DNA of 64,000 nucleotides from the NCBI RefSeq assembly GCF_014638915.1, contig NZ_BMFQ01000002.1, positions 744,001-808,000 on the forward strand. Reading direction: 5' to 3'. Shown one piece after another: positions 1 to 64,000 of this stretch (positions are counted from its first letter, which is position 1; each line of letters starts with the position of its first letter). The notes beneath the pieces were generated by a model, which was given only the letters and a program-made list of their open reading frames with translations, made no database searches and had not been told where the DNA came from. Origin of the DNA: Xanthomarina arctica. GTDB taxonomy: Bacteria; Bacteroidota; Bacteroidia; Flavobacteriales; Flavobacteriaceae. A program made the translations under genes and the position numbers.

Positions 1-341
1 GCACCAATAAGATTAAAGGTATAGCCCAATAATTTATTTACTATTCTATGTTTAGAATAAGAACCATGTAAAGCGTCATGCATAACTCCCATTCCTATTC
101 CAGACATGCCAAACCCACAAATTATATAGCAGGTAAAAAGCAACCAGGTGCTTGTAACAAAACCTGTAGAAAGCAAAATTAATGGTCCGAAAAACAAAGA
201 TGACATTACAATTGTTTTCACAACCATATTGGCATTACCTTTCTTACTGATATTATTATCTTTAAAATACTGATTGACTCTTCTTCTTAAAGTTTTTGAA
301 AAATCTTTATCAGTTACTCTTGAAAACTTTGGATTCTCCAT
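1..341 (-). CDS. Fatty acid desaturase (N-terminal part, runs off the window edge)
   Basis: The first 113 codons of a membrane fatty acid desaturase are visible; the rest lies before base 1. The ATG reads from 341 on the minus strand. Two hydrophobic stretches (about residues 40-60 and 62-86) are followed by the first histidine box, H88-D-A-L-H92, then a GSYSKH segment. That arrangement is typical of acyl-CoA/acyl-lipid desaturases that use a di-iron centre in the membrane to introduce double bonds into fatty acids. The later histidine boxes are outside the window, so the exact class (for example delta-9 or linoleoyl type) cannot be decided. Confidence 0.85.
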   Translation of the reverse strand, partial: MENPKFSRVTDKDFSKTLRRRVNQYFKDNNISKKGNANMVVKTIVMSSLFFGPLILLSTGFVTSTWLLFTCYIICGFGMSGIGMGVMHDALHGSYSKHRIVNKLLGYTFNLIG

Positions 342-693
342 AGGACTCTTTATTTTTTAAATTTGTGGCATGTACTCCTTCAAAACGTTCTGTTTTGAAG
401 TTTCGCATTTCTAAGAGAAAAGTAATTATGAAGATTTTTTTCAGAAAGGAATAATTCAAACAAACCTGAAAAGTCTTAACAAATAAAGTGTCTAATATAC
501 TACGATATTAAACTATTGAAGAAAGCAAAGGATTGATTAAAATTGTGGGAAAATTAAAAAAGAAGGCAGTCTATATAATTTAAGCTCCAAAATTAGACTA
601 CTTAAAAGTAAATTAATACAATTATACGTTAAAGTGTTGAAGCTCCTTATTTAACTACTCTCGTTAATACGGACAAAGAGACGTGAATTTGTT
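342..693. other. Intergenic stretch upstream of the desaturase
   Basis: This 352-base gap lies between the start of the desaturase gene and the end of the M13 peptidase gene, both on the minus strand. Apart from the hairpin at 378-400 I see no gene, tRNA or convincing terminator. It must hold the desaturase promoter, but I could not find a clean TAnnTTTG element. Confidence 0.5.
378..400 (-). promoter_or_regulatory. Perfect 9-bp inverted repeat upstream of the desaturase gene
   Basis: CTTCAAAAC at 378-386 is repeated as GTTTTGAAG at 392-400 with a 5-base spacer. It sits 37-59 bases upstream of the desaturase ATG, so it could be an operator dyad or a 5'-UTR hairpin. No U-tract follows, so it is not a standard terminator. 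A function is inferred from position only. Confidence 0.4.
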
Positions 694-2721
694 CTACCAA
701 ATTTTAATTCTCTCTTCTTCTGTTTTATAATTTATTCCTCCAGGTTGGATATTAAAAGCTTCGTAAAAAGGTGTAAAGTTCATTAGAGGACCATTCACTC
801 GCCAAATTGGTGGCGAATGTGGGTCTGTTGCTACATAATTACGTAAAAATTCGTCACGCATTTTAACACGCCAAATAGTTGCAACAGATAAAAAGAAACG
901 TTGGTTTGGAGTATAACCTCCAATTTTGGTCGTATCCTGTCCTTGTTTAGTAAGTTTAAAAGCATCGTAAGCAATAGCAATTCCACCATTATCGGCTGTA
1001 TTTTCACCCACAGTTAAAGCTCCCTTTAAATGAACACTATCGAGAACTGTAAAAGCACTATACTGCTCTATGATTTGCTGTGTTTTTGCTTGAAATTTGG
1101 TATAATCTTCTTCCGTCCACCAATCGGTTACATTTCCGTTTTTATCATATTGAGCCCCTTGGTCGTCGAAGGCATGAGTAAATTCGTGGCCTATTACCAT
1201 ACCAATGCCTCCATAATTTACGGCATCGTCTGCATATAAATCAAAATACGGAGCTTGTAAAATTCCCGCAGGAAAAACTATTTCATTAGCAGATGGATTA
1301 TAATAAGCAGTAACCGTAGATGGTGTTGTGTACCATTCGTCTCTGTTTGGTTCTTTATTGAGTTGGTTTAATTTATATTGATAATCGTTTTCACGAAGCG
1401 CCACAACATTTTCAAAAAACTGATCTCGATTAATAGACACGTCGTAGGTTCTCCACATATCTGGATAACCAATTTTTTTCTTAATAGCATAAAGTTTGTC
1501 TTTAGCTTTCACTTTGGTACTATCGCTCATCCAGTCTAGAGCATCAATGCGCTTTTCTAATACTTTTTGGAAGTTTTCAACTAAATCTAAAGCTCGTTTT
1601 TTAGCATCTTCATTAAAATATTGCTTCACATATAATTGTCCCAAGGCAAATCCCATTTGATTATCTACCCGACGAACCATAAGTTTTTCTCTAGGTTGCT
1701 GTTCAGATTGACCTGATAATTCTTTAGAATATTTAAAAGACACATCCTGAAAGGGTTGACTTAATATATTATCATGAGATTTAATCGAGTTCGCTTTTAG
1801 GTAAAGTTTCCATTGATCTAATGAAACTGAACTTAACATATTGTTTAGAGCATTATAATAAGCAGGTTGTGCGACATCAATAGAGTCTACCTTAGCTCCT
1901 AAAGTATTTAGTATGGCGTTCCAATCAATATTTGCATGTTTAAGTTGTAATTCTGAAACAGCCATCTTGTTGTAATTCTCCTTGATAACTCTGCGTTCAA
2001 TTCTTGTTTTATGTGAATCGGCCAATTGCTTTTCGATGTTATAAACAACGTCTGCATTTGCCTTAGCGTTTTCATCTCCTACCATTTCAAACAAGGATGC
2101 GAGATATGTTTTATAAGCCTCTTGAATTTTAAGTACGGAAGGATCTTGCCCAAAATAATAATCACGATCTGGTAAACCTAGTCCGGTTTGTGAAACATGC
2201 AAGATATTAAGCAAGCTGTTTTTTTGGTCAGGAGAAATGTATGGCGCAAACATGGAGTAATCCCCCGATTTTATTTGAGAGGCCACAAAATCTGTTAAAG
2301 TAGGAACATCCGTTATAGCATCAATACGCTCTAAAATAGGAAGAATGGGTTTGTATCCTAATTGATTGATACGAACGGTGTCCATTCCTGATGCATAAAA
2401 ATCACCAACCTTCTGTTCTATACTACCCTTAGGATGTTCTTCTTGAGACACCTCTACCAAAATATTTTTAAGTAATTCTTGTTGTGGAATATTTAAAAAC
2501 CTATAAGCTCCTACTCCAACCTGATCTTCGGCAATTACCGCTTCCTCAAACCAGTTTTTATTAACGTGATTAAAGAAATCGTCACCAGGCATAATTGCTG
2601 GATCAATCCCATCAAAAACTACTGGTGTCATTTCCTGAGCTATATGCTTACTTACCGTCTGATCTTTTTTACAAGAAAGACATAGTAATAAAATCAAGGA
2701 GAGATAAGGTAAGGTTTTCAT
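694..2721 (-). CDS. M13 family (neprilysin/PepO-like) zinc metallopeptidase, lipoprotein
   Basis: Zinc endopeptidase of family M13, expected to cleave oligopeptides outside the cytoplasmic membrane. A lipoprotein signal peptide with lipobox ending at C17 implies anchoring in the cell envelope. The long M13 N-terminal domain occupies roughly residues 40-430. The substrate-binding NPSANEIVFPAG segment is near 475, the zinc motif HEFTH is at 512-516, and the third ligand plus catalytic Asp lie in GENTADNGG (E573, D577). At 675 aa the length is normal. The protein ends in IKIW, whereas many M13 enzymes end in a Cys-x-x-Trp motif; the missing terminal Cys probably means one disulfide fewer. It appears to be monocistronic, with a -7 element just upstream. 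Confidence 0.93.
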   Translation of the reverse strand: MKTLPYLSLILLLCLSCKKDQTVSKHIAQEMTPVVFDGIDPAIMPGDDFFNHVNKNWFEEAVIAEDQVGVGAYRFLNIPQQELLKNILVEVSQEEHPKGSIEQKVGDFYASGMDTVRINQLGYKPILPILERIDAITDVPTLTDFVASQIKSGDYSMFAPYISPDQKNSLLNILHVSQTGLGLPDRDYYFGQDPSVLKIQEAYKTYLASLFEMVGDENAKANADVVYNIEKQLADSHKTRIERRVIKENYNKMAVSELQLKHANIDWNAILNTLGAKVDSIDVAQPAYYNALNNMLSSVSLDQWKLYLKANSIKSHDNILSQPFQDVSFKYSKELSGQSEQQPREKLMVRRVDNQMGFALGQLYVKQYFNEDAKKRALDLVENFQKVLEKRIDALDWMSDSTKVKAKDKLYAIKKKIGYPDMWRTYDVSINRDQFFENVVALRENDYQYKLNQLNKEPNRDEWYTTPSTVTAYYNPSANEIVFPAGILQAPYFDLYADDAVNYGGIGMVIGHEFTHAFDDQGAQYDKNGNVTDWWTEEDYTKFQAKTQQIIEQYSAFTVLDSVHLKGALTVGENTADNGGIAIAYDAFKLTKQGQDTTKIGGYTPNQRFFLSVATIWRVKMRDEFLRNYVATDPHSPPIWRVNGPLMNFTPFYEAFNIQPGGINYKTEEERIKIW

Positions 2722-2740
2722 GATGTGGCTGTTAGTTTCT

Positions 2741-2748
2741 CAAAGATA
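2741..2748 (-). promoter_or_regulatory. Putative -7 element (TATCTTTG) for the M13 peptidase gene
   Basis: Read on the minus strand the sequence is TATCTTTG, an exact match to the Bacteroidota -7 consensus TAnnTTTG, 20 bases before the ATG. No clear -33 TTG is seen at the right distance. Confidence 0.45.
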
Positions 2749-2959
2749 TGTTTTAATTATTTAACTGTTTTAAACAGAAATAAAAAAAGAGTGATATCAA
2801 AATGAAAGACCTCTCCTTCGTCCGAAAACACACAAAACTCTAATAAAATATTATATATAGACTAACTTATATAACTTATATTTACCGAATGAATTTCTAA
2901 TTATATATCCAAATCATTAATTTAAATATATTTAAAGCGATTTTATTTCTTAGCCCTAC

Positions 2960-3712
2960 ATGATTAATATTTTTAAAGACTTTTTTAATTTTTTGAGAAA
3001 ATTACAACCTGTTGATTTTCTCTTTTATTTATTCTTGCTTAGCTCCATTATTTGCAGTACTCTTATGGATAAGAGGTTTCTAGCTATTGTGATGCCTATA
3101 ATGCTTGCAACTCTTGGTTTAAAGCACTATTTGGTTTGTAAAAAGCAATCCAAAGCTATTAATTATTATTTTCTAATAGCTTTATTATTTATTGCAACAT
3201 CAGATGTTTTAGGTTTTTTATGGTTTAAAGAAACTTATTCGACCGTTGTTGGACTTACTTCGGCACATCTACTCCTTTTCTCTTGGATATTGAAACCATA
3301 TATACAGACTTGGAAGTTTAAATCGGTAGTTTCCCTTTCTATTGTTATTTGTATTCTGCTATTTGGATACATAATATACGCCGTTCTTGAATTGCTTATA
3401 GACTTTATCCCCAAGGATCAAATGCTTATTACATTTGTTTGCGTGTTTTGTCTTTTGGTCTATATGTCCATGATTGCCTTAATTTATATCAACGATTTTT
3501 ATAATAATGGTGTGATTCTTTTGATCTCAGGATTTCTTAATTTTTTTCAAATATCCTTGACTCCCATTAATGAGTTATTCCATTATAACATAACCTTTAC
3601 GGTATTAATAATATTATGTCACGGACTTTCTATCTACCTCTTTATGAATTTTATTAGCAATACGCACCCTGTTGATGCCAGAGATATTTCAGAAAAATAT
3701 ATTAAGTTATAA
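2960..3712 (+). CDS. Polytopic membrane protein of unknown function
   Basis: A 250-residue protein with about seven or eight hydrophobic segments (first at about 18-35, last at about 213-233) and short charged loops. I recognise no catalytic motif. Its size and helix spacing loosely resemble YhhN-like membrane proteins, but that is only a resemblance. It stands alone between two minus-strand genes, and its stop codon lies 20 bases from the convergent phospholipase gene. The A+T-rich 240-base upstream gap has no clear promoter match. Function unknown. Confidence 0.7.
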   Translation: MINIFKDFFNFLRKLQPVDFLFYLFLLSSIICSTLMDKRFLAIVMPIMLATLGLKHYLVCKKQSKAINYYFLIALLFIATSDVLGFLWFKETYSTVVGLTSAHLLLFSWILKPYIQTWKFKSVVSLSIVICILLFGYIIYAVLELLIDFIPKDQMLITFVCVFCLLVYMSMIALIYINDFYNNGVILLISGFLNFFQISLTPINELFHYNITFTVLIILCHGLSIYLFMNFISNTHPVDARDISEKYIKL

Positions 3713-3732
3713 AATAAAGGCAACCTAAAATG

Positions 3733-4563
3733 CTATTTTTCCTTCGGTTTTAAAAAATTTAACTCGTTGGTTTTTATAACGAATCCAATTCTAACCATGC
3801 TTGTAAATACATCGTAATCAATGAGACTTTCTGCATAGCCAGCATACCATTCAAGCATTAGATACTGATTTTTTGTTTTAAACGGATTATAATACAACCG
3901 AGTTCTTAAAGAACCTTTCCAGTCCCATTCCAAACCTTTTTTTACTTCCACTTCTAAAATGAGTTTATCACCTTTAAGATCGCGAGAAACAGTTACACCA
4001 GTCAAACCTATATAATCTAAAAGGTCAGGATTCCCTTCCTTATAACTAAAGGGTGCCCAAACCTCAGCGCTCAACAACGTTTTATCGTTTAAGGCAGTAG
4101 AATATTTAAAATTAATACTGTTCCAACTTCTGGAATAAATACTATCTCTTCCATTGGAGTTATGATTGAACATAATAGATGCTAACCCTTTTACATGAGC
4201 ATTTTTGTTATATATAACTTTTGCTAATCCAAAGGCAGGGTTAAAATTAAGTTCTTCAAATGGACTGGAAAATTCATAAATATTCCAGAATGCTTTTTGG
4301 GTATATGCTAAATAAAAATAAGCATCCCAAATAATTGGCTTACGACTAACCAATTGCTTAAAACTTATTTGATACTTGATATCTGCCGTGTTAGAATTAA
4401 TTTCTTTATTAGTAGGAACTCCAGTAATAATATAATTATCCTTATGAATTGTAAAGGAAGGATTAATGCTTATTAAACTATCTACTTCATCTTTAGAATA
4501 AGATTGCGCGTTACTCTTAAATACTATTAATAATAACAACAATAAAATACTTTGTTTCATCAT
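3733..4563 (-). CDS. pldA: Outer-membrane phospholipase A (OMPLA/PldA family)
   Basis: Outer-membrane beta-barrel phospholipase that hydrolyses phospholipids misplaced in the outer leaflet. After a signal peptide (about 1-19, ending SNA-Q) comes the family active-site block around HNSNGR. H134, S136 and N148 fit the OMPLA catalytic triad with the same spacing as H142, S144 and N156 of the E. coli enzyme. Alternating hydrophobic and polar residues in the second half are typical of a barrel. The 276-residue length is normal. The last residues are polar (KPKEK) rather than a terminal Phe. Two adjacent ATG codons are possible starts. It appears monocistronic and convergent with the preceding membrane protein. 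Confidence 0.9.
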   Translation of the reverse strand: MMKQSILLLLLLIVFKSNAQSYSKDEVDSLISINPSFTIHKDNYIITGVPTNKEINSNTADIKYQISFKQLVSRKPIIWDAYFYLAYTQKAFWNIYEFSSPFEELNFNPAFGLAKVIYNKNAHVKGLASIMFNHNSNGRDSIYSRSWNSINFKYSTALNDKTLLSAEVWAPFSYKEGNPDLLDYIGLTGVTVSRDLKGDKLILEVEVKKGLEWDWKGSLRTRLYYNPFKTKNQYLMLEWYAGYAESLIDYDVFTSMVRIGFVIKTNELNFLKPKEK

Positions 4564-5006
4564 ACATTAAGTTATTCAATTTTTATCTGATTTGAGACAA
4601 CCCAAGGACTTTAACCTCAACACAAATAGGCATCTTTCACTACAATTATATAGAGTTTTGGATCTTTCGATTAAGCGAGACTGCAAAAATATTGCTAATT
4701 ATAGGATGAAAGATGTTGAATTAAGAAAGATATTTCTCCTATTGTGACATATTTTAACTCATTTGAATTTCAAGAAAGTTTCATGACCTAAAAACAAGGT
4801 AATTCGTCATTATTAAAAAATATAGAACTTAGTTTTTGTTTGAAGCAAAGCCTATGAGACGATAAAAAAACCTTATTATTTATAATCTTGAAATTGGTAT
4901 CACTTTTTTATATTTGTAACTATTCCTACTTTAATAAAACATTAAATAAAGGGACAATCCTTGATATTTATTTTTATTATAGGGTATTTTGTAAAAAAAA
5001 TAAACA
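4564..5006. other. 443-base intergenic stretch between two divergent genes
   Basis: This gap separates the divergently transcribed phospholipase and deoxyribonucleotidase genes. The right part holds a good promoter for the plus-strand gene (4888-4916). The remainder is A+T-rich, with no open frame, tRNA or strong hairpin that I can support. Confidence 0.5.
4888..4916 (+). promoter_or_regulatory. Promoter for the deoxyribonucleotidase gene
   Basis: TTG at 4888-4890 is followed after 18 bases by TATATTTG at 4909-4916, matching the Bacteroidota -33/-7 pattern (TTG, then TAnnTTTG). Transcription would begin near 4923, leaving a leader of about 84 bases before the ATG. Confidence 0.65.
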
Positions 5007-5528
5007 ATGACAATATTTGTAGACATGGATGATGTGCTAGCCGACACTTATGGCAAACACATAGAGTTATATAATGAAGAGCACAAAAAGGAACTAAGTT
5101 TTAACCAAATCACCTCTGGAGAAGTATGGCAAAATGTGCCAGAGATACACCAAAAAAGTATCCGCGCACATGCTTTACAACCTGGCTTTTTTAGAGATTT
5201 AAAACCTATTAAAGATTGTAAACAGGTTATGGAAGCTCTTTGCAATAAGCATGAAGTTTACATTGCAACGGCAGCAACTCAATTTCCTAATTCCTTAAAA
5301 GAAAAAAGTGATTGGTTGGAAGAGCATATGCCATTTATTACTTGGGAATACCAAATTATGTGTGGTCACAAATTTATATTAAATGGAGACTTACTTATAG
5401 ACGACAGATCCTATAATCTTGATAAATTTGAAGGCGATACTTTGTTATTTAATTCACCACACAATGTAAATGATTCTGGTTACACCAGAGTTTCTACCTG
5501 GTTAGAGATTGCAGAACGCTATTTATAA
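5007..5528 (+). CDS. 5'(3')-deoxyribonucleotidase, NT5C-type HAD phosphatase
   Basis: Cytosolic HAD-superfamily phosphatase that dephosphorylates deoxyribonucleoside monophosphates in nucleotide salvage. The N-terminal motif DMDDVLAD carries the nucleophile D6 and acid/base D8. The later LIDDRSYNLDKF segment (around 131-142) provides the acidic HAD motif IV. The length of 173 residues matches bacterial NT5C-type proteins. It has its own promoter upstream and is transcribed alone. The gene ends 9 bases before the relic of a LytTR regulator on the opposite strand. Confidence 0.88.
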   Translation: MTIFVDMDDVLADTYGKHIELYNEEHKKELSFNQITSGEVWQNVPEIHQKSIRAHALQPGFFRDLKPIKDCKQVMEALCNKHEVYIATAATQFPNSLKEKSDWLEEHMPFITWEYQIMCGHKFILNGDLLIDDRSYNLDKFEGDTLLFNSPHNVNDSGYTRVSTWLEIAERYL

Positions 5529-5537
5529 GGTAAAGGG

Positions 5538-5633
5538 CTAGATATTAAAAGAATTATTATTTACAAATTCTAAAAATTTGGATTTGTATTGCTCCGATAC
5601 CGTAATACGTTGTTGATTAATAATTTTTTGGCC
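5538..5633 (-). pseudogene. Relic of a LytTR-type response regulator (C-terminal 31 codons only)
   Basis: Read on the minus strand, 5633 to 5538 translates to 31 residues plus a stop that closely match the last part of the intact LytTR regulator encoded at 8421-9149: both contain QRITVSEQY followed by K-x-KFLEFVNNNS. No start codon or receiver domain is present. The match begins only three bases after the stop codon of the DUF6090 gene, which lies directly upstream on the same strand. Most codon differences from the intact copy are synonymous (changes such as K to Q and P to S are few). The lost gene was therefore probably a functional paralogue before it was truncated, not a recent partial duplication. 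Confidence 0.8.
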
Positions 5634-5636
5634 TTA

Positions 5637-6386
5637 TTAATTCGCTAATTCTTTATTTAATTTAGAAGCTATAATTTGGGTGTTAACTTTTAAACTCCTA
5701 CTATTTTTTAATTGGATTTCTGTTTGTATTAATCTATCTACTAACGCATTTTGGTAGGCTCTACTATTTAATAGCTCTATATAATTAGATGGTAAGGCCC
5801 AAACTTTAGCTGTTTTAAAACCAATATCTCGATTAGAAACAATATCCAATAAAGAGATATGCATTTCTATTGCCGGTTTTAAACGATTTATTATAATATT
5901 CTCGATGGCAGCCTCTTGACTTTCAAAATTATCTAATTCATTAGGATAAGATGCTATTAATTCCTTTAACAAAGTGCTTTCCATAAACTCAAATTTATTA
6001 GTACTGTTAATGGAATTTATGGCACCATCGTGCAATTGGGTTAGTTTATAATCAAGTAATACGACATCCTTTTTTAATTGGTCGGTCAACTCTTCTGGCT
6101 GTAAACCAATATTTCGAATGGTATTGCTAATGGTTTTTATATTTTGCTCATATCTATATATCGAAGAATCGAGAAGTATTAAATTTGCATCTAATTCTTC
6201 TGTTAGACTTTGATAAATTTTTAATTCTACAATTCTATTTTTTCTTATGTCATTTAGGTTATTTATTTTCCAGGCAATTAAAATACCAATAACAATTAAA
6301 ACTATTTCACCTAAAGCATATACTATATAACTTTTAGTTTTCCCAGACGCTACTAAGGTTCTTCTTATTTTTCTAAATATTCTCAT
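5637..6386 (-). CDS. DUF6090 family membrane protein
   Basis: A 249-residue protein with the family signature: a basic N-terminus (MRIFRKIRR), then a conserved YALGEIVLIVIGILIAWKIN transmembrane segment at about 24-43, then a charged, helix-rich C-terminal region likely to sit outside the membrane. The family is common in Flavobacteriia, often near sensory or regulatory genes, but has no established function. Here it lies between the CotH-type lipoprotein gene (87 bases upstream) and the LytTR relic (immediately downstream). A former link to a LytTR system is suggested by that position only. Confidence 0.8.
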   Translation of the reverse strand: MRIFRKIRRTLVASGKTKSYIVYALGEIVLIVIGILIAWKINNLNDIRKNRIVELKIYQSLTEELDANLILLDSSIYRYEQNIKTISNTIRNIGLQPEELTDQLKKDVVLLDYKLTQLHDGAINSINSTNKFEFMESTLLKELIASYPNELDNFESQEAAIENIIINRLKPAIEMHISLLDIVSNRDIGFKTAKVWALPSNYIELLNSRAYQNALVDRLIQTEIQLKNSRSLKVNTQIIASKLNKELAN

Positions 6387-6472
6387 AATTTACTAATTCT
6401 TAAAGTTTATAAATGAAAAAGACTCCATGCCATTTGAAGCATGAAGCCTTTGACTACTATTAACCAAAAATT

Positions 6473-7915
6473 CTAATTTAAATAATTACTCACTGCTATT
6501 GCACGTGCTGAGACATGATTATTAAGTTCGTTTACAGCATTTTGAAAATCTGAACTGTTATTTAAAAATGAATACCCCTCAATTTCTGCAATAGCATATG
6601 GCTGCACTAATGAAGCATAGTTTGCATAAGTAGATTGCATAGTGCTTACATTAAATGCACCATCTACCACCTCCTGAACATATATATCGTATTGTGTTTT
6701 ATAAACTGAATCTTGATATAAATAACCAATTAAAGGCCATTCAGTCGCATTTAGTCCAGCAAAGTTTAATGGTAATGAACCACCCATATTGCCAGTTTCT
6801 AGAGCTTCGTTATTATCCCAAGGAATCCAAGTTAATTTACGGGTATCTGGATTGTTATACAGAAAATAATTATGTGTCATTTTGCCATAAGTATCCCAGT
6901 TTTGAATGACGGTATTGACAGCTAAATATTTTAAAAACACATCTGTATCTAAAATGTCATCAAGATTTGTTCTCCAAGCTACAGGGTCTGTTATTCTTGA
7001 ATTATCATTTAAAATTGACAATAAGCTTGCAACATCTGAGAAATCTGCTTCATTTTCATTGGTTTTCTTTACGTATTCAGATTCATTATAACTACCTAAG
7101 GCAAAACTTGCTGCATCACCATCTGGTTTGTATAAATTACCATTATCACTCGAAAATTGTTCATCTAAAACCGTATCGTCAACTTCTTCAACTAAGGTAT
7201 ATACTCCAAAATATTCCGGACCATTTCCATGATCTACATAAACCGTATAAAAGGCTGCATGAGAAGATACTAAACCTGCATTTCTGAACACATCTGTTGC
7301 TACTTTTTCGCGGAGCATAGATTGGTCGTTAAAATTATTTTTAAGACTTAATTTTTTAAAGCCATAAAAACGTTGATTATCAATTTGTGGATAATCATCT
7401 TCAAACTCATCAAAATCTAATTTGAATGATAATTTTAAAATGCCATTTTGCCAACTGGTTTGTAAGCTAGAATTGCCTTTAAAACGCACACCTACTCTAT
7501 ACCATTCCTTACCATGATAAAATACTTCGGCAGGCACAAAAAGGGGGTCTTCTGTGGCAATATTATTAACGGGGCCTCCAAGACCACCCAGACCACCAGA
7601 AGTTGTACCAAAAGTGCCATATAGACTGGTCATATCATCTAACATACTTTCCCAACGCGCTTCTGTAATCACGATATCTAATCTTTTTACTACATTATCT
7701 TCAAAAACTTCATCAAAATCGGGATCAGCATCATTACTATGGGTTGCCGTTGTCCAATCTGTGGTTACAAAATCTGTATCATCAATTTCCTCTGATTCTG
7801 CTTCTGTTTCTGTTGTAAAGCTCTCATCATCACTACAACCATTAAAAGTTAATATGGATGCACTAAAGATTAACATTATGAAGATAAGACGAAGGTTCTT
7901 TTTGAATATGTTCAT
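6473..7915 (-). CDS. CotH kinase-like lipoprotein
   Basis: A secreted lipoprotein (lipobox ending at C27) with a CotH domain, the atypical protein-kinase-like fold first known from spore coat protein H. Visible family blocks are RFKGNSS (144-150), LKNNFND with LREKVATD (about 191-208), the GVYTLVEEVDD block (237-247), NLYKPDGD (260-267) and IPWDNNEA with D367, the likely metal-binding Asp. A low-complexity acidic stretch (about 31-48) and a glycine-rich patch (106-114) precede the domain. There is no type IX sorting domain. In non-spore-formers CotH proteins are surface-associated and often of unknown target; kinase activity is inferred from the fold. Confidence 0.88.
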   Translation of the reverse strand: MNIFKKNLRLIFIMLIFSASILTFNGCSDDESFTTETEAESEEIDDTDFVTTDWTTATHSNDADPDFDEVFEDNVVKRLDIVITEARWESMLDDMTSLYGTFGTTSGGLGGLGGPVNNIATEDPLFVPAEVFYHGKEWYRVGVRFKGNSSLQTSWQNGILKLSFKLDFDEFEDDYPQIDNQRFYGFKKLSLKNNFNDQSMLREKVATDVFRNAGLVSSHAAFYTVYVDHGNGPEYFGVYTLVEEVDDTVLDEQFSSDNGNLYKPDGDAASFALGSYNESEYVKKTNENEADFSDVASLLSILNDNSRITDPVAWRTNLDDILDTDVFLKYLAVNTVIQNWDTYGKMTHNYFLYNNPDTRKLTWIPWDNNEALETGNMGGSLPLNFAGLNATEWPLIGYLYQDSVYKTQYDIYVQEVVDGAFNVSTMQSTYANYASLVQPYAIAEIEGYSFLNNSSDFQNAVNELNNHVSARAIAVSNYLN

Positions 7916-7975
7916 TTTTAAAATTTATTTATTTGTGATTCCTTTTTATAGTTGGTTTTTTAAAATTTAGTAATT

Positions 7976-8005
7976 AAAAACTTCGCAATCTCTTACGAAG
8001 TTTTT
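7976..8005 (-). terminator. Hairpin with A/T flanks, probable bidirectional terminator
   Basis: AAAAACTTCG (7976-7985) pairs perfectly with CGAAGTTTTT (7996-8005), giving a 10-bp stem with a 10-base loop and a U-run in either direction. It lies 416 bases beyond the last gene of the tolC-macAB-lytSR operon and 61 bases before the CotH start. It most likely insulates the CotH gene from read-through. Confidence 0.55.
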
Positions 8006-8111
8006 AAAAATCTGTGAAATCTAATATTTTTGGACTAACTCAAATAATTGTTTTTTCAAGATTTACTATTTTTTTATGCGCTTTAACTTTGCACTTGCTG
8101 TTCAATATTAG

Positions 8112-8127
8112 TCATTCCGGGGAATGA
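8112..8127. repeat. Short palindrome TCATTCC-GG-GGAATGA
   Basis: Two 7-base arms (8112-8118 and 8121-8127) are separated by two bases, within a GTCATTCC context. The loop is too small for an RNA hairpin. It resembles the GTCATTC...GAATC palindromes at 42651-42745, 50622-50645 and 51423-51446, and may be a degenerate member of the same family or a protein-binding dyad. Confidence 0.35.
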
Positions 8128-8420
8128 TAAAATTTTAATGTTATATCCTTTTAGATGGCATTAGAATAAATTACTAGTGGTGATTCTTGTTAAATAAAAG
8201 CCAAATAAAATAGAAATTATTAGTGAAATACTTTTACATAGTAGCCTTTAGAGTAACTATTAGATAAAAGGTTCCTATTCTTTTATTTCTATAACTTACC
8301 ATAGAATTAAAAGTGTAAATATATTTGGACTATAAGAGTGAAAAAATGAATATAGACTGTCGCTTAGATGGTATCGACGGATGAGTCTATTTTAAGGAAG
8401 TGAATATTTGAGGGTGAAAA

Positions 8421-9149
8421 TTAAAGTGAATTATTATTTACAAACTCCAAGAATTTAGGTTTGTATTGTTCTGAAACTGTTATGCGTTGCTTATTGATTA
8501 TTATTTGGCTACGCTCAATAACATCAATATTTTTTAAGGATACAATAAACGAACGATGCACACGCATAAATTGCGTTTCAGGAAGTTCTTCTTCCAAAGA
8601 TTTTAGGCTCATTAAGGTTAAAATAGGCTTCGGATTATCTTTAATCCAAATTTTGATGTAATCTTTCAAGCCTTCAAAGTATAAAACATCAGCTAACTTG
8701 ATGCGTATTTGCTTGTATTCTGACTTTACAAAAAGAAAATCTTTTTCTTTAGAAACCACATTGCTTTGCTTTCCTTTCACCATTGAGAACCACGTATTTG
8801 CTTTGTTAGCCGCAGCTAAGAATTCAGCATAATCAAAAGGTTTTAAAAGGTAATCTAAGGCCTCAACTTTAAAGCCTTCTAAGGCATATTGATCGAATGC
8901 TGTTGTAAAAATAACTCGTGTTTCTTGAGGTAACAATCTAGAAAATTCTATCCCTGTCAAATCTGGCATCTGTATATCTAAAAATAGTAAATCTACAGGT
9001 TCCTCTTTGATAAATTCCATAGCTTCAATTGCACTACTACACTTCTTTTTAAGTTCCAAAAAAGGAGTCTTTTGAACATAACTCTCTACTAAATTAAGTG
9101 CCATAGGCTCATCATCTACAATAACACAAGTGATTTTTATATTACTCAT
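8421..9149 (-). CDS. LytTR-family response regulator of the efflux operon
   Basis: Cytoplasmic response regulator of 242 residues. Receiver domain 6-120: acidic pocket D12/D13, phospho-acceptor D58 in LFLDIQMPD, T83 in the TTAFDQ segment and K103 in LLKPFDY. A LytTR DNA-binding domain (about 135-240) follows, with the conserved VHRSFIVS block. It is the last gene of the operon, 2 bases after the histidine kinase gene. Members of the LytTR family bind direct repeats; tandem 10-mers lie just upstream of the first gene of this operon (14742-14770), so autoregulation is a reasonable inference. A relic of a paralogous gene lies 2.8 kb away. Confidence 0.93.
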   Translation of the reverse strand: MSNIKITCVIVDDEPMALNLVESYVQKTPFLELKKKCSSAIEAMEFIKEEPVDLLFLDIQMPDLTGIEFSRLLPQETRVIFTTAFDQYALEGFKVEALDYLLKPFDYAEFLAAANKANTWFSMVKGKQSNVVSKEKDFLFVKSEYKQIRIKLADVLYFEGLKDYIKIWIKDNPKPILTLMSLKSLEEELPETQFMRVHRSFIVSLKNIDVIERSQIIINKQRITVSEQYKPKFLEFVNNNSL

Positions 9150-9151
9150 TT

Positions 9152-10189
9152 TTAGTTGGTTTCAATTTCTAATTGCGCCACAAAATTATTGTCTTTTACA
9201 AATGTTTTAAAGCTGCTTTTGTTTGGGTATAATAATTCTAAACGTTTTTCAACATTAGGAAGTCCGATTCCAGAACCACTTTTATCGTCTGTTTTTTTTG
9301 GGAAATTATCGTTTTCAACAGAAAATAAAATGGTATGATCATGACAAGTCATATTTATTTGAATAATACTTTCTTTACTAGCAGAAACACCATGTTTAAA
9401 TGCATTTTCAATTAATGAAATGAACAATAAAGGAGCTATTCGAATGCCTGTTTCTTCTGAAGGAAAACTATAATTAACCACTGTTTTATCTGAAACTCTT
9501 AACTTCATTAAATCGATATACTTTTTCATAAAATCGATTTCTTTTGTTAAAGGTATTGATTCCACATTAGTTTCATACAACATGTAACGCATTAACTTAC
9601 TTAAACTATGTATGGACGATTTCGCCTGATCGGGTGAAATATCAACCAAAGCATAAATATTATTAAGAGAATTAAAAAAGAAATGCGGTTGCAACTGGTA
9701 ATGTAAATGTTGCAGTTCTTGCTTTAGTTTAAAATTAGCAGCCTCTTTACGCTCTGCTTCCGTTTTAGCCCAACGCTTTGTTGACTTTAAAGCCACAGAA
9801 AAGAATAATGGTGCTAAGTATGATAGCAACTGAATATAAATAGCCATTTTAAACGGAGGTTCCGCTCTGTTTGTGATTGCTAAACGCTTTTGCGACAATT
9901 CTTTAAAGAAATGATCTTCTATATATTCTTTTAAAACTAAGAAGAAGATAATCAATAGTGTATTTGTAATGATAAACTGGAGTGTTTTTTTAGGAAACAA
10001 AAACCGGTCTACAAAGACAAAATAGTTAATATAAAAGATGATTGATGAAAACAATAGTGGAATCCAAAAATGCGCAACAACCCTATTTATATTTTGTTCA
10101 TCACCGTAAGAAAGCAAGTATGGCAAACACATTAGTGTTAGCCATACAAGCATATGTGAAATTACTGTTATGGTTTTATTTTGATACAT
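9152..10189 (-). CDS. LytS/YehU-type sensor histidine kinase
   Basis: Membrane histidine kinase of the His_kinase (pfam06580) class, partner of the adjacent LytTR regulator. About four hydrophobic helices in residues 8-135 form the membrane part without a recognisable extracellular sensor domain. A short coiled coil precedes the phospho-acceptor H169 in LQPHFFFNSLNNI. The ATPase lobe shows the N-box ISLIENAFKHG (about 256-266) and the G-box SGIGLPNVEKRL (about 306-317). Length 345 is typical. It is separated by 6 bases from the MacB-like permease gene and by 2 bases from the regulator gene. This suggests the kinase reports on pump substrates or envelope stress. Confidence 0.92.
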   Translation of the reverse strand: MYQNKTITVISHMLVWLTLMCLPYLLSYGDEQNINRVVAHFWIPLLFSSIIFYINYFVFVDRFLFPKKTLQFIITNTLLIIFFLVLKEYIEDHFFKELSQKRLAITNRAEPPFKMAIYIQLLSYLAPLFFSVALKSTKRWAKTEAERKEAANFKLKQELQHLHYQLQPHFFFNSLNNIYALVDISPDQAKSSIHSLSKLMRYMLYETNVESIPLTKEIDFMKKYIDLMKLRVSDKTVVNYSFPSEETGIRIAPLLFISLIENAFKHGVSASKESIIQINMTCHDHTILFSVENDNFPKKTDDKSGSGIGLPNVEKRLELLYPNKSSFKTFVKDNNFVAQLEIETN

Positions 10190-10195
10190 AATTTA

Positions 10196-11416
10196 TTATT
10201 CGTAACGTAATGCGGTTATTGGGTCTAAAGCCGATGCTTTTCGAGCAGGATACCATCCAAAAAAGATACCAGTTACTGCACAAACAGCAAAGGAAATCAC
10301 AATAGAATACAAGGCTACGCTTGTAGGCCAATTTAAGAATTTTTCTATAAAAACCGTGGATCCAAGTCCTAATAAAACACCTAAGACACCACCGGTAATA
10401 CTTATTAAAATAGCTTCTATTAAAAACTGCATTAAAATATCTGCACCTTTAGCTCCTACTGCCATACGCAATCCAATTTCTTTAGTTCGTTCTTTTACAG
10501 AAACATACATAATATTCATAATCCCAATACCACCAATTAACAAGGAGATACTAGCAACAGCCACTAATAGTATTGTCAACATCTCACTAGTAGAACTAAA
10601 GGTCGAAATTAACTCTTCCATAGATTGCACATAAAAATCATCGTCTTGATTCCCTGTTAATTTATGCTGCTCGCGCAAAATCTTAGACACTTCTAACACC
10701 GCGTTTGGAGCTTCCTCTTCATTGATGGCAGATGCTATAATCTGATTTAAATGATCGATAGCTAAAATACGTTTTTGAACCGTAGTATAAGGTGCAATGA
10801 CTACATCATCTTGATCTTGACCAAAGGTATTTTCACCTTTTTCCTCTAAGACTCCAATCACTTTAAACGGAATGTTGTTATACCGAATCATTTGTCCCAC
10901 CGGATCTTGACCATCAGGAAATATGTTTTCAACAACGGTTTGTCCAATTAAAGCCACTTTTGCAGCGCTTTTAACGTCCACGTCTGTAAACATACTACCA
11001 CTTTGTAAGTCAATCACTTTAATGTTCAAATACTCAGGGTTCACCCCATAGATTGTAGAAGGCCAGTTATTAGACCCACTGATAATTTGTCCATTACCAT
11101 TAACCAACGGTGTACTATAACTTAGTAAGGTTGACTGCGATTTTATAGCTTCGTAATCACTTAAGGTTAAGGTTTCCATAGCACTTGCCGCTTGTTTTAC
11201 ACCACCTCGTGTATCTGCACCAGCTTTAATAGTAATCATATTAGATCCCATTGCAGAAATTGTAGTACGAATACTTTCTTTAGAGCCCTCGCCTATCGCT
11301 AACATGGCGATTACCGAAGCGACACCAATAATGATGCCTAGCATAGTAAGCAACGTTCTAGTTTTATTAAGAACGATAGCTTTGGTTGCGATTTTAAATA
11401 AATTTAATAGTCTCAT
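10196..11416 (-). CDS. MacB-type ABC transporter permease
   Basis: Inner-membrane FtsX/MacB-family permease with the usual plan: TM1 at about 20-42 after a short amphipathic start, a large periplasmic MacB core domain (about 45-270), then three TMs in the C-terminal third (about 279-305, 326-358, 366-390), ending with the GWYPARKASALDPITALRYE-type tail. Unlike E. coli MacB, the ATPase is a separate polypeptide encoded 2 bases upstream. Together with the MacA-like adaptor and TolC-like channel it would form a tripartite mechanotransmission efflux complex exporting peptides, macrolides or other amphiphiles; the substrate cannot be told. Confidence 0.92.
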   Translation of the reverse strand: MRLLNLFKIATKAIVLNKTRTLLTMLGIIIGVASVIAMLAIGEGSKESIRTTISAMGSNMITIKAGADTRGGVKQAASAMETLTLSDYEAIKSQSTLLSYSTPLVNGNGQIISGSNNWPSTIYGVNPEYLNIKVIDLQSGSMFTDVDVKSAAKVALIGQTVVENIFPDGQDPVGQMIRYNNIPFKVIGVLEEKGENTFGQDQDDVVIAPYTTVQKRILAIDHLNQIIASAINEEEAPNAVLEVSKILREQHKLTGNQDDDFYVQSMEELISTFSSTSEMLTILLVAVASISLLIGGIGIMNIMYVSVKERTKEIGLRMAVGAKGADILMQFLIEAILISITGGVLGVLLGLGSTVFIEKFLNWPTSVALYSIVISFAVCAVTGIFFGWYPARKASALDPITALRYE

Positions 11417-11418
11417 AA

Positions 11419-12162
11419 TTAATCGTCTTGTTTAGGTAATTTAGCTAATTCACTTGCAGCAGATAGTATATTATGATTATTGTAATCTTGCATAATGTCT
11501 CCATCTTTTAATACAATGGTTCTACTACTAAATGTAGCAATATCAGGTTCGTGCGTTACGAACGTAATAGTAATACCTTGTTTATTTAATTCTTGAAATA
11601 AGGACATGATTTCGTACGATGTACGCGTATCTAAGTTTCCTGTAGCTTCATCAGCGAGTATCATTACGGGGTTGTTGACCAATGATCTGGCAATCGCTAC
11701 ACGTTGTTGTTGACCACCAGAAAGTTGTGCAGGCGTATGATGCAAACGTTCTCCGAGTCCAACCTTTTGTAAAGCTTCGATAGCTCGTTTTCTGCGTTCT
11801 TCTGTAGAAACTTTACTGTTATACAACAATGGTAACTCTACATTTTCAATAGCTGATGTTCTTGCTAATAAGTTATAAGATTGAAAAATGAATCCTATTT
11901 TTTCGTTTCTAATAGTTGCTAATTCATTCCTACTAAGGTCTTTTACACTTACACCATCGATGTCGTAGTTTCCTGAAGTGGGTTGATCTAAACAACCCAA
12001 AATGTTTAGCATGGTACTTTTACCAGAACCACTCGATCCCATTATGGTTACAAATTCTCCTTCTTTAATATCGAACGAAATGCCTCGTAACGCATGAACC
12101 GTTTCGTTACCCATGGTAAACTCTCGCTTTAAATCTTCTATTTTTATGATTGCTTTGCTCAT
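11419..12162 (-). CDS. MacB/LolD-type ABC transporter ATP-binding protein
   Basis: A 247-residue ABC ATPase. Walker A is GSSGSGKST (42-50), the signature is LSGGQ (147-151), Walker B is VMILADEATG with D171 and catalytic E172, and the H-loop is in TFVTHEPDIA. The sequence is of the MacB/LolD/FtsE group (for example QSYNLLARTSAIENVELPLLY). It energises the permease encoded 2 bases downstream. A longer-than-usual C-terminal tail (about 215-247) follows the core and has no motif I know. Confidence 0.95.
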   Translation of the reverse strand: MSKAIIKIEDLKREFTMGNETVHALRGISFDIKEGEFVTIMGSSGSGKSTMLNILGCLDQPTSGNYDIDGVSVKDLSRNELATIRNEKIGFIFQSYNLLARTSAIENVELPLLYNSKVSTEERRKRAIEALQKVGLGERLHHTPAQLSGGQQQRVAIARSLVNNPVMILADEATGNLDTRTSYEIMSLFQELNKQGITITFVTHEPDIATFSSRTIVLKDGDIMQDYNNHNILSAASELAKLPKQDD

Positions 12163-12178
12163 GATTTTTTATTTTCGG

Positions 12179-13369
12179 TTACCTTTTTCTTTGTGGCATA
12201 AATGGGCTTGTGCTTTTTTCAGTGCCATTAATTTCAGATTCAGACACTTCTTTTAAGCTGTAAACTAATTTATCTCCTTCAGAAATACCACTTAATATCT
12301 CTACATTGACTCCGTCACTCGCACCAAGTGTCACGATTTTTGGAGTTATTGATCCATCAGATCCCAATACCCATAGGGCGGTTGCTTCTCTAGAGCGCTC
12401 ACTCGTATTCTCCGCTAACTGGTGTTGTTGGTTATACGCGCTTAGGATTTCTCTTTCTGGTTTAAAGTTGATGGCTTTGGCTTCTGCTGTTAACACATCA
12501 TTTAACTCTAAAGTAAAAATTGAAATGGTTGCTGTTAATCCTGGTTTAAGTTTTAAGTCTGGGTTATCCGCCTTAATAACAACAGTATACGTTACTACAT
12601 TTGAAGTCACTGTTGGGTCTAAGCGTACCTGCGTTACTTCTCCCTGAAAGGTTTCACCTATATAAGCATCTACGGTAAACTCTACACGTTGCCCCTCTTT
12701 AACTTGTCCGATATCTGCTTCATCTACATCTGCTTCCACTTGCATTTCTTTTAAGTCTTGTGCAATGGTAAATAATGTTGGTGTACTTAAACTTGCTGCT
12801 ACAGTTTGTCCTTCGTCAATTGCTCTAGATAGTACCACACCATCAATTGGTGAGTAAATATTAGCATATCCTAAATTTGTTTTTGCAGATTGCAAATCAG
12901 AATAACGTTGTGTAACAGTTCCTTTTGACGTTTGATAATTATATTCTGCATCATCAAAATCCGATTTACTGATCACTTGATTTTCATATAATGTTTTTTG
13001 TCTGTCGTAGATGGTTTGTAAGTAGTTTCTCTGACTTACAGCATTATCATAAACCGCTTGTGCTTGTGTTAAAGAAGCTTGTAGATTTGTTTTATCTAAT
13101 TCTGCTATTAATTGCCCTTCTGTAACTACACTGTTATAATCTACATAGATTTTTTCTACAACTCCAGATACTTGTGTCCCAACCTCTACTTGGGTTATAG
13201 GTTGAATGGTTCCTGTTGCCGTAACACTGGTAGTAACTTTCCCTTTTTTTGCTGTAATAGTTTGTGCTTCTATAACAACGGCATCTCCGCTATTTAAAAA
13301 GCTGTATCCAACAACGGCAAGAACAACCAGTATAAAGCCTCCTATTATAAATTTCTTTTTATTTTTCAT
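12179..13369 (-). CDS. MacA-like periplasmic adaptor (HlyD/RND membrane-fusion protein family)
   Basis: Periplasmic adaptor linking the ABC permease to the outer-membrane channel. An uncleaved N-terminal anchor (about 6-26) is followed by the barrel-sandwich first half (about 60-95, TGTIQPITQVEVGTQVSG), a helical hairpin (about 95-165), the second lipoyl half with IDGVVLSRAIDEGQTV, and the beta-barrel and membrane-proximal domains. The 396-residue length fits. The TGTI...EVGTQVSG and TGLTATISI-like blocks are typical of MacA. Its gene follows tolC by 11 bases and precedes the ATPase by 16 bases in the same operon. Confidence 0.93.
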   Translation of the reverse strand: MKNKKKFIIGGFILVVLAVVGYSFLNSGDAVVIEAQTITAKKGKVTTSVTATGTIQPITQVEVGTQVSGVVEKIYVDYNSVVTEGQLIAELDKTNLQASLTQAQAVYDNAVSQRNYLQTIYDRQKTLYENQVISKSDFDDAEYNYQTSKGTVTQRYSDLQSAKTNLGYANIYSPIDGVVLSRAIDEGQTVAASLSTPTLFTIAQDLKEMQVEADVDEADIGQVKEGQRVEFTVDAYIGETFQGEVTQVRLDPTVTSNVVTYTVVIKADNPDLKLKPGLTATISIFTLELNDVLTAEAKAINFKPEREILSAYNQQHQLAENTSERSREATALWVLGSDGSITPKIVTLGASDGVNVEILSGISEGDKLVYSLKEVSESEINGTEKSTSPFMPQRKR

Positions 13370-13380
13370 GATTGTATTGA

Positions 13381-14712
13381 TTAAAGTTTAATGTCGTTTC
13401 CTTGATAAAATTGTAATAATTGATGGTATAATACATTTAAGTATTTAGCTTGTAAATAGTTTTGCTGAGCATTGGTGTATGTATTTTGACTAATTACTAA
13501 ATCCATTGTACTTAAACCACCTAATTCGAATGTTTTTTGTGCTAATTTATAAGATTCTTCTGCTGTAACTTGCGAGGCCTCTGCAGCAATAACTTGCTCT
13601 TGACTAGATAAGGCATTTTGATAAGCGGTCCCTACTTTTTTATAAATGTCTTTTTCTGTTCTTTGTTTTTCAATTTCAGCTTTTTCTATTTTTATTGTCG
13701 CCGTTTGAGTAGCTGCTTTTGTTTGGTTTCTATTAAAAATTGGAACTACTAATGACAGTCCAAGTCTTTGATTGAAATTGACGTTAAATTGATCTGAAAA
13801 TGTATTGTCGTTAATACTAGTGTACCCTGATCCCAAACTTCCCGTTAGTGATAAGGTTGGTAAATAAGCTCCCTTAGCAATATCCAATTCTTTTTCGTTC
13901 GCTAAAATGCCTATATCACTCACTTTAAGTTCAGGTAAAAAGTTTAAAGCCTTGTTATAAATCTCCATTTTGTTAGGTTCCAGATACACTAATCCCATGT
14001 TTTCATCTATCGATTCTATTTCAATATCTTGAGTTGGAGGAAGCTCTAATATTTGCTTTAAATCAATAATAAATTGTTGGTAATTATTTTTGGCGGCAAT
14101 AACTTCATATTGATTAGATGCTGCCTGACTTTGTGCTTCGGTGTAATCTCTTAAAGCAATCGTACCCGCATCTAGACGTGCCTTCGCTCTTAAGACTTCT
14201 TTTTTTGAAGCTTCTAAATTGTTTTGAGCTATAGAGATACTTTCTTTACTGTAAAGCGTTTGTAAATAGATTTCTAATAAACTTATAACGATGCTATTTT
14301 TTTCAACCTCTTCCTGTAAAATACTTTGGTCTAAAAAGAGTTTATTTTGTTTAACCTGATTGTTTAATTGATTCCCTTGAAAAACGGTTATAGAACTATT
14401 AATTCCTACATTTGTGCTAAGTATTTGATCTGTAACATAATCACTAGTAATAGGGTCAATAGAGTTTCCACTAGAAAAATTTTCTGAAGCACTACCAAAT
14501 AGATTAGGTAGTCTAGCCGATTTCGTTTTATAATAATCTACTTCAGAAATATTCTTGTTAAGGACTGCGTCTTTAACAACAAGATTATTTTCTAAAGCAT
14601 AAGTAATACAATCTTCTAAAGACCATATTTTTGATGTGGAATCAATTGAAACCTCTTGTGCAAAAGAAAATTGCACAAACACTAAGCTTGCAATGATGAG
14701 ATATTTTTTCAT
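13381..14712 (-). CDS. TolC family outer-membrane efflux protein
   Basis: Outer-membrane channel of the TolC/OEP family and the first gene of the efflux operon. A signal peptide (about 1-18, ending SFA-Q) leads into two OEP repeats (about 30-225 and 255-435), rich in heptad-like helices for the periplasmic tunnel. The conserved LEDCITYALENN start and the ELGGLSTMDLV segment before the last helix are typical. The length of 443 is normal. Tandem 10-base repeats lie 29-58 bases upstream of the ATG and may be the binding site of the operon's own LytTR regulator. Confidence 0.93.
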   Translation of the reverse strand: MKKYLIIASLVFVQFSFAQEVSIDSTSKIWSLEDCITYALENNLVVKDAVLNKNISEVDYYKTKSARLPNLFGSASENFSSGNSIDPITSDYVTDQILSTNVGINSSITVFQGNQLNNQVKQNKLFLDQSILQEEVEKNSIVISLLEIYLQTLYSKESISIAQNNLEASKKEVLRAKARLDAGTIALRDYTEAQSQAASNQYEVIAAKNNYQQFIIDLKQILELPPTQDIEIESIDENMGLVYLEPNKMEIYNKALNFLPELKVSDIGILANEKELDIAKGAYLPTLSLTGSLGSGYTSINDNTFSDQFNVNFNQRLGLSLVVPIFNRNQTKAATQTATIKIEKAEIEKQRTEKDIYKKVGTAYQNALSSQEQVIAAEASQVTAEESYKLAQKTFELGGLSTMDLVISQNTYTNAQQNYLQAKYLNVLYHQLLQFYQGNDIKL

Positions 14713-14741
14713 TTTTGAGTACTTTTAATTTAACACTTCAA

Positions 14742-14770
14742 ATATGAAACTATATGAAACTATATAAAAG
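14742..14770 (-). promoter_or_regulatory. Tandem 10-bp repeats upstream of the efflux operon (candidate LytTR operator)
   Basis: ATATGAAACT occurs twice in tandem (14742-14751, 14752-14761), followed by a partial third copy (14762-14770). On the coding strand the unit reads AGTTTCATAT. LytTR regulators bind direct repeats with a GTT core on one face of the helix, and the 10-base period is about one turn. The repeats sit 30-58 bases before the tolC ATG, in promoter range. Binding is inferred. Confidence 0.45.
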
Positions 14771-14902
14771 AGCAATAGATGTTTAGCATGAATGACTATA
14801 CAGATGGCGGTATTTTATCGACGAGAATTTTGATAATATGTCCGTTAAATTTGGGCTTTAGAAACATTTAATTGATTTAGATGAACTCTTATTCATACAA
14901 TT

Positions 14903-14936
14903 AATGGCGAATAAGATTTATTTCCTATTCGCCATT
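14903..14936. terminator. Strong hairpin downstream of the truncated alcohol dehydrogenase
   Basis: AATGGCGAATA (14903-14913) pairs perfectly with TATTCGCCATT (14926-14936), an 11-bp stem. It begins 22 bases after the stop codon of the minus-strand pseudogene. The run of T residues is better on the plus-strand side, so it may work in both directions. Confidence 0.6.
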
Positions 14937-14958
14937 TTTAATTTAAAACTAAATTCTC

Positions 14959-15363
14959 TTATTCTTTAAGAGATTTCATATCTATGACAAAACGATATTT
15001 AACATCACTTTTAAGCATGCGCTCGTAAGCTGTATTAATATCTTGAATGTTGATTACCTCGACATCGGAAGTCATATTATGCTTGCCACAGAAATCTAAT
15101 AATTCTTGGGTTTCTGCAATGCCACCAATTAGAGATCCAGCAATGGCTTTTCTTCCCATAATCATTGGAACTGTTACTAAGGCGGGATCTAAAGGACCTA
15201 AATAACCAACTACAATCAAGGTGCCGTTAGTTGCTAAAGTGACAACATATGGATTTAAATCATGAGCGTATGGAACAGTATCGATTATTACATCAAAAGT
15301 ATTAAGAACGCTTTCCATCTGAGCCCCATCAGTAGATATAATAACCTGATCATAAAAATGAGT
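14959..15363 (-). pseudogene. Truncated zinc-type alcohol dehydrogenase (C-terminal third only)
   Basis: An open frame of 119 codons beginning at an ATG at 15318 encodes the C-terminal part of the NAD(P)-binding domain of a medium-chain, cinnamyl-alcohol/YahK-like dehydrogenase (FDVIIDTVPYAHDLNPY, GRKAIAGSLIGG, YRFVIDM). The similarity continues upstream of that ATG in the same frame (Y-D-Q-V-I-I-S-T-D-G-A-Q), then stops near 15363 just before the next gene. The complete N-terminal catalytic domain with both zinc sites and the Rossmann glycine motif is missing. An enzyme of this size could not be active, so I call it a deletion remnant. The terminator at its 3' end is still present. Confidence 0.85.
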
Positions 15364-15394
15364 GTTTTGTATCTAAAACTTATTTGAAACCATT

Positions 15395-16258
15395 CTACAA
15401 TAATTCTAACTTATATCCTACCCCATGAATATTGGTGATTTTCACAGAATCGTCTGTTTCAAGTTTTTTACGCAATTTTGAAATATAAGTATCTAAACTT
15501 CTTCCCACAAAGACTCCATGATCTTCCCAAACTTTTTTAGTGAGCTCGTCTCGTTTAATAATCTGGTTGGGACTGGCTACAAATATTTCCAGTAACTCAC
15601 ATTCTTTTTTAGACAGTTTTATTTCTTCAGCTTGCTTCACCAATTTATTTTGTTCTGGATAGAATTGAAAACTCCCTAAATTGGCAAAATTCTCTTCATT
15701 TTCTTGTGATACTTCAGGTTGTTTCTTTCTATAAAATCCTAAAAACATAAGTATAAAACCAGACATTAATATTCCATAATAAAATGTTTGATTGTTATTA
15801 TAAGCTATTTCCCTGTTTGTAAATAAGACTTCAATAGTATAACAACTTTCTGGTAAATACCTGCCTTTGCAAGGTATGATACTGTTTTCTACACTATTTA
15901 CTATTTGAAAACTATAAGCTACTTCTTGCTTGGTGCATTGGATTGTTTCTACAAGATAATTTTTTGGAAGCGTTGCTTTTTGAAAGGCTATATCCATAAT
16001 GGAAACCAATTGTCCTGGCTCAAAGGATAAAGGCTTTTCAAAAGATAATTGAAACTTATCTTCTTCTAAAGCTAGAACAGGTAAGATTAATGAAGTTGAA
16101 TCCTGATTGATAAGCAATAATTGATTCCCAACATCACGTAAGGAGACTTTAACTTTTTCGGTAAACAAATCGGTATTAGCTTTGGAAGGTATGAGCATCC
16201 AAATAGAGAACAAGATAATAAGCAAGCCACCACTAATAAAAAGAATTCTTTTTTTCAT
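15395..16258 (-). CDS. ToxR-like membrane-anchored winged-helix transcription regulator
   Basis: A 287-residue one-component regulator. A signal anchor (about 5-23) is followed by a periplasmic domain with three cysteines (C108, C130, C139), a second TM (about 159-176) and a cytoplasmic C-terminal OmpR/PhoB-type winged helix (about 195-287; LSKKECELLEIF, RSLDTYISKLRKKL, IHGVGYKLE). This resembles ToxR but with the DNA-binding domain at the C-terminus rather than the N-terminus. The periplasmic cysteines could form a redox-sensitive disulfide (inference). It is divergent from a lipoprotein gene across 132 bases that contain repeated TTGACACTT sequences spaced 22 bases apart, a likely binding site. 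Confidence 0.85.
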   Translation of the reverse strand: MKKRILFISGGLLIILFSIWMLIPSKANTDLFTEKVKVSLRDVGNQLLLINQDSTSLILPVLALEEDKFQLSFEKPLSFEPGQLVSIMDIAFQKATLPKNYLVETIQCTKQEVAYSFQIVNSVENSIIPCKGRYLPESCYTIEVLFTNREIAYNNNQTFYYGILMSGFILMFLGFYRKKQPEVSQENEENFANLGSFQFYPEQNKLVKQAEEIKLSKKECELLEIFVASPNQIIKRDELTKKVWEDHGVFVGRSLDTYISKLRKKLETDDSVKITNIHGVGYKLELL

Positions 16259-16301
16259 ATATGATGTAAATTACTAACTTTTAGATGACAATTTACAACT
16301 G

Positions 16302-16332
16302 TTGACACTTCTTTTACATTTTTTTGACACTT
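16302..16332. promoter_or_regulatory. 22-bp-spaced direct repeats TTGACACTT in the divergent promoter region
   Basis: TTGACACTT occurs at 16302-16310 and 16324-16332, start to start 22 bases (two helical turns), and a further TGACA lies at 16286-16290. OmpR-type winged helices usually bind direct repeats on one face of the DNA, so this is the best candidate operator for the neighbouring ToxR-like regulator. TTGACA resembles a sigma70 -35 box, but Bacteroidota promoters do not use that element. Confidence 0.5.
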
Positions 16333-16390
16333 ACACAAGGGCTTTCTAGTAGTTTTACTTCAGTTAATAATCATTTAAAACAATCACAAG

Positions 16391-16963
16391 ATGAACAGAT
16401 TAATAATAAGTAGCATGATTCTATTATGCCTGGCTTGTAATACAAAAAAACAAGAACCTTTAATGGAGATTGCATCGGCCGAAGTCCATTTACCATTGAA
16501 CCCTTATGACTCCGTTTCATTTAAAGAACCTTACAATCCCCATAGTCCTTATCATTTAGATTTAAAAATAGAAGACACTGAAAATGATTTAAAACAGTTA
16601 GTTCTTTTTATTACTTTAAGAGATGGCGCTCATTTTGTTTCTCCAAATGCTGAAAGGTCTTTTAAAGGAAAGTTTAGCATGACCTTAAATGAGAATAATA
16701 AACTAAAACCTCGAGAAGATCTAATTGAAATACCTCTTTCGGTTGAAGAGATTGACACACATCCTTTTGTAAATGGTACCATTAATTGGGTAAGAGAAGA
16801 CACAACCTATAAACTACCTTTAAATATTTTAACAGAAAGCGATTTTGAGGCTACCGGACTTATTAGGTTTACTATTGAGCCACGATGTAGTTTGGAGGAA
16901 ATTCCTTTTGTTGTTAGGCAACAATCAGGAATATTATCTGTGAAAATTCTTGGAGGTTGTTAA
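16391..16963 (+). CDS. Lipoprotein of unknown function, divergent from the ToxR-like regulator
   Basis: A 190-residue protein with a lipoprotein signal peptide (lipobox LAC, C16). The mature part is rich in beta-strand patterns and ends in a cysteine (GGC). Two further cysteines are few and widely spaced (R-C-S near 163). I recognise no family. Its position, back to back with a membrane-anchored regulator and sharing the region with the TTGACACTT repeats, makes it a probable regulatory target. It is followed by a clear terminator, so it is monocistronic. Confidence 0.8.
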   Translation: MNRLIISSMILLCLACNTKKQEPLMEIASAEVHLPLNPYDSVSFKEPYNPHSPYHLDLKIEDTENDLKQLVLFITLRDGAHFVSPNAERSFKGKFSMTLNENNKLKPREDLIEIPLSVEEIDTHPFVNGTINWVREDTTYKLPLNILTESDFEATGLIRFTIEPRCSLEEIPFVVRQQSGILSVKILGGC

Positions 16964-16975
16964 ATTTTGGTGATT

Positions 16976-17005
16976 AAAAAAGCAGCCTAGTTAGACTGCT
17001 TTTTT
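16976..17005. terminator. Bidirectional terminator
   Basis: AAAAAAGCAG (16976-16985) pairs with CTGCTTTTTT (16996-17005) around a 10-base loop. It lies between two convergent genes, 13 bases after the stop of the lipoprotein gene and 24 bases before the stop of the dioxygenase-like gene. Confidence 0.8.
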
Positions 17006-17028
17006 AATATATTTAAACTGACATATGT

Positions 17029-17655
17029 TTATTGTGTGTCGGAACCATCTTCCTTTAAAGTAATATTATAAGTGGTTTCATACATGTTATCCTTTTTCAA
17101 AGTAGTTAGGATGTTAGTCATTCCTTTCTTATCCATTTTTTTACGACACCCTTTAGTTAAAAATGGATCGTCTTCAAAAATTAAAGAATTCATAGCATAT
17201 TCCGATTTTCCAGCTTCTTTAATTGTTGGATTAATCTTTCTTAATTCTTTAGAATGGCTATAACTTCCTGGGATATAAGTATAAAAGGTATATTGTCCCT
17301 CTGCATCAGTAATTACCCATCCTCTATTGTAAACATAACGTTTATCATTTTCATGTTTTAAAATATATTCGCCATTATCGTCCGCTTGACAGATATAAAG
17401 GATGACATCTTTAGCAGGTGTTACTCCATCGCTTTTAAAAATGGTTCCAGAAATCTTCAGTTTGTTTTCATAGGTATCAAATCCAGGAACAGTATCTGTG
17501 CTACTTATTAGCTTAGCATCATAATCGTAAATAGGATTTCTAGATATATAATCGAAAGGAATTTCTTCTAAAACTTCTGCAGAATCTTGCGCTTGTAACA
17601 TATTGAAAGTACCTAAAAAGTAGGTGATACTTAAAATAAAAATTAGATTTTTCAT
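17029..17655 (-). CDS. Exported intradiol dioxygenase-like (protocatechuate dioxygenase fold) protein
   Basis: A 208-residue protein with a signal peptide (about 1-22, LQA-Q) and the beta-sandwich pattern of intradiol ring-cleavage dioxygenases: KLKISGTIFKSDGVTPAKDVILYI, then NRGWVITDAEGQYTFYTYIPGSY. Classical enzymes bind iron with two Tyr and two His, the histidines forming an HIH motif soon after the PGxY segment. Here that place reads ELRKINPTIKE, without the HIH pair. I therefore consider it a fold homologue that probably lacks the classical activity; export also argues against aromatic catabolism. It shares a bidirectional terminator with the convergent lipoprotein gene. Confidence 0.72.
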   Translation of the reverse strand: MKNLIFILSITYFLGTFNMLQAQDSAEVLEEIPFDYISRNPIYDYDAKLISSTDTVPGFDTYENKLKISGTIFKSDGVTPAKDVILYICQADDNGEYILKHENDKRYVYNRGWVITDAEGQYTFYTYIPGSYSHSKELRKINPTIKEAGKSEYAMNSLIFEDDPFLTKGCRKKMDKKGMTNILTTLKKDNMYETTYNITLKEDGSDTQ

Positions 17656-17813
17656 GGGGCGTTATTTATATAATTTGTTTAAAACTATATTATTAAGCCT
17701 ATTGCCTCAAAAAAAATCTTATGAACTAACTTATTTTACGATGAAATGAAAAAAAAATGCAAAACCATCGGTGTAATGCAACTTTATTTTAGCAGTTGGT
17801 TTTAAGTAAAAAA

Positions 17814-18296
17814 TTAAATCAAACTAATTTGCTCAATTTCCAGTTTAAAATTTTGGTCTTTCTTGTTTGCTATTAAAAACCCTAATTCTTCAAGAAATTT
17901 GCCTGGATATTTTGGTAGTTCCAAAGCTCGTCCTCTATAAGTTGGATAGAATTCGTGCAACGGTAACTCTAGGGTTTGCCATTCCCCATTAGTCTCAAAA
18001 TAAGACACATAAGAATGTCTTTCGCTTTTATTAGTCTTTAATCGCAATTGATATTTTAGTGTATCTCCTTTTATTTTGACTTGGATTTTTTGAAATTCAT
18101 CAACCTCTATGGCCCCAATTTGATATTTAACACTCGCAAAGCCTCCATTGTTTTCTAAAGAAACATGTCCTAAAAACTCACCAAAACCATCTTTATTTAA
18201 TAGAAATTTTGCTTCGGAAGCACCTCCCATAACGACATCATTTACCACCTGCCACTGCAACAAGTTGTGGGATTTTTTAGAATCAAAAAGGATCAT
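17814..18296 (-). CDS. CIA30 family protein
   Basis: A 160-residue protein of the CIA30 family (named after a complex I assembly factor, a galactose-binding-like beta-sandwich). The N-terminal WQVVNDVVMGGASEAKF and GFASVKYQ blocks are characteristic. Bacterial members are probably not complex I factors; their role is not known. It is the last gene of a minus-strand run gpx-tspO-SRPBCC-CIA30, 14 bases after the SRPBCC gene. This suggests a function in the same stress response. Confidence 0.85.
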   Translation of the reverse strand: MILFDSKKSHNLLQWQVVNDVVMGGASEAKFLLNKDGFGEFLGHVSLENNGGFASVKYQIGAIEVDEFQKIQVKIKGDTLKYQLRLKTNKSERHSYVSYFETNGEWQTLELPLHEFYPTYRGRALELPKYPGKFLEELGFLIANKKDQNFKLEIEQISLI

Positions 18297-18310
18297 ATTT
18301 ATTATTTCAT

Positions 18311-18793
18311 TTAGTTCAAGTTACCAAATAATTCGTTGAGCTTTTTAGTACGATGATTAAATATCTCTATAAGCTTGGGTTTTACCAAAATGGGATGAAT
18401 CCACCTTCCTAAGAAACCAAAAGGAAGCTTATAATCAATAATATCTTCCATCTCTACACCGCCTGGAACCTCTGTAATAAAATGTTTGTGATGCCATAAA
18501 GCATAAGGTCCAAAACGTTGTTCATCTACAAAGTATGTTTTATCTACAACATGGGTAATCTCGGTAACCCAATTTGTTTTAATTCCGAAAACAGGTGTGA
18601 CGATGTATTGTATTATCTGTCCAGCAAACATGGGTTTATCTGATCCAGAAATAATATTAAAGCCCATATATTCAGGAGTAATGGTTTTTAAATTTTTTGG
18701 ATTCGATAAAAACTTCCATGCCTCATCTAAGCTTATTGGTAATTTTTGCTTTGACGATAATGTATAAACTGTGCCTTTGGTTGAAAAATTCAT
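18311..18793 (-). CDS. SRPBCC family (START-like) protein
   Basis: A 160-residue protein with the SRPBCC/polyketide-cyclase-like helix-grip fold. It begins with a beta-strand and ISLDEAWKFLSNPKNLKTITP, then shows conserved blocks such as NWVTEITHV, FVDEQRFGPYALWHHKH and YKLPFGFLGRWIHPILVKPKLIEIFNHR. It matches the cell-division-inhibitor-like SRPBCC proteins often encoded near photolyase, TspO and SDR genes in marine bacteria. It probably binds a hydrophobic ligand in the cytoplasm; the ligand is unknown. Spaced 13 bases from tspO and 14 bases from the CIA30 gene. Confidence 0.86.
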   Translation of the reverse strand: MNFSTKGTVYTLSSKQKLPISLDEAWKFLSNPKNLKTITPEYMGFNIISGSDKPMFAGQIIQYIVTPVFGIKTNWVTEITHVVDKTYFVDEQRFGPYALWHHKHFITEVPGGVEMEDIIDYKLPFGFLGRWIHPILVKPKLIEIFNHRTKKLNELFGNLN

Positions 18794-18806
18794 TTAAAAA
18801 AATTAA

Positions 18807-19268
18807 CTAGTTATTTAATAAAATGTATGCATTTAAACTGCTGGCAATTAAGAGCCATAAAACATAAGGAACAATTAGCCAAGTTTTAGCTTTCATTACT
18901 GTTTTATACTTAAATAAAAACACAGCAACTACTATAGTTAGTAAGAGAATAATCCATAAACCTAAGGGTAGTAAATGCTGATTAAAAAACACATAATTCC
19001 AAGATACATTTAACACAAACTGAAGCGCAAACCATCCAATTACAAACTTACTAGCCTTTAGTTTAATCAAGCTTGCCATATAAAAAGAGAAGCAAATCAT
19101 GATACTAGTCCAAGCTACTCCAAATACCCAACCTGGAGGTGTCCAAGGGGCCTGATTTAGATTTGTATACCATTCTGATGCAGGTCCATTACCCATCAAC
19201 CAACTTCCAATGCCTAAAGCAGCGAAGTTTATCACAAGAAATATTAAGACTCTTTGGTATGCTTTCAT
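18807..19268 (-). CDS. tspO: TspO/MBR family tryptophan-rich sensory protein
   Basis: Five-helix membrane protein of 153 residues. Diagnostic blocks are GPASEWYTNLNQAPWTPPGW in the first loop and VLNVSWNYVFFNQH in the middle. TspO binds porphyrins and is linked to light- and oxygen-dependent regulation and tetrapyrrole degradation in bacteria. The start overlaps the stop of the glutathione peroxidase gene by 4 bases (ATGA), which indicates translational coupling. Confidence 0.93.
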   Translation of the reverse strand: MKAYQRVLIFLVINFAALGIGSWLMGNGPASEWYTNLNQAPWTPPGWVFGVAWTSIMICFSFYMASLIKLKASKFVIGWFALQFVLNVSWNYVFFNQHLLPLGLWIILLLTIVVAVFLFKYKTVMKAKTWLIVPYVLWLLIASSLNAYILLNN

Positions 19269-19747
19269 TTTAGTTGTTTTGTTATTTTTGAACTTAAAGG
19301 TTTGGTTAAGGAATAATAGTAATCTATTAAATGTCCTTCTTCATCTATTAAGTACTTTTGAAAATTCCATTTTACAGATGAATTACTTACTCCATTCAAT
19401 TCTTTCTTAGTTAACCAAGTATAAAGTGGATGTTGTTGATCTCCTTTTACATCAACCTTTTCAGTCATTAAAAAGGTAACGCCATAATTTTGTTTACAAA
19501 AAGTCTGGATGTCGGTTGACGTGCCAGGCTCTTGTCCGCCAAATTGGTTACAAGGCACTCCTATAACAACTAGTTTATCCTTATACCTATCATAAAGCTC
19601 CTGTAAACCATCGTATTGTCCGGTAAAGCCACATTCTGAAGCTGTGTTTACAATCAGAATTTTCTTTCCTCTAAATTTGTCAAAATCAATAGCTTCGCCC
19701 GTTAAACTATTAATTGAAATGTTATAAATACTTTCAGTTTCTTGCAT
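19265..19747 (-). CDS. Glutathione peroxidase-family thiol peroxidase
   Basis: A 160-residue peroxidase reducing hydroperoxides. The peroxidatic cysteine is C39 in NTASECGFT; the other tetrad members are in PCNQFGGQEPG (Gln), KWNFQKYL (Trp and Asn). A further Cys lies in TFCKQNYG, suggesting a thioredoxin-linked mechanism with a resolving cysteine rather than use of glutathione. It is the first gene of the operon with TspO, SRPBCC and CIA30 proteins, and a TAACTTTG element lies 85 bases upstream. The set suggests a defence against light-generated or oxygen-generated peroxides. Confidence 0.92.
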   Translation of the reverse strand: MQETESIYNISINSLTGEAIDFDKFRGKKILIVNTASECGFTGQYDGLQELYDRYKDKLVVIGVPCNQFGGQEPGTSTDIQTFCKQNYGVTFLMTEKVDVKGDQQHPLYTWLTKKELNGVSNSSVKWNFQKYLIDEEGHLIDYYYSLTKPLSSKITKQLK

Positions 19748-19831
19748 GTGGTAGCTTTTTGTTAATTTTTAAAATAAATAAATTTAAAGAAGTTATTAGC
19801 ACTCTTTATTTTTGTATAACTTATCATTATG

Positions 19832-19839
19832 CAAAGTTA
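19832..19839 (-). promoter_or_regulatory. Putative -7 element (TAACTTTG) of the glutathione peroxidase operon
   Basis: On the minus strand the sequence is TAACTTTG, followed by CATA, an exact TAnnTTTG match 85 bases before the ATG. No convincing -33 box was found. Confidence 0.42.
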
Positions 19840-19960
19840 GACAAAAATATTAAAAGATTATAAATATTTCATTTTAATTATGATAATTAATGGATCTACT
19901 TTGGGTTATTTGAAAGTATATTCGATTTATTCCCAAAGTAAAAGAGAATAATATTGCCCC

Positions 19961-20881
19961 TTATTTTGTCCTAAATCTATTGAAAATAGCGAATTTTTTC
20001 TTCGAATTAATAAAATAAACGCCAGTTAATAATATTAAGGCCGCCAAAATCGATTGAACGGAAATATGTTCATCTAATACATACCAACCTAATAATAAAG
20101 CAATAACAGGATTTACATAAGCAGATGTAGAAACCTTCTCAGTTGAAACTACTTTTAGCAAATAATTAAAGGCAGAAAAGGCTACCACACTACCAAAAAC
20201 AATCAACAATACCATAGAGCCCTGAACCTTTGGGCTCCAGTGCATTGGAGACAACCATGTTTCACCTATTAAAAAACTGAAAATAATTAATATAACTCCA
20301 GCGGCTAACATTTGATAGCCAGTACTTACAAAAAAACTACTTGGTAAATTTGCTTTAGACACAAAAATACTAGCAAAACTCCAGAATAACACACAACTTA
20401 AAATCATTAATATTCCTATAATACTATCCTTATTTAAATCTAGAGCATCTTGACTTACTAAAAGATACATACCAATAATACCTAATGCCACGCCAAACAT
20501 AGATTTTGCTTTAATTTTGGTACCGTGAAGAATGCGCATTAGAAAAATAACAAATAAAGGTTGAGTTGTGGCAATAAGCGCCGCGAAGCCACTATCAACA
20601 TATTTTAAAGCCCAAACAAACACGCCATTACCATAAACCAAAAAGAAAAACCCAGCTATGATACAATTAAGGAGTTGTTTTTTTGACATTTTTAAAGACA
20701 ACTTTAGAAGTTTTGCAATACCAAATATTAGTATTCCCGCTAAGAGAAACCGAATAGAAGCCAAAAATAATGGGGCAACTTCAGACACTACTATTTTATT
20801 CAATAAATAGGTAGAACCCCAAATAATGTAAATTGAAAAAAACGAAAGTATTATTAAGAAGCTACTTTTAGATTGACTCAT
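19961..20881 (-). CDS. EamA/DMT-family transporter
   Basis: A 306-residue inner-membrane protein with ten hydrophobic segments in two EamA repeats (about 10-140 and 152-296). The first begins with FSIYIIWGSTYLLNKIVV, the second with ILSCVLFWSFASIFVSK. The YVNPVIALLLGWYVLDEH block in the second repeat is typical of the drug/metabolite exporter superfamily. Members export amino acids or other metabolites. The substrate is not predictable here. Monocistronic, with 213 bases to the glutathione peroxidase start. Confidence 0.9.
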   Translation of the reverse strand: MSQSKSSFLIILSFFSIYIIWGSTYLLNKIVVSEVAPLFLASIRFLLAGILIFGIAKLLKLSLKMSKKQLLNCIIAGFFFLVYGNGVFVWALKYVDSGFAALIATTQPLFVIFLMRILHGTKIKAKSMFGVALGIIGMYLLVSQDALDLNKDSIIGILMILSCVLFWSFASIFVSKANLPSSFFVSTGYQMLAAGVILIIFSFLIGETWLSPMHWSPKVQGSMVLLIVFGSVVAFSAFNYLLKVVSTEKVSTSAYVNPVIALLLGWYVLDEHISVQSILAALILLTGVYFINSKKKFAIFNRFRTK

Positions 20882-21140
20882 TTTTGATTAATTGGGATGC
20901 CAGAGATTTCCTAATCAATATTAAGAAAACTAACTACAATAAAATATTAATAAGATTAAAAAAGATACTAATTTTTTCTCAATTTTTAATATGATACAAA
21001 GTTTCATTTAAAGAAGTTTATATTCAAAAAATAACTCTAACAATATATTAACACTATTGAACGTTATTTTATTTAAATTCGTCCATTATTTTTTTGAAAA
21101 AAATTAACAAATTAAGTTTAGCACACTGATTATCAAGCTT

Positions 21141-22067
21141 ATGAAATCATTTTTTTATCTAATTACTTTTTGTCTGCCATCCATATTTCTAGGGCAAACG
21201 AAACCTACTATTATCACAAATCCAAATCTTGTTAATCTTATTGAAGAATATAAGGCTCTTATTGGTGACACTAATGATGAGACCTTGTTTACTGATTCTT
21301 TAGAAGAAAATCAAGAAGCTGATATTACTTCAGAATTTTGGGATACCAGCAAAATAAAAATCGAATACAACACACCCGTCAATTTTCCTTTAAACATTCA
21401 CTTCAAGGACTCCAGTTATGTATCTCCTATTTCTCGAGATAAGGTAATTACCTCTCGTTATGGTTGGCGTAAAGGCCGTGCTCATAAAGGTATTGATATA
21501 GATCTTGTTACAGGAGATAGCTTATATGCTATGTTTGATGGTGTAGTTCGCTTTGCTAATTACAGTTCTGGTCATGGAAACACCATTGTAATCAGACATT
21601 TTAACGGATTGGAAACAGTCTACGCTCATTTATCTGGTTTTGATGTCAAAGAAAACGATTCTTTAGTTGCTGGTGCTTATATAGGTAAAGGTGGCGCAAC
21701 AGGCAATGCACGTGGGAGTCATTTGCACTTAGAGATGTATTACAAAGGAATTCCTGTAAATCCTGAATATCTTTTAAGTTTTGATGAGCACAACGAAGTA
21801 AGAGCTCAAGATATCTGGGTTACTAAAACGTGGACACGTCCAGAACTGCATAATAGCAAGCGTCAAAGTGAGCTTGAGATTTTTTCTAGCGAAGAAGAAG
21901 CTGTTGCAAGTAGTTTAAAACCTAAACGTGTTTATGTTGTTAAAAAGGGAGATACACTTTCAGGAATCTCATCAAGAAACAATTTGAGCATGACTGCCCT
22001 TTGTAAAACAAATCAAATTTCAAAAAACAGCACCTTACGTATTGGACAGAAATTAATTATCAATTAA
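21141..22067 (+). CDS. M23 peptidase with C-terminal LysM domain (cell-wall hydrolase)
   Basis: An exported 308-residue zinc endopeptidase likely to cut peptidoglycan cross-bridges or to activate amidases. Signal peptide about 1-18 (FLG-Q). The M23 (LytM) domain runs about 100-215. Zinc and catalytic residues lie in HKGIDID (H115, D119), near the H at VYAHLSGF, and in HLH (H194, H196). A LysM motif (about 262-308, KRVYVVKKGDTLSGISSRNN) provides peptidoglycan binding. All catalytic positions are present, so it should be active. A very strong terminator follows 13 bases after the stop. Confidence 0.93.
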   Translation: MKSFFYLITFCLPSIFLGQTKPTIITNPNLVNLIEEYKALIGDTNDETLFTDSLEENQEADITSEFWDTSKIKIEYNTPVNFPLNIHFKDSSYVSPISRDKVITSRYGWRKGRAHKGIDIDLVTGDSLYAMFDGVVRFANYSSGHGNTIVIRHFNGLETVYAHLSGFDVKENDSLVAGAYIGKGGATGNARGSHLHLEMYYKGIPVNPEYLLSFDEHNEVRAQDIWVTKTWTRPELHNSKRQSELEIFSSEEEAVASSLKPKRVYVVKKGDTLSGISSRNNLSMTALCKTNQISKNSTLRIGQKLIIN

Positions 22068-22080
22068 TTTTTTCTCATAA

Positions 22081-22114
22081 AAAAAACGGTATCCCAAAAT
22101 GGATACCGTTTTTT
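22081..22114. terminator. Strong bidirectional terminator
   Basis: AAAAAACGGTATCC (22081-22094) pairs perfectly with GGATACCGTTTTTT (22101-22114) around a 6-base loop. It serves the convergent M23 peptidase gene and the next minus-strand gene. Confidence 0.88.
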
Positions 22115-22137
22115 GCAATTATTAAGGGGATTTGATA

Positions 22138-22659
22138 TTAAACTTTAATTGAAATGTTTTTGGATTTTTGTCCGTTTTTAATGGCCACTTTATATACAAT
22201 GGTTCGTTCTGAATCTTTCACATAATTTATTTCGCATTCAACCGCTTTTATAGACCAATTTGGATAGTCCTTTACCAATTTAGAACTTATAGCATATGGT
22301 AATTTAATAGCTTGATAATTTTCTTCACAGCTTATTAGGCTTCCTTTATTATCAAATATAGCACTAATGGCATTTTCTCCTTCCTTAAAATCAATTGTAT
22401 AGCTTCCTTCACTATTAGATCGATAGATATCTGTAGTTTTAATATCATAATTCGCCACTAAATTTTGCATCAGGGACATTTTTTTAGATTGATCCACGTG
22501 ATCTACCGTCTTTATGTATTCTGAATTTAATACGGTTTTACTACTAGTTGAATTTAAATACGCATTTTGATTAGTGGTAGAAACTACTGCTAAATCATTT
22601 TGCGCGATCGTAAGGTTGGTTAGACCTAAAAATAAAAAACCAAGTACATACGTTTTCAT
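22138..22659 (-). CDS. Small exported protein, probably PepSY-like
   Basis: A 173-residue protein with a signal peptide (about 1-19, TIA-Q). The C-terminal half (SYTIDFKEGENAISAIFDNKGSLISCEENYQAIKLPYAISSKLVKDYPNW) has the strand-strand-helix pattern of periplasmic PepSY-like/DUF2874 proteins, in which a modest inhibitor or scaffold role is suspected. I cannot assign it to a family with certainty. It stands alone and ends at a bidirectional terminator. Confidence 0.65.
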   Translation of the reverse strand: MKTYVLGFLFLGLTNLTIAQNDLAVVSTTNQNAYLNSTSSKTVLNSEYIKTVDHVDQSKKMSLMQNLVANYDIKTTDIYRSNSEGSYTIDFKEGENAISAIFDNKGSLISCEENYQAIKLPYAISSKLVKDYPNWSIKAVECEINYVKDSERTIVYKVAIKNGQKSKNISIKV

Positions 22660-22887
22660 AAGTGTAAGATTAGAAGATTATACATTTGTTTTGCTATTGG
22701 TTAATGTCTTAATAGGGAATCTAACTTAGCATAAAAGATGCAAATTAGACTTACACGAAATTAACTCAAAACTAACATAAGTCACTGAAAAACAGATAGA
22801 CAGATGATGCACAAGCAATAGACAAATAATAGACAACCTTTAAGAATTCACTTTAAGAATCGTGTCAAACCTCAAAAAAATAGGTGT

Positions 22888-24633
22888 TTATAGATGTTGA
22901 ATGAAATCGTCTAAATTCTCCACTTCAGATAATTTGAGTTTTTTTCTGAGGCGATAACGACTTGTATTTAATGAAGAAAGAGCTATATTTTGAAGTGTTG
23001 CAATACTCCGACTATCCATTTTTAAACGAATTAAAGAACATAAACGGATTTCGTTCTTGCTCAAATCGGGAAACAGATTGATAAGTTCGCTATAAAAAGA
23101 GTCACTTAATTTATCCAATCGTTCGTAGAAGTCTTTGGTATCTGAATCTACTGTTATTTTATTTCTAATATCCTGTTCCAGCTCGTCAATTAAATGTTCT
23201 CGGTTTTTAATTTCGGATTGTTTTATAACTTTTAGCTTGTCGGCTAAAGTTTCTGCCCATTCTTGATTTTGAGTCAAGTTAATGGCGAAATCTGATAAAT
23301 CTCGCTTTTTTGATTCTATTTCAGATTCTAGTTCTCTATTTTTAAAGCTTATTAAATCTCGTGATTGCTCCGCAAGTAGCTGTTTGTTTTTTGCGTTCTT
23401 GAGATGCTGACGTCTACTTAAAAAGAGTAACAATAATAAAATTAAAACAAAAGATGATGAAAGACTTACAATTAAAAGTTTGGAGCGTTGTTTCTGTATT
23501 TCATTCTCTTTATTAATTCTATCTATTTTAAAATTTAATGCGACACGATCCAAAGAAATGGTATTTAATTCTTCTTGCCATTTCTTGTCCGCTGTTTTCA
23601 AAATTGAGTTTAGGCTATCATTTAAAATCCGCCTTTTTTCACCTATAGCATAAGCTTTTTTATAATCTTGTTGTGCTACTAGTAGAATTTCTTGAGCTTT
23701 CAAGAACTCCAATTTGGAGCTTGGTAACAATAGCTTAGAAAAAATAGATGTTAAATGAGTTAATTTAGAAAAGGTTAATTCTGCGTCGTCAAGTTTATTT
23801 AATACAATTTCAGTTTCTACTAATTGAGATCCTGCACTTATAAGTCTTGGTATATCTAATTCTTGAGACTTTTCATTTTTAAAATTCTGATAAAAATTAA
23901 AATTTGTTTGATATAATGGCAAGGCTTTATCTGGTTGATTTTTATCTCTATAAATATCTGCCAAGTTATCTCTAATACTTCCTATTAAAGTGTGGTTTGG
24001 ATAATCACGATGGGTAACAACATATGCTTTATTAAAATACACCAAAGCTGAATCTAAATCTTTTTTGAACCAATAAAAAAACAAGCCATAGTTATTATAT
24101 GCAGATGGCGTTGAAATGGTATTTAATTCTTTAGCGAACTTGATGTTCTTTTTATGTTCCAAAGAGGCACTATCTAAATAGCCTAAATTCGCATAATTCT
24201 CCGCCAATTCACTATACGAATAAGCTTGCATTGGTACTAATGAATCCTTTTCGAATTGGGTTAAATCTGGGGTATGTTTATTATAATAATCGAAGAATAC
24301 TTTATACCATTTTATAGATTCTTTAGGAAAACCTAGTTGTCGAAACCAGTTTCCAGATTGCAAATAATTATTTAGCTTAAATCCATGATGGCCTTCAATT
24401 GAAGGTAATAAATCTAACCGTTGAAAATGTTGAGACAAATATGCTTGAAGTTGTTGTTCAGAAAATGATTCTCTTCTGTAAGATTTAAAATCATCTTCAG
24501 GGAAAGATTGTTCCATAACAACCGTTAAAGAATCAAATTGTTTTAAAGCCTGCTTACTATTTTTTGATTCTTGAGCATGGCAATAGCAAGTAATAAGAAA
24601 ATAAGTACCTAGTAATAAATGTCTGAAACACAT
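22888..24633 (-). CDS. TPR membrane protein with C-terminal LuxR-like helix-turn-helix
   Basis: A putative one-component regulator. An N-terminal signal sequence (about 1-20, CHA-Q) is followed by tetratricopeptide repeats (about 80-330), a coiled coil, a membrane helix (about 385-406), a long charged coiled coil (about 410-495), and a C-terminal helix-turn-helix region (about 520-580: DLSKNEIRLCSLIRLKM, SSLNTSRYRLRKKL). The architecture, with periplasmic TPRs and cytoplasmic DNA-binding tail, recurs in Bacteroidota. I use the ATG at 24633; the codon just before it is GTG, an alternative start adding one residue. No partner gene is adjacent, so the target is unknown. Confidence 0.8.
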   Translation of the reverse strand: MCFRHLLLGTYFLITCYCHAQESKNSKQALKQFDSLTVVMEQSFPEDDFKSYRRESFSEQQLQAYLSQHFQRLDLLPSIEGHHGFKLNNYLQSGNWFRQLGFPKESIKWYKVFFDYYNKHTPDLTQFEKDSLVPMQAYSYSELAENYANLGYLDSASLEHKKNIKFAKELNTISTPSAYNNYGLFFYWFKKDLDSALVYFNKAYVVTHRDYPNHTLIGSIRDNLADIYRDKNQPDKALPLYQTNFNFYQNFKNEKSQELDIPRLISAGSQLVETEIVLNKLDDAELTFSKLTHLTSIFSKLLLPSSKLEFLKAQEILLVAQQDYKKAYAIGEKRRILNDSLNSILKTADKKWQEELNTISLDRVALNFKIDRINKENEIQKQRSKLLIVSLSSSFVLILLLLLFLSRRQHLKNAKNKQLLAEQSRDLISFKNRELESEIESKKRDLSDFAINLTQNQEWAETLADKLKVIKQSEIKNREHLIDELEQDIRNKITVDSDTKDFYERLDKLSDSFYSELINLFPDLSKNEIRLCSLIRLKMDSRSIATLQNIALSSLNTSRYRLRKKLKLSEVENLDDFIQHL

Positions 24634-24708
24634 CACTATAAAAAAATGTTTTTGGTTTAGTTATCTCAAATATACAAGATTATTATAAAAATATCTTTAC
24701 AGATATAT

Positions 24709-25743
24709 TTAATAATAACGCTTACGCAACCAAAAAGCCACACGAACTAATAAAATTAATGCAGGTACTTCAACTAAAGGTCCAATGACACCTGCAAAAG
24801 CTTGGCCCGAATTCAAGCCAAAAACAGCAATAGCCACAGCAATAGCTAGTTCAAAATTATTTCCTGTAGCAGTAAAAGAAATGGCCGCATTTTTATCATA
24901 AGTGGCACCAGCCGCTTTGTTAACAAAGAAGCTAATCAAAAACATGAGAACAAAATAAATTAAAAGTGGGACTGCAATAATTAATACATCCATAGGAATT
25001 TCAACTATCAATTCGCCTTTAAGGGAAAACATTACCACAATGGTAAACAATAAAGCGATTAAGGTAATAGGCGAAATTCTAGGGATAAAAACCTGATTGT
25101 ACCAAGTTTCTCCTTTCCATTTTACAAAAATCTTTCTACTTAAAAAACCTAATAAAAAAGGAATTCCTAAATAGATAATTACACTTTCTGCAATGGTAGC
25201 TATGGATATATCCACTATTGCACCTTCAAAACCGAAGTATGGAGGTAAAACAGTGATAAATATCCACGCATAAAAACTATAAGCAAACACTTGAAAGATA
25301 CTATTTAAAGCTACCAAACCTGCGCCATATTCGCTATTTCCTTCTGCTAAATCATTCCAAACCAAAACCATAGCAATGCATCTAGCAAGACCAATTAAAA
25401 TTAATCCAACCATGTACTCGGGATAATCATGCAAAAAGGTTATGGCAAGAATAAACATTAGTACAGGTCCTATAATCCAATTTAAAACTAAGGATATTGA
25501 AAGAATTTTTACATCTTTAAAAATCTTTGGTAATAAGGCATAATTAACTTTCGCTAAAGGCGGATACATCATTAAAATCAATCCAATTGCAATAGGAATA
25601 TTAGTAGTTCCACTACTAAACGAGTTCATGTAATTTGGAACATTAGGTACAAAATAACCAATACCTACTCCAATTGCCATGGCCATGAAAATCCAAAGCG
25701 TTAAATAACTATCGAGAAAACTTAATTTTTTGGATGATGCCAT
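24709..25743 (-). CDS. acr3: Arsenite efflux transporter, ACR3 family
   Basis: An inner-membrane arsenite exporter with ten TMs in 344 residues. The family's essential cysteine is at C122 in [18 protein letters not shown] and the conserved Glu is E298 in [12 protein letters not shown]. Both residues are needed for arsenite transport in characterised ACR3 proteins. It is the last gene of the ars operon, starting one base after the arsenate-reductase-like gene stop. Together with the reductase it converts arsenate into exported arsenite. Confidence 0.94.
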
Positions 25744-25744
25744 T

Positions 25745-26356
25745 TTATTTTTTTATTTTGGAAAAGACATAAAACATTTCAGTTGCTATCTGTAAACTTC
25801 TTTTTGCATAAACTTCTTTTTGATTTGGTGTACCATCTGAAATTTTAGGATCTTCGTAAGTTATTGGAATACGCTTTTCAGCTCCAGCAATAAAAGGACA
25901 GCCAGCATCTGCCTGAGAACAGGTCATTATGGCTACAAATTGAGATTCAGGATTAAAAGCATCATCAAATTTTTTAGAGAAACCTATAATTGGGTGTTCA
26001 TTTATGGAATACTTGATACTATATATAGGGTTATTTTCTTCTGATAATTTCTGAATTTGAAAGCCAGCTTGCTCCAAAGTTACTGCAACCTTCGAATATA
26101 AAGCTGTTGCTTCTGTACCTCCAGAGTAACATCTTACTTGATTTATTTGAAAATGATGCCCCATCGTTTGAGCCCAAACCTGAGTTAAATGACTGCGTCT
26201 GGAATTGTGAGTACAAATAAAATTTAAACGAATTTCTTCTTTCTTTGAAACCTTCACTTGAATGTAATCAATAAGATTTTTAAGTATTAATTGGCGTTCT
26301 TCGCAGACAGAGGAAACATCTAATACTTCTATAAAAGCTGATAATTTTTTATACAT
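25745..26356 (-). CDS. Arsenate reductase-like low-molecular-weight phosphatase family protein
   Basis: A 203-residue protein of the low-molecular-weight tyrosine phosphatase/ArsC fold. The P-loop CTHNSRRS at 48-55 fits CX5R(S), with C48 as nucleophile, and [12 protein letters not shown] supplies two further cysteines that may relay electrons. Its place between DUF6428 and acr3 genes supports arsenate reduction. The open frame extends upstream to a TTG at 26398, inside the preceding gene; I chose the ATG at 26356, which gives 14 bases of spacing and the family's usual N-terminus. Confidence 0.87.
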
Positions 26357-26370
26357 AATACATTCTAATA

Positions 26371-26838
26371 TTAGCAACAACCCGAATCTGGCGAACAACT
26401 AGACGTGTTTTGTAATTCTGAAAACTTTATTTTAGGTTTTGCCTCTGGGATACCACATTTGTCTTTTGCTAAACAATCAGTTTGTGTATTAGTTAATAAA
26501 AACTGGGTTCCATTAAAATCTAAACCAAATTTCCCAATAGTTTCTCCTTGATATTCCACTTCAATTTCTAAATCGTCAAGACTTAAAACGTTTTCCGACA
26601 ATTCAATAATGTTTACTAATTTCTCTGGATGCAATCTATGGTCGTAATCATTCTCCTCCCATAATTGAAAATTGATAACAGATTCTTTTCTAACGCTTCC
26701 GCCACAATCGATAAAGTGTTTATCTATTTTTCCTACTTCTGTAACGTGAAAATGACTTGGAACCAATGTTCCATCAGGTAATTGAAAAGCAATGGTTTCT
26801 AAATTGCTTAAATGTTTTTTAATTTCTGAAAGTTTCAT
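26371..26838 (-). CDS. DUF6428 family protein of the ars operon
   Basis: A 155-residue soluble protein of the DUF6428 family, which is typically found in Bacteroidota arsenic operons. The N-terminal half has a conserved PSHFHVTEVGKIDKHFIDCGG segment containing two histidines and a cysteine, which could bind metal. The extreme C-terminus is cysteine-rich (SSCSPDSGCC), suggesting arsenite or thiol chemistry. It lies 44 bases after arsR and 14 bases before the reductase. Its molecular role is not established; a metal-binding or chaperone-like role is my inference. Confidence 0.8.
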   Translation of the reverse strand: MKLSEIKKHLSNLETIAFQLPDGTLVPSHFHVTEVGKIDKHFIDCGGSVRKESVINFQLWEENDYDHRLHPEKLVNIIELSENVLSLDDLEIEVEYQGETIGKFGLDFNGTQFLLTNTQTDCLAKDKCGIPEAKPKIKFSELQNTSSCSPDSGCC

Positions 26839-26882
26839 AATATCAATGAATTAATGATTGATTTTTTTAATGAATTAAGGTT

Positions 26883-27215
26883 TTAGCAACAAGTACCATT
26901 TTCAATAGTTTCTTGCTCAAAAAACTGAATAAATATGTGTTTTATAGTTTGCCATTCATCTTGATCAATACAATAGCAAACACTTGTTCCCGAGATATCT
27001 CCTTTTATAATACCTAAGTTTTTTAATTCTTTTAAATGTTGAGAAATGGTTGGTTGAGCCAAACCTATTTCATTCACTAAATCCCCACAAACACATGAAT
27101 TTATTTTAAATAAATGTTGCAGAATGGCTATTCTGGCAGGATGACCAAAAGCCTTAGCTATTAAAGCCATTTTGTTTTGTTCATCGGTAAACATTTCTGA
27201 TTTTGTCAATCCCAT
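26883..27215 (-). CDS. arsR: ArsR-family metalloregulator
   Basis: A 110-residue winged-helix repressor. The metal-binding helix carries SCVCGDL (C41, C43), equivalent to the ELCVCDL site of arsenite-responsive ArsR proteins. The recognition helix is QPTISQHLKELKNLGII. Additional cysteines at C80, C82 and the C-terminal pair C109-C110 could help bind As(III). It is the first gene of the operon and is expected to repress it until arsenite or antimonite binds. A promoter and a palindromic ATTGCAAT lie just upstream. Confidence 0.92.
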   Translation of the reverse strand: MGLTKSEMFTDEQNKMALIAKAFGHPARIAILQHLFKINSCVCGDLVNEIGLAQPTISQHLKELKNLGIIKGDISGTSVCYCIDQDEWQTIKHIFIQFFEQETIENGTCC

Positions 27216-27239
27216 AATAGGTTCTTTATTTATTCATTG

Positions 27240-27271
27240 CAATATTACGATTAAGCAGATTGTTACGCAAA
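27240..27271 (-). promoter_or_regulatory. Probable promoter of the ars operon
   Basis: Reading the minus strand, TTTG (27271-27268) is followed after 20 bases by TAATATTG (27247-27240), one mismatch from TAnnTTTG. The element overlaps ATTGCAAT (27236-27243), an 8-base palindrome in a place where ArsR could block RNA polymerase. Confidence 0.48.
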
Positions 27272-27357
27272 CATTTTTAATAAAAAATGAAAATTGAGTT
27301 CAAAATAGACTCCTCCTTTTTATAAAAAATATGTACTTTGCATGACGCTAAAACAAG

Positions 27358-29670
27358 ATGAAAATGAAAGTATGCATTGCCGAAAAACCTAGTGTTGCTA
27401 GAGAAATTGCTTCCGTTCTTGGAGCAACAACGAAGCATGATGGTTATTATGAAGGCAATGGATATGCCGTAACTTATACTTTTGGACATTTATGTACTTT
27501 AATGGAACCTAATGACTACAAAGCACATTGGAAAAGTTGGGATTTAAACAATTTACCTATGCTTCCAGAAAAGTTTAAAACGAAAGTGGTAAGTAATACT
27601 GGAATTCAAAAACAATTTAGAATTGTAAAGAGTTTATTTGACAAGGCTGATGTTGTTATAAATTGTGGGGATGCAGGACAAGAAGGAGAACTTATACAAC
27701 GCTGGGTTTTAGACCAGGCCAATTATAAAGGCAAAGTTGAACGCCTTTGGATTTCATCACTTACAACGGAAGCTATTAAAGAGGGATTTCAAAACTTAAA
27801 GCCTTCCGAAGATTACGACAATCTCTATTATGCTGGATTTTCCAGAGCCATTGGAGATTGGCTACTTGGTATGAATGCCACACGATTATATACCGTAAAA
27901 CATGGTGGCTACAAGCAAGTTCTTTCAGTTGGACGTGTGCAAACACCTACCCTAGCTATGGTTGTTAATCGATTTAAAGAGATTGAGAATTTTAAACCAC
28001 AAGCTTATTGGGAACTTCAAACCATGTATCGAGATACGCTGTTTTCTTATGAAGAAGGACGTTTCACCAAAATGGAAGATGGTGAAGTTTTAGCTAATAA
28101 AGTTAAAGAACATGATTTTGAAATTGAATCGGTAACCAAAAAGAAAGGAACGGAATTTGCTCCAAAACTCTTCGATTTAACAGGTTTACAAGTTTATTGT
28201 AATACTAAATTTGGGTTTTCGGCAGATGAAACTTTAAAACTTGTTCAGAAGTTATATGAAATGAAAGTGGTTACTTATCCAAGAGTAGATACCACCTTTT
28301 TACCAAATGATGTATATCCAAAAGTGGCAGGAATTCTTCAAAAACTGACTAATTACGCAACTTTAACACAGCCTCTTTTAGGAAAAAAAATAAAGAAATC
28401 GTCTAAAGTCTTTAATGATAAAAAAGTAACAGATCACCATGCCATTATTCCTACAGGCATTCAAACCAATTTGCAATACAATCAACAACAGGTTTACGAT
28501 ATTATAGTCAAGCGTTTTATAGCCGCTTTTTACGATGATTGTTCCGTATCCAATACTACAGTTATTGGAAAAGTTACTGATGTTCATTTTAGAACTACTG
28601 GAAAGGAAATTTTAAAGAAAGGTTGGCGTGTTGTTTTCGATACTTCGACTCCGCTTAGTGGGACAGACAAGGACAAGAAAGAAACAGATATGCTTCCAAC
28701 CTTTGTTAAAGGCGAAAAAGGTCCTCATGAGCCTAGTTTTCTAGAAAAACAAACCAAAGCACCCAATCAGTTTACGGAAGCCACGCTCTTACGTGCTATG
28801 GAGACTGCAGGAAAACAAATAGACGATGATGAGTTACGAGATTTAATGAAGGAGAATGGTATTGGAAGACCATCAACACGTGCCAATATTATTGAAACTC
28901 TTTTTAAACGTCAGTACATAAAACGTAACAAAAAACAAATTTTGCCTACAGTAACGGGAGTTGCCTTGATAGATACCATTCAAAACGAATTATTAAAGTC
29001 TGCTGAACTCACAGGATTGTGGGAAAAGCAATTAAAAGATATTGAAAAAGGTGAATTTAGCGCAAGCCAATTTATCATCAATATGAAAAAAATGGTAGAT
29101 GAATTGGTTTATGAAGTTCGCAGTGAAACTACACGAGCCAATATCTCACAAGCGTCGGTTGTTAAACAACGCCAAGCCAAAACCGAAACTATAAAAAAGG
29201 CAGGAATCACAGCTGAAACTTGTCCGAAATGCAAAAAAGGCAGCCTTATAAAAGGAAAAACAGCTTATGGTTGCTCTTCCTATAAAGAAGGTTGTAAATT
29301 CATATTGCATTTCGAAGCTTTTGGAAAAAAGATTTCTGAAAAACAATTCTTAAGACTCTTACAAAAGGGCTCTACCGTTAATTTAAAAGGATTTAAAACC
29401 GACTCTGGAACAGCTGAAGGTTTGTTGCGTTTTGATGACCATTTTCAACTTATTTTAGAACCTAAAAAAGTAAAATCAAAATCCATCCCGGATACTTTAA
29501 CCTGTCCTAAATGTAAAAAAGGAACCGTTATCAAAGGCAAGACTGCTTATGGTTGTTCGGCTTATAAGGATGGTTGTGACTTTAGATTTTCTTTCGACGA
29601 TTTAAGAAAACAAGCAGGGGACAAAGCACTTACCAAAGAATTGGTTTTTGAAATTTTGAATAAAACTTAA
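27358..29670 (+). CDS. topB: DNA topoisomerase III (type IA) with two C-terminal zinc-ribbon-like repeats
   Basis: A 770-residue type IA topoisomerase that decatenates and relaxes negatively supercoiled DNA through a transient 5'-phosphotyrosine. The Toprim domain begins with IAEKPSVAREIA (about 7-18) and includes CGDAGQEGELI (103-113). The catalytic tyrosine is Y307 in VVTYPRVDT, and GRVQTPTLA (192-200) and GIGRPSTRANIIE belong to the core. Two copies of CPKCKKG...GKTAYGC...YK(E/D)GC with four cysteines each (about 622-645 and 716-739) form tandem topoisomerase zinc-ribbon-like modules. The start could be the first or the third codon, both ATG. Confidence 0.95.
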   Translation: MKMKVCIAEKPSVAREIASVLGATTKHDGYYEGNGYAVTYTFGHLCTLMEPNDYKAHWKSWDLNNLPMLPEKFKTKVVSNTGIQKQFRIVKSLFDKADVVINCGDAGQEGELIQRWVLDQANYKGKVERLWISSLTTEAIKEGFQNLKPSEDYDNLYYAGFSRAIGDWLLGMNATRLYTVKHGGYKQVLSVGRVQTPTLAMVVNRFKEIENFKPQAYWELQTMYRDTLFSYEEGRFTKMEDGEVLANKVKEHDFEIESVTKKKGTEFAPKLFDLTGLQVYCNTKFGFSADETLKLVQKLYEMKVVTYPRVDTTFLPNDVYPKVAGILQKLTNYATLTQPLLGKKIKKSSKVFNDKKVTDHHAIIPTGIQTNLQYNQQQVYDIIVKRFIAAFYDDCSVSNTTVIGKVTDVHFRTTGKEILKKGWRVVFDTSTPLSGTDKDKKETDMLPTFVKGEKGPHEPSFLEKQTKAPNQFTEATLLRAMETAGKQIDDDELRDLMKENGIGRPSTRANIIETLFKRQYIKRNKKQILPTVTGVALIDTIQNELLKSAELTGLWEKQLKDIEKGEFSASQFIINMKKMVDELVYEVRSETTRANISQASVVKQRQAKTETIKKAGITAETCPKCKKGSLIKGKTAYGCSSYKEGCKFILHFEAFGKKISEKQFLRLLQKGSTVNLKGFKTDSGTAEGLLRFDDHFQLILEPKKVKSKSIPDTLTCPKCKKGTVIKGKTAYGCSAYKDGCDFRFSFDDLRKQAGDKALTKELVFEILNKT

Positions 29671-29680
29671 TAAAAACAGA

Positions 29681-30190
29681 ATGAAAAAGGTTCTATTTAC
29701 CAGCACAATAATGCTAATTGTATTATCAAATTGCAAGCACAATAGTCAAGAAACTCTAAGTATAAAACCTAATCCCGTCAATCAAGTTGCTTTTGAAGTT
29801 TTGTCTGATGAAAATTTCTTAACGCAAGATGTGAATTTAGATTTAGGAAATAGTTGGGTGAATGATATCCAACTGGACAATGGCAAGAAATGGACGGCAA
29901 ACCCGGAAACAAATATTGGTGTAGAAAAAATGAAAGGGATTCTAAAGAATCAAGTTACAGATAGGTTAAGCGACTATCACAATTTAGCTATTCAATTGAC
30001 TTCCGAAAAAAATTATGTCATTAAAGAATGTACAATGAAAGGACCTTCGCATGAAAACCTACATATTTGGTTACTCCCTTTAATGGAAAAATTAGAAGCA
30101 TTATCCGAAGCCAAGAACATTGTGGAAGCTTTAGAAATTAAAAACAACATTATTGAGAATGTTGAGGGCTACGATCATTATTTTCAATAA
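29681..30190 (+). CDS. Lipoprotein of unknown function downstream of topB
   Basis: A 169-residue protein with a lipobox ending at C19 (LSNC). The C-terminal half is helical, with a HENLHIWLLPLMEKLEAL segment. I do not recognise the family. It begins 10 bases after topB on the same strand and is followed by a terminator, so it is probably co-transcribed with topB, although no functional link is evident. Confidence 0.75.
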   Translation: MKKVLFTSTIMLIVLSNCKHNSQETLSIKPNPVNQVAFEVLSDENFLTQDVNLDLGNSWVNDIQLDNGKKWTANPETNIGVEKMKGILKNQVTDRLSDYHNLAIQLTSEKNYVIKECTMKGPSHENLHIWLLPLMEKLEALSEAKNIVEALEIKNNIIENVEGYDHYFQ

Positions 30191-30191
30191 A

Positions 30192-30223
30192 AAAACCCTA
30201 TTGAATTGAATCAACAGGGTTTA
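30192..30223. terminator. Terminator between convergent genes
   Basis: AAACCCTATTG (30193-30203) pairs with CAACAGGGTTT (30212-30222) apart from one mismatch, flanked by A and T runs. It lies right after the lipoprotein stop codon and 23 bases before the stop of the cold-shock gene. Confidence 0.7.
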
Positions 30224-30245
30224 AAAATTTTATAATTTCTAATTA

Positions 30246-30707
30246 TTATTCTACAATTTTCACACGAACAGCATTCATTCCTTTCATCCCTCTTTCTAAT
30301 TCGAAAGTAACCTTATCGTTTTCAATAATTTCATCGATTAGACCACTAACGTGGCAGAAATATTTTTCTTGATTTTCAGAGTCTATAATAAATCCGAAAC
30401 CTTTAGACGAATCGAAGAAAGAAACCTTTCCTTTTCTAATAGGATCGACTTCCTCAATCAAACTATCGTCACGTTTTGGAATACTAACCTCAATGCTTTC
30501 AACATCAATTTTTTCTTTTAAAGCTGGATCTGGAGGCGTATCTGTTAAATTTCCGTTGAAATCTACATAAGCAAATTGAATTCCTTCACTTCCTCCTTCT
30601 TCCCTTTCCTGCTTACGGGCGTCCATTTTTTTACGCTTATCTTCACGTTTCTTTAAACGCTTTTTTTCCTTTTCACTCTTATTAAATGTTTGCTGAGATT
30701 TTGCCAT
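30246..30707 (-). CDS. Cold-shock domain protein with basic N-terminal extension
   Basis: A 153-residue RNA-binding protein. A highly basic, charged N-terminal region (about 1-38) precedes a linker and a C-terminal cold-shock domain (about 88-153) with GKVSFFDSSKGFGFI, corresponding to the RNP-1 motif, and KYFCHVSGL, resembling RNP-2 (F-x-H). It probably chaperones RNA. The gene follows a DEAD-box helicase gene (223 bases), another cold-adaptation factor. Two -7 elements at 30820 and 30863 imply a leader longer than 100 bases, as often seen in cold-shock mRNAs. Confidence 0.9.
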   Translation of the reverse strand: MAKSQQTFNKSEKEKKRLKKREDKRKKMDARKQEREEGGSEGIQFAYVDFNGNLTDTPPDPALKEKIDVESIEVSIPKRDDSLIEEVDPIRKGKVSFFDSSKGFGFIIDSENQEKYFCHVSGLIDEIIENDKVTFELERGMKGMNAVRVKIVE

Positions 30708-30819
30708 TCGTTGTTTTAAAATTAATTGATAATGTATTGCTGAAGAAGAAGTTAAAATACTAAACGAATGTTTCGATAAGAACCATGTATATTATTAATG
30801 AACCTAAAGATATGATTTG

Positions 30820-30827
30820 CAAAAGTA
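30820..30827 (-). promoter_or_regulatory. Putative -7 element (TACTTTTG) for the cold-shock gene
   Basis: The minus strand reads TACTTTTG, an exact TAnnTTTG match, 113 bases before the ATG. A second match (TATCTTTG) lies further upstream at 30863-30870. The leader would thus be 100-150 bases long. Confidence 0.45.
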
Positions 30828-30862
30828 ACTTATGCAACTAGGTATATCTCCTTTAACTCCTG

Positions 30863-30870
30863 CAAAGATA
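30863..30870 (-). promoter_or_regulatory. Second putative -7 element (TATCTTTG) for the cold-shock gene
   Basis: An exact TAnnTTTG match on the minus strand, 43 bases upstream of the first and 60 bases after the helicase gene stop. It could be an alternative start for the cold-shock transcript. Confidence 0.38.
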
Positions 30871-30930
30871 AGGCATTCATTTTAATTTTAATAATGTATG
30901 GGCAGTCTTTTTTTATTGAGGTATAAGCAA

Positions 30931-32049
30931 TTATAAAATAATCTCTTTAAAAGTTATATTTAATTCTTTTTGAAGGTCGTGAATCTTGTGTAATTCCCCT
31001 TGTATAATTAAAGCTATAGAGTGGCCTCTTTTGCCTGCTCTTGCGGTTCTACCACTTCTATGAGTATAATAATCCAATTGTTCTGGAAGTTGATGATGGA
31101 TAACAAAACCCAAATTATTAACATCTATTCCCCGTGCCGAAACATCTGTGGAAACAAGTACTCGAAGCGATTCATTTTTAAAGGCACGCATAACTTTATC
31201 ACGTTCTTTTTGTTGCATATCTCCTTCTAAAGCCGCTACTGAGAACCCTTCATTTTTAAGGCTTTCTACCAGACTTTGAGTTCCAGCTTTGGTTCTACAA
31301 AATATAATGCCACGTTCATCTTTTCGTCTGTCTAAAATTCTTGACAGAATATTTACTTTATCTTTTATATTTGTAGTAATATATTGATGCGTAATATTTT
31401 CATTAACCAAACTATCTTTATTGACTTCAACCTTAATAGCCTTAACAGACATATAAGTTTTTATAATTTGCTTAATTTCTTCCGGCATGGTTGCAGAAAA
31501 CAACCAAGTATTTCTTTTTCCAGAAGTAAAGGATAATATTTTATTTAAATCTTCCTTAAAACCCATACTAAGCATTTCATCTGCTTCGTCTAGAACTAAT
31601 GTTTTAATGTTTTTTATGTTTATATCATTACGCTCAATTAAATCTATCAAGCGACCTGGAGTTGCAACAACAATATGCGTAGTACGCTTTAGAGAACTTA
31701 TTTGTTTATCAATTTTTTCGCCACCATAAACTCCTTCAACAAATATTTTGTCTTGAGAATACTTAGTGAATTTGAAAAGTTGTTTTTTAATTTGTTGAAC
31801 CAATTCTCTTGTTGGCGCTAAAATTAAAGCTTGAATTTCGTTATTTAAAGGATCTATTTGATGAAGAATTGGCAGACCAAAGGCAGCTGTTTTTCCAGTT
31901 CCTGTTTGAGCTAGTCCAATAAAATCTGTTTTAGAATTTATTAAAACAGGTATGGTTTGTACTTGTATTAAAGTGGGATCTTTTATTCCCAATTCTTTTA
32001 AAGATTTTATATAATCTTTATTAATTCCTAATTCTAAAAAAGTTGCCAT
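30931..32049 (-). CDS. DEAD-box RNA helicase
   Basis: A 372-residue ATP-dependent RNA helicase core. Q-motif IKDPTLIQVQTIPVL, motif I AQTGTGKTA, Ia PTRELVQQ, motif II VLDEADEM, motif III SAT and motif VI HRSGRTARAGK are all intact. It lacks the long C-terminal tail of RhlE/DeaD enzymes, ending shortly after the second RecA domain, so it is a minimal helicase. Such enzymes unwind RNA duplexes in ribosome assembly and cold adaptation. The neighbouring cold-shock protein gene on the same strand fits the latter. Confidence 0.93.
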   Translation of the reverse strand: MATFLELGINKDYIKSLKELGIKDPTLIQVQTIPVLINSKTDFIGLAQTGTGKTAAFGLPILHQIDPLNNEIQALILAPTRELVQQIKKQLFKFTKYSQDKIFVEGVYGGEKIDKQISSLKRTTHIVVATPGRLIDLIERNDINIKNIKTLVLDEADEMLSMGFKEDLNKILSFTSGKRNTWLFSATMPEEIKQIIKTYMSVKAIKVEVNKDSLVNENITHQYITTNIKDKVNILSRILDRRKDERGIIFCRTKAGTQSLVESLKNEGFSVAALEGDMQQKERDKVMRAFKNESLRVLVSTDVSARGIDVNNLGFVIHHQLPEQLDYYTHRSGRTARAGKRGHSIALIIQGELHKIHDLQKELNITFKEIIL

Positions 32050-32066
32050 GATAGTGTTTTAAATGA

Positions 32067-32074
32067 CAAAGGTA
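32067..32074 (-). promoter_or_regulatory. Putative -7 element (TACCTTTG) for the DEAD-box helicase gene
   Basis: Exact TAnnTTTG match on the minus strand 18 bases before the ATG, giving a very short leader. No clear -33 element. Confidence 0.42.
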
Positions 32075-32207
32075 GGTCTAATTACCCATTATGGAGTGAA
32101 TTATAAGAACAGATTTTGAACCGCTTATAGTATATAATAAACTATCTAGGTTGTTAAAATTCTTTGCAAGAGTTAGTTTCAAATCTTAAAGAAATAAATT
32201 TCTTATA

Positions 32208-33551
32208 CTAATTAAGTAATAATTTTTTAGTTTCTGAAGTGCTTTCTGAAGTTATTTTTACCATATACAAACCTGAGCTAAACCCGTTTAAAGTGATGTT
32301 ATTAGCACCATACATTAACATGTCATTATAAACTAATTGTCCTTTAACAGAATAGATTTCCAATTTGGCCTCCTGAACAGTGAGGTTTAAAGTAACACTT
32401 CCTGAAGTGGGATTAGGATACATACTAAAATTAAAAACTGGCAATTCTTGAACAGATAAAGCTTCACAATCAGATTCGTTTTCTACAAAAGAACTAGCTT
32501 CGTCTATAATCCAGTTTTGTAAAAAAGGTGCATGAATATCATCCACAAATATACAGTTTAGACTCATGTTTTGAGTCATAATAAATTCTGCAATATTACT
32601 GTTATTCCCATTTCTAAAATCAACCAAAGACAAGTTGTTACCTTCACATTTAATAAATCTTAAAAGGGGATTTGCTGAAATATCTAAAGCAGATAAATTA
32701 TTATAATTCGCATAAAACAATAATAAACCTGGCGCATTGCTTAAGTCTATATCGTTTAAATTGTTATTGCTTATAAACAATCTTTTTAAATCAGGATTAT
32801 TGCTTATTTGTAAATTGTTGATGTTATTAAATCGACAATCTAAATAACCTAACTCTGTATTTGATTGAACTAATAATTCGTTTAAATTATTTGAACTGCA
32901 AGAAAGAGTTCTTAAATCGCCATTATGTGATACATCAAGTACGTCTAAATTATTATAATCAATATAAAGAGATCTTAATTGTGAGTTGCTTGAAAGGTTA
33001 ATATTTTCCAATAAATTAGAATAACAACCTAAATATTTCAAACTTAAATTTGCTGAAACATCTAAATCTGTTAGTTTATTTAAATTTACAGAAAGATCTT
33101 CTAACCTAAAATTTGACAAAACATTAATTTCGGTTAAATTATTTGAACTAACCAAGACTATTTTAAGTTTTGTGTTTTGAGTTACATTCACAGAAGTTAA
33201 ACTATTGTCGTTGGCATTAATTTCTTCTAAATGAGTGTTTTGGGAAAAATCTAATTCTGTTAATCTATTATAAGAGCAGTTTATTCTTTTCAAATTAATA
33301 AAAGCCTCAATTCCAGATAAATCGTCAATGTTTTGATCGCTAATATTTAAGTTTAAAATGCCTTCTGCATCGCTATTTAAAATATTACCATTGACACCAT
33401 TAGTATCAATATTCATGTTTACCAAAGCTTCTTCAAAATCAGAATCTAGAATGGGTGTCGTTTGGGAATGGGTTTTAATATGAATAGAAAAAACCACTAA
33501 AAAAACAGATAAAAATAAATGTTTTGATATGCCGATAATAGTAGGTTGCAT
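32208..33551 (-). CDS. Leucine-rich-repeat protein with type IX secretion sorting domain
   Basis: A 447-residue secreted surface protein. A signal sequence (about 1-29) precedes about a dozen LRR units of 20-22 residues (about 60-320) with the pattern L-x-x-L-x-(V/I)-S-x-N-x-x-L. The C-terminal 75 residues form a type A T9SS sorting domain: FNFSMYPNPTSGSVTLNL, the LEIYSVKGQ block and a GLYMVKIT ending in KKLLLN. It would be exported by the same PorX-controlled type IX system whose regulator is encoded at 59998-61551. The repeats resemble internalin-type surfaces used in adhesion or ligand binding; the ligand is unknown. Confidence 0.9.
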   Translation of the reverse strand: MQPTIIGISKHLFLSVFLVVFSIHIKTHSQTTPILDSDFEEALVNMNIDTNGVNGNILNSDAEGILNLNISDQNIDDLSGIEAFINLKRINCSYNRLTELDFSQNTHLEEINANDNSLTSVNVTQNTKLKIVLVSSNNLTEINVLSNFRLEDLSVNLNKLTDLDVSANLSLKYLGCYSNLLENINLSSNSQLRSLYIDYNNLDVLDVSHNGDLRTLSCSSNNLNELLVQSNTELGYLDCRFNNINNLQISNNPDLKRLFISNNNLNDIDLSNAPGLLLFYANYNNLSALDISANPLLRFIKCEGNNLSLVDFRNGNNSNIAEFIMTQNMSLNCIFVDDIHAPFLQNWIIDEASSFVENESDCEALSVQELPVFNFSMYPNPTSGSVTLNLTVQEAKLEIYSVKGQLVYNDMLMYGANNITLNGFSSGLYMVKITSESTSETKKLLLN

Positions 33552-33729
33552 ATTTAATTGTTTAGAGTTGGATATTAATAGCTTACTTATATTACTCTAA
33601 AGGTATAATTTTATTAAAATGAGTAATCATTTAATCGTTATGTTTGATATTTTCTCGTTAACTTACTGTTTTGCACCTAAATATGCCTATATTTTCATAA
33701 AATTTTATTAGTTAAAAACATTGTAAAAT

Positions 33730-33761
33730 GAACAATAATTGTTCTTTGAATTGTATTTTTG
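33730..33761 (+). promoter_or_regulatory. Promoter with a 15-bp dyad upstream of the DUF3817-mscS pair
   Basis: GAACAATAATTGTTC (33730-33744) has two perfect 7-base arms around a central A. Ten bases further on, TATTTTTG (33754-33761) matches TAnnTTTG, 19 bases before the ATG. A dyad covering the spacer and -33 region is where a repressor or activator would bind. The cognate regulator is unknown. Confidence 0.5.
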
Positions 33762-33779
33762 CAAATTAAAATTTGACCT

Positions 33780-34070
33780 ATGTTTTCTTTATTGAACTTG
33801 TTTCGTGTTATAGCTGTCTTGGAAGGAATTTCTTATATCTTATTATTATTTATTGCTGTGCCAATCAAATATTTTGGAGATGAAGAACAATACGTAAAAC
33901 TTCTGGGCATGCCCCACGGTTTACTGTTTGTTGCCTATATTATATTAGCCTTTATTTTAGGTTCTAGATTGAAATGGCCTACTAAAACATTGTTATATGT
34001 ATTGGTTGCTTCTATCATACCTTTTGGTACATTTTATGTTGACAAGGTTTATTTAAAGAAAATTTCTTAA
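33780..34070 (+). CDS. DUF3817 family membrane protein
   Basis: A 96-residue integral membrane protein with three hydrophobic helices (about 11-28, 45-62, 70-86) and the family's conserved EGISYILL, then MPHGLLFVAY, then PFGTFYVDK signatures. The function of the family is unknown. Its stop codon overlaps the start codon of the mechanosensitive channel gene (TAATG), so the two are translationally coupled. Confidence 0.88.
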   Translation: MFSLLNLFRVIAVLEGISYILLLFIAVPIKYFGDEEQYVKLLGMPHGLLFVAYIILAFILGSRLKWPTKTLLYVLVASIIPFGTFYVDKVYLKKIS

Positions 34071-35317
34071 TGGAAAAATTACAATGTTTATTTTACGATT
34101 ATTTCGTTTCTCTTAATGTCTCTGAAACATTAGCTAAGTATATAAACATGCTTTGTTTGTTGTTCATACTATTGATTATTATTTATATAACAGATTTTTT
34201 AACTCGTAAAATCTTAGTGAATTCTTTTACTAAGTTTTCGGCTAAATCTAAAACCAATTTCGACGATTTATTGATAAATCATAAGGCGCCGCGTAATATT
34301 GCCCATATTGTTCCCTTAATAATCACCATTAAAGTTTTTCCTTTTGTTTTTCTAGATTTCCCACATTTCGAAAATTATATCATCGTAATTTTGAAGATAT
34401 ATGGGATTTTATTAACCATTTGGATTATTCGTAGTATTTTAAAAACTTTCGAATCTTATTTTAAAACCTTACCAAGGTTAAAGGATAAGCCTATTGGCAG
34501 TTACATTCAAGTAGCTATGCTTTTTTTATGGATTATTGGCTTCGCAACTTTTTTGGCGGTACTAATTGATCTATCATTTTTAAAGTTCTTTACCACCCTT
34601 GGAGCGGCATCTGCTGTACTTTTATTGATTTTCAAAGATACCATCCTAGGTTTTGTTGCCAGTATTCAAGTGGCGATAAACGATTCTGTTAGAATTGGAG
34701 ATTGGATTACCATGGAGAAATATGGTGCAGATGGTGATGTGATAGAAATAAATTTATCGACTGTACAAGTACAGAATTTCGATATGACTATTACAAACAT
34801 CCCAACTTATGCCTTGATTTCAGATTCGTTTAAAAACTGGAGAGGGATGCAATCTTCTGGTGGAAGAAGAATTAAACGTGCCGTAGTACTAAAGGCTAAA
34901 AGTGTTCATTATTTAAAAGACGAGCAAATTGAAAATTTAAAGAAAATCCAGTTAATTTCTGAATACCTTTCTCAACGTCAAAGAGATATCTCAAGTTTTA
35001 ATGAGTCACATCAAATAGATAAAACCAATTTAATAAATGGTAGAAACATGACCAATTTGGGCGTTTTTAGAAAGTATTTATTAAGTTATATACAAAATCA
35101 TTCCGCAATTAATAAAGATATGTCTATTATGGTGCGACAACTTGAACCTACACCACATGGCCTGCCTTTAGAGATTTATGCGTTCAGTAGTGATAAACGT
35201 TGGGAGAATTATGAGTATATCGTATCTGACATTTTCGATCATGCTATAGCAGCTGTGCCCTACTTCGATTTAGAATTGTTTGAATATCCTACCAATTTTG
35301 CAAACTCAAATAAGTAA
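34070..35317 (+). CDS. MscS-family mechanosensitive channel, YbdG-like
   Basis: A 415-residue channel protecting cells from hypo-osmotic shock. Five predicted TMs: about 24-43, 77-100, 102-126, 146-168 and the pore helix 178-206, which includes FFTTLGAASAVLLLIFKDTILG. The soluble domain starts with IRIGDWI-like residues (RIGDWITMEKYGADGDVIEI), and WRGMQSSGGRRIKRAVVLK is characteristic of the YbdG (miniconductance) branch. Co-transcribed with the DUF3817 gene by a one-base overlap. Its 3' end is one base from the convergent thioesterase gene. Confidence 0.92.
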   Translation: MEKLQCLFYDYFVSLNVSETLAKYINMLCLLFILLIIIYITDFLTRKILVNSFTKFSAKSKTNFDDLLINHKAPRNIAHIVPLIITIKVFPFVFLDFPHFENYIIVILKIYGILLTIWIIRSILKTFESYFKTLPRLKDKPIGSYIQVAMLFLWIIGFATFLAVLIDLSFLKFFTTLGAASAVLLLIFKDTILGFVASIQVAINDSVRIGDWITMEKYGADGDVIEINLSTVQVQNFDMTITNIPTYALISDSFKNWRGMQSSGGRRIKRAVVLKAKSVHYLKDEQIENLKKIQLISEYLSQRQRDISSFNESHQIDKTNLINGRNMTNLGVFRKYLLSYIQNHSAINKDMSIMVRQLEPTPHGLPLEIYAFSSDKRWENYEYIVSDIFDHAIAAVPYFDLELFEYPTNFANSNK

Positions 35318-35318
35318 T

Positions 35319-35708
35319 TTATTTTATTCGATCCTTAACGTATTCTAATTTACTTTTACCATGAGGTGCTGGTTTACCATCGTCTCCTAGATTAACCATA
35401 ACAATATTTTCGACAGTTAAAATAGTTTCACGTGTCATTTTATTACGTGCTTCACAATTTAATGTAATAGAAGTTTTTCCAAATTTTACTACACTCATTC
35501 CTAATTCAACAATGTCGCCTTGTTTAGCAGAACTATTAAAATTAATTTCAGAGATATACTTGGTTACAATTTTAGAATTTTCTAATTGAATATTGGTATA
35601 TAAAGCCGCTTCTTCGTCAATCCAAGCTAATAAACGACCTCCAAACAAGGTGCCATTTGGATTTAAATCTTCTGGTTTTACCCATTTTCTTGTGTGAAAT
35701 CTCATCAT
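35319..35708 (-). CDS. Acyl-CoA thioesterase, hotdog fold (YciA/BFIT type)
   Basis: A single-hotdog thioesterase of 129 residues. The conserved LNPNGTLFGGRLLAWIDEEAA carries the catalytic Asn and Asp/Glu, and FNSSAKQGDIVELGMSVVKFGKTSITLNCEA is the second family block. It releases free fatty acids from CoA. A longer reading frame begins at a TTG at 35735, but that TTG is part of the -7 element, so I chose ATG 35708 (the next ATG, 35705, is equally possible). Confidence 0.88.
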   Translation of the reverse strand: MMRFHTRKWVKPEDLNPNGTLFGGRLLAWIDEEAALYTNIQLENSKIVTKYISEINFNSSAKQGDIVELGMSVVKFGKTSITLNCEARNKMTRETILTVENIVMVNLGDDGKPAPHGKSKLEYVKDRIK

Positions 35709-35732
35709 AAGTTTTGTTTTTTTATTGATACT

Positions 35733-35740
35733 CAAAGATA
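35733..35740 (-). promoter_or_regulatory. Putative -7 element (TATCTTTG) of the thioesterase gene; decides the start codon
   Basis: The minus strand reads TATCTTTG, an exact match to the consensus. It ends in the TTG that would otherwise be the upstream start codon. With transcription starting about 7 bases later, translation must begin at the ATG pair at 35703-35708. Confidence 0.5.
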
Positions 35741-35891
35741 CCTTTTAATACGGTCATCTCCTTATAACCTGTATCATTAAGATTTATTTGAACATACGTT
35801 TTCTCTATTTGTTAATAACCTTGTTGATATTGAAAATCGCGATGTCAAAATATCCTGAGCATTATTTATAAATTTAAAAAAACTTATTAAA

Positions 35892-36293
35892 ATGAAAAGA
35901 TCCTCAGACCTTATAGCTTGTCGTCCTCAAATCTCTTCAATTACCTTTTCAGATTCCATGAGCGATGACGAACGTTTTCAAAATGCCACGTTAAGACCCA
36001 TAATCAAACTTCAAAACAATTTATTTATTGAAGTTTTTAAAAACTATGTAACCAAACATAAAAATGTGTTTTTTGGTTTAAGTCTTGAAAAGCAAATAGA
36101 TTATATAGAAAATGCCATTCAAAAGGACATGAAATTTAGAAACTCTTTAAAAGGAATGGTTATAGGGCAATTTACAGTTGAAGAATACCAACTTTACATT
36201 ACAAATTCTTCGACTTTAAATAAACGAATGATGCACCTTGTTAAGGAAAAATTAATTAGTAATATTCAAGTTTTTCATCCTATCTTTGTTTAA
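35892..36293 (+). CDS. Conserved protein of unknown function
   Basis: A 133-residue cytoplasmic protein without signal peptide or membrane helix. The N-terminus is basic and may be flexible. A helical central part (FRNSLKGMVIGQFTVEEYQLY) suggests a small helical domain. I recognise no functional motif. It is followed 3 bases later by the Gre-like gene, so the two probably form a unit. Confidence 0.75.
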   Translation: MKRSSDLIACRPQISSITFSDSMSDDERFQNATLRPIIKLQNNLFIEVFKNYVTKHKNVFFGLSLEKQIDYIENAIQKDMKFRNSLKGMVIGQFTVEEYQLYITNSSTLNKRMMHLVKEKLISNIQVFHPIFV

Positions 36294-36296
36294 GAT

Positions 36297-36743
36297 ATGA
36301 ATTTAAAAGAACAATTGTTACAAGCCTGTTATGGTTATGTAAACAAACGTATTGCTAGTTACAAAGGCGAAATAGAAACCATTAAGGAATCTATTGACAG
36401 CAACGATAAAAGCAATAACGAAGGTGACGATTCCGGTAGCGGAAAATTATTTAACGATTTAGAGTTGAATGCACAATATTTGAACGATGCAAATAAAATG
36501 CTTGATACTCTAAAAATGATTAATTCCAAAACAGTCAATACAGATGTTGTATTAGGCAGTTTGGTTAAAACCACTTCGAACAATTTTTTTATGTCCATAA
36601 GTATGGGCAAAATTGATATTGAAGATGTTACTTATTTTGGAATTTCTTTAAACGCTCCAATAGGTCAACTACTTAAAAACAAAGTCGTTGGAGACGCCAT
36701 TACTTTTAACGAAAATACTTTTACTATTACCGAAATTAAATAA
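36297..36743 (+). CDS. GreA/GreB C-terminal-like protein
   Basis: A 148-residue protein. A long N-terminal helical region (about 1-75, with an acidic low-complexity NDKSNNEGDDSG patch) precedes a C-terminal domain resembling the FKBP-like domain of transcript-cleavage factors GreA/GreB: VTYFGISLNAPIGQLLKNKVVGDAITF aligns with the SPLGKALLGKKVGD signature. The canonical coiled-coil tip acidic residues are not clearly recognisable, so it may bind RNA polymerase without cleavage activity. Its last 8 bases overlap the convergent DUF2461 gene. Confidence 0.72.
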   Translation: MNLKEQLLQACYGYVNKRIASYKGEIETIKESIDSNDKSNNEGDDSGSGKLFNDLELNAQYLNDANKMLDTLKMINSKTVNTDVVLGSLVKTTSNNFFMSISMGKIDIEDVTYFGISLNAPIGQLLKNKVVGDAITFNENTFTITEIK

Positions 36744-37413
36744 TAGATTCACCATTTAAATTAGTTGTAAGCACATCGCTCATATAATTAAAATATGGTC
36801 GAATGCTTTTGAATGCGCTATTGACATCTTCAAAAAACGATGCAGATAAAACCTCTTTATCTGTATAGTTTTTAGAAAATATGTATTGTTTTTTACGTAT
36901 TAAATCGATTGCTGGATGGTCTTTATCGAAATTTCTTGGAGCTGTTTTTAATTCGTCTCCAACAAAATCGCCCCAAACAGCGCTAATTTTTTTATTTGAA
37001 ATGATGTCTCTAATCTCAGTATCATCCATTTCAAATTCTTTTCTAATTCGAAGTAAATCGTCTTTGCTCGGTTCCCAAAAGCCAGTGGCTATAAAAGATT
37101 TATTATTAGGTTCCAGATGCAAATAATAACCTCCTCTTAATTCTGGTTTCTTTCTGTGAAACGAACCTCCAAAATGGTTTTTATAAGGTTGTTTGTTTTT
37201 TGAAAAACGCACATCTCGATAAATTCTAAAAATCTTCAGATTGTCAATATCATCATGGGTTCTTAACCCATCTAATACTGAATTATAAAAAGCTTTAGTT
37301 AGTTTTTCTACTTTTTTAAATTCACTCTTATTATCATTAAACCAGTCACGATTATTATTTTTTTCTAATTTATTTAGAAAATCGAAGATGTCTTTTGAAA
37401 CAGTAGCATTCAT
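36736..37413 (-). CDS. DUF2461 family protein
   Basis: A 225-residue soluble protein of family DUF2461 (TIGR02453). Diagnostic segments are LEKNNNRDWFNDNK, then the RIYRDVRFSKNKQPYKNHFGGSF block and GGYYLHLEPNNKSFIATGFW. The strong conservation of Arg, Tyr, His and Asp in the middle suggests an enzyme, but none has been shown. The 3' end overlaps the Gre-like gene by 8 bases on the opposite strand. Confidence 0.9.
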   Translation of the reverse strand: MNATVSKDIFDFLNKLEKNNNRDWFNDNKSEFKKVEKLTKAFYNSVLDGLRTHDDIDNLKIFRIYRDVRFSKNKQPYKNHFGGSFHRKKPELRGGYYLHLEPNNKSFIATGFWEPSKDDLLRIRKEFEMDDTEIRDIISNKKISAVWGDFVGDELKTAPRNFDKDHPAIDLIRKKQYIFSKNYTDKEVLSASFFEDVNSAFKSIRPYFNYMSDVLTTNLNGESII

Positions 37414-37440
37414 TATAAAAATATTTTGGTTAAAAGTACA

Positions 37441-37472
37441 AAAAAAGTCCTGCTATAAAGCAGAACTTTTTT
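37441..37472 (-). terminator. Terminator downstream of the small exported protein gene
   Basis: AAAAAAGTCCTGC (37441-37453) pairs with GCAGAACTTTTTT (37460-37472) with one internal mismatch, followed by a U-run. It lies 20 bases after the stop of the minus-strand gene at 37493. Confidence 0.75.
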
Positions 37473-37492
37473 AATTTGAAGTTTTTGAAATT

Positions 37493-38041
37493 TTATTTAG
37501 CTAAAGTAAAGATCTTCTTTGAAGTGGCTTTTTTACTTGTATCATAATACTCAACAACAAAATTACTATTGGCATCAAAGTATCCAATTCCATTGTAATT
37601 GTCTGATGTAAAAATATAGTTATTAGCTCTATTAGTAATTATACAGTTACCAAAATTTGGTTGCGCATCTGATCCAGTAATCAAGAAACCATTACTATTT
37701 TTTTTCAAAATATAATTAGTATTGTTATAATTATAGGTTACAGATTCAGATATAGAATCGTAATACGTATCTCTATCATCCTCTATTTCTACTGTTTGAG
37801 TTACTTTAGTAGGTGAGGCAACAATTTGCTGATTTACTTTATTTTTATCGCTAGAATCCAATTCAATGTCTTGCACCTCTCGAGTAGTTACTTTTACTTT
37901 TTGTTCAGTTACTTCCCTCCCATCATTTACAGTAATAATCTTAGTAGTTGTTTCTTCAGAGACATTTACGTTAACAGGTTTTTCCTGTGCAAAAAACACA
38001 GCTGGAGCCAAAAAGGCAATCATATATATTAATTTTTTCAT
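37493..38041 (-). CDS. Small exported protein of unknown function
   Basis: A 182-residue protein with a signal peptide (about 1-18, VFFA-Q). The mature part is rich in Thr, Val, Asp and Asn, with a charged and beta-strand-prone central region, and ends in FTLAK. No family recognised. It precedes the terminator at 37441-37472, and 48 bases separate it from the small acidic lipoprotein upstream on the same strand. Probably secreted or periplasmic. Confidence 0.72.
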   Translation of the reverse strand: MKKLIYMIAFLAPAVFFAQEKPVNVNVSEETTTKIITVNDGREVTEQKVKVTTREVQDIELDSSDKNKVNQQIVASPTKVTQTVEIEDDRDTYYDSISESVTYNYNNTNYILKKNSNGFLITGSDAQPNFGNCIITNRANNYIFTSDNYNGIGYFDANSNFVVEYYDTSKKATSKKIFTLAK

Positions 38042-38089
38042 TTTGATTTGATTTAAAGATTAGTAATAAATTAGTAAAGATTAAAAGGT

Positions 38090-38293
38090 TTAATTTCCGT
38101 CAAAGACATCTTCTACTTCGTCTGCCGCATTTTCAATTCCATCGCCAACATCATCTGCAACATCTTCAATATCATCTCCTACATCGTCTAACGTTTTTTC
38201 TACTTGGTTATCTGCTTTCTTTTCTTCTCTACAACCCATAAATACGGTTGATAAAGAAAATAACACAGCAAATATTAATAAGATTTTTTTCAT
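38090..38293 (-). CDS. Small acidic lipoprotein
   Basis: Only 67 residues: a lipoprotein signal peptide (lipobox ending at C21, MGC) and a very acidic mature part of about 46 residues. That part repeats a short unit of D/E-D-V-x-D-D-(V/I)-G-D, so it should form an amphipathic acidic helix. Pattern and size resemble small stress-induced entericidin-like or metal-buffering lipoproteins, but no function can be given. Likely co-transcribed with the next gene downstream. Confidence 0.75.
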   Translation of the reverse strand: MKKILLIFAVLFSLSTVFMGCREEKKADNQVEKTLDDVGDDIEDVADDVGDGIENAADEVEDVFDGN

Positions 38294-38436
38294 ATTTATA
38301 AATTTTAATGGTTAGCATTAATACTTGATTTTCAAATATCTACTATACAAATATGATATAATAAATCTGATTGAAATAACTTTTATGAAAACTAAATTAA
38401 CTCAAACAAATATTTAGTATCGCAAATCATATTCTT

Positions 38437-38940
38437 TTAAACTTCTAGTACATTTTCTTTTAGAGCATCTGTTGATTTCTTGCTCCATGCATCTAGCATC
38501 CAACTTGCTTTTTCAAGTTCTCGAATATAAGCTCCAATGAGATCTATGGTACCTTCGTCTGATACTGCATGACATTTTTCTATTACCAAATTCATTTGTT
38601 TTAAAAGTATGGTATGGTCGTTAATAGTTTCAGAAACCATTTCTCTATCTGTGAGCAAAGCAGAAGCCTCTTCAATGGAAGACACTTTTAAGTAATCGCT
38701 ATATTTACTCATTGGATGATATCTAAGTGTTAAGATACGCTCGGCAATATCATCTATTTTAACTCTTGCATCCGTATATAATTCTTCAAATTTATTGTGT
38801 AAATCGAAGAAATTCTCACCTAATATATTCCAATGATTGCTTCTTAGTTTTTGGTAGTATAAATGGTAATCCGCCAATAGCGTATTAAGTTCCACCACAA
38901 CTGGTAATAATTTTTCATCTTGCATGTTCAAATAACTCAT
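38437..38940 (-). CDS. dps: Dps family ferritin-like DNA-protecting protein
   Basis: A 167-residue four-helix-bundle protein that forms a dodecamer storing iron and protecting DNA from peroxide. The ferroxidase site residues are in HWNILGENFFDLHNKFEELYTDARVKIDDIAERI (His, Asp and Glu residues). The N-terminus is short and acidic rather than lysine-rich, so DNA condensation through an N-terminal tail is unlikely. No adjacent partner genes. Confidence 0.93.
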   Translation of the reverse strand: MSYLNMQDEKLLPVVVELNTLLADYHLYYQKLRSNHWNILGENFFDLHNKFEELYTDARVKIDDIAERILTLRYHPMSKYSDYLKVSSIEEASALLTDREMVSETINDHTILLKQMNLVIEKCHAVSDEGTIDLIGAYIRELEKASWMLDAWSKKSTDALKENVLEV

Positions 38941-39106
38941 AATTATATCTTGTTTTTTTGATTCGTATATCTACAAGCTATAGTTTGAGTTCAGAAAGTC
39001 AGATGATTTAACATGGTTTAACGGTTTTAAGTTTTTATTAACTTAAATTATGTTAAAGAAAACTCTAAATGTTAAAGAAATTAAGAAAAATTAAAGTCAA
39101 ATTGGG

Positions 39107-39889
39107 TTATTCGAATTCTATTTTATTAAGAATTAAGCCAGATGCAGGAGCAATATAATCCATGACTTCTATGCTTTCAGGCTTTAAAGAGTCTTGTATA
39201 TATTCTAAAGTAATATCTCCTCTTCCTAGTTTTATTAGAGCTCCCATAATCAATCTGATTTGGTTACGCATAAAACCTTGTCCTCTAACCCTAAGTAAAT
39301 AAGAAGTTTCTGGAAAGAAATTGGCAGTAAAGATTGTGTTTTCTACTATTTCGCAAGTTAAAATCTCTCGATTATAAATACCATTGTCTGTGGCTTTATA
39401 GCAATAGGTTTTAAAGTTGTGAAATCCTTCAAATAATTTAGCTCCTTGTTTCATGAGCTCAATATCAAGTTCCTGCAAAATAGTTGTCATAATCGGAGCA
39501 CAAAACGGATGAAACTTATCTCCATGAGCAAAAACATATAAATATTCTTTAGTTTTTGCACTGTTGATGATATTAAATTTCTCATCCACTTGTCTAATAG
39601 ACAGTGCTCGAATATCTTGTGGCAAGTTATGATTAAACAAGGCTAGAAATTCATTTAAATCTTCTAAAGGTTCGTAAACAAACAATTCGAAAGCCGCTTC
39701 TTCTGCAGAAACCATTGCATCTGTTCTGCCAGAGCCTAAGCTTTTGAATCTTTTTCCTTCAAAAATATAGTTAAGAGTTCTGTCTATCATTAAATGAACC
39801 GTTTTTAAATTGGGTTGTTTTTGCCAACCATGAAAACGGTAACCTAAATACTGAACTTTTAAAACGTAATAATATCTTTTATTGAACAC
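39107..39889 (-). CDS. truA: tRNA pseudouridine synthase, TruA family
   Basis: A 260-residue pseudouridine synthase acting on the anticodon arm of tRNAs. The catalytic aspartate is D57 in GSGRTDAMVSA. The conserved FHNFKTYC block lies near 157, and RGQGFMRNQIRLIMGALIKLGRG, near 204-226, binds RNA. The start codon is GTG (39889); the next ATG would remove the first strand of the fold. It lies 82 bases downstream of hisIE on the same strand and may be transcribed with the his operon by read-through. Confidence 0.88.
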   Translation of the reverse strand: MFNKRYYYVLKVQYLGYRFHGWQKQPNLKTVHLMIDRTLNYIFEGKRFKSLGSGRTDAMVSAEEAAFELFVYEPLEDLNEFLALFNHNLPQDIRALSIRQVDEKFNIINSAKTKEYLYVFAHGDKFHPFCAPIMTTILQELDIELMKQGAKLFEGFHNFKTYCYKATDNGIYNREILTCEIVENTIFTANFFPETSYLLRVRGQGFMRNQIRLIMGALIKLGRGDITLEYIQDSLKPESIEVMDYIAPASGLILNKIEFE

Positions 39890-39971
39890 CTAAACTTTAT
39901 TTTAATGCCGAAATTACAGCATTTAAAGTAACTAGCACCTTTTTATTTTTTTGAATTACAAATTAGAATTG

Positions 39972-40568
39972 CTAATGTCTCTTTTTTAATTCTTTAATAA
40001 CATCTTCCATTTGAAACCCTTTGGCCTGAAGCAAAATTAAATAGTGAAACAGCAAATCTGCACTTTCGCTGATAAAAAGATCGTCATTATCATCTTTAGC
40101 TTCTATAACAACCTCTACAGCTTCCTCTCCTACTTTTTGAGCAATTTTATTCATGCCTTTTTCAAATAAGGATGCCACATAAGAATCTTCTGAAGATGAA
40201 TTTTCTTTTCTATCTTTTATAATATCTTCAAGTTGAGAAATAAAACCGAAGGTCTGCGTATTATCTTCATTCCAACAAGTATCCGATCCTTTATGACACG
40301 TTGGCCCGCTAGGATTAACTTGTATCAGTAAGGTGTCGTTATCGCAATCTAGTTTTATATCAACCAAACTTAAATAGTTACCACTCTCCTCACCTTTGGT
40401 CCACAGTCTTTTTTTGCTTCTACTATAAAAAGTTACTTTATTTAATTCTTTTGTTTTATTGAAAGCCTCTTCATTCATATAGCCCAACATCAAAACATTT
40501 TTTGTTTGAACATCTTGAATAATGGCTGGTACTAATCCGTCTATATTTTTATTAAAATCTATTTTCAT
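39972..40568 (-). CDS. hisIE: Bifunctional phosphoribosyl-AMP cyclohydrolase / phosphoribosyl-ATP pyrophosphatase
   Basis: Steps 2 and 3 of histidine synthesis in one 198-residue polypeptide. HisI part (about 1-105): TFYSRSKKRLWTKGEESGN, then metal-binding residues in the DCDNDTLLIQV segment and the CHKGSDTCW cysteines. HisE part (about 106-198): the EKGMNKIAQKVGEEAVEVVIEAKDDN helix-bundle motif. Last gene of the operon; its start overlaps the hisF stop by one base. Confidence 0.95.
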   Translation of the reverse strand: MKIDFNKNIDGLVPAIIQDVQTKNVLMLGYMNEEAFNKTKELNKVTFYSRSKKRLWTKGEESGNYLSLVDIKLDCDNDTLLIQVNPSGPTCHKGSDTCWNEDNTQTFGFISQLEDIIKDRKENSSSEDSYVASLFEKGMNKIAQKVGEEAVEVVIEAKDDNDDLFISESADLLFHYLILLQAKGFQMEDVIKELKKRH

Positions 40569-41323
40569 TACAATCTCACTTCTATGTTATTCTTTTTTAA
40601 TTCATTTTTTAAATCATTAATAGCAATTTCACCAAAATGAAATACGCTGGCTGCTAATGCGGCATCTGATTTCCCGATAGTAAACGCATCTACAAAATGC
40701 TGCATCTTTCCTGCTCCACCAGATGCGATTATAGGAATATTAAGTTCTTCAGAAAGCTTTTTTAAAGCTTGATTTGCAAACCCGTTTTTTGTTCCATCGT
40801 TATTCATAGATGTAAATAATATTTCTCCTCCGCCACGAGTTTCAACTTCTTTTGCCCATTCGAATAAATCCAATTCTGTTGGAATACTTCCGCCAGCGAT
40901 ATGAACAAGCCATTTATCATCTATTAATTTAGCATCTATAGCAACCACGACACACTGACTTCCGAATTTTTCAGATAATTCATTAATTAAATCTGGACGT
41001 TTAATAGCCGAGGAATTAATAGAAATTTTATCTGCGCCACATTTTAAAAGAGCTTCGACATCTGCAACTGAGGAAATACCTCCTCCAACGGTAAATGGAA
41101 TATTTATTTGTTCGGCGACTTTTAAAACCAACTCTAACATGGTTTTCCGACCTTCAAGAGTGGCAGAAATATCTAAAAAAACTAATTCGTCTGCACCATT
41201 CATGGCATATTGTTTTGCTAACTCAACGGGATCTCCTGCATCTCTTAAATCGACAAAATTGATACCTTTAACGGTTCTACCGTTTTTGATATCCAAACAT
41301 GGAATAATTCTTTTTGTAAGCAT
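40568..41323 (-). CDS. hisF: Imidazole glycerol phosphate synthase, cyclase subunit
   Basis: A (beta/alpha)8 cyclase of 251 residues that uses ammonia from HisH to close the imidazole ring, giving IGP and AICAR. Catalytic residues D11 (PCLDIKNGR) and D130 (VVAIDAK) are in place. The duplicated half-barrel structure is typical. It begins one base after the hisA stop; the gene pair with hisH forms the heterodimer. Confidence 0.96.
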
Positions 41324-42055
41324 TTAAAAATGTGTTTCTAAATCCTTTAAACTAATTTTTCCTTCGTAAAAAGCTTTTCCAATAATAACAGCTTCACACC
41401 CCATATCTTCTAATAAATTAAGATCTTCTATACAAGAAACACCGCCAGACGCTATTAACTTAACAGACTGTCCATTGCTATTTGAGCAAGAATCTATAAT
41501 TTTTTTATACAAATCTAATGACGGTCCTTCAAGCATACCATCTTTGGAAATATCTGTACAAATGACATATTGGATGCTCTTTTTTTGATAATTTTGAATA
41601 AAAGGAATCACTTCTAAAGCACTTTCCTCCTGCCAACCGCTGATAGCAATTTTTTCATTCATACAATCGGCTCCAAGGATTATCTTGGTTCCTCCATATT
41701 TTTCAAGCCAACCTTCAAACATTTTGGTATTATTTACGGCTATACTTCCGCCTGTAATTTGTTTTGCACCGGAATTGAAAGCAATATGTAAATCCTCATT
41801 GGATCTGATTCCACCACCAAAATCAATTTTCAAATTGGTTTTGGAAGCTATTTGTTCTAGAACCTTGAAATTAACAATTTGCTCTGCTTTTGCGCCATCT
41901 AAATCTACTAAATGTAAATACTCAATACCTGCGGCTTCAAATTGCTTAGCCACTTCTAAAGGGCTTTCATTATATATTTTTTTTGTGCTATAATCTCCTT
42001 TTGTTAACCTTACGCACTTTCCGTCAATGATATCTATTGCTGGTATGATTCTCAT
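41324..42055 (-). CDS. hisA: ProFAR isomerase (HisA)
   Basis: A TIM-barrel isomerase of 243 residues catalysing the Amadori rearrangement of ProFAR to PRFAR. D8 in [14 protein letters not shown] is the catalytic base, and [12 protein letters not shown] holds the second Asp near 130. It is a homologue of HisF. Only one base separates it from hisF and one base from hisH. Confidence 0.96.
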
Positions 42056-42056
42056 A

Positions 42057-42638
42057 TTATAATTCTAAAAAATTTTTTAATAATTGTTCTCCTGCATAAC
42101 TACTTTTTTCTGGATGAAATTGAACTCCATAAAAATTGTCTTTTTGTAAGGCTGATGAATAGATTTGGGAATAATTAGTAGTTGCTATAGCTTCTGGGCA
42201 AATTTCGGCATAATAACTATGTACAAGATACATATATTCATTATCAGAAATGCCATTAAAAAGCTTAGATTTTAAATTAGTTACAGTGTTCCATCCCATT
42301 TGTGGAACTTTTACCTGATTTGAAAATTGTTTTACAGAAACATTAAAAACACCTAAACCTTTTGTGTTCCCTTCTTCTGTATCATTACAGAGCAATTGCA
42401 TTCCTAAACAAATGCCTAATACTGGCTGTTTAAGCTGTGGAATAACAATTTCCAAACCGCTTCTATTAAGCATTTCCATGGCACTTTTAGCTTGGCCTAC
42501 ACCAGGAAAAACAACTTTATCTGCTTTTAATATATCTTCCCGATTATTAGTTAAAACAGCATCTATCCCCAAACGTTTAAAAGCAAATTGGATGCTTTTA
42601 ATGTTTCCTGCTCCATAATCTAAAATGACTAAATTCAT
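42057..42638 (-). CDS. hisH: Imidazole glycerol phosphate synthase, glutamine amidotransferase subunit
   Basis: A class I glutamine amidotransferase of 193 residues that supplies ammonia to HisF. The nucleophile is C77 in GICLGMQLL; the FHPEKS segment near the C-terminus gives the His and Glu of the triad. The DYGAGN start and VVFPGVG oxyanion segment are typical. It follows hisB after a 111-base spacer that contains a palindromic repeat element (42651-42745). Confidence 0.96.
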
Positions 42639-42650
42639 ATAATAGTTTTT

Positions 42651-42745
42651 TTTGTCATTCAGAGCACCATGCCTGCCGGCAGGCAGGAAGCGAAGAATCC
42701 ATTAATACAGAGATTCTTCAGTCGTACCTCCTTCTGAATGACAAA
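42651..42745. repeat. REP-like palindromic element inserted between hisB and hisH
   Basis: TTTGTCATTCAG (42651-42662) and CTGAATGACAAA (42734-42745) are perfect 12-base terminal inverted repeats of a 95-base element. Inside are a perfect 16-base palindrome TGCCTGCCGGCAGGCA (42670-42685) and an 8-base inverted repeat GAAGAATC (42692-42699) / GATTCTTC (42712-42719). Such compact, non-coding, multi-palindrome units with GTCATTC ends look like REP/MITE elements. The element lies inside the his operon and would fold as RNA. Confidence 0.7.
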
Positions 42746-42749
42746 ATAT

Positions 42750-43883
42750 TTATAAAAGACCCTTTGTTGATGGTAAAATCATCTTATCCACATCTCGTTT
42801 TACAGCCATTTTAATTGCTTTTGCAAAGGTTTTAAAAATGGCCTCAATTTTATGATGTTCATTAATTCCTTCCGCTTTAATATTCAAGTTGCATTTGGCT
42901 CCATCTGTAAAAGATTTAAAGAAATGGTAAAACATTTCTGTTGGCATCTTCCCAATCATTTCGCGCTTAAATTCCGCATCCCAAACCAACCAGTTTCTTC
43001 CACCAAAATCAATAGCTACCTGAGCTAAACAGTCGTCCATGGGTAAACAAAACCCATAACGCTCAATCCCTAATTTGTTGCCTAAGGTAGTAGCAAAAAT
43101 CTCGCCTAAAGCAATAGCAGTATCTTCAATAGTGTGGTGTTCGTCAACTTCTAAATCGCCTTCAACCTTGATGTTTAAATCTAATTGTCCGTGTCTAGCT
43201 ATTTGATCCAACATATGGTCGAAAAAAGCAATTCCTGTATCTATGTTACTTTGTCCGGCACCGTCTAGATTCAAATCTATTTTAATCTTAGTTTCATTGG
43301 TATTTCGTTCTATAGAACCCCTTCTTTCCTCGGTTTTTAAGAATGAATAAATTTCTTTCCAACTATTAGTTTCTAAAGCGATATATGGATCTAATTCCTC
43401 TCTTTTAACTGTAATTTCATTGGTTCCTAGATTGGTGTTGTCATTTATAAAAATGCCTTTAGATCCTAAATTTCTAGCTAATTCGATATCAGTTAAACGA
43501 TCTCCAATGACAAACGAGTTTTCTAAATCGTATGCTTCTGAAAAATATTGCGTTAACAACCCTGTATTAGGTTTCCTAGTTGGCGCATTATCTTTTGCAA
43601 AAGTTCTATCAATAAATTGTTCTTTAAATGAAACACCTTCAGCTTGAAACGCTTTTAATATGAAATTGTGCACTGGCCAAAACGTGTTCTCAGGATATAC
43701 TTTAGTTCCCAAACCATCTTGATTGGTAATCATGACGATTTCAAAATCCAATTCCTTGGCTATACGACCTAAGTATTGAAACACGTTTGGATAAAATTCT
43801 AGTTTTTCAAACGAATCAATTTGTTCGTCTGCAGGTTCTTTTATAATGGTTCCATCTCTATCTATAAAAAGTACTTTTTTCAT
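42750..43883 (-). CDS. hisB: Bifunctional histidinol-phosphatase / imidazoleglycerol-phosphate dehydratase
   Basis: A 377-residue fusion enzyme for two steps of histidine synthesis. The N-terminal HAD phosphatase (about 1-170) has DRDGT (D8, D10) and the MITNQDGLG segment. The C-terminal dehydratase (about 182-377) shows metal-binding histidines in [26 protein letters not shown] and INEHHKIEA. The gene starts 43 bases downstream of the remains of a GIY-YIG gene that separates it from hisC. Confidence 0.96.
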
Positions 43884-43902
43884 AATTAACTTGTTAATTA
43901 AC

Positions 43903-43919
43903 CCTGAACTAGTTTCAGG
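43903..43919. repeat. Left flanking palindrome of the GIY-YIG insertion
   Basis: CCTGAAC-TAGTTTCAGG is a near-palindrome sharing the CCTGAA/TTCAGG core with the sequence at 44251-44267 on the other side of the GIY-YIG pseudogene. It lies just inside the hisB side of the interrupted hisC-hisB junction. Confidence 0.45.
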
Positions 43920-43926
43920 ATCTTTT

Positions 43927-44214
43927 TTAATAATTTTCTAATGTTTCTTTATTAGGATTTGTAATCTTTATTAGGTTCCATTTCCAATCCTTATGCCAAT
44001 TCTTTAATTGTTTTTCTCTGTCTTTAGCGTCTTTTTTGGTTTCATACACTTCAAAATACACTAGATCCTGCACACTGTATTTTTTAGTAAATACAGCTCC
44101 TTTTCCTTACCTATGTTGTTCAATCCTAATCTTTAAATTTTCTGTATATCCAATATATAAAACAGTTCTGTTTTTATTTGTTAGTATATAACAGTAGAAT
44201 TTATCTGGCTCCAT
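43927..44214 (-). pseudogene. GIY-YIG endonuclease gene, broken by an in-frame stop codon
   Basis: On the minus strand, ATG at 44214 opens a 96-codon frame for a small GIY-YIG nuclease (UPF0213/YhbQ-like): FYCYILTN, LYIGYTENLKIRIEQH, FTKKY and REKQLKNW. Codon 36 (44109-44107) is TAA, where relatives have an amino acid between H-x and G-x-G. No other frameshift is visible, so a single base change probably inactivated it. It sits between hisC and hisB, breaking their spacing to 379 bases, and is flanked by two related palindromes (43903-43919 and 44251-44267). Most likely an inserted mobile nuclease gene of a kind repeated in Flavobacteriaceae genomes. Confidence 0.82.
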
Positions 44215-44250
44215 TTTTTTTTTTAAATCTATAATTTTATTATTAAGGCT

Positions 44251-44267
44251 CCTGAAACGAATTCAGG
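44251..44267. repeat. Right flanking palindrome of the GIY-YIG insertion, containing the hisC stop
   Basis: CCTGAA-ACGAA-TTCAGG (44251-44256 and 44262-44267) is an inverted repeat whose core matches that at 43903-43919. The hisC stop codon (44265-44263) lies within it, so the insertion boundary appears to supply the last codon of hisC. Confidence 0.45.
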
Positions 44268-45315
44268 ATTTCGAAATTGATTGAAGTGTTTCAAACAATT
44301 TCTCATTTTCTGCTTTTGTTCCAACCGTTAAACGCAAACAATTATCACAACCTAACTGATTGGTTCTGTTTCTAATAACAATATTATCATCTATTAATTG
44401 TTTATATCTTAAGTTGGCATCATCTACTTTTATAAGTATAAAATTGGCATCAGACGGATAAATTTTTGAAATAAATTTTATAGTATTTAACTGAGGTATT
44501 AACTTATCTCTTTCCAGTTTTATTTGGTTAATTTCAGAAATGACTTCAAGATATTTGGTTAATCTTTTCAAGGCGGAAATTTGAGTTAAACTATTGACAT
44601 TATATGGTGGCTTTATTTTATTCAGAATAGCTATAATTTCTAATGAAGCATAGCAAACTCCAAGTCTAATTCCCGCCAAACCATAAGCTTTTGAGAAGGT
44701 CTGAGTAATAATTAAATTTGGAAATTCTTCTAATCTTTTCAACCAGCTTTCTTTTTCTGAAAAATCAATATAGGCTTCATCTAGTACAACAATCCCTGAA
44801 AACTTTTTAAGTAATTCTTCAACTTGAGAAATCTCAAAAGTATTTCCTGTTGGGTTATTAGGAGAACATAAAAATAAGATTTTCGCATGAGATACTTCTA
44901 AAATTTGAGTTACCTGGGGTTGAAATGTATCAGACAAAGGTACTTCTACAAAATCAACAGAATTTATGTTCGCTAAAACCTCGTACATCCCATAAGTTGG
45001 TGGTAACGTTATGACTTTATCTAAATTTGGTTCGCAAAAAGCTCGAAGGATTAGATCTAAAACTTCATCGCTACCATTCCCTAAAAGGATGTTTTGGGTA
45101 GCCACATTTTTTATTTTTGAAAGTTCCAATTTCACGAGTGACTGTTTTGGATCTGGATACCGGTTCATGCCATTGTCAAACGGGTTCTCGTTGGCATCCA
45201 AAAACACCATATTGTCAAAAACTTCCTGATACTCATCTCTTGCAGACGAATAAGGCTTTAGTTTTTTGATGTTTTCTCTTACCAAATTATCAATATTAAA
45301 TACTTCTTTTTCCAT
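44263..45315 (-). CDS. hisC: Histidinol-phosphate aminotransferase
   Basis: A 350-residue PLP-dependent fold type I aminotransferase converting imidazole-acetol phosphate into histidinol phosphate. The Schiff-base lysine is K209 in TQTFSKAYGLAGIRLG. LDANENPF, NPTG (in SPNNPTGN) and GNGSDEV are substrate/PLP-binding segments. The gene begins 4 bases after the hisD stop. Its last codons run into the boundary of the GIY-YIG insertion, which may have changed the C-terminus slightly. Confidence 0.95.
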   Translation of the reverse strand: MEKEVFNIDNLVRENIKKLKPYSSARDEYQEVFDNMVFLDANENPFDNGMNRYPDPKQSLVKLELSKIKNVATQNILLGNGSDEVLDLILRAFCEPNLDKVITLPPTYGMYEVLANINSVDFVEVPLSDTFQPQVTQILEVSHAKILFLCSPNNPTGNTFEISQVEELLKKFSGIVVLDEAYIDFSEKESWLKRLEEFPNLIITQTFSKAYGLAGIRLGVCYASLEIIAILNKIKPPYNVNSLTQISALKRLTKYLEVISEINQIKLERDKLIPQLNTIKFISKIYPSDANFILIKVDDANLRYKQLIDDNIVIRNRTNQLGCDNCLRLTVGTKAENEKLFETLQSISKS

Positions 45316-45319
45316 TTGA

Positions 45320-46639
45320 CTACTGATTTTCTATGTTAGAAATTCCTACTTCCCCAGGAAGTATATCTTTTAATCTAATAGAAACTGCATTTTTATGAGC
45401 TTGTAACCCTTCTGCTTCTGCCATTAACTCAATAGTATTCCCAATATTTATTAAACCTTCTTTCGATATTTTTTGAAACGTAATGCTTTTGTTAAAACTA
45501 TCTAAATTCACTCCGGAATAAGACTTACTAAATCCGTTAGTAGGAAGGGTATGATTGGTTCCAGAAGCATAATCTCCAGCACTTTCGGGGGTGTAATTTC
45601 CAATAAACACAGAACCTGCATTTATAATATTATCCAAATAAAAATCTTCGTTTTTTGTGCAAATTATAAAGTGTTCTGGAGCGTAGTCATTAATTAAATC
45701 CATAGCGTCTTCATCACTTTCCAAATAGATGAATTTTGAATTCGAAATCGCTTTTTCGGCCATATCTTTTCTTGGTAATTCCTTAATTTGCTTCGTTATT
45801 TCCATTTGAACTTCTTCTATAAGATCTTTGGAAGTTGAAACCAGAATAACCTGACTGTCTGAACCATGTTCTGCCTGACTTAATAAATCTGAAGCTACAT
45901 AACTTGCATTAGCCGAATCATCGGCAACCACTAAGAGTTCACTTGGTCCAGCAGGCATATCGATTGCGACTCCAAATTTGGTTGCCAACTGCTTAGCGAC
46001 GGTTACAAACTGATTTCCTGGTCCAAATATTTTATAAACTTTAGGAATGGTTTCAGTTCCAAAGGTTAAACCTGCAATGGCTTGGATACCTCCTACTTTA
46101 AAGATTTTAGTGATACCACATAATTCTGCGGTATATAAAATTTCGTTTGCAATATTTCCTTCCTTATTTGGCGGCGTACACAAAATAATTTCTTTACAAC
46201 CTGCAATTTTAGCTGGAATAGCCAACATTAAAACAGTTGAAAATAAAGGCGCTGTTCCGCCTGGAATATATAATCCTATTTTTTCTATAGGTCTTTTTTC
46301 CTGCCAACATATAACACCTTGCGTTGTTTCCACTTCCACTTTTTCCGTTTTTTGTGTTAAGTGAAACTTTTCAATATTATCTTTCGCTCTATTTATGGCA
46401 ATTTTTAATTCGGTTGAAATTTCTTTTAAAGCTTTTTCAAATGAAGTTCTAGTTACAATATTTGAGTCTAAAATCACACCATCAAACAATTGGGTGTATT
46501 TTGAGATGGCTTTGTCTCCATTTCTTTTTACATCATCAAAAACCTGATTGACCGTGTCTTCTAAATTTTCTACCTTCTGTGTTGGCCGTTGTAATAAAAC
46601 TGACCAATCTTCCCTTTTAGGGTTTATTATACTTTTCAT
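45320..46639 (-). CDS. hisD: Histidinol dehydrogenase
   Basis: A zinc-dependent, NAD-linked enzyme of 439 residues for the last two oxidations of histidine synthesis. GPGNQFVTVAKQLAT, the AGPSELLVVAD block, the PEHFIIC segment and the TNHTLPTNG segment (with zinc- and substrate-binding residues) are visible. The length is usual. It overlaps the hisG stop by 4 bases. Confidence 0.96.
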   Translation of the reverse strand: MKSIINPKREDWSVLLQRPTQKVENLEDTVNQVFDDVKRNGDKAISKYTQLFDGVILDSNIVTRTSFEKALKEISTELKIAINRAKDNIEKFHLTQKTEKVEVETTQGVICWQEKRPIEKIGLYIPGGTAPLFSTVLMLAIPAKIAGCKEIILCTPPNKEGNIANEILYTAELCGITKIFKVGGIQAIAGLTFGTETIPKVYKIFGPGNQFVTVAKQLATKFGVAIDMPAGPSELLVVADDSANASYVASDLLSQAEHGSDSQVILVSTSKDLIEEVQMEITKQIKELPRKDMAEKAISNSKFIYLESDEDAMDLINDYAPEHFIICTKNEDFYLDNIINAGSVFIGNYTPESAGDYASGTNHTLPTNGFSKSYSGVNLDSFNKSITFQKISKEGLINIGNTIELMAEAEGLQAHKNAVSIRLKDILPGEVGISNIENQ

Positions 46640-47493
46640 ATTACCATGTTTTCAATTGGACACACTAGAATTCCTTGAGCTCCATGCAATTTTAATTCAT
46701 CAATAACTTCCCAAAAGTCATTTTTATCAATTACAGAATGTAAAGAACTCCAACCCACTTCCGCTAAAGGTAATATAGTAGGACTTTTCATTCCAGGTAG
46801 TACTTTTATGATATCTGGGATTTTATCATTTGGAGCATTTAACAGGATATATTTAGATTGTCGCCCTTTTAAAACAGATTGAAACCTAAATTTTAATTTG
46901 TCTAAAATCTTTTGGTTTTCAGAAGAAATTAAAGGTGAAACAGCTAAAACAGCTTCAGAGTTTAAAAGCACTTCAACTTCTTTTAAATTGTTTTTAAATA
47001 AGGTACTTCCACTTGAAACAATATCAACAATAGCATCTGCAAGTCCGATATTAGGAGCAATTTCTACAGAACCATTAATAATATGAAGTTGTGCCTCAAT
47101 CTTGTTTTTTAATAAAAACTGGTTGACCGTGTTTGGATACGATGTAGCTATCCGCTTACCTTGTAAATCTTGCACAGATTTAAACTTTGTTGATTTTGGA
47201 ACAGCAAGAGAAACTTTACATGTTGAAAAGCCCAGTTTTTCTACAATTGCTATATCATTTCCTTTTTCAATTAAAATATTTTCTCCAATAATAGCGGCAT
47301 CTACAACGCCATCTCGAAGGTATTGCGGAATATCTCCATTACGTAGGTAAAACACTTCGATTGGAAAATTTTTAGCTGAAGCTTTTAATTGGTCTTTCCC
47401 ATTTTCTATTGAAATTCCCACATCTTTTAGGATTTTCATGGAGTCCTCGTGAAGACGACCCGATTTTTGAACTGCAATTTTTAGTTTACTCAT
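46636..47493 (-). CDS. hisG: ATP phosphoribosyltransferase (long form)
   Basis: The first enzyme of the pathway, 285 residues, of the long (HisG_L) form. The phosphoribosyl-binding segment is around SSGSTL (about 162-167), and the C-terminal 75 residues form the ACT-like domain for feedback inhibition by histidine. The start lies 59 bases after the attenuator terminator and 121 bases after the leader peptide stop. Expression thus depends on the attenuator. Confidence 0.96.
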   Translation of the reverse strand: MSKLKIAVQKSGRLHEDSMKILKDVGISIENGKDQLKASAKNFPIEVFYLRNGDIPQYLRDGVVDAAIIGENILIEKGNDIAIVEKLGFSTCKVSLAVPKSTKFKSVQDLQGKRIATSYPNTVNQFLLKNKIEAQLHIINGSVEIAPNIGLADAIVDIVSSGSTLFKNNLKEVEVLLNSEAVLAVSPLISSENQKILDKLKFRFQSVLKGRQSKYILLNAPNDKIPDIIKVLPGMKSPTILPLAEVGWSSLHSVIDKNDFWEVIDELKLHGAQGILVCPIENMVI

Positions 47494-47552
47494 TATTTGT
47501 TTAATAATGTTTGAGTAAATCTTTTCGGAAAGAAATTTCTGTTTTTAGAAAC

Positions 47553-47586
47553 AAAAAACCCGCTTGATTAACTCAAACGGGTTTTT
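47553..47586 (-). terminator. Attenuator terminator of the his operon
   Basis: On the minus strand, AAAAACCCGTTTGA (47586-47573) pairs with TCAAGCGGGTTTTTT (47567-47553), one G-U pair in the stem, with a U-run. It lies between the leader peptide and hisG. The seven bases TCAAGCG of its 3' arm also occur in the leader peptide coding region (47627-47621), where they can pair with the 5' arm CGTTTGA instead and prevent termination. Confidence 0.8.
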
Positions 47587-47614
47587 AAATATGTTGATTT
47601 TATTCAATACATTT

Positions 47615-47671
47615 TCAGCTCGCTTGAATGCCAGAATGAAAATGATGATGATGTGATTGAATAAATGTCAT
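47615..47671 (-). CDS. hisL: Histidine operon leader peptide
   Basis: An 18-residue open frame MTFIQSHHHHFHSGIQAS, stop TGA at 47617-47615. Five of residues 7-12 are histidine (four in a row, then F, H), all CAT codons. It precedes the terminator by 28 bases and hisG by 121 bases, exactly the arrangement of a ribosome-mediated attenuator. When histidyl-tRNA is scarce, ribosomes stall at codons 7-12 and leave TCAAGCG (codons 15-17) free to pair with the terminator's 5' arm. When it is plentiful the ribosome moves to the stop and covers that segment, so the terminator forms. Confidence 0.82.
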   Translation of the reverse strand: MTFIQSHHHHFHSGIQAS

Positions 47672-47738
47672 GTTCTTTTTTTGTGAGTACAAATATTGTA
47701 AATAATTATTTAGAATTCCTAAACAATTATTATATTTT

Positions 47739-48554
47739 TTAATTATTCCCAAGTATTAGAGGCATTCCAGATTCTCCAGAACCTATAACAATGATCTTAG
47801 TATTAGGCGATTCCGATAGTTTAACGGTTGCGTCTATACCTTTATCTTGTAAAATTTTATCGGTTAGTGAAGCACTTAAAATTCTATTAGATTCTGCTTT
47901 CCCTTCCGCTTCAATAATTACTTTTTGAGCTTCTTTAGCGGCGGTAACCAATCTAAATTCGTATTCTAAAGATTCTTGTTCTTGTTTTAATTTACGTTCA
48001 ATAGCGTCTTTAATAGTTGGTGGCAAAGTTACATCACGAACTAAAATTTCATTTAATTGAATGTATTGATCTTGAACAATGTTTTTTGTTTCTTCAAAAA
48101 TCTCTTGTTGGATAGCGTCACGTTTACTAGAATATAATTGTTCTGGCGTATAACGTCCTACAACGCTTCTAGCTGCCGAACGAATAGCTGGCAACAAAAC
48201 ACGTTCTTTATACATTTCACTTTTCTCTTGATGAAGTTTTCCTAAGTTTGCATAATCTGGTTGAAACCAAATTGATGCTTCTAATTTAATATCTAACCCA
48301 TTAGAAGAAAGCACGTTCATTCTCTCCAATAATTCTTGCTGTCTTACTTCATATACGATTACTTTATTCCAAGGTGCTACAATATGAAAACCTTCACCTA
48401 AGGGTGGTTCATCTGTTACAACTCCACCATCGAAAGTTCTATATAAAACACCTGCTTCTCCTGAGTCAATAGTGACAGCGGATTTGGCAAGTAAAACAAG
48501 TAAAATAATAGCAATAATAATAGTTGGCAGAGCAACTTTAGGTAATTTTTCCAT
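47739..48554 (-). CDS. Prohibitin-like SPFH/band 7 membrane protein
   Basis: A 271-residue membrane-anchored SPFH protein. N-terminal TM at about 9-28, then the band 7 domain (about 30-190, DSGEAGVLYRTFDGGVV and TLPPTIKDAIERKLK) and a coiled coil (about 190-225) rich in Ala/Glu. Prohibitin homologues form large ring complexes that protect membrane proteins from proteolysis or organise microdomains. Its gene precedes the his leader on the same strand; the next upstream gene on that strand is the large membrane protein. Confidence 0.9.
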   Translation of the reverse strand: MEKLPKVALPTIIIAIILLVLLAKSAVTIDSGEAGVLYRTFDGGVVTDEPPLGEGFHIVAPWNKVIVYEVRQQELLERMNVLSSNGLDIKLEASIWFQPDYANLGKLHQEKSEMYKERVLLPAIRSAARSVVGRYTPEQLYSSKRDAIQQEIFEETKNIVQDQYIQLNEILVRDVTLPPTIKDAIERKLKQEQESLEYEFRLVTAAKEAQKVIIEAEGKAESNRILSASLTDKILQDKGIDATVKLSESPNTKIIVIGSGESGMPLILGNN

Positions 48555-48563
48555 ATATAAAAT

Positions 48564-50597
48564 TTAAATTAATCCGTTATATTTTCTGATAAACCATTCT
48601 GCAGATAAGCAAAATATAATTAAGGCAAGAAGATATTTCCAGTCTATCAAAGGTACAACATTTTTATGGCTCTTTTGAATAGGTTTGTATCTTTCATCTT
48701 CTAATAAATTACTTAACAAAAGACCGCTATTACTAGCAAAATAACTAGTTCCATTATTGGAATTTGCTATTTGCTGTAACTTATTCACATCAGCATTTAA
48801 AAACTGCTGTTCTATATTATAATCCAGAATTTTAAAACTTCCAGATTTAGAGATATTCTCATTTTTAGCACTTACTGTAAATTGATATTCTGAAGCAGGC
48901 AAACTACTTAAATCTACTTGATAATAATTGTTTTTCAATATGAAGGGAAAGGATTTAGGTTTTTCTAAAACCTTATCCATTACAGTTATTGACAAGGATT
49001 CCTTAGCGTCAAATTCGTAATTTTTATTGAAGAATTGCGCTTTTATGAGGACACTTGAGTTTCCTTCATAAAAGGAACTATAATCTAAACTAAGTCTCGT
49101 TTTTCTTTCTGTAGATGCTAGATACTGTACAAGTTTCCCAATGAAATTATCAAAACTATTGAAAGATTTATCATTTAAATAAGTTTGGGCACGCCATTTC
49201 CAAAGATCTTCTCCAAACAATACAGCTTCTCTTCTTCCATTGTGTTCCAAAGTTGATAGCAGACTACTTTCAGTAGTATAATTACCTACTTTTTTAAACA
49301 GAATTGTCTGAAACGGAATTTTAAATGATGCTTCACCAAAACTAGATTTTAAGGGAGGAAATGATTCGAAATCTAAATCTTCAATTATAAATTCTGAAAA
49401 ATTAGAATTCAAAACAGCTTGAAAATCTTCCGTTTGATTTGTTATTTCATTCGTAATATTTAAATCAAGACTGTTTAAATATCTCCAGTTAGTTTTTGTT
49501 CCAGAAATTAAAAAATAATTACTATTTGTTTTCTTCAGACCCTCGAAAACATCATTAAAGTTATTATTAGGTTGATACAACATAACTAATTGAAAATCAT
49601 TTGTTTTATTAATAAACTCATTGGGTTTTAAAATTGTTGCTTGACGCTGTTCATTAGCTTCAATACTCTTTTTTAAAGCTCCTAAATCTGGATGTAATAT
49701 ATCTGAAACAATAGCCACATTTGTCTTCTGATCGATCACTTCAACAGCAAATTCTTTGACATTATTAATTTGATTTTTTTCACTTTCTAAAGGTACCAAA
49801 ATAGCTTTGTATGTTTGAACCCCTACCTGATTGGCCGGTAAATAAAAGTTTAAAATTTGGGAGTTATTGGTTTTCGAAAAACTTACTTTTTCTGAGTACA
49901 ATGCAGAAGAACCACTTTGCACCTTAAAGACTGAATTTACAGAATCTTCACCATGATAGACCAAGATTACTTCTACAGGAAATTTATTCTTTAAATAGGC
50001 ATATTTATTAACATTTAACTGTTGCACCTTTAAATCTGAATAAATAGTAGAATCTCCTAAAATAACAGAATAAACAGGTTGCTTGTATTTATTTGCCGAA
50101 AACACATAATCGCTTCCAAGCGTTTGGTTTCCATCCGTTATTAAAACTGTTGGAGAAATGGTTTGTTTGTAAATCTGATTGAATTCTTGAAAAACCTTAT
50201 CCAGATTGGTCTGCTGTTCGTTAAAACGAATAGAGTCGGATAATTTTACTTGATTCCCAAATGAATAAATTTGAACATTAAATTTTTCGTTAATTTCTGG
50301 ATTCGACTTTATATCATCCAATATGGACAAAGCATTTGTGTCTTGTTTCAAATAGGCTATAGAATTTGAATTATCGACAGCCACAACCAAATTGGGCTTT
50401 TCCAGATACACACTCTCACTTTCAAACTTAGGATTGACAAGCAAAAGTAATAAAGAAAATACAGAAATAAACCTCAAAGACGTAAGAAGCATTTGTTTTC
50501 TAGACATTTGCTTTACCTTATATTTATACAGAAAAAGCGCTACGAATAGCGCTATAATTCCTGATAATATAATGTATATAAGAGTTTGAGACCCCAT
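48564..50597 (-). CDS. Large membrane protein with VWA-like central domain
   Basis: A 677-residue protein with two N-terminal TMs (about 5-23 and 38-55), a periplasmic von Willebrand factor A-like domain starting with PNLVVAVDNSNSIAYL (about 88-180, with the D-x-S/N-x-S metal-site pattern), further beta-rich domains, and a C-terminal TM (about 655-672). The layout recalls BatA/aerotolerance-like proteins and the membrane VWA proteins of Bacteroidota that lack an adjacent AAA ATPase. It ends 9 bases before the prohibitin-like gene, so co-transcription is likely. Molecular role unknown. Confidence 0.78.
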   Translation of the reverse strand: MGSQTLIYIILSGIIALFVALFLYKYKVKQMSRKQMLLTSLRFISVFSLLLLLVNPKFESESVYLEKPNLVVAVDNSNSIAYLKQDTNALSILDDIKSNPEINEKFNVQIYSFGNQVKLSDSIRFNEQQTNLDKVFQEFNQIYKQTISPTVLITDGNQTLGSDYVFSANKYKQPVYSVILGDSTIYSDLKVQQLNVNKYAYLKNKFPVEVILVYHGEDSVNSVFKVQSGSSALYSEKVSFSKTNNSQILNFYLPANQVGVQTYKAILVPLESEKNQINNVKEFAVEVIDQKTNVAIVSDILHPDLGALKKSIEANEQRQATILKPNEFINKTNDFQLVMLYQPNNNFNDVFEGLKKTNSNYFLISGTKTNWRYLNSLDLNITNEITNQTEDFQAVLNSNFSEFIIEDLDFESFPPLKSSFGEASFKIPFQTILFKKVGNYTTESSLLSTLEHNGRREAVLFGEDLWKWRAQTYLNDKSFNSFDNFIGKLVQYLASTERKTRLSLDYSSFYEGNSSVLIKAQFFNKNYEFDAKESLSITVMDKVLEKPKSFPFILKNNYYQVDLSSLPASEYQFTVSAKNENISKSGSFKILDYNIEQQFLNADVNKLQQIANSNNGTSYFASNSGLLLSNLLEDERYKPIQKSHKNVVPLIDWKYLLALIIFCLSAEWFIRKYNGLI

Positions 50598-50621
50598 TGA
50601 GTTATAAAGTTATTTTGAAGA

Positions 50622-50645
50622 GATTCCCTACTTCTAGGGAATGAC
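50622..50645. repeat. Short palindrome of the GATTCCC...GGGAATGAC family
   Basis: ATTCCCTA (50623-50630) and TAGGGAAT (50635-50642) form a perfect 8-base inverted repeat with a 4-base loop, in the context GATTCCC...GGGAATGAC. It lies just upstream of the large membrane protein gene. It shares the GAATC/GTCATTC ends with the elements at 42651-42745 and 51423-51446. Confidence 0.5.
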
Positions 50646-50653
50646 TAAATGGA

Positions 50654-51400
50654 TTATGTTAACATCCCTCCATCTACATGAATTGTTTGCCCAGTAATAT
50701 AAGAGCTCATGTCGCTAGCTAAGAACACACAAACATTTGCAATATCCTCAGGAGTTCCACCACGTTTTAAAGGAATAGCATCTCTCCATCCTTTTACAGT
50801 AGCTTCATCTAATTTATCTGTCATTTCGGTTTCAATAAAACCGGGAGCAATCACGTTGCTTCTAATATTTCTTGAACCTAATTCTAATGCTACAGATTTA
50901 GAGAAGCCAATAATGCCGGCTTTAGAAGCCGCATAATTAGTTTGTCCTGCATTTCCTTTCACACCAACTACAGAGCTCATGTTAATAATAGAACCACTGC
51001 GTTGTTTTAACATGGTACGCTGTACAGCTTTAATCATATTAAAAACAGACTTTAAGTTAACCTCAATAACGGTATCGAAATCTTCTTCTGAAATACGCAT
51101 TAACAAGTTATCTTTTGTAATACCAGCGTTATTAACTAAAATGTCAATCGTGCCAAATTCAGCAACAACGGCATCAACCAAATCTTGAGACTCTTTGAAA
51201 TCGGCCGCATTACTCTTATAACCTTTGGCTTTAACACCCAAGGCATTTAGTTCTTTTTCTAATTCGTTGGCTGCTTCAACAGATGAGCTATAAGTAAAAG
51301 CAACATTGGCGCCTTGTTGAGCAAAAACCTGTGCGATTCCTTTACCAATTCCTCGGCTTGCCCCTGTAATAATGGCTGTTTTTCCTTTTAATAATTTCAT
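50654..51400 (-). CDS. fabG: 3-oxoacyl-[acyl-carrier-protein] reductase
   Basis: A short-chain dehydrogenase of 248 residues for the NADPH-dependent reduction in fatty acid synthesis. Cofactor motif TGASRGIGKG at 12-21, NNAG at 90-93, and the catalytic Ser142/Ser143 region, Y156 and K160 are present (MSSVVGVKGNAGQTNYAASK). Its promoter with both -33 and -7 elements is at 51495-51523. The 5' leader contains a short palindrome. Confidence 0.95.
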   Translation of the reverse strand: MKLLKGKTAIITGASRGIGKGIAQVFAQQGANVAFTYSSSVEAANELEKELNALGVKAKGYKSNAADFKESQDLVDAVVAEFGTIDILVNNAGITKDNLLMRISEEDFDTVIEVNLKSVFNMIKAVQRTMLKQRSGSIINMSSVVGVKGNAGQTNYAASKAGIIGFSKSVALELGSRNIRSNVIAPGFIETEMTDKLDEATVKGWRDAIPLKRGGTPEDIANVCVFLASDMSSYITGQTIHVDGGMLT

Positions 51401-51422
51401 ATTTGATAAGTCAGATTTGTTA

Positions 51423-51446
51423 GATTCCTGCTAAGGCAGTAATGAC
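51423..51446. repeat. Palindromic element GATTCCTGC...GCAGTAATGAC in the fabG leader
   Basis: CTGC (51428-51431) and GCAG (51436-51439) form the core of GATTCCTGCTAAGGCAGTAATGAC, which resembles the other GAATC/GTCAT-ended palindromes. It is 23-46 bases before the fabG ATG. A further short hairpin, CCTTTG/CAAAGG, lies at 51460-51480. Confidence 0.42.
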
Positions 51447-51494
51447 AGTTTTAATTAAACCTTTGTATATGTGTCAAAGGATTTTTTCTCAAGT

Positions 51495-51523
51495 CAAATA
51501 TAGCAAATACAAATTGTATCAAA
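51495..51523 (-). promoter_or_regulatory. Promoter of fabG
   Basis: On the minus strand TTTG (51523-51520) is followed after 17 bases by TATATTTG (51502-51495), an excellent match to the -33/-7 pattern. Transcription would start near 51488 and give a leader of about 88 bases. Confidence 0.62.
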
Positions 51524-51524
51524 T

Positions 51525-51558
51525 AAAAAAACCTCACAAAATCTTGTGAGGTTTTTTT
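51525..51558 (-). terminator. Terminator of the T9SS-protein gene
   Basis: AAAAAACCTCACAA (51526-51539) pairs with TTGTGAGGTTTTTT (51544-51557), a 14-bp stem with a 4-base loop. It lies 21 bases after the stop of the minus-strand secreted protein gene and next to the fabG promoter. Confidence 0.85.
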
Positions 51559-51578
51559 TATGAATTAAATTGATCATA

Positions 51579-52325
51579 TTAGTTTTTAATGAACTTTTTA
51601 ACACCGGTTCCTTTATCAGAGTCAATTAATAAAAGATATACCCCAGCATTCAATTCTGAAACATCTATTTGAGACTTGCCAACGGAATTTCCTAAAATTA
51701 TCGTTTTTATAGATCTGCCATTTATATCAGTAATTCCTACCTTATTAATTTTTAAACCTGTGCCATTAGAAATTGAAATAACATTATTTACAGGATTCGG
51801 AAATATAGAAAAAGCATCTGATACAACTTCACTTATAGATATTGAGTTTTCAGATACCCCATAAAGAGTAATCGTGATATTTTCCCAAACACCTGTATTT
51901 GAAGCATCAGCATATCCATTCCCTATCCATACATTATATGTAGGATTGGCCGAAAAATCTATTGGGGTGGCAAGTGTCTGTGAATCTGTTAGATTGACTG
52001 GAACTACATTGCTGTCACCAGTTGCCCAGAAAATTCTCTCGTTAGCACTAAAATTAGTACTACCTCCAGCTTGTAAAACTCCATTTATATTTATTGTATT
52101 TGTTTGCGACACATATACCGTTAAATCATTTCCATTGGTATTATTTACTGAACCCGTTAGCGTTGCTTGGATGTCTATTGATGTTAGAGTTCCTGAAAGC
52201 TCATTGTCTGTATAAATTCTAAAAAAATTTCCTCCATCTGCGTTTAGAGTGGTGGCAATTATGTCAACCTGAGCATGTGAATAAAAACTACATAATGTGA
52301 ATACTAAGAGTAATTGTTTTTTCAT
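51579..52325 (-). CDS. Secreted protein with type IX secretion sorting domain
   Basis: A 248-residue secreted protein: signal peptide about 1-18 (SHA-Q), a beta-rich passenger (about 20-160) with Thr/Asn-rich strands, and a C-terminal T9SS sorting domain (about 168-248) with FSIFPNPVNNVISI, INKVGITDINGRSIK and AGVYLLLIDSDKGTGVKKFIKN. The passenger does not match a family I know; a lectin-like or structural surface role is possible. It is probably exported by the machinery that PorX controls. Confidence 0.82.
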   Translation of the reverse strand: MKKQLLLVFTLCSFYSHAQVDIIATTLNADGGNFFRIYTDNELSGTLTSIDIQATLTGSVNNTNGNDLTVYVSQTNTININGVLQAGGSTNFSANERIFWATGDSNVVPVNLTDSQTLATPIDFSANPTYNVWIGNGYADASNTGVWENITITLYGVSENSISISEVVSDAFSIFPNPVNNVISISNGTGLKINKVGITDINGRSIKTIILGNSVGKSQIDVSELNAGVYLLLIDSDKGTGVKKFIKN

Positions 52326-52356
52326 GTTTAATAAGATCTAAAATTTATTTATGAGG

Positions 52357-52364
52357 CAAAAATA
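52357..52364 (-). promoter_or_regulatory. Putative -7 element (TATTTTTG) of the T9SS-protein gene
   Basis: The minus strand reads TATTTTTG, an exact TAnnTTTG match 32 bases before the ATG. No clear -33 box. Confidence 0.42.
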
Positions 52365-52480
52365 TAACAAAACATTAACTCTTAACTGATTTTTTATTAC
52401 AAAAACACTGTTAGTTCTCTATTATAGTTTAAGCAGATATGTTTTTAAATCTTACCTAAACTCCACAATAGGCAATAAAA

Positions 52481-52511
52481 AACCTCATAAAATTAAAAAA
52501 ATTATGAGGTT
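52481..52511 (-). terminator. Terminator downstream of sucD
   Basis: AACCTCATAA (52481-52490) and TTATGAGGTT (52502-52511) form a perfect 10-bp stem followed by T residues on the minus strand. It starts 22 bases after the sucD stop codon. Confidence 0.78.
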
Positions 52512-52532
52512 ATATTATATATAAAGCGGATA

Positions 52533-53405
52533 TTATCCTAAAACTTCTTTTACTTTTTTACCAATTTCAGCAGGAGATTCAACCACGTGGATTCCACATG
52601 CTCTCATAATGGCCTTTTTAGCTTGAGCAGTATCATCGCTTCCACCAACAATAGCACCAGCATGACCCATGGTACGACCAGCAGGAGCAGTTTCTCCAGC
52701 AATAAAACCAACAATAGGTTTTTTAGATCCACTAGCTTTATACCAGTTAGCCGCATCTGCTTCTAACTGACCACCTATTTCACCTATCATAACAACAGCT
52801 TCAGTTTCTGGGTCGTTAATTAACATTTCTACTGCTTCTTTGGTTGTAGTTCCAATAATTGGATCTCCACCAATACCTATAGCTGTAGTAATACCTAATC
52901 CTTGTTTTACAACTTGATCTGCAGCTTCATAAGTTAAAGTTCCAGATTTAGAAACAATACCTACTTTTCCTTTTTTAAAGACAAAACCTGGCATAATACC
53001 AACTTTTGCTTCACCTGGTGTAATAACTCCTGGACAATTAGGACCAATTAATCTGCACTCTTTATTTTTAATATAGCTTGCAACTTTAATCATATCCGCA
53101 ACAGGAATACCTTCAGTAATAGTAATTATAACTTTAATTCCAGCGTCTGCAGCTTCCATAATAGCATCTGCAGCAAAAGCTGGTGGTACAAAAATTATGG
53201 TTGTATCTGCTCCAGCTTCTTCAACAGCTTCTTGAACCGTATTAAAAACTGGTCTGTCTAAATGTGTTTGTCCTCCTTTTCCTGGTGTTACACCTCCTAC
53301 TACATTTGTTCCATACTCAATCATTTGACCAGCATGAAATGTTCCTTCACTACCTGTAAAACCTTGAACAATTATTTTTGAATCTTTATTAACTAAAACG
53401 CTCAT
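52533..53405 (-). CDS. sucD: Succinyl-CoA synthetase, alpha subunit
   Basis: TCA-cycle enzyme subunit of 290 residues that makes succinyl-CoA or ATP/GTP. The CoA/nucleotide motif [16 protein letters not shown] and [12 protein letters not shown] are typical; the phosphorylated histidine is H248 in [12 protein letters not shown]. The beta-subunit gene sucC is not adjacent. The gene ends the lipid A/efp gene run and has its own -7 element. The association of sucD with lpx genes is common in Flavobacteriia. Confidence 0.96.
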
Positions 53406-53438
53406 TGTTGTTTAATTTTTTATGTTTATAAAACGTTG

Positions 53439-53446
53439 CAAAAGTA
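53439..53446 (-). promoter_or_regulatory. -7 element (TACTTTTG) of sucD
   Basis: The minus strand reads TACTTTTGC, an exact consensus match 33 bases before the ATG. It suggests sucD can be transcribed apart from the lpx-efp genes. Confidence 0.5.
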
Positions 53447-53474
53447 AGTTTTTAACGGCTATTTATAAAGTGTT

Positions 53475-53882
53475 TTAAACTTTAATTTCAGAAAAAGAAT
53501 TAGCTTCGATGGCATCATCATCTGCTAATTGACTTATTTGATATCCTCTAAATAGTTTTCCGTCTTTTATTTCCCAAATAGTAATATAATGAACTAGAGG
53601 AATTTCTTCATCTTGATTTTCAATAGTTCTGGCATAAACAGTATGTCGAACGGTAACAAAATTATCCTCTACTAAAATGACACTTATTTCATTTCTCAAG
53701 GATACATAACTATCACTGATACTTTTATAATATTCTAAAATATCATTATATTTTAAAATTCTAAAGTACTTCGTACTATTCCAGTGTAATTCACAGTCTT
53801 TATGATAGAACTTTTCAACTAAATCTAAATCTTTAATTATATTAGAATTATGAAAATCTTTGATTATTTCTTTAGGGCTCAT
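53475..53882 (-). CDS. SnoaL/NTF2-like fold protein
   Basis: A 135-residue protein with a cone-shaped NTF2-like fold: helix FHNSNIIKDLDLVEKFYHKDCELHW, then strands including NFVTVRHTVYARTIENQDEE and YITIWEIKDGKLFRGYQISQ. The family includes ketosteroid isomerases, SnoaL cyclases and many proteins without known substrates. The acidic C-terminal tail is unusual. The gene touches the LpxD-like gene directly (stop of that gene and start of this one are one base apart), so it is in the lpx/efp operon. Confidence 0.8.
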   Translation of the reverse strand: MSPKEIIKDFHNSNIIKDLDLVEKFYHKDCELHWNSTKYFRILKYNDILEYYKSISDSYVSLRNEISVILVEDNFVTVRHTVYARTIENQDEEIPLVHYITIWEIKDGKLFRGYQISQLADDDAIEANSFSEIKV

Positions 53883-54818
53883 TTATTTAATTTTTAATTT
53901 CTCTAAAATTTCCGGAATTTTTCTAATTGAAGCTATTTCTTTATATTTAGATCTAAAATCATCAGCCGGAGTACCAAAATAACTTTTACCTCCTTCAAGA
54001 GATTTACTAACCCCAGATTGCGCCGAAACAACAGCTTTAGTTCCAATAGTAATGCCACTGGTAATACCAACTTGTCCCCAAATGGTTACTTCATCTTCAA
54101 TAATAACACAGCCTGCAATTCCAACTTGTGACGCAATTAGACATTTTTTGCCAATTACTGTATCATGACCAACTTGGATTTGATTATCAAGTTTAGAACC
54201 TTCACCAATAGTGGTGTCTGCTGTTACCCCTTTATCTATAGTGCATAATGCACCTATATCGACATTGTCTTTAATAACAACACGTCCACCAGATTTTAAT
54301 TGATCAAAACCATCTGGTCTTTTCTTATAATAAAAAGCACTTCCTCCTAAAACAGTTCCGGCATGAATTATGACATTGTTTCCAATAACAGTATCATCGT
54401 AAATACTTACATTAGAATGAATGACACAATTATCTCCAATAATGACATTGTTTCCAATAAAACAATTTGGTTGAATGATGGTGTTTTTTCCAATTTTAGC
54501 TGAAGTCGAAATAGCTGCGTTGGAAGACACGAAAGGCTTAAAGTGTTGTGTTAACTTATTAAAATCTCTAAACGGATCGTCGCTAATTAACAAAGCTTTC
54601 CCTTCTGGACATGCTACTTCTTTGTTGATTAAAACAATGGTAGCAGCAGACTCTAGGGCTTTGTCGTAATATTTTGGGTGATCTACAAAAACGATATCTC
54701 CAGCCTCTACAACATGAATTTCGTTCATGCCTAAGACTTGAAAATCGGTATCGCCAATAAATTGACAATCTATAAGTTCTGAAATTTGTTTTAAAGTATG
54801 TGGTTTAGGGAACTTCAC
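53883..54818 (-). CDS. LpxD paralogue (UDP-3-O-acylglucosamine N-acyltransferase-like)
   Basis: A left-handed beta-helix acyltransferase of 311 residues, with an N-terminal uridine-binding domain (about 1-95) and hexapeptide repeats (about 100-260; I-G-x-N-x-x-I patterns). The conserved GQVGITSG and ESGVSK-like segments are similar to the second LpxD type found beside efp in Flavobacteriia. The catalytic His is probably in the [11 protein letters not shown] block. A second copy of lpxD is encoded at 57678-58706, so the two may add different acyl chains or one may be specialised. Located 5 bases after efp. Confidence 0.86.
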
Positions 54819-54823
54819 TGTGC

Positions 54824-55390
54824 TTATTCTTTAACTCTTTCTTTGTAAGTTCCTTTTTCTGTTTCAATTTTAATTTTGTCCCCTTCATTAATAAACAAAG
54901 GTACATTTACTTCTGCTCCAGTTTCAACTGTTGCAGGCTTTGTGGCATTGGTAGCCGTATTTCCTTTAATACCAGGTTCTGTATGTGTTACTTCAAGCAC
55001 AACACTAGCAGGCATATCTACTGAAAGTGGCATATTGTCTTCTGAATTAATAAGAACAGTTACTATTTCACCTTCTTTCATTAAATCTGATCTATCTAAA
55101 GCCGCTTCAAGTAAACGGATTTGAGTATAATCTTCCGTATTCATAAAATGATAAAATTCTCCATCATTATATAAAAACTGAAATTTATGAGTTTCCACAC
55201 GTACATCTTCTAATTTATGTCCAGCCGAAAAGGTATTGTCTAATACTTTTCCATTGGTAACACTTTTCATTTTTGTTCTAACAAAAGCAGGGCCTTTTCC
55301 TGGTTTTACATGTAAAAATTCAATTACTTTATAAATGTCGTTATTATACCTGATGCATAATCCGTTTCTAATATCACTAGTTGTAGCCAT
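54824..55390 (-). CDS. efp: Translation elongation factor P
   Basis: A 188-residue factor that relieves ribosome stalling at polyproline stretches. The loop KPGKGPAF places the modifiable lysine at K32. The three beta-barrel domains are visible, and the sequence ends in GTYKERVKE. It lies between lpxA and the LpxD-like gene, as in relatives. Confidence 0.95.
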
Positions 55391-55470
55391 TTTATTGTTT
55401 GCTTTTTGTTGTTAGTTCCTCCTTTGCTTAAATCTTTGGAAGGTTAAATGCTCAATTTACTATAATTAAA

Positions 55471-56256
55471 TCAATTAGATTTAAAATATCCTTTCATAAT
55501 ACCGCGATGTGAATTCTTGATAAATTGAAGAATTTCATCTCTTTCTGGCGTTGCTTCCATTTCAGCTTCAATTAAATCTGAAGCCTGGGTATTATTATAA
55601 TTTTTTTGATATAATATTCTGTATATATCTTGAATTTCTCTTATTTTTTCAGTTGAAAATCCACGTCTACGCAAACCTACCGAATTAATACCTACATAAG
55701 ATAAGGGCTCACGACCTGCTTTAACAAATGGTGGCACATCTTTTCTTACTAAAGATCCTCCTGTTACAAAGGCATGATTACCAATAGAGCAAAATTGATG
55801 CACAGCTGTCATTCCAGCCAAAACTACATAGTCTCCAATATTTATATGTCCAGCGAGCGTGCTGTTATTAGAAAAAATACAATTGTTACCCACAATACAA
55901 TCGTGTGCAATATGGCAATAAGCCATAATTAAGCAATTGTCACCAATAACGGTTTTCATTTTATCTGTGGTTCCTCTATTAATAGTTACGCACTCTCTAA
56001 TAGTTACATTGTTTCCAATAATGGTCAAGGTATCTTCGTCATCAAACTTTAAATCTTGTGGAACAGCTGAAATAACGGCTCCTGGAAAAATATTGCAATT
56101 TTTCCCAATGCGAGCACCTTCCATAATAGTAACATTACTCCCTATCCAAGTGCCTTCACCTATAATTACATTGTTGTGAATGGTAGTAAATGGATCTATA
56201 ACAACATTTTTTGCTATTTTAGCTCCAGGATGGACGTAAGCGAGTGGTTGATTCAT
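55471..56256 (-). CDS. lpxA: UDP-N-acetylglucosamine acyltransferase
   Basis: First enzyme of lipid A synthesis, a trimeric left-handed beta-helix acyltransferase of 261 residues. Hexapeptide repeats cover about 1-190, with the catalytic base His in the AYCHIAHDCIVGNNC region. The SYVGINSVGLRRRGF block begins the C-terminal helical domain. It starts 28 bases after the lpxC-fabZ gene. Confidence 0.96.
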   Translation of the reverse strand: MNQPLAYVHPGAKIAKNVVIDPFTTIHNNVIIGEGTWIGSNVTIMEGARIGKNCNIFPGAVISAVPQDLKFDDEDTLTIIGNNVTIRECVTINRGTTDKMKTVIGDNCLIMAYCHIAHDCIVGNNCIFSNNSTLAGHINIGDYVVLAGMTAVHQFCSIGNHAFVTGGSLVRKDVPPFVKAGREPLSYVGINSVGLRRRGFSTEKIREIQDIYRILYQKNYNNTQASDLIEAEMEATPERDEILQFIKNSHRGIMKGYFKSN

Positions 56257-56284
56257 TTATTTTAAGTTTTATTTACTTACATTA

Positions 56285-57691
56285 TTATTTAACTTTCGCT
56301 ATTTGAGCCATTAACTCAGCTTCTGCACATAATTTTCCATTGGCATACGCATAGCCTTGCATGTGACAAATACCACGACGTATTGGCGTAATTAAATCAC
56401 ATTTAAAAATTAAGGTATCTCCAGGAACTACTTTTTGCTTAAATTTTACATTGTCTATTTTCATAAAAAATGTAAGATAGTTTTCAGGATCCGGAACCGT
56501 GCTAAGCACAAGTATTCCTCCTGTTTGAGCCATAGCCTCCACTATTAAAACTCCAGGCATAACGGGTGATCCAGGGAAGTGTCCCGCAAAAAACGGCTCG
56601 TTCATGGTCACATTTTTCATACCAATAACTCCAGAACTTGTTAATTCAAAAATTTTATCGATTAATAAAAATGGTTGTCTATGTGGCAACATATCCATTA
56701 TTTTATTAACATCCATTAAAGGCTCTTGATTCAAGTCTATATTAGGTACGTTGTTACGTCTTTCGTTTTTAATAAGTTTAGACATTTTTTTTGCAAATTG
56801 TGTATTTACAAAATGACCAGGCTTATTGGCAATCACCTTTCCTTTTAAACGAATTCCAATAAGTGCTAAATCTCCTAAGACATCCAATAACTTATGTCTA
56901 GCAGCTTCATTTGGGTAATGAAGGGTTAAATTGTCTAGAATACCATTAGGTTTAACGGCAATATTATCTTTATTAAAAGCAATTTTTAATTTTTCAATAG
57001 TTGACGGTGAAATTTCTTTATCGACATAAACAATGGCATTATTTAAATCGCCACCTTTAATCAATCCATGATCTAAAAGCATCTCTAGTTCATGCAGAAA
57101 GCTAAACGTTCTAGATTCTGAAATTTCAGCTTTAAAATCTGAAATGGTTTTTAAAGTCGCATTTTGGGTTCCTAAAACCTTAGTTCCAAAATCTACCATG
57201 GTAGTAATTTGATACTCGGTTGAAGGCATGATTAAAATTTCGCTACCTGTTTCTTCATCTGTATATGAAATAACATCTGTAACCACATATTCTTCTCTAA
57301 AAGCGTCTTGCTCTACTACTCCAACTTTCTCCAATGCTTCTACAAAATACTTTGAAGAACCATCCATTATAGGTGGCTCGGAAGCATTAAGTTCAATAAT
57401 TACATTGTCTAAATCCAAGCCAACCAAAGCTGCTAACACATGCTCTGATGTTTGAATGGTAACCCCATTTTTTTCTAAACAAGTACCTCTTTGAGTATTA
57501 GTAACATAATTAGCATCAGCTTCAATTACAGGAGTTCCTTCAAGATCTATACGTTTAAATGCAAAACCTTTATTTTCGGGAGCTGGCTTAAAAGTTAAAG
57601 TCACATTTTTCCCTGTATGCAAGCCAACACCATTCAAAGAAATTGCTTTTTTAATGGTTTTTTGTTTAACTTCAGTTTTAATTATTGCCAT
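56285..57691 (-). CDS. lpxC/fabZ: Bifunctional UDP-3-O-acyl-GlcNAc deacetylase / 3-hydroxyacyl-ACP dehydratase
   Basis: A 468-residue fusion characteristic of Bacteroidota. The N-terminal LpxC (about 1-305) holds the zinc site in the TSEHVLAAL and [13 protein letters not shown] segments and catalyses the committed step of lipid A synthesis. The C-terminal FabZ hotdog domain (about 325-468) has [11 protein letters not shown] and [20 protein letters not shown] with catalytic His and Glu. Its start overlaps the lpxD stop by 14 bases (ATG within lpxD), so the two are coupled. Confidence 0.96.
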
Positions 57692-58706
57692 CTACTTTTT
57701 TTTCTAATTCGATTATATTTTTTACAATTTTTGGAAGATTCTTAAAATGAACATAAGATTTATTCCAATCGCTATAATTAAACGAAGGAGAGCCTTGCAA
57801 AACCTCGTTGTCTTTAATGTTTTTTCCAATTCCAGACTGCGCCTGAATTTTCACATTATTACCAATAATTAAATGACCTGCAAATCCAACTTGTCCTCCA
57901 ATTATGCAATTTTCGCCAATTTTAGTAGAACCAGCAATTCCTGTTTGAGCAGCAATGACTGTATTCTTACCAATTTCAACATTATGAGCGATCTGTATTT
58001 GATTGTCTAATTTAACACCTCTTCTAATTATAGTAGAACCTAAAGTTGCTCTATCTATAGTTGTAGCGGCGCCAATATCTACAAAATCCTCTATAATAAC
58101 GTTTCCTGTTTGAGGTACCTTATTATATTCTCCTTTTTCATTTGGCATAAAACCAAATCCATCAGCTCCTAAAATAACTCCAGAATTAAGAACACAGTTC
58201 GTACCAATTACGGTTTCAGAATAAATTTTAGTTCCAGCAAAAATAATAGTATCATTTCCAATAACCACATTATCGCCGATATATGTATTGGGATATATTT
58301 TCACATTATCTCCAATTTTTACATTTTCTCCAATGTATGTAAAAGCTCCGATATAAACATTAGCACCATAATTTGCAGTGCCAGAAATAAACGAAGGGTT
58401 TTCAATACCAACTTTATTTAACTTCACCATATTATAGTATTCTAATAATTTAGAAAAAGACTTATAAGCATCTTCTACTCTTATAAGCGTTGTTCCTAAA
58501 CCGCTTTCTGCCACAAAAGTTTTATTAACTATTGTAATCGAGGCTTTTGTAGAATATATATATGCTTGATATTTAGGATTAGCAAGAAAAGTTAAAGACC
58601 CTTCTGTACCTTCTTCTATCTTGGAAAGCTTAGTAACTTCAACATCTGGATTGCCCTCAATGTCTCCATCCAATATTCCTGCTATTTGTTGTGCTGTAAA
58701 TTTCAT
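57678..58706 (-). CDS. lpxD: UDP-3-O-(3-hydroxyacyl)glucosamine N-acyltransferase
   Basis: The canonical LpxD, 342 residues. N-terminal uridine-binding domain (about 1-100), left-handed beta-helix of hexapeptide repeats (about 105-290) with the conserved HNVEIG and GQVGFAGH segments, and a C-terminal helix with the LPKIVKNI motif. It adds the N-linked acyl chain to UDP-3-acyl-GlcN. Starts 24 bases downstream of the HD-domain gene stop and overlaps lpxC-fabZ. Confidence 0.95.
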
Positions 58707-58730
58707 TCCAGCAAAAATAGGAAAAAAGTG

Positions 58731-59960
58731 CTAAAGTTTTTCTTTAGGGTAGCAGATATAATATTTTGTAACTGTTTTTGAGAGTGCTTTTAAATTTAAT
58801 TGGTCTGAAGCTTTAATTATATCCTGAATTTTTCCGTTTTTGTATAATATATTAATATGTTGATTTTTTATTTGATAAGCTTGATTAGAAACCTCTCCAG
58901 TAAACACAAAATAATTTGCTTCTTCTCTACTAATAGGATAAGTCTCCATTAATTTTTGAATATGTACTTGGAGTTTTTCTTTTTTTATCTTTTTGTTTTT
59001 TAATTTCACTTTTAGCAAATCACGATTAATAAGCATATCGCATAAATTCTTTAAAACAAAATCATCATGAAACTGCCATTCCTTCATGGCTGAAACCACA
59101 TCGTAATCATCTAACCTTGCAAAAGTATCTAGGGTTTTACTATCAAAATTCTCCAATGTTATTTCTCGAGTTAAGAAAAACTGTAAGGCTTCACTAGCTT
59201 TTAAGGTAACACCTTGTTCTGTAAGTTCTTTGGCACGTTTTAATACCCGAATTAAAAGTTGTTCGGCAGCCAAACTGGTTTTATGTAGATATACTTGCCA
59301 ATACATAAGCCTTCTGGCAACTAGAAATTTTTCGACACTATAAATGCCTTTTTCTTCAACAACCAATTCGTTATCAACCACATTAAGCATGGTTATTAAA
59401 CGTTCACTATTAATATTTCCTTCAGACACACCAGTATAAAAACTATCACGTTTTAAATAGTCCGCTCGATCCATGTCTAATTGGCTAGAAATTAACTGAC
59501 AAAGGAACTTTCTTGGGTATTCACCTTTAAACACTTGAATTGCTAGAGTTAAACTTAAGTTAAAGTCTATATTGAGTTGTTCCATAAAAAGCAGTGAAAT
59601 CTCTTCATGTGAGACCCCATTTACAATGCTATGCTCCATAGCATGAGAGAATGGACCATGTCCAATATCATGCAATAAAATGGCAATATAAAGTGCTTGT
59701 TCTTCGTCTTCTGAAATGTCAATCCCTTTAAAACGCAGGACATTAACAGCTTTTTGCATTAAATGCATACAACCCAAAGCGTGATGAAATCTGGTGTGAT
59801 GTGCACCGGGATAAACCAAATAAGACATGCCCATTTGCGAAATTCTTCGCAGGCGTTGAAAATATTTATGCTGAATTAAATCGTAAATTAACGAATTTGG
59901 AATAGTAATAAATCCGTAAATTGGGTCGTTAAATATTTTGAGTTTGTTTTGCACAATCAA
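58731..59960 (-). CDS. HD-domain phosphohydrolase (dGTPase-like)
   Basis: A 409-residue member of the HD superfamily close to dNTP triphosphohydrolases and SAMHD1-like enzymes. The metal-binding residues are in HTRFHHALG and LLHDIGHGPFSHAME (H, HD, H). The following DMDRADYLKRDSFYTGV block carries another conserved Asp and Tyr-Lys-Arg. It is divergent from porX with only 37 bases between the two start codons, so their promoters must overlap or be very compact. Confidence 0.9.
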   Translation of the reverse strand: MIVQNKLKIFNDPIYGFITIPNSLIYDLIQHKYFQRLRRISQMGMSYLVYPGAHHTRFHHALGCMHLMQKAVNVLRFKGIDISEDEEQALYIAILLHDIGHGPFSHAMEHSIVNGVSHEEISLLFMEQLNIDFNLSLTLAIQVFKGEYPRKFLCQLISSQLDMDRADYLKRDSFYTGVSEGNINSERLITMLNVVDNELVVEEKGIYSVEKFLVARRLMYWQVYLHKTSLAAEQLLIRVLKRAKELTEQGVTLKASEALQFFLTREITLENFDSKTLDTFARLDDYDVVSAMKEWQFHDDFVLKNLCDMLINRDLLKVKLKNKKIKKEKLQVHIQKLMETYPISREEANYFVFTGEVSNQAYQIKNQHINILYKNGKIQDIIKASDQLNLKALSKTVTKYYICYPKEKL

Positions 59961-59997
59961 GCTTTAGTCTTTGACATTAATATATAAACAAATATAC

Positions 59998-61551
59998 ATG
60001 AACAATATAAATATTCTTTGGGTTGACGATGAAATTGATTTACTAAAACCACACATCCTCTTTCTTGAAAAGAAAAACTATAAAGTTACCACTTGCAAAA
60101 GTGGTACGGAAGCTTTAGATATTTTAGACGACACCAATTTCGATATTGTTTTTTTAGACGAAAACATGCCTGGTTTAACGGGTCTTGAAACTTTAAATGA
60201 AATTAAAGAGAGACGTGATACACTTCCAGTAGTTATGATTACTAAAAGTGAGGAGGAATATATTATGGAAGAAGCTATTGGTAACAAAATAGCCGATTAC
60301 CTTATTAAGCCCGTAAATCCGAATCAAATACTATTAAGTCTGAAGAAAAATTTAGATCATTCTAGATTGATTTCAGAAAAAACCACTTCGAACTACCAAC
60401 AGGAATTTCGTAAAATAGCTATGGATTTAAGTATGGTTAACAGCTATGAAGAATGGGTTAGTTTATATCAAAAGCTTATTTATTGGGAAATTCAGTTAGA
60501 AAACATAGAAGATCCTGGAATGTTTGAGATTTTAGAATCTCAAAAAAATGAAGCTAACACACAGTTTGGAAAGTTTATAGATAAAAACTACCCTAGTTGG
60601 TTTGAGCCACATACAGATGCTCCCACCCTTTCTCATACTTTATTTAAAAATAAAATAGTTCCAGAATTAAGTAAGGAACAACCAACACTTTTAGTGGTTA
60701 TTGATAATTTAAGATATGACCAATGGAAAGCCTTCGAACCAATAGTTAACAACTATTATAAGAAAGCTTCTGAAATGTTATTTTATAGTATTTTACCAAC
60801 AGCCACGCAATACGCAAGAAATGCCATATTTTCTGGATTAATGCCAAGTGATATGGAGAAACTTCATCCAAATTTTTGGAAAAACGATACAGATGAAGGA
60901 GGTAAAAATCTTCATGAAGAAGATTTCTTGATAGCACAATTGAAACGCTTAGGACTTTCCCATTTAAAAATGGAATACCATAAAATAACTAATTTAAAAA
61001 ATGGAAAAAAATTAGTTGACAATTTTAAATCACTAAAAGACAACGACCTAACCGTGGTAGTTTACAATTTTGTTGATATGTTATCTCATTCTAAAACTGA
61101 AATGGATGTGGTAAAGGAATTAGCATCCAACGATAAAGCTTATCGATCTTTAACTCAAAGTTGGTTTAAAAATTCCCCTTTACTGGAAATGATTCAACAA
61201 GCACAACAAATGGGCTTTAAATTAATATTGACTACAGATCACGGTACCATTAATGTGAAAAATCCATCGAAAGTTATTGGAGACAAGGAAACCAGTTTAA
61301 ACTTACGTTATAAAACAGGTAGAAGCTTAACCTATGAGAGTAAAGATGTTTTAGTTGCCAAAGACCCAAAAAGCATCCACCTACCTACCATTACTATGAG
61401 TAGTTCGTTTATTTTTGCAAAAGGAGATTTGTTTTTTGCTTACCCAAATAACTACAATCACTATGTTAGTTACTACAGAGATACCTATCAACATGGTGGC
61501 GTTTCTTTACAAGAAATGATCATTCCTTTTGTAGTCATGAATCCTAAATAA
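59998..61551 (+). CDS. porX: PorX: response regulator with PglZ (alkaline phosphatase-like) domain
   Basis: A 517-residue regulator of the type IX secretion system. Receiver domain: acidic pocket D10, D11, phosphorylated D54 in FLDENMPG, T83 area and K104 in YLIKP. A linker leads to a large alkaline-phosphatase-like PglZ domain (about 200-517) with VVIDNLRYDQWKAF, TQYARNAIFSG and TTDHGTINV zinc-site segments. PorX and its kinase PorY control T9SS genes and gliding in Bacteroidota. I chose the ATG at 59998, which gives the MNNINILWVDDE start; a TTG at 59971 would add nine unlikely residues. Confidence 0.93.
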   Translation: MNNINILWVDDEIDLLKPHILFLEKKNYKVTTCKSGTEALDILDDTNFDIVFLDENMPGLTGLETLNEIKERRDTLPVVMITKSEEEYIMEEAIGNKIADYLIKPVNPNQILLSLKKNLDHSRLISEKTTSNYQQEFRKIAMDLSMVNSYEEWVSLYQKLIYWEIQLENIEDPGMFEILESQKNEANTQFGKFIDKNYPSWFEPHTDAPTLSHTLFKNKIVPELSKEQPTLLVVIDNLRYDQWKAFEPIVNNYYKKASEMLFYSILPTATQYARNAIFSGLMPSDMEKLHPNFWKNDTDEGGKNLHEEDFLIAQLKRLGLSHLKMEYHKITNLKNGKKLVDNFKSLKDNDLTVVVYNFVDMLSHSKTEMDVVKELASNDKAYRSLTQSWFKNSPLLEMIQQAQQMGFKLILTTDHGTINVKNPSKVIGDKETSLNLRYKTGRSLTYESKDVLVAKDPKSIHLPTITMSSSFIFAKGDLFFAYPNNYNHYVSYYRDTYQHGGVSLQEMIIPFVVMNPK

Positions 61552-61625
61552 ACCCATGTAACGCAAAAATATCCGACGAAATACCTAATTTTTTAGTTTT
61601 TTAAAATTATTATTCCTATTATTGT

Positions 61626-62048
61626 ATGCTTAATTCAAGTAGTTTGAACATTGATTATAGTTTAAATGAGTTACCAATTGTAGCTAAACAACTTCTAGAG
61701 AACCTAAAAAGTAAAACTATTTTGCTTTATGGAGACATGGGAGTTGGCAAAACTACCTTAATAAAAGAATTTGTTAAGGCTCTTGGGAGTTTGGACGAAG
61801 TTAGTAGCCCAACTTATTCTATAGTTAACGAATATGAATTAAAAGATGATAAAGTTTTTCATTTTGATTTATATAGACTAAAAGATTTAGATGAAGCCTA
61901 TAATATTGGAATTGAAGATTATTTAGACTCTAGTAACTGGATTATTATTGAATGGCCAGAGTTAATTGAAGATTTAATTACAGATAATTACCATTGTGTT
62001 TATTTATCCTTAAAAGACAAGAACACAAGACATATAATTTTAAAATAA
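61626..62048 (+). CDS. tsaE: tRNA threonylcarbamoyladenosine synthesis ATPase
   Basis: A 140-residue P-loop ATPase with Walker A GDMGVGKTT (36-44) and the family's HFDLYRLKDLDEAYNIGIEDYLDSSNWIIIEWPELI segment. It works with TsaB and TsaD to form the t6A37 modification of tRNAs. Its gene follows porX by 74 bases on the same strand. Confidence 0.94.
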   Translation: MLNSSSLNIDYSLNELPIVAKQLLENLKSKTILLYGDMGVGKTTLIKEFVKALGSLDEVSSPTYSIVNEYELKDDKVFHFDLYRLKDLDEAYNIGIEDYLDSSNWIIIEWPELIEDLITDNYHCVYLSLKDKNTRHIILK

Positions 62049-62197
62049 GTGTTTAACGAGTAAAAAAAACGAGACTAACAACCAATATCTACCAAAAAAG
62101 AGGGTCGATTACGGAAAAACCGTAACGAAAAAATGCGAAATCGCTGTTTTTAACATAATTTTAACATTTAACCCTTTTAACATACTAGCTACTCACA

Positions 62198-62205
62198 TAC
62201 ATTTG
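62198..62205 (+). promoter_or_regulatory. -7 element (TACATTTG) upstream of the small exported peptide gene
   Basis: TACATTTG is an exact match to TAnnTTTG and lies 30 bases before the ATG at 62235. It suggests that this ATG, not the ATG at 62320, starts the transcript. Confidence 0.5.
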
Positions 62206-62234
62206 GGGTATTAATTAATTAAATCCCTTAAATT

Positions 62235-62375
62235 ATGAAGACTAAAAAGTATGTAATTGCAATTGCAATTTTCGGTGGAATGTTTTTCACAGCACAAGCA
62301 GCAAATTTATTCCAACTAAATGAAGACGCACCAAAAATTGAGAGAAGAGCTTACCCAATTCCGTCACACGGATAA
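62235..62375 (+). CDS. Small exported peptide, overlapping the following gene out of frame
   Basis: A 46-codon open frame starting MKTKKYVIAIAIFGGMFF, followed by TAQA-A: a good signal peptide ending near residue 22, followed by a 24-residue mature part ending PIPSHG. It starts 30 bases after a -7 element. Its last 56 bases overlap the start of the next gene in a different frame. No family is recognised. The signal peptide and promoter support a real gene; the shared region also encodes the N-terminus of the next protein, which limits codon-based arguments. Confidence 0.5.
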   Translation: MKTKKYVIAIAIFGGMFFTAQAANLFQLNEDAPKIERRAYPIPSHG

Positions 62376-62859
62376 GAAAAGCCTTATTATAGGGAGTATA
62401 GTAGCTACAATTTTAGCTGTTACACCTTATCTTTTTTATTTATACGAAAGTGTTCCTGCTACGCAAGTTTGGGACACTTTTTTATTTACGTTTGACGCGG
62501 GTAAATTGGAAAATGCCAATTATGTCATGTGGCTAATTACCGGAAAAGCATTGCCATTATTGTTTTTATTAATTTGGTTCTTTACCTGCAGACATTGGTG
62601 GTACCATGTTATTTTAGTGCCTACTATTATGTACGCCTTTCAAATTGTAGCTATTTTTTATGACACTACTTCTCAAATTGATGAATTACAATTAATGTAT
62701 TATTTCCCATTAATGGCGATAATAATACCAACCATCTACCTTATTAGAGCAAGAATGTTTGATAAATTAAATACAGCCAACAAATCAATGGAAGAGCTTG
62801 AAGAAGAGTTTATGATCAAGCCAAAAAATGTATGGGATAAGATTAAACAATATTTTTAA
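62320..62859 (+). CDS. Membrane protein of unknown function
   Basis: A 179-residue protein. A charged cytoplasmic N-terminus (MKTHQKLREELTQFRHTDKK) is followed by about four hydrophobic helices (about 22-42, 68-86, 92-112, 125-145) and a charged, acidic C-terminal tail (EELEEEFMIKPKN). An in-frame TAA immediately precedes its ATG at 62320, and the next Met is far downstream, so this start is well supported. The first 19 codons overlap the end of the small exported peptide gene in another frame. Function unknown. Confidence 0.75.
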   Translation: MKTHQKLREELTQFRHTDKKSLIIGSIVATILAVTPYLFYLYESVPATQVWDTFLFTFDAGKLENANYVMWLITGKALPLLFLLIWFFTCRHWWYHVILVPTIMYAFQIVAIFYDTTSQIDELQLMYYFPLMAIIIPTIYLIRARMFDKLNTANKSMEELEEEFMIKPKNVWDKIKQYF

Positions 62860-62920
62860 ATTCTATTTCTATCATTCAAAAATTTATTCGTAATTTGACT
62901 AATCTTATAACGAGTCCATT

Positions 62921-64000
62921 ATGTCTAAAGCTTTAACGCCATTTACCAAACAACAATTACTTCCTCAAGAAGAAACGCTAGAAATCTTTAGTCGTAAAGG
63001 CGAACTATTTATTGGAATCCCAAAAGAAACAGCTTTTCAAGAAAAACGAGTTTGTTTAACACCAGACGCAGTTTCTGCTTTGGTTAATAATGGTCATCGG
63101 GTTTTAATGGAATCTGGTGCTGGAATTGGCGCACATTTTTCAGATAAAGAATACAGCGAGGCTGGAGCCGAAATAACCAAAGACACAGCAAAAGTTTATG
63201 GTTGTCCTATGATTTTAAAAGTAGAACCCCCTACTCTAGATCAAATAAATCTAATAAATCCACAAACCATATTAATTTCAGCTGTCCAGTTAAAAACTCA
63301 AACAAAAAAATATTTTGAAACTTTAGCTACCAAACGTATTACAGCTTTGGCCTTCGAATTTATTAGAGATGAAACTGGTGCCTATCCTGCCGTTCGATCT
63401 TTAAGTGAAATTGCTGGAACTGCATCAGTACTTATTGCTTCAGAATTATTAAGCAATGTAAATAATGGTAACGGACTAATGTTTGGAAACGTTTGTGGTG
63501 TTCCTCCAATTGAAGTCGTTATTATAGGTGCAGGAACCGTTGGCGAATTTGCTGCCCGAAGTGCGATTGGACTTGGAGCCAATGTAAAAGTGTTTGACAA
63601 TTCAATTACTAAATTAAGACGGATTCAAGTTAATTTAGGAAAAACCTTTTACACATCTACTTTGCAGCCAAAAAACTTAAGCAAAGCTTTAAAACGTTGC
63701 GATGTGGTTATTGCTGCTGTAAGAGGAAAAAACAGATCTCCAATTATTGTGACAGAACCTATGGTTGCCAATATGAAAAACGGCTCCGTTGTTATTGATG
63801 TAAGTATTGATATGGGCGGATGTTTTGAAACGAGCGAAGTGACATCTCATAAAACACCCACTTTCACCAAACATGGTGTCATCCATTATTGTGTACCAAA
63901 TATTCCTGCACGTTATTCTAGAACAGCTTCAATTTCAATTAGTAACATCTTTACTCCTTATCTTTTGAAAATTGCAGAAGATGGTGGCTTAGAAAATTCC
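62921..64000 (+). CDS. ald: Alanine dehydrogenase (C-terminus beyond the window)
   Basis: At least 360 codons of an alanine dehydrogenase, still open at base 64000. The ATG at 62921 begins with MSKALTPF. Catalytic residues in the GIPKETAFQEKRVCLTPDAV region include Arg and Lys. The Rossmann motif GAGTVGEFAA and the MGGCFETS segment fit the Ald/PntAA superfamily. It interconverts alanine and pyruvate with NAD. The position beside tsaE and porX recurs in Flavobacteriia. Confidence 0.94.
   Translation, partial: MSKALTPFTKQQLLPQEETLEIFSRKGELFIGIPKETAFQEKRVCLTPDAVSALVNNGHRVLMESGAGIGAHFSDKEYSEAGAEITKDTAKVYGCPMILKVEPPTLDQINLINPQTILISAVQLKTQTKKYFETLATKRITALAFEFIRDETGAYPAVRSLSEIAGTASVLIASELLSNVNNGNGLMFGNVCGVPPIEVVIIGAGTVGEFAARSAIGLGANVKVFDNSITKLRRIQVNLGKTFYTSTLQPKNLSKALKRCDVVIAAVRGKNRSPIIVTEPMVANMKNGSVVIDVSIDMGGCFETSEVTSHKTPTFTKHGVIHYCVPNIPARYSRTASISISNIFTPYLLKIAEDGGLENS

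Follow-up and report, generated by a model that had tools for sequence, protein, structure and literature searches.

The question raised by this locus is how the DNA between a short histidine-rich reading frame and hisG may control the his operon of Xanthomarina arctica. The locus lies on contig NZ_BMFQ01000002.1, in the 64-kb window (the whole stretch of DNA analysed), with the leader and the his genes on the minus strand. The first operon gene, hisG (46636..47493, minus strand; TIGR00070, 190 bits), has its ATG at 47493-47491, and its start reads AUG AGU AAA. The remaining genes are hisD, hisC, bifunctional hisB, hisH, hisA, hisF and hisIE (39972..46639, minus strand). HisG, HisD, HisC and bifunctional HisB were matched by NCBIfam models. 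The genes past hisB encode a glutamine amidotransferase domain, two His_biosynth domains and PRA-CH/PRA-PH domains, and the putative names hisH, hisA, hisF and hisIE were assigned from domains and gene order. The NCBIfam matches together with the expected downstream domains identify the locus as the head of a his operon. A gene for an SPFH/Band 7 protein lies upstream of the leader.

The leader ORF, MTFIQSHHHHFHSGIQAS followed by a TGA stop (47615..47671, minus strand; ATG at 47671-47669, TGA at 47617-47615), has 18 codons, five of which, at residues 7, 8, 9, 10 and 12, are histidine codons. The terminator AAAAACCCGTTTGA-GTTAA-TCAAGCGGGTTTTT (47586-47554, minus strand) has 14 pairs and begins 28 nt past the leader stop. 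The heptamer TCAAGCG occurs at 47627-47621 and again at 47567-47561, and its complement CGTTTGA at 47579-47573. The initial annotation had described the frame with five His codons at residues 7-12, the terminator with hisG beyond it, and the two heptamers with their complement; the frame was recovered base for base, and the other elements lie exactly where it had placed them. The leader start codon is ATG in 201 of 204 flavobacterial-type leaders. Between the SPFH/Band 7 gene and the leader, 18 nt upstream of the leader ATG, stands the box AATATTTG (47690..47697, minus strand), which we take to resemble a promoter box of the Bacteroidetes type, the consensus of which is TAnnTTTG. A (T/A)AnnTTTG box is present upstream of the His run in 152/204 flavobacterial-type and 35/44 other leaders, compared to 15.9% and 10.9%, respectively, in shuffles.

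These features are widely conserved. HisG was searched for in three overlapping sets: 40 genomes of the same and related genera, families and order (27 with hisG), 149 family genomes (123 with hisG) and 198 class genomes (87 with hisG). The loci L001-L201 yielded 198 regions, two of them repeats, after removal of L028 (not hisG), L147 and L184 (no start found); the family genomes G086 and G133 were left out of the reading, together with some of the 87 class genomes, chiefly those whose matches were the most divergent or fragmentary. Relatives lacking the His codons or the terminator would, according to the initial annotation, refute attenuation; the comparison did not bear this out. The hisG upstream regions from Flavobacteriaceae and other Bacteroidia contain a His-rich ORF in 190/198 cases, a terminator in 185/198 and both in 182/198. 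In a second set, taken from named genomes (80 loci, one of which, L264, has no upstream DNA; 9/79 duplicate one of the 198), the leader was found in 78/79 and the terminator in 77/79 regions. When a His-rich ORF is required to be no longer than 45 aa and to contain three or more His residues that make up 12% or more of the peptide, such frames are present in 247 of 264 unique 290-nt regions preceding hisG and in 79 of 1320 shuffled ones (6%); ORFs with HHH or HH-(0-2)-HH occur in 229/264 and 12/1320, respectively. The number of His codons changes in frame among relatives.

Within the sample read, leader-peptide attenuation would be the usual control before hisG. In the phylum-wide sample hisG was found in 171/198 genomes; 40 loci, some of them within the class, were read, and 37 had a usable hisG start. 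Outside the class, His-rich leaders were observed in families f86, f94 and f104, with f91 equivocal; among the 40 loci read, no convincing His-rich leader was found in families f84, f88, f95 and f99. The locus L316, from a genome labelled as another class (G490), carries a hisG of the flavobacterial type (63% identical) preceded by a leader and a terminator of the same type, and may reflect transfer or a misassigned contig. Some other Bacteroidia (L187, L190, L319, L339) have quite different His leaders, e.g. MNPQAKNIAIFCSHHHQVHVHHFHHSS or MNNALIINNHHHHHVSNTIRGRFMF. No terminator was detected in L187 and L190, and thus control at the level of translation is possible there.

Candidate pairing segments are spread along the leader: A lies before the His codons, after which come B, A', C, T and D, with hisG last. 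Segment A TTTATTCAAT (47656..47665, minus strand) and segment A' ATTGAATAAA (47599..47608, minus strand) form the 5' and 3' arms of a candidate hairpin enclosing the His codons and B; this 10-bp inverted repeat was absent from the initial annotation. Segment B ATTCAAGCG (47621..47629, minus strand), the candidate antiterminator, lies within the last leader codons. Segment C (47566..47586, minus strand) comprises the terminator 5' arm (47586-47573), the loop (47572-47568) and the top of the 3' arm, and is complementary to B at 47579-47571; segment T (47554..47567, minus strand) is the terminator 3' arm and runs into the T tract. The region 47690-47540 has a folding z of -5.5 relative to 200 dinucleotide shuffles, and 47494-47680 holds only three inverted repeats of at least 9 nt, namely the terminator, A:A' and C:D.

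The pairings were followed in alignment A2, which contains 109 of 177 non-redundant leaders; it was chosen after D had been seen, excludes many divergent leaders and many in which D and the ATG are about 45 nt apart, and keeps some D-less leaders. The terminator helix C:T is paired in 90.0% of cells, with a covariation score of 0.157. B:C is paired in 91.5% of cells, with covariation of 0.131 against at most 0.083 for slid versions. Segment C varies little, as it must serve several partners, and thus the covariation of B:C is modest. A:A' is paired in 74.1% of cells, and its weak covariation is not above that of slid versions (64 cells changed on both sides, compared to 80 and 73). A model of the 109 leaders (R1) gave a strong full-length match (E < 1e-5) in 16 of 25 genomes, once in each and adjoining hisG, the next-best match being partial (7e-4); the scan scored 114 first-look candidates per genome, and weaker copies could escape. 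A strong R1 match was absent from the eight of these 25 genomes in which hisG had not been detected, and from G032 despite its hisG.

The role of the leader copy of TCAAGCG as antiterminator, suggested in the initial annotation, agrees with the conserved pairing, with the permutation test and with the geometry. The test covered all flavobacterial-type regions that then had a leader and a terminator, 136 for B and 135 for D, and shared ancestry is still present in its statistics. The energy of the own B with C was -13.40 versus -12.14 for permuted B (sd 0.15, n=136); in other Bacteroidia, which have different terminators, it was -13.57 versus -11.16 (sd 0.42, n=44). C is of low variability, and the own B ranks in the best 5% for just 7/136 leaders. 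By median, the start of B lies 21 nt beyond the first His codon, with 15.5 nt remaining to the stop codon. Given the usual ribosome footprint, B would stay accessible while a ribosome is halted at the first His codons, and would be masked by one standing at the stop; by its position, B is both exclusive with the terminator and placed for stalling control.

Three situations may be distinguished. When His-tRNA is ample, the ribosome would reach the stop codon and cover B, and C:T would terminate transcription. Under His-tRNA starvation, the ribosome would stall on the His codons, opening A:A' and freeing B, and B:C would let the polymerase pass. If the leader is not translated, A:A' would hide B and the terminator would form. 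No other reading of the leader comes near that of a ribosome-mediated his attenuator, which we consider very probable. The alternative of a His-rich ORF that senses nothing, followed by an ordinary, partial terminator ahead of hisG, is hardly credible: the His runs and the B:C pairing are conserved, and the count of His codons varies in frame.

Other amino-acid operons of the own genome and its relatives also have candidate leaders. All twelve trpE loci (L354-L365) contain a small ORF with consecutive Trp codons, eleven with WWW and one with WW; a terminator was detected in 10/12, the own genome not being among them, and the own-genome leader (L355, G000:C3) is MNTILNHTWWWNFRNLHS. They are likely Trp attenuators. 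The prephenate dehydratase loci (L342-L353; own genome L347, G000:C1) have a Phe-rich small ORF, with FFF in 10/12, followed by a detected terminator in 8 of these 10, and are likely Phe attenuators. A counterpart of segment D was sought in the trpE and pheA leaders and rejected, as nothing comparable was present. For ilvD, six of seven loci have no convincing leader; the seventh, L374, has an Ile/Leu-rich small ORF, MRVNNVILSIIILLCQL, with no terminator detected.

Beyond the parts of an attenuator, the leader contains a fifth segment, D (GATTTACTCAAAC; 47509..47521, minus strand), situated between the terminator and hisG. It may pair with C and its loop at 47578-47566, with one T-T mismatch. 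The resulting inverted repeat (47566-47578 / 47509-47521) spans 13 nt, is 92% complementary, has its arms 44 nt apart, and was absent from the initial annotation. By a shuffle test (p <=0.01, energy <=-9), D was detected in 136/206 flavobacterial-type leaders and 0/45 leaders of other Bacteroidia; four D-bearing class-level leaders (L149, L166, L180, L188) joined the flavobacterial-type group after D had been seen, and would otherwise make it 4/49 elsewhere, not 0/45. The energy of C with its own D is -13.54 versus -9.51 for permuted D (sd 0.21, n=135, shared ancestry again included), the own D being in the best 5% for 44/135 leaders. No difference was seen in other Bacteroidia (-4.75 own, -4.83 permuted).

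In A2, C:D is paired in 89.4% of cells. Its covariation of 0.326 (0.192 when shuffled, at most 0.099 when slid) is double the terminator's value, and a large share of the variation falls in loop columns that do not belong to the terminator stem. For instance, the loop pair 160:235 is AU in 38 leaders, UA in 38, UG in 11, CG in 9 and unpaired in 12. On a tree of the 68 hisG genes from those A2 rows that have full hisG, 15 same-branch changes of C and D were counted, 11 of them pair-to-pair, against 4.3 expected. Two further measures, which resist shared ancestry, are both weak: pairs changed on both sides number 7, compared to 6.0 when shuffled (89/500 shuffles reach 7), and further pair types number 24, compared to 20.4 (7/500 shuffles reach 24). 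With good confidence, C:D may be considered a selected RNA pairing; by sequence and comparison, B:C, C:T and C:D are mutually exclusive helices conserved in evolution.

A pair of such complementarity at this short distance might also be an inverted repeat acting as DNA, either as an operator of a dimeric regulator or as a product of template switching with no RNA function, and the G-U cells alone are insufficient to exclude this. However, the sequence of the pair varies across species while the complementarity stays, whereas an operator would keep its sequence, and the trpE and pheA leaders of the relatives have no comparable repeat (the best, in L357, has -11.0 kcal/mol, p 0.03). This explanation is very unlikely.

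The distance from the end of D to the hisG ATG has a median of 16 nt (quartiles 15-17) in the 136 leaders, whereas the gap between the terminator and D is less uniform (quartiles 19-27). The D-ATG spacing is tight only in bulk: in 20/136 leaders the gap is below 8 or above 26 nt, and its full sd of 8.9 is not below the sd of 7.6 for the terminator-D gap. Nevertheless, the tighter spacing in bulk favours hisG translation over the terminator as the target of D. D can act only in the read-through RNA. The best fold contains C:D in 88 and C:T in 86 of 174 leaders (those with C:D duplex energy <=-11, repeats kept), and enforcing C:D costs 2.4 kcal/mol on average; in the window species, where C:D has one mismatch, C:T is preferred. 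The two helices are thus predicted to be near in energy, and T would emerge before D in the course of transcription.

Some leaders deviate in this interval. Ten of the 13 leaders with D 36-50 nt from the ATG (L008, L032, L054, L205, L206, L207, L222, L231, L254, L270) contain a small hairpin, e.g. ACCCACTTTCGTGGG, between D and the hisG ATG, ending about 5-9 nt before the ATG. In the D-less leaders L105, L106, L108-L110, L114, L115, L119, L121, L122, L125 and L128, the end of the terminator stem is 8-27 nt from the hisG ATG; several of them come from genomes of about 1.3-2.2 Mb, and D may have been lost from these short-spaced leaders through streamlining.

In this group of bacteria, translation starts largely without Shine-Dalgarno pairing. 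The putative target of D in hisG is the start codon: TTTACTCA within D (47519-47512) matches the complement of TGAGTAAA at the hisG start (47492-47485) without a mismatch. Of the 136 D-bearing leaders, 123 were examined for a perfect complement that overlaps the AUG and is 6 nt or longer; it is present in 25/36 leaders with the GAGTAAATC loop, 27/28 with the GAGACAATC loop and 22/59 with other loops, versus 4/70 D-less flavobacterial-type leaders, 0/45 other Bacteroidia and 3.5-5% of shuffles. The two main loop classes differ in its origin. In the GAGTAAATC class the start complement follows from the fit of D to C and the likeness of the C loop to the hisG start. This is not so in the GAGACAATC class, where the complement is ACTCAT at the 3' edge of D; D itself was rejected as the partner of the start there, since the fit is just -4.35 kcal/mol (26 leaders), compared to -11.0 in the GAGTAAATC class (43 leaders).

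Among leaders whose hisG encodes Met-Ser-Thr or Met-Ser-Ile at its start, some show an accompanying change of the C loop and D (L118, L138, L310 and L312; L137; also L307 and L309) and others do not (L308, L311 and L314); in L311, C and D changed together while the hisG start remained the same. The first two bases of hisG codon 3 coincide with the C loop in 56/67 leaders, against a permutation mean of 45 and a maximum of 52 (5000 permutations), a comparison in which shared ancestry is included.

The folding calculations give a mixed picture of the start codon. When C:D is enforced instead of C:T, the openness of the AUG is higher in 66/93 leaders and lower in 4, rising from 0.36 to 0.63 (36 leaders), from 0.09 to 0.32 (22) and from 0.35 to 0.57 (35), which is partly so by construction. 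With the terminator set aside, the 106 D-bearing leaders with an ATGAGT start of hisG have a mean AUG openness of 0.27, compared to 0.41 in shuffles, and 7/106 rank within the lowest 5% when each is compared to its shuffles (5 expected); for the region -12..+12 of the same leaders, 15/106 do, with equal means of 0.54. The window leader has an AUG openness of 0.06, compared to 0.40 in shuffles (rank 0.13). The 30 D-bearing leaders without an ATGAGT start have no lock on average (0.44 versus 0.43; 5/30 in the lowest 5%), and a lock of the start codon general to all D-bearing leaders was rejected, as it is unsupported outside hisG genes starting with ATGAGT. Since the lock is weak relative to shuffles and absent where the ATGAGT start is absent, our confidence both in a translational role and in the complete mechanism below is limited: that C:D acts on hisG translation is quite possible, with doubt slightly the stronger side.

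The same observations bear on a simpler view, in which the leader is a plain his attenuator and D pairs with C in cis for some other purpose, such as unfolding of the terminator, or protection or processing of an mRNA end. C:D has a wider occurrence than the start-codon complement, in line with this view: the missing average lock in the 30 leaders would be expected then, as would the 37/59 D-bearing mixed-loop leaders without a 6-nt start complement. The nearly fixed bulk distance from D to the ATG, with no such constancy towards the terminator, and the rarity of the start complement in D-less leaders speak against it, and we consider it somewhat unlikely.

It is also conceivable that the terminated leader RNA, with an estimated size of ~120-130 nt, works in trans, its loop and upper arm pairing with D on the his mRNA and repressing or stabilising the latter. 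The pairing is indeed centred on the terminator loop and does not reach the CCC of the stem: only 2/109 leaders have G in column 243. The Sinorhizobium trp attenuator RNA itself reportedly acts in trans too. So does another attenuator product, the leader peptide peTrpL of Sinorhizobium, according to the accessible part of PMC7298713. However, the own genome contains 21 matches with at most one mismatch, D and C included, against 31 for a reversed control pattern; the sole other exact match of D falls inside a 291-aa ORF; and the cis partner, just 44 nt away, is favoured by proximity. Action in trans is thus improbable. D as a wider trans motif was rejected, the own genome having no enrichment.

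Returning to translational control in cis, the evidence is evenly balanced for a his attenuator with an added fifth RNA segment, D, that acts as a two-step gate combining transcription attenuation with control of hisG translation. In its full form, C would be reused after read-through to keep D off the hisG start, the terminator loop copying TGAGTAAA in many species. In read-through RNA with C in the terminator hairpin, D would be free, and in the window species as well as in many relatives it could then bind the start codon of hisG; in read-through RNA with C:D, the start codon would be released. Leaky read-through would then stay poorly translated, and starvation read-through would be translated. 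We put this full form forward tentatively, as a proposal that is more doubtful than the preceding one. If true, it would amount to proofreading of read-through in a ribosome-mediated attenuator: a single amino-acid signal would lead one RNA strand through two consecutive decisions, with the terminator loop as a mimic of a start codon. The conserved segment D makes a coupling of transcription attenuation to first-gene translation amenable to testing.

The enterobacterial his attenuator consists of a run of His codons, a leader hairpin, an antiterminator and an intrinsic terminator before hisG. The leader in the window has the same parts and the same logic as this attenuator (RF00514). To our knowledge, the enterobacterial his leader has nothing that corresponds to segment D or to the start-codon complement. 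Membership in RF00514 was rejected, matches being below the threshold and non-specific: the leader scores 31.1 bits at 47651-47549, below the gathering score of 49, another place in the own genome scores 31.3 bits (with 100 of 222 candidates scored), and no match at the cut-off was found in the own genome and 20 relatives. Neither a T-box nor any other Rfam riboswitch family reaches its threshold anywhere in the 64-kb window.

The closest published description is a 2021 transcriptome study of Flavobacterium psychrophilum (PMC9723704), which, in its available parts, describes strong indications that amino-acid operons are under leader-peptide attenuation. It also names two structured elements: one before hisG, conserved, without an Rfam match and present in other Flavobacteriaceae genera too, and one before pheA. 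The hisG element is very probably the same as the leader considered here; as described in those parts, it comes without segments, antiterminator pairing or segment D. The initial annotation knew of no described leader of this form in the phylum; this needs correcting, since flavobacterial leader-peptide attenuation and the element before hisG have both been mentioned in PMC9723704. The accessible text of PMC2965389 gives leader peptides as known only in Proteobacteria and Actinobacteria, and then newly in Firmicutes. The passages of PMC9413887 and PMC8305728 that treat his regulation or his genes describe no Bacteroidota leaders, and PMC4833913, as far as accessible, counts leader genes by distance, with Bacteroidetes included. 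The His leader peptides of Firmicutes, identified by comparative genomics (PMC9413887, PMC2965389; passages available), likewise combine a His-rich peptide, a terminator and an antiterminator before histidine-related genes, but in another phylum and in few lineages of it. In some attenuators a structure sequestering the ribosome-binding site replaces the terminator, and the available passages do not mention both in one leader (PMC9413887). In the part of the open full-text literature that was read, no mention of a segment like D was found. The attenuator as such is thus partly in print, and the conserved segment D is the new part.

In the trp leader of Bacillus subtilis, TRAP causes termination and, in read-through RNA, sequestration of the Shine-Dalgarno sequence. 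The two-step logic, attenuation followed by control of first-gene translation, would be the same as that proposed here, but the sensor there is an RNA-binding protein and not a stalled ribosome.
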